From positions 1 to 14,607 of the forward strand of contig JACAEZ010000069.1 of the NCBI GenBank assembly GCA_013388565.1: a stretch of DNA of 14,607 nt. The letters are read 5' to 3'. Below the pieces are notes generated by a model. The model saw only the letters and a list, made by a program, of their open reading frames with translations. It was not told the origin of the DNA and made no database searches. Made by a program: the position numbers and the translations under genes. This document shows, piece by piece, positions 1 to 14,607 of the stretch; within the stretch, counting starts at the first letter, position 1, and each line of letters opens with the position of its first letter. This DNA is from Campylobacterales bacterium. GTDB taxonomy: Bacteria; Campylobacterota; Campylobacteria; Campylobacterales; JACAEZ01.

Positions 1-1
1 A

Positions 2-82
2 ACTATATCTAACAGTAGTTCTTCAAGTTCAATAACTTCTAGTGTAAATAGTTCATCAAATTTACCAAATTTTGGTGGATAG
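2..82 (+). CDS. C-terminal end of a Ser-rich protein (5' partial)
   Basis: The frame from base 2 is open to the edge and stops at TAG 80-82. It reads TISNSSSSSSITSSVNSSSN and ends LPNFGG. Only the last 26 residues are present, so no function can be given. The serine runs match those in the next gene, which starts 22 nt downstream on the same strand, so the two are probably neighbours in one transcript and may be paralogous envelope proteins. The Ser-rich stretch is probably a flexible linker or tail. Confidence 0.6.
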   Translation, partial: TISNSSSSSSITSSVNSSSNLPNFGG

Positions 83-104
83 AAAAAATATTAAAAGGGT
101 TCTT

Positions 105-1319
105 ATGAAAAAAATATCTATAACTATATCTATAATATCATCAATGTTTATAATAGGTTGTGGAGGAAGTGGTACTACATCTATAGAACTTTCTTCGCAA
201 ACTGGCATAGGTTATTTAGTAGATTCTCCAATAAGTGGATTTGATTACATTTGTGGCAAAAAAACAGGAACAACTGATACAAATGGTAAATTTGAATTTG
301 AAGTTGGACAAAATTGTATATTCTATGCTGGATATATTAATTTTATAGCTCCATCATCTCTATTTCAAAATAAAAATAGTAGATATATAACTCCTTATGA
401 TATTTATGATGATAATACAACTGTAATAAATTTAGCAAGAACTATGCAAACACTAGATAGCGATAGTAATCCAGCTAATGGAATAACAATAACTACAGAT
501 ATAAAATCAAAAACAATTCCTATATTATTTAATGATAATTCACAGTTTACTATACAATTAAATCAATTAGCAACAAATTTATCTAAAACAGCAGTTACTG
601 AAACCATAGCTCAAGCACATTTAAATCAAACAATGGCTTCATTGCCACAAATTCCAAATGTATCAAGTAGTAGTTCAAGTTTAAGTATAACAATTTTAGC
701 TCCAAATATTCAAAATTTAGTAAATTCAGGTGCATCAGCTTCAAACATTGCACTATTAACAGGTGTTAATAGTATAAATGGACTTAATATGTTTACTGAT
801 TTAAGTGTTGCAAAATTAGAAAAAATAGTAACACTATTAATAAATGCAGGATATAAAAATGCTTTAATAAGTGCTATAAATAGTTATCAATTAAAAAGCA
901 AACGAGCAATGACACAAGCACAATGTGAAAGTATTGCAGGAAATCCACCACCATTACCAAGTGATTTTTCATATCCTTACTATTGTGAGTGTTTATCTAC
1001 ATTTTCATCTTTATTTCCATCAAATGCAACATGTCAAGATAACATTAACTCTTCAACAGCATCAAGCAGTAGTATAAGTAGCACAACAACATCATCATCA
1101 TCAAGTCAAGCAAGTAGTAGTTCGTATAGCAGTATATCATCATCTATTTCTATCGCAAATGTGTTAAATCTTACAACATTTATAGCATTAGCAAAAACTG
1201 TAACTACAAACCAACAAATTATCAATATAATAGACCAAATATCAATTTTTAATGGCTCTATTTCAGAACTTTCTAGTAGTTTTGATACTATTATAGAGAG
1301 TTATAAAAACACATTATGA
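105..1319 (+). CDS. Ser-rich lipoprotein, function unknown
   Basis: A predicted 404-aa surface or periplasmic lipoprotein. I place the start at ATG 105, not at the upstream ATG 72. From 105 the protein begins with a classical lipoprotein signal, MKKISITISIISSMFIIGC, with the lipobox cysteine at residue 19, and AAAAGGG (94-99) is a fair ribosome binding site. Residues about 36-75 (VDSPISGFDYICG, then TDTNGKFEF) look like the small beta-sandwich repeat common in bacterial surface lipoproteins. The segment LARTMQTLDSDSNPANGI (about 110-127) is a recurrent motif in this type of protein. A serine/threonine-rich linker spans about 316-349. Several cysteines (AQCES, YYCECL, ATCQD) could form disulfides. 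The gene overlaps the next one by ATGA, so translation is probably coupled to the SPOR protein. I do not recognise a named family, and the binding partner is unknown. Confidence 0.8.
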   Translation: MKKISITISIISSMFIIGCGGSGTTSIELSSQTGIGYLVDSPISGFDYICGKKTGTTDTNGKFEFEVGQNCIFYAGYINFIAPSSLFQNKNSRYITPYDIYDDNTTVINLARTMQTLDSDSNPANGITITTDIKSKTIPILFNDNSQFTIQLNQLATNLSKTAVTETIAQAHLNQTMASLPQIPNVSSSSSSLSITILAPNIQNLVNSGASASNIALLTGVNSINGLNMFTDLSVAKLEKIVTLLINAGYKNALISAINSYQLKSKRAMTQAQCESIAGNPPPLPSDFSYPYYCECLSTFSSLFPSNATCQDNINSSTASSSSISSTTTSSSSSQASSSSYSSISSSISIANVLNLTTFIALAKTVTTNQQIINIIDQISIFNGSISELSSSFDTIIESYKNTL

Positions 1320-2467
1320 AAAAGCTACTTCTTTTTATAATATCTTTTTCATTTTTATCAGCTAGTGAATATTATGGTATTCAAGTTGGAGCATTCAAAA
1401 ATGATAATTTTAAACATAATGGAATGTTAGATAACATAAAAAAACATAATTTAGAGTATAAAGTTATTGAAAAAGATGGATATTATAAACTAATAGTTGG
1501 TAATTACAAAAATCAAGATGAAGCTAGAACATATATTCAAACAATATATGAACATGTTGGTCAAAAAGGGTTTGTTGTAAAAGTAAAAGAGATAGAAGAT
1601 ATTAAAATACAAAAAGAAATTGTATCTAATAGTAATATTCAAAATATTAACCAACAAAATTATATAGCAAAAGAACAAAATGTCGAAAACGATGATAGTT
1701 TGTACTATATACAAGTTTTAACTGTTTCTAATCAAGAAGATATTGAAAGTGCATTAATAGAATCTATTTATGCGAGAGGATATAAATATAAGATTGTTTA
1801 TGACAATAATATGTATAAATTGATTATAGGACCTTTTAATTCAAAAAATAGTGCTATTGAACCTTTATATGATATAAAAAGTTCAATAGCAGAAGAGGCT
1901 AAATTAATAAAAGAGATACCAACTACTACAGTATATAAAGAAAATAATCAACCAAAAACAGAAAAACAGACAAATATTATAAAAAACTTGGACAGAAAAT
2001 ATTATGCAGGTGGATTAGTTGGACTCCAAACAAATAACTATACAGTTAATGGAGTAAATGCAAAAAACTCTCTAATTGGTGGGGTTAAAGGAGGTTTTAG
2101 ATTGAATGACAATCTATCTTTAGAAGGAAGTTTACTATTTTCAAATCCTGCTACATTTAATATAAATAGTCAAACAGCTCCTTTGCAAGTAAAATTTGAA
2201 ACAAACCCTATCTTAAATTTAGGTATAAAATATAGATATGAGATGTTAAAAGAGCTATATGGCTATACAAACGGTGGAGCTTCTATAACAAAACAAAATG
2301 TTTCTATAACAAATAATACAAATACAGATGAAATAGTTGTAAATCCTTATGCAGGTGTTGGAGCTGAATACTCTTTAGATAAAGCATTTTTATTTGGCAT
2401 TGGTTATGATAGAGTATTTGGATTAGATTTAAATAATTTTTTATTTTCTATAAATTACAATTTTTAA
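1316..2467 (+). CDS. Double SPOR-domain outer-membrane beta-barrel protein
   Basis: A 383-aa secreted protein with an N-terminal signal peptide (MKKLLLFIISFSFLSAS, cleavage near residue 17). Residues about 18-92 (YYGIQVGAFKN ... YKLIVGNYKNQDEA) and about 128-200 (YYIQVLTVSNQ ... YKLIIGPFNSK) are two SPOR domains, a fold that in well-studied members binds denuded peptidoglycan glycans. After a short polar linker, residues about 228-383 alternate polar and hydrophobic residues (YYAGGLVGLQT, GGVKGGFRL, GVGAEYSL, FGIGYDRVFG) and end in phenylalanine (SINYNF), as expected for a small OmpA/OmpX-like eight-stranded barrel. The protein could therefore tie the outer membrane to peptidoglycan. Its start overlaps the stop of the lipoprotein gene (ATGA). 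SPOR domains fused to a barrel are unusual compared with the common inner-membrane SPOR proteins. The domain calls are from visible motifs. Confidence 0.8.
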   Translation: MKKLLLFIISFSFLSASEYYGIQVGAFKNDNFKHNGMLDNIKKHNLEYKVIEKDGYYKLIVGNYKNQDEARTYIQTIYEHVGQKGFVVKVKEIEDIKIQKEIVSNSNIQNINQQNYIAKEQNVENDDSLYYIQVLTVSNQEDIESALIESIYARGYKYKIVYDNNMYKLIIGPFNSKNSAIEPLYDIKSSIAEEAKLIKEIPTTTVYKENNQPKTEKQTNIIKNLDRKYYAGGLVGLQTNNYTVNGVNAKNSLIGGVKGGFRLNDNLSLEGSLLFSNPATFNINSQTAPLQVKFETNPILNLGIKYRYEMLKELYGYTNGGASITKQNVSITNNTNTDEIVVNPYAGVGAEYSLDKAFLFGIGYDRVFGLDLNNFLFSINYNF

Positions 2468-2474
2468 ATCTAAT

Positions 2475-2508
2475 TTAAGATTACTTTCCGTACGACAAGT
2501 AATCTTAA
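2475..2508. terminator. Inverted repeat between convergent genes, possible bidirectional terminator
   Basis: Perfect 12-bp arms TTAAGATTACTT (2475-2486) and AAGTAATCTTAA (2497-2508) enclose a 10-nt loop. The repeat lies between the stop of the SPOR-barrel gene on + and the stop of parB on -, and overlaps the parB stop codon. A clear T-run is missing on both sides, so it is a weak intrinsic terminator at best, though its position suits a shared 3' end. Confidence 0.5.
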
Positions 2509-3323
2509 CTGTTTCTTAATTCATTTAATATTTGTTCCAACTCTTTTATGACAGTTTCTCTATTCTCTAAATTATTTATATCTATTCTTATATTAAATAT
2601 ACCATTTTTTTTACTACATTTAAAACAATCTATTTGTTTATTTTCATATTGTTTTATGTAATTTAATGCCTCTATTTCGCTTAAATCAAAAATTTCAAAA
2701 AATAGTTTTGTTTTTAAATTATCTTCAATTTTCATGTTTGATAATTTTGATAACACATTTATCTTTTTATACTCTCTTTTTTTAGCTTCTGAAATTATCT
2801 CGTTTGGCAGTTTTAAAAGTGACAATATCTTAGATATATGGCTTATACTTTTACCAAGACTTAAAGCTATCTCTTCATGAGTTGTAAATATCCCATTTTC
2901 TATTAGTGAGTTGTAAGAGAGAGCTAATTCCAATGGGTGTAAATCTTTTCTTTGCAAATTTTCAACTATCACTATTGTACTTAACTCTTTTTTTGAGTAC
3001 TCTCTTATTATTGCTGGTATTGAAGAAAATCCAAGTTTTTTATATGCGGTATATCTCCTATGCCCTGCTACTATAATATATCTATTTGTGTTATCTGGAT
3101 TTTCTGCTACTATTATTGGTTGAGCCAATCCTTGTGATTTTATAGATTCTGCTAACTCTAATACCTCACTTTCATCTATTTCAAGTCGTGGTTGATAAGG
3201 ATTGTTATCTAAAATAGAAAGTTCTACCTCTCTTACCATCTCTTTGCTTATATTTAGTGCAACTCTGCTTTTACTACTCTCTTTAAACTCTTCAACTATC
3301 GTTTTATCAAATTTCTTTGTCAT
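2505..3323 (-). CDS. parB: ParB-family partition protein
   Basis: A 272-aa ParB/Spo0J-family protein, the DNA-binding CTPase clamp that loads at parS for replicon segregation. Residues about 33-120 form the ParB N-terminal nuclease-like domain: NNPYQPR at 40-46, then the CTP-binding segment AGHRRYTAYKKLG at 86-98. ENLQRKDLHPLE (121-132) is the second conserved CTP-contact motif. A helix-turn-helix follows (THEEIALSLGKSISHISKIL, 148-167). The C-terminal dimerisation part is lysine-rich and holds a lone CFKC pair (233-236), which could bind metal across a dimer. The start ATG has AAAGG six bases upstream. parB lies downstream of parA on the same strand, but a 239-nt gap separates them, so it may have its own promoter. 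The ParA type and the gap suggest a plasmid or integrated element rather than the chromosomal soj-spo0J pair. I saw no canonical parS. Confidence 0.88.
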   Translation of the reverse strand: MTKKFDKTIVEEFKESSKSRVALNISKEMVREVELSILDNNPYQPRLEIDESEVLELAESIKSQGLAQPIIVAENPDNTNRYIIVAGHRRYTAYKKLGFSSIPAIIREYSKKELSTIVIVENLQRKDLHPLELALSYNSLIENGIFTTHEEIALSLGKSISHISKILSLLKLPNEIISEAKKREYKKINVLSKLSNMKIEDNLKTKLFFEIFDLSEIEALNYIKQYENKQIDCFKCSKKNGIFNIRIDINNLENRETVIKELEQILNELRNS

Positions 3324-3342
3324 GATTTACCTTTTAAAAATT

Positions 3343-3353
3343 TATGATAAAAT
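3343..3353. promoter_or_regulatory. Overlapping divergent -10 elements: + strand spacer RNA and - strand parB
   Basis: On the + strand TATGATAAAAT gives two overlapping -10-like hexamers (TATGAT 3343-3348, TAAAAT 3348-3353) that would start a transcript near 3360, just before the structured spacer RNA. On the opposite strand the same stretch reads through TATTTTATCATAAAT, a plausible -10 region for parB. There is no good -35, which is normal for Campylobacterota sigma-70 promoters. Position and base composition are the only evidence. Confidence 0.35.
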
Positions 3354-3367
3354 ATCACTGTTAGAAC

Positions 3368-3412
3368 ATGTGCGACTATATTGTTGATGGAGCGGATAAA
3401 GGTTGGGAGTAA
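3368..3412 (+). CDS. Possible 14-aa leader peptide
   Basis: A short ORF reads MCDYIVDGADKGWE and stops at TAA 3410-3412. Its stop falls in the loop of the intrinsic terminator at 3402-3430, and its codons cover the 5' arm of the long hairpin. A ribosome on this ORF would disrupt the hairpin, which is the geometry of an attenuation leader. It has no Shine-Dalgarno and the ATG would be only about 8 nt from the inferred transcript start. An ORF this short can arise by chance. Confidence 0.2.
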   Translation: MCDYIVDGADKGWE

Positions 3413-3464
3413 TTAACCCAACTTTTTTTTGTCCGCTCTTAAAACAATATAGGAGGTAAGTCGC
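3372..3464 (+). ncRNA. Long structured leader RNA hairpin with SD in a bulge
   Basis: Four nested perfect stems: GCGAC 3372-3376 with GTCGC 3460-3464; TATATTGTT 3377-3385 with AACAATATA 3443-3451; GAGCGGA 3390-3396 with TCCGCTC 3432-3438; GTTGGG 3402-3407 with CCCAAC 3417-3422. The innermost stem is followed by eight Ts. The Shine-Dalgarno AGGAGG (3451-3456) sits in the bulge between the two outermost stems, so folding would limit ribosome access to the small ORF at 3466. Likely products are a short RNA of about 70 nt ending near 3430 and a read-through mRNA. Hiding the SD in a stable 5' fold is typical of type I toxin mRNAs. The stems are seen directly. The regulatory role is inferred. Confidence 0.6.
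3402..3430 (+). terminator. Intrinsic terminator inside the parA-parB spacer
   Basis: GTTGGG and CCCAAC form a perfect 6-bp stem with a 9-nt loop (AGTAATTAA), directly followed by T8 at 3423-3430. This is the best intrinsic terminator in the window and points to a + strand transcript that starts in the spacer. The opposite strand has no matching T-run. Confidence 0.75.
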
Positions 3465-3465
3465 G

Positions 3466-3522
3466 ATAAAAGTTATAACAATCTTTTTCTTAGTGGCTAT
3501 TGTAATAACTATAGCTTATTAA
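3466..3522 (+). CDS. Ibs-like hydrophobic small peptide with ATA start (candidate type I toxin)
   Basis: An 18-codon ORF reads (M)KVITIFFLVAIVITIAY and stops at TAA 3520-3522. It is preceded by a full Shine-Dalgarno AGGAGG (3451-3456) with a 9-nt spacer, but the codon at the expected start is ATA, not ATG, and no ATG/GTG/TTG lies nearby in frame. Length, a single hydrophobic stretch, the early lysine and the final Ala-Tyr recall the E. coli Ibs membrane toxins (18-19 aa, KxVII...SAY type), which are silenced by Sib antisense RNAs. The upstream fold that traps the SD and the terminator downstream also fit a type I toxin mRNA. ATA may be a rare weak start or a mutated ATG that disarms the gene. 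Homology over 18 hydrophobic residues is weak evidence alone. The context carries most of the weight. Confidence 0.45.
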   Translation: MKVITIFFLVAIVITIAY

Positions 3523-3565
3523 GCACGATTAAGAGGAGTTTATCTCCCCCTCCAATAAGTTTTTA
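3515..3565 (+). terminator. Terminator after the small hydrophobic ORF
   Basis: CTTATT (3515-3520) pairs with AATAAG (3554-3559), and an inner GAGGAG-type arm (about 3533-3538) pairs with the CTCCCCCTC segment. A T5 run follows at 3560-3564. It overlaps the stop of the ORF on its 5' side and the parA stop codon on its 3' side. The T-run lies only on the + strand side, so it ends the + strand RNA rather than parA. Confidence 0.5.
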
Positions 3566-4594
3566 ATCTTCTTTTATTATTCCATTTTTCACCAAATAAT
3601 CAAATGCAATTTTAAGTATCTCACCACCTATTTTAAACCCCATATCGCACTCTTGTTTGTACTCAAATATCGGTATATGAAATGCTTGACTTTCAGACAT
3701 TGTTAAAAGTTTTGGAATAAAATATAAATTATCAATTCCCGCTTTAAAAGATAACTCAACAAGTACATCTTTATAATGTTTATTCAAATTTGTATTCTCT
3801 ATCTTATTTATCACAAGTCCAAAAATATTAAAATCTTTAGAATCTTTCAAATCTATCATCTCATTTTTATAAAGCTCTAATTGCTCCAAAAGTGTTTTAA
3901 ATCCTCTTGCAGGAAACTCTTCAGGAATTGCTATCAATAAAATATCATCTGAACAATTTAGTGCCATTTGTGTATAAAGCCCAACAGTAGGAGGTGTGTC
4001 GATGATTATAAAATCATAAAACTCCTCTATCAATTTCAATGTCCTATTTAGTCTAGTTTCAGGTGTTGTTTTTGTTCTAAGTGACTCTATTTCTATACCC
4101 AAATCTATAGATGATGGCAAAATATCATACTTTACATTTTCAAACTCAACTGTTGAAATAGAGTTCAAAACAACATCTTTAGTAACAAGCTCTCTATTTT
4201 CTTTATGAAGCCTCATGATATCTGCTATTGTAGGTTTATTTGATAGTATATTTTGGGATAAAAAATTTTCAGATAGATTTGCTTGTGGGTCAAAATCTAC
4301 AATCAATATCCTAGCTTTTTTAGAGCTTATCAACGATAAACTACTAGCAAAATTAATAGCCAAAGAACTTTTTCCAACACCACCTTTGTTTTGAATAATA
4401 CTGATAACTTTACAATCATGAAACTCTATTTTTTGAGGGTTTATATGTAAAAAATCAGATGGAATAAAATGTTTTTTTAACTTTTTTGTTTGAAATGTAA
4501 GTGATACCATGGTTTTATTTTCTACTCGCTGAAGTATTGTAGCTCGTGAGATATTAAGTCTATTTGCAGCTACATTAGTATTTAACAATTCCAA
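3563..4594 (-). CDS. parA: ParA-family partition ATPase with N-terminal helix-turn-helix
   Basis: A 343-aa ParA/MinD-superfamily ATPase that would move ParB-bound DNA over the nucleoid. Residues 1-25 (NVAANRLNISRATILQRVEN) form a MerR/excisionase-like helix-turn-helix, as in plasmid type Ia ParA proteins that repress their own operon. The deviant Walker A box KGGVGKS is at 70-76, VDFDPQAN at 99-106 is Walker A', and IIIDTPP at 196-202 is Walker B. The length exceeds that of chromosomal Soj (about 260 aa) because of the extra N-terminal part. The start is TTG 4594-4592, supported by AGGAG six bases upstream. There is no nearby in-frame ATG. A TATAAT on the - strand at 4647-4642 is a good -10. 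parB follows after a 239-nt spacer that carries an opposing small gene. Confidence 0.9.
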   Translation of the reverse strand: MELLNTNVAANRLNISRATILQRVENKTMVSLTFQTKKLKKHFIPSDFLHINPQKIEFHDCKVISIIQNKGGVGKSSLAINFASSLSLISSKKARILIVDFDPQANLSENFLSQNILSNKPTIADIMRLHKENRELVTKDVVLNSISTVEFENVKYDILPSSIDLGIEIESLRTKTTPETRLNRTLKLIEEFYDFIIIDTPPTVGLYTQMALNCSDDILLIAIPEEFPARGFKTLLEQLELYKNEMIDLKDSKDFNIFGLVINKIENTNLNKHYKDVLVELSFKAGIDNLYFIPKLLTMSESQAFHIPIFEYKQECDMGFKIGGEILKIAFDYLVKNGIIKED

Positions 4595-4641
4595 TATTTT
4601 CTCCTATTTTGTAATTATTTTATCTAACTTTACGATGAAAA

Positions 4642-4647
4642 ATTATA
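4642..4647 (-). promoter_or_regulatory. -10 element of parA promoter
   Basis: A perfect TATAAT on the - strand, about 50 nt upstream of the parA TTG start. There is no recognisable -35. The HTH of ParA suggests autorepression near this site. Confidence 0.45.
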
Positions 4648-4672
4648 TCATAAATTAACAAAACTAGTTTTA

Positions 4673-4725
4673 AGCCAACAAAAATAGATAAATGGATAAA
4701 ATCAAAACCTTTAAGTTTTTTGGCT
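4673..4725 (+). promoter_or_regulatory. Antitoxin-toxin promoter with flanking inverted repeat
   Basis: TAAAAT at 4697-4702 is a -10-like hexamer, giving a leader of about 30 nt before the antitoxin ATG. AGCCAA (4673-4678) and TTGGCT (4720-4725) are inverted arms on either side of it and could be operator half-sites for autoregulation by the antitoxin-toxin complex. The arms are short and 41 nt apart, so this may be chance. Confidence 0.25.
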
Positions 4726-4739
4726 AAAAAAGGAAAAAT

Positions 4740-4982
4740 ATGCAAATATGTTTGGATATAGATTCATCTTTACAAAAAAATTTTAAAGAGATTGGCATTG
4801 AACCAATAGAGGCTATTAAAGAGTTTTTCAACTACATTAAAAGTTTTAAAGAGTTACCATTTAAAACCCCAAATGATGAGACATTAAATGCAATACATGA
4901 AGCTGAAAATGGTATTAATATGCAACAAATTAGCTTTGATGAGCTAATCGCTGAAGCTAAAAATAAAATATCAAAACGATAA
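4740..4982 (+). CDS. dinJ: RelB/DinJ-type antitoxin
   Basis: An 80-aa protein that fits the DinJ/RelB antitoxins, which bind DNA as ribbon-helix-helix dimers and block a YafQ/RelE-type mRNA interferase. The N-terminus (MQICLDIDSSLQKNFKEIGI) suits a ribbon-helix-helix. The middle segment LPFKTPNDETLNAIHEAENG matches the DinJ pattern LPF-x2-PN-x2-T-x2-AI-x-E-x-E-x-G. The C-terminal helix (SFDELIAEAKNKI) would wrap the toxin. AAGGA lies 6-7 nt before the ATG. The frame overlaps the toxin gene. The last three residues (SKR) look like an extension: if base 4972 were G, the gene would end ...NKI with TGA inside a classic ATGA overlap. Confidence 0.8.
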   Translation: MQICLDIDSSLQKNFKEIGIEPIEAIKEFFNYIKSFKELPFKTPNDETLNAIHEAENGINMQQISFDELIAEAKNKISKR

Positions 4983-5248
4983 TTGAAAGGCATAAGCTAT
5001 TTGTAAAAGATTTTTTAAAAATCAAATTTACAGATGAACATTTTGCAAAATTTGTAAAATATATCTCTTTATTGAGTGATGGTAAAAATTTACCTATTGA
5101 GGCCAAAGAACATCCTCTTGTAGGTGAATTTTTAGGATATAGAGAGTTTCATATAGGCGGTGATTTATTGGTAATTTATAAGATTGAAGATAATTGTTTA
5201 AAACTTATTAGAATTGGTACACATTCGGCATTGTTTAAAAAGTTTTAA
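4970..5248 (+). CDS. yafQ: YafQ-type mRNA interferase toxin lacking a standard start codon
   Basis: The frame translates to 92 residues, the same length as E. coli YafQ, a ribosome-dependent endoribonuclease that cuts mRNA during translation. From ATC at 4970 the N-terminus would be (M)KTIIERHKLFVKDF, the usual start for this family. Active-site residues align by position with E. coli YafQ (His50, His63, Asp67, His87, Phe91): His48, His61, Asp65, His85 and Phe89, within KEHPLVGEFLGYREFHI and RIGTHSALF. Trp68 is replaced by Leu66. The fold is intact to the stop. However, no ATG, GTG or TTG exists near the N-terminus, as an in-frame TAA at 4964 closes the frame and the codons run AAT ATC AAA ACG ATA ATT. 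It is either translated weakly from ATC by coupling to the antitoxin, or silenced by one substitution. Confidence 0.75.
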   Translation: MKTIIERHKLFVKDFLKIKFTDEHFAKFVKYISLLSDGKNLPIEAKEHPLVGEFLGYREFHIGGDLLVIYKIEDNCLKLIRIGTHSALFKKF

Positions 5249-5276
5249 ATTTATTAGATACAAATATTGTTAAGAA

Positions 5277-5282
5277 TATAAT
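5277..5282 (+). promoter_or_regulatory. -10 element of metK promoter
   Basis: A perfect TATAAT 30 nt upstream of the metK ATG. The leader is too short for a riboswitch. AAAGGAC (5303-5309) is the ribosome binding site. Confidence 0.5.
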
Positions 5283-5312
5283 TCATTTCAAAAACATAAA
5301 AAAAGGACAAAT

Positions 5313-6524
5313 ATGTATCTATTTACAAGTGAAGTGGTAAGCCCAGGACATCCTGATAAGTGTGCTGATATAATAGCTGATAGTATAGTCGATAGACTTA
5401 TCATGGGCGATAGTAAAAGTAGAGTTGCTAGTGAAGTGTTTGTAGCAGGAAAGCATGTTGTAATTGGTGGAGAGGTTACATCAAAAGTAGAGCTTAGTAC
5501 AGAAGAGTATAAGCAAATTGTAATTGATGCACTGAAAAAAATTGGTTACAATGGAAATCCTCACTTTACAAAAGCTGAATGCCTTCATCCAGATGATGTT
5601 TTGGTGCAAGTTTTATTAAATAGACAAAGCCCAGATATAAATCAAGGTGTCGATAAAGAAGATGGCGAAACAGGTGCTGGAGATCAAGGTATTATGTTTG
5701 GATATGCAGATATTGAGACATACAACTACATGCCAAGTGCTATCACTTATGCTAGAATGCTTATGGAAAAAGTCTATCACTATGCCTTAAATCATCCGCA
5801 TAAATTGGGTGTTGATATAAAAACACAAGTGACTATGGATTATGGCAATAAAGCGAACTTTGACAATTGTAATCCCCAAAAAATCCATACAATCGTAGTA
5901 TCAGCTCCATGTGTTAGTAGCATGAGCATTGATGAAGTTAGAGCTTTGATTATGGAGTTAATAATTGATACAAATTTGCCAAAAAATCTATTTAATCCAA
6001 ATGATTGCATTATTCATATAAATCCAACAGGTAAATATGTAAGCCACTCAAGCCTTCATGATAGTGGTCTAACTGGTAGAAAACTTATAGTTGATAGTTT
6101 TGGCGGTTATGCACCAATAGGCGGTGGAGCTCAATCTAGTAAAGATTATACAAAAGTGGATAGAAGTGGGCTTTATGCAGCTAGATATTTAGCCAAAAAT
6201 ATAGTAGCAGCAGGACTTGCTAAAAAATGTGTCGTTCAAATATCATATGCAATCGGTGTTGCAAAACCAACATCAGTCGCAGTAGATACTCATGGAACAT
6301 GCATAAAAGGTGTCGATGATGATAAATTATCAACTTTTGTGATGGAAAACTTCCCACTTACTCCAAATTGGATAACAAATAAATTTAGTCTTGATAAGCC
6401 TAGTGAAGAGACATTTTTATATGCAGATGTCGCAAGTAGAGGTCAAGTAGGACAAAGTGATTATCCATGGGAACAGCTTGATTGTTTATTTTTATTTGAA
6501 GAATTAAAGGTTAAGGCTAAATGA
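5313..6524 (+). CDS. metK: S-adenosylmethionine synthetase
   Basis: A 403-aa cytoplasmic methionine adenosyltransferase that makes S-adenosylmethionine from ATP and methionine. The N-terminal signature TSEVVSPGHPDK (5-16) holds the ATP-phosphate His13, and GAGDQGIMFGYA (121-132) is the family signature 1. The second signature reads GGGAQSSKDYTKVDRS instead of the more common GGGAFSGKDPTKVDRS, a variant I associate with Campylobacterota, and keeps the catalytic Lys and Asp-Arg. Length and termini are normal. It has its own -10 box at 5277 and a good Shine-Dalgarno, so it is probably transcribed apart from the toxin-antitoxin genes just upstream. It is a housekeeping gene and places this window on a chromosome. 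Two methyltransferases in the downstream sugar operon use its product, but a regulatory link is not shown. Confidence 0.97.
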   Translation: MYLFTSEVVSPGHPDKCADIIADSIVDRLIMGDSKSRVASEVFVAGKHVVIGGEVTSKVELSTEEYKQIVIDALKKIGYNGNPHFTKAECLHPDDVLVQVLLNRQSPDINQGVDKEDGETGAGDQGIMFGYADIETYNYMPSAITYARMLMEKVYHYALNHPHKLGVDIKTQVTMDYGNKANFDNCNPQKIHTIVVSAPCVSSMSIDEVRALIMELIIDTNLPKNLFNPNDCIIHINPTGKYVSHSSLHDSGLTGRKLIVDSFGGYAPIGGGAQSSKDYTKVDRSGLYAARYLAKNIVAAGLAKKCVVQISYAIGVAKPTSVAVDTHGTCIKGVDDDKLSTFVMENFPLTPNWITNKFSLDKPSEETFLYADVASRGQVGQSDYPWEQLDCLFLFEELKVKAK

Positions 6525-6554
6525 CATTGAATTAGTACATCATGTAAAATTTAA

Positions 6555-6657
6555 CACAAAAGAAGAGGCAAAGTAACCATTCAGCATCCTCTTCTACTTT
6601 TCAAAATGCCTATTTTGTGCGATTTTAATACTTAATTTAATGTACTGAATGGTTACT
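6555..6657 (+). repeat. Overlapping inverted repeats after metK, possible pseudoknot or small inserted element
   Basis: Three perfect complementary pairs interlock: CACAAAA 6555-6561 with TTTTGTG 6613-6619; GAAGAGG 6562-6568 with CCTCTTC 6588-6594; AGTAACCATTCAG 6572-6584 with CTGAATGGTTACT 6645-6657. The 5' arm of the 13-bp repeat lies in the loop of the second stem, so as RNA the set forms an H-type pseudoknot, and as DNA the 13-bp arms look like terminal repeats of an 86-bp MITE-like unit. No clear target-site duplication was seen. The first two stems followed by CGATTTT could also end metK transcription. Confidence 0.5.
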
Positions 6658-6681
6658 AAACAAAAATAATAACAAACTATA

Positions 6682-6710
6682 TTGAATTTTATAACAATAA
6701 AAGATTATAT
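6682..6710 (+). promoter_or_regulatory. Candidate sigma-70 promoter upstream of the glycan operon
   Basis: TTGAAT at 6682-6687, a 17-nt spacer, then TTATAT at 6705-6710. The transcript would start near 6717 with a leader of about 240 nt that begins with a 6-bp hairpin. Confidence 0.4.
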
Positions 6711-6906
6711 TTTTACAATGGTTATACTCTCCATTGGAAGATGAAATTAGGCGGTGGCTTAAGCAACATGAAAAAGTAGCTTAGATTTTTTAGGTTATTT
6801 GTACCAAAAATGGTTGACAAATCAGTGCTGGTATTTGAAACTTATTGATAGCTTAGTGAGTCATGGGCAAGAGAATGGGATTACATTTTTATTCTCTAAA
6901 TGTTGC

Positions 6907-6918
6907 TTTTTTTATATT
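6907..6918 (+). promoter_or_regulatory. Proximal promoter of the glycan operon (T-run plus TATATT)
   Basis: A T7 run passes into TATATT at 6913-6918, 38 nt before the first ATG, which is the Campylobacterota pattern of a T-rich stretch before the -10. The element sits between TGTTGC (6901-6906) and GCAACA (6919-6924), perfect inverted arms that could be an operator. Confidence 0.4.
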
Positions 6919-6956
6919 GCAACAGGTCTAATAAATAAAATATGAGAGAAAAGTAG

Positions 6957-8054
6957 ATGATTCCATTTTTAGATTTAAAAAATATAAATGCAGAGTATAG
7001 AGCAGAATTAATAAATGCTTGTACTAGAGTGATAGATAGTGGTTGGTATATTCAAGGAAATGAGTGTAAAGAGTTTGAAAAAGAGTTTGCTAACTATTGT
7101 GGTACAAAACATGCTATTGGTGTTGCAAATGGTTTGGATGCTTTGATTTTAATTTTAAGAGCATATAAAGAGATGGGAATTATGAGCGATGGTGATGAAG
7201 TGATAGTTCCAGCGAATACATATATTGCATCTATTTTGGCAATTTCGCAAAATAATCTTGTACCTATTTTAGTTGAGCCATCATTAGATACATATCTGAT
7301 AAATCCAGATGAAATAGAAGAAAAAATTACTCCAAAAACAAAAGCAATTTTACCAGTTCATCTTTATGGACAAACTTGCGACATGGATAAAATAGTAAAA
7401 ATAGCAAAAAAATATAACTTAAAAATTATAGAAGATTCAGCTCAATCTCATGGAGCATACTTTGGATATAAAAGAAGTGGAAACTTAGGTGATGTAAGTG
7501 GTTTTAGTTTTTACCCAGGAAAAAATTTAGGTGCTTTAGGTGATGGTGGAGCTGTTACAACAAACGATGATGAATTAGCACAAATTATTAGAGCATTAGG
7601 AAATTATGGTAGTCATAAAAAGTATGAAAATTTATATAAAGGTGTAAATAGTCGTCTTGATGAAATTCAATCGGCAATGCTTAGAGTAAAGCTTAGCTAT
7701 TTAGATAAAGAGATAAAAAATAGAAGAGAAATAGCAAACTACTATTTACAAAATATTAAAAATGAAAAAATAATTTTACCATTTGTGCGAAAAGAAGATA
7801 ATCATGTATGGCATCTATTTGTTATAAGAACAAGTAAAAGAGATGAACTTCAAAAATATCTAAGTGATAATGGTATTCAAACACTTATTCATTATCCAAT
7901 CCCACCACATAAACAAAATGCCTATAAAGAGTGGAACAATAAATGCTATAAAGTAAGTGAAAAAATTCATCATGAAGTGTTGAGTTTGCCTATAAGTGGT
8001 GTGCAAAGTTTGGAAGATACAAAAAAAATTGTGAATATTATTAATGAATATTAG
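6957..8054 (+). CDS. DegT/DnrJ/EryC1-family sugar aminotransferase (FdtB/QdtB-like)
   Basis: A 365-aa PLP-dependent nucleotide-sugar aminotransferase. The N-terminus ([15 protein letters not shown] ... [10 protein letters not shown]) and [12 protein letters not shown] resemble the FdtB/QdtB branch, which aminates dTDP-3-keto-6-deoxyhexoses at C3. The PLP Schiff-base lysine is Lys189 in [15 protein letters not shown]. Asp160 in [11 protein letters not shown] binds the pyridine nitrogen, and Gln163 follows. [14 protein letters not shown] is the conserved downstream motif. Length is normal. It is the first gene after the 432-nt spacer, with a weak ribosome binding site (GAGAGAAAAG). The 3,4-ketoisomerase (FdtA/QdtA) that should feed an FdtB-type enzyme is absent from the window, and the following genes make a CDP sugar, so the substrate is uncertain. 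It may act on CDP-sugars or serve a second route encoded elsewhere. Confidence 0.88.
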
Positions 8055-8069
8055 AAAGTTGGTATTTTC

Positions 8070-8843
8070 ATGAAAGTTTTAATATTAGCGGGTGGCTATG
8101 GTACAAGATTATCAGAAGAGACAGATATAAGACCAAAACCGATGGTAGAAATTGGTGGAAAGCCAATTCTTTGGCATATCATGAAGATATATAGCAGTTA
8201 TGGTTTTAATGAATTTGTGGTTTTGCTAGGCTATAAGGGGTATTATATAAAAGAGTATTTTGCTAACTATTTTTTACATCAAAGCGATGTTACATTAGAT
8301 ATTCAAACTGGAAAAATGGAGGTTCATAATAATTCAAGTGAACCTTGGAAAATCACTCTTTTAGATACAGGCTTGAGCAACATGACAGGTAGTAGAATAA
8401 AACAAGCTGAAAAATTTGTAAATAATGAACCGTTTATGCTTACTTATGGCGATGGTGTAGCTGATGTAAATATATCAGAGTTACTTAAATTTCACTCCTC
8501 TCACAGTAAAGCTATGACTATGACTTCAGCTCAACCAGATGGTAGATTTGGAGCATTAAATATTGAAGATGGTAACAAAGTAACACATTTTCTTGAAAAA
8601 CCTAAAGGTGATGGTGGTTGGGTTAATGTTGGATTTTTTGTATGCGAACCAAAAGTATTTGATTATTTGAGTTTTGATGAAAATTGCATATTTGAACAAC
8701 TTCCTTTACAAAGTTTGGCAAAAGATGGTGAAATATTTACATACAAACATGATGGTTTTTGGAAACCTATGGATACACTTAGAGACAAACAAGAGCTTCA
8801 GAAACTTTGGGATACAAATAAAGCCCCATGGAAAGTATGGTAA
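8070..8843 (+). CDS. rfbF: Glucose-1-phosphate cytidylyltransferase
   Basis: A 257-aa cytoplasmic enzyme that makes CDP-glucose from CTP and glucose-1-phosphate, the first step to CDP-6-deoxyhexoses. The nucleotide-binding motif AGGYGTRLSEET is at 7-18, with KPMVEIGGKPILWHIMK at 23-39. The metal-binding LTYGDGVADVN and the sugar-binding FLEKPKGDGGWVNVGFFV are present, all characteristic of RfbF rather than dTDP or UDP sugar pyrophosphorylases. Length matches RfbF (about 257 aa). It starts 15 nt after the aminotransferase and overlaps rfbG by one base (TAATG), so it is translated with the CDP-sugar genes. Confidence 0.95.
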   Translation: MKVLILAGGYGTRLSEETDIRPKPMVEIGGKPILWHIMKIYSSYGFNEFVVLLGYKGYYIKEYFANYFLHQSDVTLDIQTGKMEVHNNSSEPWKITLLDTGLSNMTGSRIKQAEKFVNNEPFMLTYGDGVADVNISELLKFHSSHSKAMTMTSAQPDGRFGALNIEDGNKVTHFLEKPKGDGGWVNVGFFVCEPKVFDYLSFDENCIFEQLPLQSLAKDGEIFTYKHDGFWKPMDTLRDKQELQKLWDTNKAPWKVW

Positions 8844-9910
8844 TGCAAGATTTATTTAATGAGATATATAAAAATAAAACAGTTTTAGTTACAGGACATA
8901 CAGGATTTAAAGGTTCATGGCTTAGTTTTTGGCTAAATCAAATGGGTGCAAATGTTATTGGATATTCACTACAGCCTTCAACAACTCCAAACCATTTTGA
9001 ACTATTAAATTTAGATATGGTTTCTATCATCGGCGATATTAGAGATATAGAAAATTTAAATCAAGTTTTTCAAACATATAAACCAGATATTGTATTTCAT
9101 TTAGCAGCTCAACCATTAGTTAGGTACTCTTATAGTTATCCAATAGAGACATATGAAACAAATGTAATGGGTGTTGTAAATTTATTTGAGTGTTGTAAAA
9201 AATCAAGCAGTGTTAAAGCAGTTTTGAATGTTACAACAGACAAATGCTATGAAAATAGAGAGTGGATTTGGGGATATAAAGAGAGTGACCCAATGGGTGG
9301 TTATGACCCATATAGTGCAAGTAAAGCTTGTTCAGAATTAATTACAAGCTCTTATAGAAACTCATTTTTTAATTTAAACGAGTATCAAAAATCACATCAA
9401 ATATTAGTTGCTACTGCTAGAGCTGGAAATGTTATAGGTGGTGGAGATTGGAGTATTGATAGATTAATACCAGATATTATAAAAGCTACTGTTAAAAGTG
9501 AGAAAGTTATTATTAGAAATCCAAATTCAACAAGACCGTGGCAACATGTTTTAGAGGCTATTTATGGATATTTATTATTGGGTGAAAAATTGTTAAATGG
9601 CGAAAAAGAGTTTGCAGATGCTTTTAATTTTGGACCAAATGATGATGATATGCTAAAAGTGATTGATATTTTGAAAATGTCAAAAGAGTGTTGGAGTAGT
9701 ATAGATTTTGAAATTATAAACAGTAATACCCTTCATGAAGCATCTTTACTAAAACTAGATTCTACAAAAGCTAGATTAAAATTACAGTGGAAACCTAAAT
9801 GGAACTCAAAAATTGCTATAGAACAAAGTATAGATTGGTATAGAAATTTTTATGAAAATGGTGAAGTTTTTACAAGTAAGCAATTAAAGGATTATATTGA
9901 GCAGATTTGA
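8843..9910 (+). CDS. rfbG: CDP-glucose 4,6-dehydratase
   Basis: A 355-aa NAD-dependent short-chain dehydrogenase/reductase that converts CDP-glucose to CDP-4-keto-6-deoxyglucose. I choose ATG 8843, inside TAATG with the rfbF stop. GGAAAG (8830-8835) is a good ribosome binding site for it, while the earlier in-frame ATG at 8828 has none. The dinucleotide motif VTGHTGFKGSWLS (16-28) is typical of RfbG. The active-site NVTTDKCYENREW holds Thr132-Asp133-Lys134, and the YxxxK pair is Tyr157/Lys161 in DPYSASKACSE. ARAGNVIGGGDWS and RNPNSTRPWQHV near the middle are also family hallmarks. Its product is the branch point for the next three enzymes. The gene overlaps the epimerase by 14 nt. Confidence 0.95.
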   Translation: MQDLFNEIYKNKTVLVTGHTGFKGSWLSFWLNQMGANVIGYSLQPSTTPNHFELLNLDMVSIIGDIRDIENLNQVFQTYKPDIVFHLAAQPLVRYSYSYPIETYETNVMGVVNLFECCKKSSSVKAVLNVTTDKCYENREWIWGYKESDPMGGYDPYSASKACSELITSSYRNSFFNLNEYQKSHQILVATARAGNVIGGGDWSIDRLIPDIIKATVKSEKVIIRNPNSTRPWQHVLEAIYGYLLLGEKLLNGEKEFADAFNFGPNDDDMLKVIDILKMSKECWSSIDFEIINSNTLHEASLLKLDSTKARLKLQWKPKWNSKIAIEQSIDWYRNFYENGEVFTSKQLKDYIEQI

Positions 9911-10457
9911 TATTTTAAATAGTGTATTAAATGGTGTTTATATTTTAAATATTAAACAATTAAGCGATGATAGAGGTTTTTTTGAGAGGCTTTTTTGTAA
10001 AGAGGATTTTAAAGATATAGGTTTAAAAAAAGAGATAGTACAAATTAATCGTTCATGTACTAAAAAAGTTGGTTCAATTAGAGGTATGCACTATCAACAA
10101 ATGCCAAAAAGTGAGACTAAAATCATTAGATGTTTAAAAGGTGAAGTACTTGATGTTGCTGTTGATTTAAGAGAAAACTCTCCAACTTTTTTGAAGTATC
10201 ATGCAGAAATTTTAAGTGAATATAATAATAAAATTATTGTTATTCCCGAAGGTTTTGCTCATGGATTTCAAGTCTTGAAAGAAGATAGTGAACTTTTATA
10301 TTTTCATACAGAGTATTATTCGCCACAAGCTGATAGTGGTGTTAGATTTGATGACCCCTCTTTAGATATTCAATGGTTATTAGAACCTACTGAAATATCT
10401 CTAAAAGATAAAAATTATAAATTGATAGATGAAAATTTTAAAGGTGTAATAATATGA
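9897..10457 (+). CDS. RmlC-type nucleotide-sugar epimerase
   Basis: A 186-aa cupin of the dTDP-4-dehydrorhamnose 3,5-epimerase family. It would epimerise the 4-keto-6-deoxy sugar at C5, or at C3 and C5. Motifs: DDRGFFERLFCKEDF (24-38), IRGMHYQQ with the catalytic base His65, VIPEGFAHGFQVL, and TEYYSPQADSGVRFDDP with the conserved active-site tyrosine (Tyr140/141). The start is TTG 9897, with AAAGG about 6 nt before it. There is no ATG upstream in frame, and a later start would cut into the fold. The long overlap with rfbG and the CDP-sugar context make a CDP-4-keto-6-deoxyhexose the probable substrate rather than the dTDP substrate of the namesake. Whether it acts at C5 only cannot be read from the sequence. 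Confidence 0.85.
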   Translation: MSRFDILNSVLNGVYILNIKQLSDDRGFFERLFCKEDFKDIGLKKEIVQINRSCTKKVGSIRGMHYQQMPKSETKIIRCLKGEVLDVAVDLRENSPTFLKYHAEILSEYNNKIIVIPEGFAHGFQVLKEDSELLYFHTEYYSPQADSGVRFDDPSLDIQWLLEPTEISLKDKNYKLIDENFKGVII

Positions 10458-11668
10458 AATGTCGTTTTTGCAATCATGAACTTAGTGTAGAATTTATTGA
10501 TTTAGAACATACTCCTGCATCAAATTCATTTTTAAAACATGATGATTTAAATAAAACAGAGTACTATTTTCCATTAAAACTATTTGTTTGTGATAAATGC
10601 TTTTTGGTTCAAGTAGATGAATACTTCAATCATGAAGCTATTTTTAGTGATGATTATGTCTATTTTAGTTCATTTTCTTCAAGTTGGGTAAATCATGCAA
10701 AAAATTATGTAGATATGATTAGTGAAAAGTTGTCATTAAATGGAAATTCAACAGTTATTGAAATAGCTTCAAATGATGGCTATTTACTACAATTTTTTAA
10801 ATCTAAAAATATTCCATGTTTTGGTATAGAGCCTACAAAAAGTACTGCAAATGAGGCAAGAAAAAAAGGAATTCATGTTATTGAAGATTTTTTTGGTTAT
10901 AAATTGGCACAAACATTGCAAAAAGCAGATTTGATTTTAGGAAATAATGTATTAGCTCATGTGCCTGATATAAATGATTTTGTAAAAGGATTAAAAGAGT
11001 GTTTAAAGCAAAATGGCACAATTACTATGGAGTTTCCACATCTACTCAATTTAATTTTAGAAAATCAATTTGATACTATCTATCATGAACACTTCTCTTA
11101 TCTATCACTTTATACAGTTAAACAGATTTTTAATAAACAAGGTTTGGAAATTTATGATGTAGAAGAGTTGCCAACTCATGGTGGTTCTTTGAGAATTTAT
11201 GCTAAACATAGTGAAAATTTGAATATTGAAATATCTAAAAATGTTGGATATATATTACAAAAAGAGATTGATTATAAATTAAATAGTTTAGATGGTTATA
11301 AAAATTTTCAACAAAAAACAGAAAAAATAAAATATGATTTTTTAGATTTTTTACTAAAAACAAAAAGAGATGGTAAAAAAGTTGTTGGTTATGGAGCTGC
11401 TGCAAAAGGAAATACACTATTAAACTATTGTGGTATCAAAAAAGATATGATTATTTTTACAGCAGATGCTTCACCGCATAAACAAAATAGATTTATGCCA
11501 GGAAGTCATATACCTGTAGTTTCACCAGAGAGAATAGAAAAGTTAAAACCAGATTTTGTAATAATATTTCCATGGAATATCAAAAATGAGATTGTTGAAA
11601 AATTCTCTTTTATCAAAGAGTGGGGTGGAAAATTTGTTACAGCTATTCCTAAATTGGAGATATTTTGA
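10454..11668 (+). CDS. SAM-dependent sugar C-methyltransferase (TylC3/NovU type)
   Basis: A 404-aa three-part enzyme matching the C-3 methyltransferases of deoxysugar pathways (TylC3, NovU, KijD1; about 410 aa). The N-terminal zinc-binding part has Cys3-x2-Cys6 and Cys46-x2-Cys49. The Rossmann SAM domain carries VIEIASNDGYLLQFF (101-115) and FGIEPTKSTANEA. The active-site strand TIYHEHFSYLSLY (208-220) carries the His/Glu residues that act as bases in this family. The C-terminal domain has VVGYGAAAKGNTLLNY, a conserved glycine-rich motif. Such enzymes methylate C3 of a 4-keto nucleotide sugar. Here that would give CDP-3-C-methyl-4-keto-6-deoxyhexose. The start overlaps the epimerase stop by 4 nt (ATGA). 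Identification as a C- rather than O- or N-methyltransferase rests on the full three-domain layout. Confidence 0.9.
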   Translation: MKCRFCNHELSVEFIDLEHTPASNSFLKHDDLNKTEYYFPLKLFVCDKCFLVQVDEYFNHEAIFSDDYVYFSSFSSSWVNHAKNYVDMISEKLSLNGNSTVIEIASNDGYLLQFFKSKNIPCFGIEPTKSTANEARKKGIHVIEDFFGYKLAQTLQKADLILGNNVLAHVPDINDFVKGLKECLKQNGTITMEFPHLLNLILENQFDTIYHEHFSYLSLYTVKQIFNKQGLEIYDVEELPTHGGSLRIYAKHSENLNIEISKNVGYILQKEIDYKLNSLDGYKNFQQKTEKIKYDFLDFLLKTKRDGKKVVGYGAAAKGNTLLNYCGIKKDMIIFTADASPHKQNRFMPGSHIPVVSPERIEKLKPDFVIIFPWNIKNEIVEKFSFIKEWGGKFVTAIPKLEIF

Positions 11669-12522
11669 AAGTTTTAGTAACTGGGGCTACAGGATTTATA
11701 GGTAATCATGTAGTAAATTTTATTTTAGATAACTATCCAAATGTAGAGCTTATTACAACATCTACAGATATAAATAAAGCAAAAAATTTTAGTTGGTTTG
11801 ATAAAACAACATATATTTGTCATGATATAAAAGATACAAATAAAAACTTATTTGAATATTTTAACTATCCAGATAAAATTATTCATCTTTCATGGAGAGG
11901 TTTGCCAAATTATAAAAATTTATTTCATTTTGAAGAGCATTTATTAGAACAGTATGCTTTTATAAAAAATTTAATAGTTAATGGTGCAACAGATATTACA
12001 ATAACAGGTACATGTTTTGAGTATGGAATGAAAGATGGAAGTTTAGATGAAAACATGATAACAAACCCTACAAATCCATATGGAATAGCAAAAGATAATT
12101 TAAGAAAATTTATAGAACAGTTAAATAAGTTTCATGAATTTAATTTTAAATGGGTTAGACTTTTTTACATGTATGGAGCTGGACAAAATGAAAATTCTCT
12201 TTTTTCACAACTTGATAAAGCCATTGAAAAAGAGGAAGAGCTTTTTAATATGTCTGGAGGGGAGCAAATAAGAGATTATTTACATGTTAAAGATGTGGCT
12301 AATAATATTGTAAAAGTATCTTTACAAAATAGTTTTTTAGGTGTGATTAACTGTTCAAGTAATAAGCCAATTTCTGTTAGAAAATTTGTAGAAGATTATA
12401 TAGCTTTAAAAAATAGCAATTTAAAATTAAATCTTGGATATTATCCATATCCAGATTATGAACCATTTGCTTTTTGGGGTAATAATAGTAGATTAAAAAT
12501 GATTTTGGGGAGCAGTTCATGA
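11665..12522 (+). CDS. NAD(P)-dependent nucleotide-sugar reductase (extended SDR)
   Basis: A 285-aa extended short-chain dehydrogenase/reductase. VTGATGFIGNHV (5-16) is the nucleotide-binding glycine motif. ITITGTCFEYG (111-121) supplies the Ser/Thr-type active-site residue, and Tyr139-x3-Lys143 in NPYGIAKDNLRKF is the catalytic pair. GEQIRDYLHVKDVA and INCSSNKPISVRKF are usual later motifs. As the last enzyme after dehydratase, epimerase and C-methyltransferase it most likely reduces the C4 ketone to finish the CDP-linked branched deoxysugar. The start is TTG 11665, overlapping the previous stop (TTGA), with TGGAGA just upstream as ribosome binding site. The stereochemistry at C4 cannot be predicted. 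An epimerase or dehydratase role is possible but fits the order less well. Confidence 0.8.
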   Translation: MKVLVTGATGFIGNHVVNFILDNYPNVELITTSTDINKAKNFSWFDKTTYICHDIKDTNKNLFEYFNYPDKIIHLSWRGLPNYKNLFHFEEHLLEQYAFIKNLIVNGATDITITGTCFEYGMKDGSLDENMITNPTNPYGIAKDNLRKFIEQLNKFHEFNFKWVRLFYMYGAGQNENSLFSQLDKAIEKEEELFNMSGGEQIRDYLHVKDVANNIVKVSLQNSFLGVINCSSNKPISVRKFVEDYIALKNSNLKLNLGYYPYPDYEPFAFWGNNSRLKMILGSSS

Positions 12523-13451
12523 AGTATATATCAATAGTAACTCCATGCTATAATGAACAAGATAACATAATGGAAGTTTATAAGCAGGTAAAAGAGATAT
12601 TTGATGAGTTAAAAGAGTATAAATATGAGCATATATTTATAGACAATAGGTCAAAAGATAATACTTATTCAATATTAAAAGAGATAGCAAAAAATGATAA
12701 AAATGTAAAATTAATCAGAAATGCTAGAAATTTTGGTTTGATAAAATCACCAGTTTACGGAATGCTTCAAGCTTCTGGTGATGCTATTATTTTACTTGTT
12801 GCTGATTTACAAGACCCACCATCTATGATAAAAGATTTTTTGAAAAAATGGGAAGAGGGTTTTAAAGTTGTTTTGGGTGTTAAAACAAATAGCGAAGAGT
12901 ATCCTATGATGTTTTTAGCTAGAAAATTTTATTATAATGTGATAAGTAAATTATCAGATGTTGAATTAACTAAAAACAATACTGGTTTTGGGCTTTATGA
13001 TAGAGCTGTAATTGAAATTATTAGAAAAGTAGATGACCCTTATCCTTACTTTAGAGGGCTTGTTTCTGAAATAGGTTTTGAGAGTGCAAAAATAGAGTAT
13101 CTTCAACCTGTTAGAAAAAGAGGTATTAGTTCGGCTAATTTTTATGTATTGTATGATTTAGGAATGCTTGGAATTACAAGTCATACAAAAGTTCCTCTTA
13201 GAATAATGACAATGAGTGGTTTTGTACTATCAATTTTGAGTTTTGTTTTGGCTCTTATCTATTTAGTTAGCAAACTCTTTTTTTGGGATTTATTTGCCCC
13301 TGGGTCAGCTTCAATTTTAATAGGTATATTTTTATTTTCATCTATTCAGCTATTTTTCTTAGGAATAATAGGGGAATATATAGCATTTATGCACACACAT
13401 CTTTTAAAACGACCGCTTGTTGTAGAAGATGAACGAATAAATTTTGATTAA
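12519..13451 (+). CDS. Family 2 glycosyltransferase, polyprenyl-phosphate sugar synthase (DPM1/GtrB/ArnC-like)
   Basis: A 310-aa membrane-anchored glycosyltransferase of the GT-A fold. SIVTPCYNEQDNI (5-17) opens the catalytic domain, IDNRSKDNT (41-49) binds nucleotide, and VADLQDPP (94-101) is the DxD-type metal site typical of DPM1, GtrB and ArnC. Two hydrophobic helices, about 226-250 and 263-288, are the usual C-terminal membrane pair, followed by a short cytoplasmic tail. Family members transfer a sugar from a nucleotide donor to undecaprenyl phosphate at the inner face of the inner membrane. ATGA overlap with the reductase ties it to the CDP-sugar genes, so it may load that sugar on the lipid carrier. 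A GT-C-like membrane protein two genes on would then use it on the periplasmic side. The sugar specificity is inferred. Confidence 0.87.
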   Translation: MKYISIVTPCYNEQDNIMEVYKQVKEIFDELKEYKYEHIFIDNRSKDNTYSILKEIAKNDKNVKLIRNARNFGLIKSPVYGMLQASGDAIILLVADLQDPPSMIKDFLKKWEEGFKVVLGVKTNSEEYPMMFLARKFYYNVISKLSDVELTKNNTGFGLYDRAVIEIIRKVDDPYPYFRGLVSEIGFESAKIEYLQPVRKRGISSANFYVLYDLGMLGITSHTKVPLRIMTMSGFVLSILSFVLALIYLVSKLFFWDLFAPGSASILIGIFLFSSIQLFFLGIIGEYIAFMHTHLLKRPLVVEDERINFD

Positions 13452-13466
13452 AAGAGGTTTTAAAAA

Positions 13467-14105
13467 ATGGCTCATTCAGATAGTGGCTTACAAAAAATAT
13501 TAAAAAATCCTGTGATTTTTGATACATTTCAAAAATTAATAGGTAGAACAAAATCAGATATGATTTTTACAAATGATTATGTTAAGCCATTTGATGGCAT
13601 GAGAGTTTTAGATATAGGGTGTGGTACATCAGCAATACTAAAATTCTTAAGTGAGTATGATATTATTTATGATGGGTATGATGCAAACTTATCTTATATA
13701 AATAGCTCTAAAGAGAGATGGAAAAATAGAGATAAATTTAATTTTCATAATCAAATTGTAGATGAAGAGTTATTGAAAAAAGTAGGTAGTAAAGATAGTT
13801 ATGATGTTGTGTTGGCTATTGGTTTAATGCACCATTTAAGCGATGAAGATATATTGACATTAGTTGATACTGCATATTGTGCTTTAAAAGAGGGTGGTTC
13901 ATTTATCACTTTTGACCCTTGTAATTTAGATGACATGAATATATTAGAGACTATTGTCTATAAGTATGATAGAGGTAGAAATGTAAAAAAAGTAAATGAG
14001 TATATAGATTTACTATCTTCAAAATTTTCTAATATAGATAGTTTTTTAAGAGGAGATATGACTACTTTACCTATTAGATTTTTGGTTTTAAATGGTAAAA
14101 AATAA
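13467..14105 (+). CDS. Class I SAM-dependent methyltransferase
   Basis: A 212-aa soluble methyltransferase. MRVLDIGCGTSAILKFL (45-61) is the SAM-binding motif I, with the acidic residue of motif II in YDGYDANLSYI. DVVLAIGLMHHLSDEDI is the motif IV region with the double histidine seen in many O- and N-methyltransferases, and LKEGGSFITFDPCN is motif V/VI. It starts 15 nt after the glycosyltransferase (AGAGG as ribosome binding site) and overlaps the next gene as TAATG, so it is part of the operon. A role in methylating the glycan, its lipid-linked intermediate or a sugar is likely from context. The acceptor cannot be named. It lacks the zinc and C-terminal domains of the C-methyltransferase upstream, so it is not a duplicate of that enzyme. 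Confidence 0.8.
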   Translation: MAHSDSGLQKILKNPVIFDTFQKLIGRTKSDMIFTNDYVKPFDGMRVLDIGCGTSAILKFLSEYDIIYDGYDANLSYINSSKERWKNRDKFNFHNQIVDEELLKKVGSKDSYDVVLAIGLMHHLSDEDILTLVDTAYCALKEGGSFITFDPCNLDDMNILETIVYKYDRGRNVKKVNEYIDLLSSKFSNIDSFLRGDMTTLPIRFLVLNGKK

Positions 14106-14607
14106 TGTTTTTTAAAAACAAAAATTTTCAAATTTCATTTTTTAGTTTTGGTATGCCAATTATTATCTATTTATTGATGATAAAGTTAAATATGCTTTTA
14201 GCAGACCCTAAGATGTCTGATTATTGGGCATTAGGTGAGCATTTTTACAACTTTTGGAGTTTTGAAGGTTTTGGATATACAGTTAGAACATATCCAGCCT
14301 CTTTATATCAAGCAGTTTTAAGATTTATAGTTGGCGGTGATATATATTATGCTCTATTTTTGCAAACTTTAATTTATTGTCTATCACTTTACTACTTTAT
14401 AAAAGCATATTTTGATTTAATTCCAAAATGGGCTTTTTTATTGATTGGTTCATCTCCTTTACTTATGTACATTTTAAATACATACAATGCAGAACCTTTA
14501 CAATTGACACTTTATCTATTTATGTTGGCAGTTGGTAAAAAATTTATAGATACCAAACAGACAAAATATTTTATTATTATGTTGTTTTTTGGCTCTTTGA
14601 TGTATGC
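14105..14607 (+). CDS. Multi-pass membrane protein, probable GT-C glycosyltransferase (3' partial)
   Basis: The frame opens at ATG 14105 inside TAATG and is open for 167 codons to the window end. It starts MFFKNKNFQISFFSFGMPII, giving a first membrane helix (about 10-32), then a polar loop (DYWALGEHFYNFWSFEGFG, about 41-59, then RTYPASLYQ), then further helices (about 82-101, 108-125, 134-147 and 155 on). A first periplasmic loop with an acidic residue and a YP-x-LY motif is reminiscent of PMT/ArnT-type GT-C transferases, which take sugar from polyprenyl phosphate. The DPM1-like gene two positions upstream would supply that donor. With the C-terminal half missing, a flippase- or GtrC-like role also remains possible. 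Confidence 0.6.
   Translation, partial: MFFKNKNFQISFFSFGMPIIIYLLMIKLNMLLADPKMSDYWALGEHFYNFWSFEGFGYTVRTYPASLYQAVLRFIVGGDIYYALFLQTLIYCLSLYYFIKAYFDLIPKWAFLLIGSSPLLMYILNTYNAEPLQLTLYLFMLAVGKKFIDTKQTKYFIIMLFFGSLMY

Follow-up and report, generated by a model that had tools for sequence, protein, structure and literature searches.

The window analysed here, a whole stretch of 14,607 nt, carries a parB gene and a parA gene on its minus strand, and both genes were confirmed by Pfam (Table 1). In the spacer between them lies a tiny frame which runs from ATA to TAA at 3466-3522 of the plus strand and translates as IKVITIFFLVAIVITIAY. The sequence-only reading had singled it out as an Ibs-like hydrophobic peptide of 18 residues behind a strong Shine-Dalgarno (SD) sequence, and regarded it either as a type I toxin of Campylobacterota or as a toxin frozen by a start-codon mutation. 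The AGGAGG is present upstream of the frame as it had been read, and the location in the parA-parB spacer holds. The coordinates 3466..3522 do cover the ORF, but the element itself is wider (about 210 nt, about 3343-3553 of the plus strand) and consists, in this order, of a promoter, a nested hairpin that contains a U-run terminator, the SD, a hydrophobic frame of 19 codons, a 3' hairpin and an anti-SD. Beside parA, at 4740-4982 (+), there is also a gene for a RelB-type antitoxin (PF04221), with no listed ORF of at least 60 residues in 4983-5312 as partner toxin.

Table 1 Features of the spacer element and its two flanking genes, in window coordinates
Feature	Position	Strand	Remarks
parB, flanking gene	2505..3323	-	PF02195, E 2.2e-26
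-10 box TAAAAT of sense promoter	3348..3353	+	Extended: TGATAAAAT; sister copy has TATAAT at the same place
5' arm	3360..3386	+	Partners in folds: 3459-3479 and the bases immediately 5' of the SD
Predicted short terminated leader RNA (S-RNA), about 71 nt	3360..3430	+	Inferred from promoter and terminator
Middle stem	3390..3438	+	3390-3397 / 3431-3438
Apical terminator hairpin and U8 run	3400..3430	+	U8 at 3423-3430
Apical loop AGTAATTAA	3408-3416	+	Holds self-complementary hexamer TAATTA
Shine-Dalgarno AGGAGG	3451..3456	+	In a bulge of the long hairpin
19-codon hydrophobic frame and TAA	3463..3522	+	Codon 1 (3463-3465) is GCG, no usual start codon
3' hairpin GAGGAG-TTTAT-CTCC	3533..3547	+	Hairpin-like repeat at the same place in relatives (by eye)
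Anti-SD CCCCCTCC	3546..3553	+	Complementary to the SD
parA, flanking gene	3563..4594	-	PF13614, E 3.7e-35

The nested hairpin spans 3360 to 3479, and its first position is close to where transcription would be expected to start. The partner of the 5' arm at 3459-3479 reaches from codon 1 to codon 6, and the pairing leaves the SD looped out. The 201-nt strand folded at -61.2 kcal/mol, against -39.4 kcal/mol for dinucleotide shuffles (z -4.9), and 0 of 200 shuffles were as stable. The SD piece and the 3' tail form a duplex of -12.0 kcal/mol, the perfect SD/anti-SD match being short in this copy (GGAGG/CCTCC). A scan of the window region with Rfam gave no match except five weak ones to unrelated families.

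A second copy, 80% identical over 168 nt, was found on contig C38 of the same assembly (1.41 Mb, 238 contigs, 90% complete), where it is located between other ORFs and has the same promoter, hairpin, SD and frame as the window. No third copy was found in this genome, either by a pattern with up to three mismatches or by a covariance model (R1) of the 123-nt hairpin built from the two copies; there was one further weak pattern match on C201. Between the window and this sister, three pairs of the middle stem are altered on both sides and none is broken. The base stem, which extends into the coding region, is also altered, and its pairing is perfect in the sister and mismatched in the window. Codon 1 of the sister is GTG where the window reads GCG, and the sister frame is split, at L002 1332-1499, by a palindromic, MITE-like insert of 168 bp whose inverted ends measure 23 bp and whose flanks are AATA (TATT on the plus strand of L002).

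When R1 was searched in 398 genomes of the order, 31 genomes, the own genome included, matched at E <= 1; the best outside matches had E values of 1.5e-8 to 5.3e-7, and five other genomes lay between 1.5e-8 and 2.3e-5. Inspection by eye covered L011-L021, L023, L025-L028, L031-L033 and L035-L039, with L022, L024, L029, L030 and L034, as well as two hits lacking a locus, outside it. The layout of the window element was recognised in eight genomes beyond its own (L011-L017, L035; L016 and L014 with a short ORF), and the remaining inspected loci resemble coding sequence or plain terminators, L019 being ambiguous. That the hydrophobic frame is more than chance is borne out by the fold below the shuffles, by the sister and by the same layout in other genomes.

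A second covariance model (R2) was built from the central 62 positions of nine copies, with the ORF and the 3' end excluded. Among 228 genomes of the Sulfurimonas/Sulfuricurvum family, 53 matched at E <= 1e-5 and 74 at E <= 0.05, with between one and seven hits in each positive genome. In two other families, R2 matched 8 of 18 and 40 of 104 genomes at E <= 0.02. For the third family (104 genomes), 25 of 55 listed places were viewed: 20 are plain terminators without ORF, four have an ORF (19 residues in L106, L109 and L124, 14 in L014), and L107 is a copy of the element without ORF. Across the phylum, 14 of 397 genomes (all at least 90% complete, own genome included) matched at E <= 1e-4, and all 14 belong to the four families already found; the element family is therefore patchy. 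Scanning 84,980 species genomes with a pattern returned 15 stretches, namely seven from Sulfurimonas, five from Sulfuricurvum and three from other MAGs (one labelled Arcobacter, two of the order or phylum). Blastn against plasmids and pattern scans of viral contigs gave no match, and a blastn search of 60 genomes recovered nothing beyond the own genome and one 24-base match. Phage matches at E 0.8, which in the listed rows all concern one short query stretch, look like chance and were discarded.

For the comparisons below, 156 distinct places were tabulated (L176 is a duplicate of L175). The 228-genome search contributed its listed matches, less three near contig ends and 30 below 33 bits; from another search, one 24-bit second hit in L012 was left out. 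An SD-like run followed by an ORF of 7-40 codons is present in 116 places. The core set of 107 copies from 58 genomes leaves out nine of these: L010 (the insert-split sister), L157, whose C-terminus is altered, and seven whose ORFs are 7-14 residues long (L014, L016, L097, L182, L202, L208, L212). The counts given for the family are not independent, since the copies are related by descent. On this comparison of sequences, the window element is a member of a dispersed, multi-copy element family.

Neighbouring genes were picked at 16 relatives' copies (32 genes), and 20 of them were scanned with Pfam: nine had no family, two were tyrosine integrases, and the nine others included an acetyl-CoA synthetase, an AICARFT/IMPCHase bienzyme, a carbonic anhydrase and a helicase. 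The elements seem tied to no single mobile element. A functionless repeat or MITE is ruled out by arms which diverge yet stay complementary, and by a frame under coding selection. Some copies lie in tandem within about 410 nt of each other (L091, 397-468 and 708-776; L184, 301-362 and 646-707, with the ORF broken in the first). Directly upstream of the intact element of L017, at about 1621-1740 (read on the minus strand), there is a shorter unit that has TATAAT, a GC-rich hairpin and a U9 run but lacks an ORF; it may represent a stand-alone short RNA in tandem. L012 also contains, at 2112-2262, a sub-threshold Rfam match to HPnc0260 (46.6 vs 59 bits) which overlaps a tRNA gene on the other strand.

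Of the 116 ORFs, 103 are exactly 19 residues long, each beginning with ATG, and none has 18; a covariance search had been named as the way to ATG-bearing copies, and it led to them. Because R2 was built without the ORF and the 3' end, this recurrence of 19 residues is independent evidence. The register of the window frame was set by alignment with the sister and these 103 relatives. It places codon 1 at 3463-3465, so that the conserved Lys (codon 3, 95/103) and Leu (codon 10, 103/103) are in register, and it makes the ATA codon 2. The reported length of 18 residues was Ibs-sized, but the family register gives 19 codons. ATA as the functional start is not supported, because all 103 copies use ATG, and the sister GTG, at codon 1. 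The spacing that had been considered right does not fit either: ATA lies 9 nt from the AGGAGG, whereas 102 of 107 intact relatives start 4-6 nt from the G run. On register and spacing together, ATA was ruled out as a working start.

The typical sequence of the 19 residues is M-[DNE]-K-[LI]-x4-x-L-[ML]-C-I-F-A-P-[ML]-L-x, and peptides from the two smaller families often terminate in Ala-Tyr, Leu-Tyr or Leu-His. The mean GRAVY of the 107 core peptides is 1.76. The pN/pS ratio is 0.39 over codons 9-19 and 0.63 over codons 2-8, so the conservation of the frame that had been looked for in related loci was found, and by these ratios the frame is part of a peptide family under coding selection. The peptide itself would be a type I-like, putative membrane toxin.

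The leader upstream of the frame recurs in the relatives as well. On the sense strand, the -10 box is an exact TATAAT in 80 of the 107 relatives (9/107 when shuffled) and agrees in 5 of 6 bases in the other 27, and it is placed 34-41 nt before the centre in 100/107. Downstream of the ORF, the antisense strand of 105 of the 107 core copies was scored for the -10 hexamer alone, and exact TATAAT was no more frequent than in shuffles (5/105 vs 4/105). The internal U run counts exactly nine in 103/107 and seven in the other four; with its hairpin it is a predicted transcription terminator between leader and ORF. GGAG at the 5' side is answered by CTCC after the U run in 88/90 copies. Across the R2 alignment, changes on both sides of a pair occurred in 52 cells, against 17.4 in shuffles. 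Helix 2 pairs in 95.2% of cells and helix 1 (the middle stem) in 50.3% under the fixed register of R2, probably since the assigned register is unsuited to most copies.

Wobbles show which strand folds. Read on the sense strand, the upstream stem has 97 G-U against 7 A-C, the terminator stem 87 against 39 (a moderate bias) and the coding-side stem 40 against 34 (almost no strand bias). As G-U so outweighs A-C in the upstream stem, the sense RNA is, to judge by the sequences, the molecule that folds; the coding stem alone does not show this.

The start region is involved in two pairings. The SD and the 3' end covary by class, AGGGAG with CTCCC in 26/27 and GGGGG with CCCCC in 50/56; complementary runs of at least six occur in 93/107, vs 17% with shuffled 3' regions, and lineage-specific pairs extend to 8-10 nt in 19/107. 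The 5' arm, which is contiguous, forms pairs on either side of the SD, namely with the bases before it and with the early codons; in the relatives the SD and AUG are mostly looped out. For the 107 relatives the mean duplex of the 5' arm with its own start region is -23.5 kcal/mol, against -11.2 kcal/mol with those of paralogs (152 same-genome pairs), and the own partner is the best one for 77 of 78 copies in 29 genomes. In the window, the duplex is -15.7 kcal/mol with the own start region and -16.1 kcal/mol with that of the sister.

The apical loop is self-complementary in most copies. A palindromic hexamer is present in 89/107 loops and in 93 when closing bases are counted, leaving 14 without; in 200 sets of shuffled loops the average was 16 and the highest count 30. 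Its sequence varies (TAATTA/ATTAAT, TCATGA, TTCGAA, TGATCA, TTATAA), and TTCGAA, TGATCA and TTATAA are absent from the training set of the model. Among terminator hairpins of the fetched loci (stems of at least 6, loops of 6-10 nt), a palindromic hexamer occurs in 95/101 within the elements vs 1/63 elsewhere. More than one loop class exists in 17 of 29 multi-copy genomes, 'no palindrome' being counted as a class. All three intact copies of genome G409 (L161, L184, L200) are without the hexamer, a contrast for the idea of kissing loops. The HIV-1 dimerisation-initiation loop has 9 nt, made of 2 nt, a 6-nt palindrome and 1 nt. AGTAATTAA has the same geometry; the likeness is one of geometry only and implies no relationship. 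A self-complementary loop would serve contact between RNAs of the same strand and would have no special use for a sense-antisense pair.

With GCG in one and the insert in the other, neither own-genome copy is, as assembled, able to produce the peptide in the usual way. The earlier suggestion of a toxin frozen by a start mutation fits the window copy, which looks frozen by loss of its start at codon 1. Lacking a start codon, it may be a toxin-dead relic or at most a locus for the short RNA only; it retains the promoter, 5' arm, palindromic loop, terminator with U8, SD and frame. The GCG may also be an assembly error. Elsewhere, 12 of 24 non-core places have lost the ORF side by eye (L089, L136, L177, L181, L182, L183, L186, L194, L196, L198, L212, L215). 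An exact TATAAT remains in eight of them and a one-base difference in two, and all have a U run of 7-9, a feature favoured by the search model. L215 still forms a duplex with the start region of an intact paralog at cognate strength (-24.0 kcal/mol), a finding that is suggestive only.

The reading preferred here, to which we give somewhat less than an even chance, is that these are type I-like toxin loci with one strand and one promoter, where a short RNA (S) acts in trans as antitoxin on the opened long RNA (L). Most transcripts would halt at the internal terminator and yield S, of about 70 nt, and the few that read through would become L, which encodes the 19-residue membrane peptide. L would be locked from birth: the 5' arm would pair with the sequences on either side of the start region, and the SD would be bound by the 3' anti-SD. 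S shares the 5' arm and would hence be complementary to the start region of L in the same way. It could act on L molecules once they have been opened, e.g. by nuclease trimming, and the first contact may be a kissing interaction between the apical loops, which are self-complementary. The elaborate folded leader probably keeps a self-toxin off. The comparison of copies shows the anatomy, homology, covariation, coding selection, copy-specific complementarity and palindromic loops; transcription, the S/L ratio, toxicity and action in trans are what we infer from them. More tentatively, the whole may be a single-promoter, single-strand toxin-antitoxin system with the prematurely terminated leader as antitoxin, contact made by the kissing loop, re-locking of L by the shared 5' arm, and paralog-specific arms that insulate the copies from one another.

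Cis pairing alone would account for the complementarity of the 5' arm, which speaks against an antitoxin in trans. Close behind the trans reading stands a cis-only attenuated toxin mRNA, which we regard as rather unlikely: the terminator would lower transcription, the 5' arm and anti-SD would block translation in cis, the short RNA would be a by-product, and stress readthrough or RNA processing would free the peptide. All the pairing evidence is compatible with cis folding, and the AapA mRNAs of Helicobacter pylori are described as kept closed in cis by a 5'-3' interaction until their 3' end is trimmed (PMC6733600, in excerpt). Further points against the trans reading are the hexamer TAATTA, which is A/U only, the 14 loops without a hexamer (those of the three intact G409 copies among them), the near absence of a strand bias in the coding-side stem and the moderate one in the terminator stem, the 50.3% of the middle stem and, in the window, the short SD/anti-SD match and a 5' arm that pairs equally well with the start region of the sister. 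However, cis action does not predict the excess of self-complementary loops in the terminators of the elements. The 12 copies that keep promoter and terminator without the ORF side also count against it, although they may be decay products picked up by a search that needs the terminator. It would also be possible, at a clearly lower probability, that this is a classical locus of the Ibs-Sib kind, with an opposite-strand antisense RNA as antitoxin and the leader as an added layer. The 19-residue peptides fit it, a 3' hairpin and an anti-SD can also be read in the sequence of E. coli ibs, and the antisense strand of L013 scores 39.9 bits with SIB_RNA of Rfam (RF00113; E 8.8e-5 in 21 kb). This score is under the gathering score of 56, and L013 was the only one of 23 other loci scanned, the sister included, to give any match; the window has no gathering-level match, and 3300-3640 has none up to E 5. 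Antisense -10 boxes are not above shuffles, no conservation beyond the anti-SD is seen by eye, the wobbles of the upstream stem favour the sense strand, and R2 found no match, and thus no nested leader, at the ibsA, ibsB and ibsC loci of E. coli.

Least probable, and in our view improbable, is that there is no toxin at all and the structured leader controls a benign regulatory membrane micropeptide, as the housekeeping genes adjoining several copies might suggest. Type I toxin loci are known for multiple copies, silenced copies, translation locks and copy-specific pairing. With one to seven matches per matching genome, silenced copies, a double translation lock and copy-specific pairing, the present family fits such loci better than a benign peptide. 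The features of type I toxin loci used for comparison are in part those given in excerpts of PMC4147584 and PMC8309996.

Among known systems, Ibs-Sib shares several features with the trans-acting type I-like locus proposed here: a hydrophobic peptide of 19 residues (the length given for IbsC in an excerpt of PMC8309996) with Lys or Arg near the N-terminus and an Ala-Tyr end in some members, multiple copies, and a 3' hairpin with anti-SD, the last read in the E. coli sequence. The new family differs by its nested leader on the sense strand, its U9 terminator and its palindromic loop, as well as by the missing Sib match in the window and the antisense -10 box that is not enriched; the hairpin that precedes ibsA in E. 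coli belongs to the other strand, where it lies at the 3' end of SibA. What had been called an Ibs-like toxin of Campylobacterota stands as a peptide family under coding selection, but membership in Ibs-Sib proper is not supported by the sequences; a distant common origin is possible. AapA-IsoA of H. pylori, in the same phylum, shares the SD locked by a distant 3' anti-SD, which is reported for the full-length AapA mRNA in an excerpt of PMC6733600; the same excerpt gives 30 residues for the AapA3 peptide and an 80-nt antisense RNA as its antitoxin. In contrast, the present peptides have 19 residues, not about 30, and the antisense -10 is not enriched, although an IsoA-like antisense RNA may still be made. 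Type III systems (ToxIN, AbiQ) have the same order on one strand, i.e. an RNA, a Rho-independent terminator and the toxin gene, and at toxIN about 90% of transcripts stop at the terminator (PMC4147584, in excerpt). Unlike them, the leaders contain no tandem repeats by eye, a 19-residue peptide is far below RNase size, and the RNA has its complement in the start region of the toxin instead of being the ligand of a protein toxin.

No description of such a family was found in the open-access literature, judged by titles and the opening of abstracts, and searches naming the Sulfurimonas/Sulfuricurvum branch listed no type I toxin report for it; the 19-residue peptides of sulfur-oxidising Campylobacterota are apparently undescribed so far. 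The result adds a widespread, multi-copy peptide family to Sulfurimonas, Sulfuricurvum and relatives, and shows how such loci evade gene callers. Its copies die by loss of the start, insertion or 3' truncation, and the leader persists. From the RNA design one would expect a short RNA of the same strand, with a dimerising loop and with complementarity to the start site of the readthrough RNA from its own locus. If true, an antitoxin made of the terminated leader would combine the gene order of type III with the chemistry of type I and would thus represent a new class.
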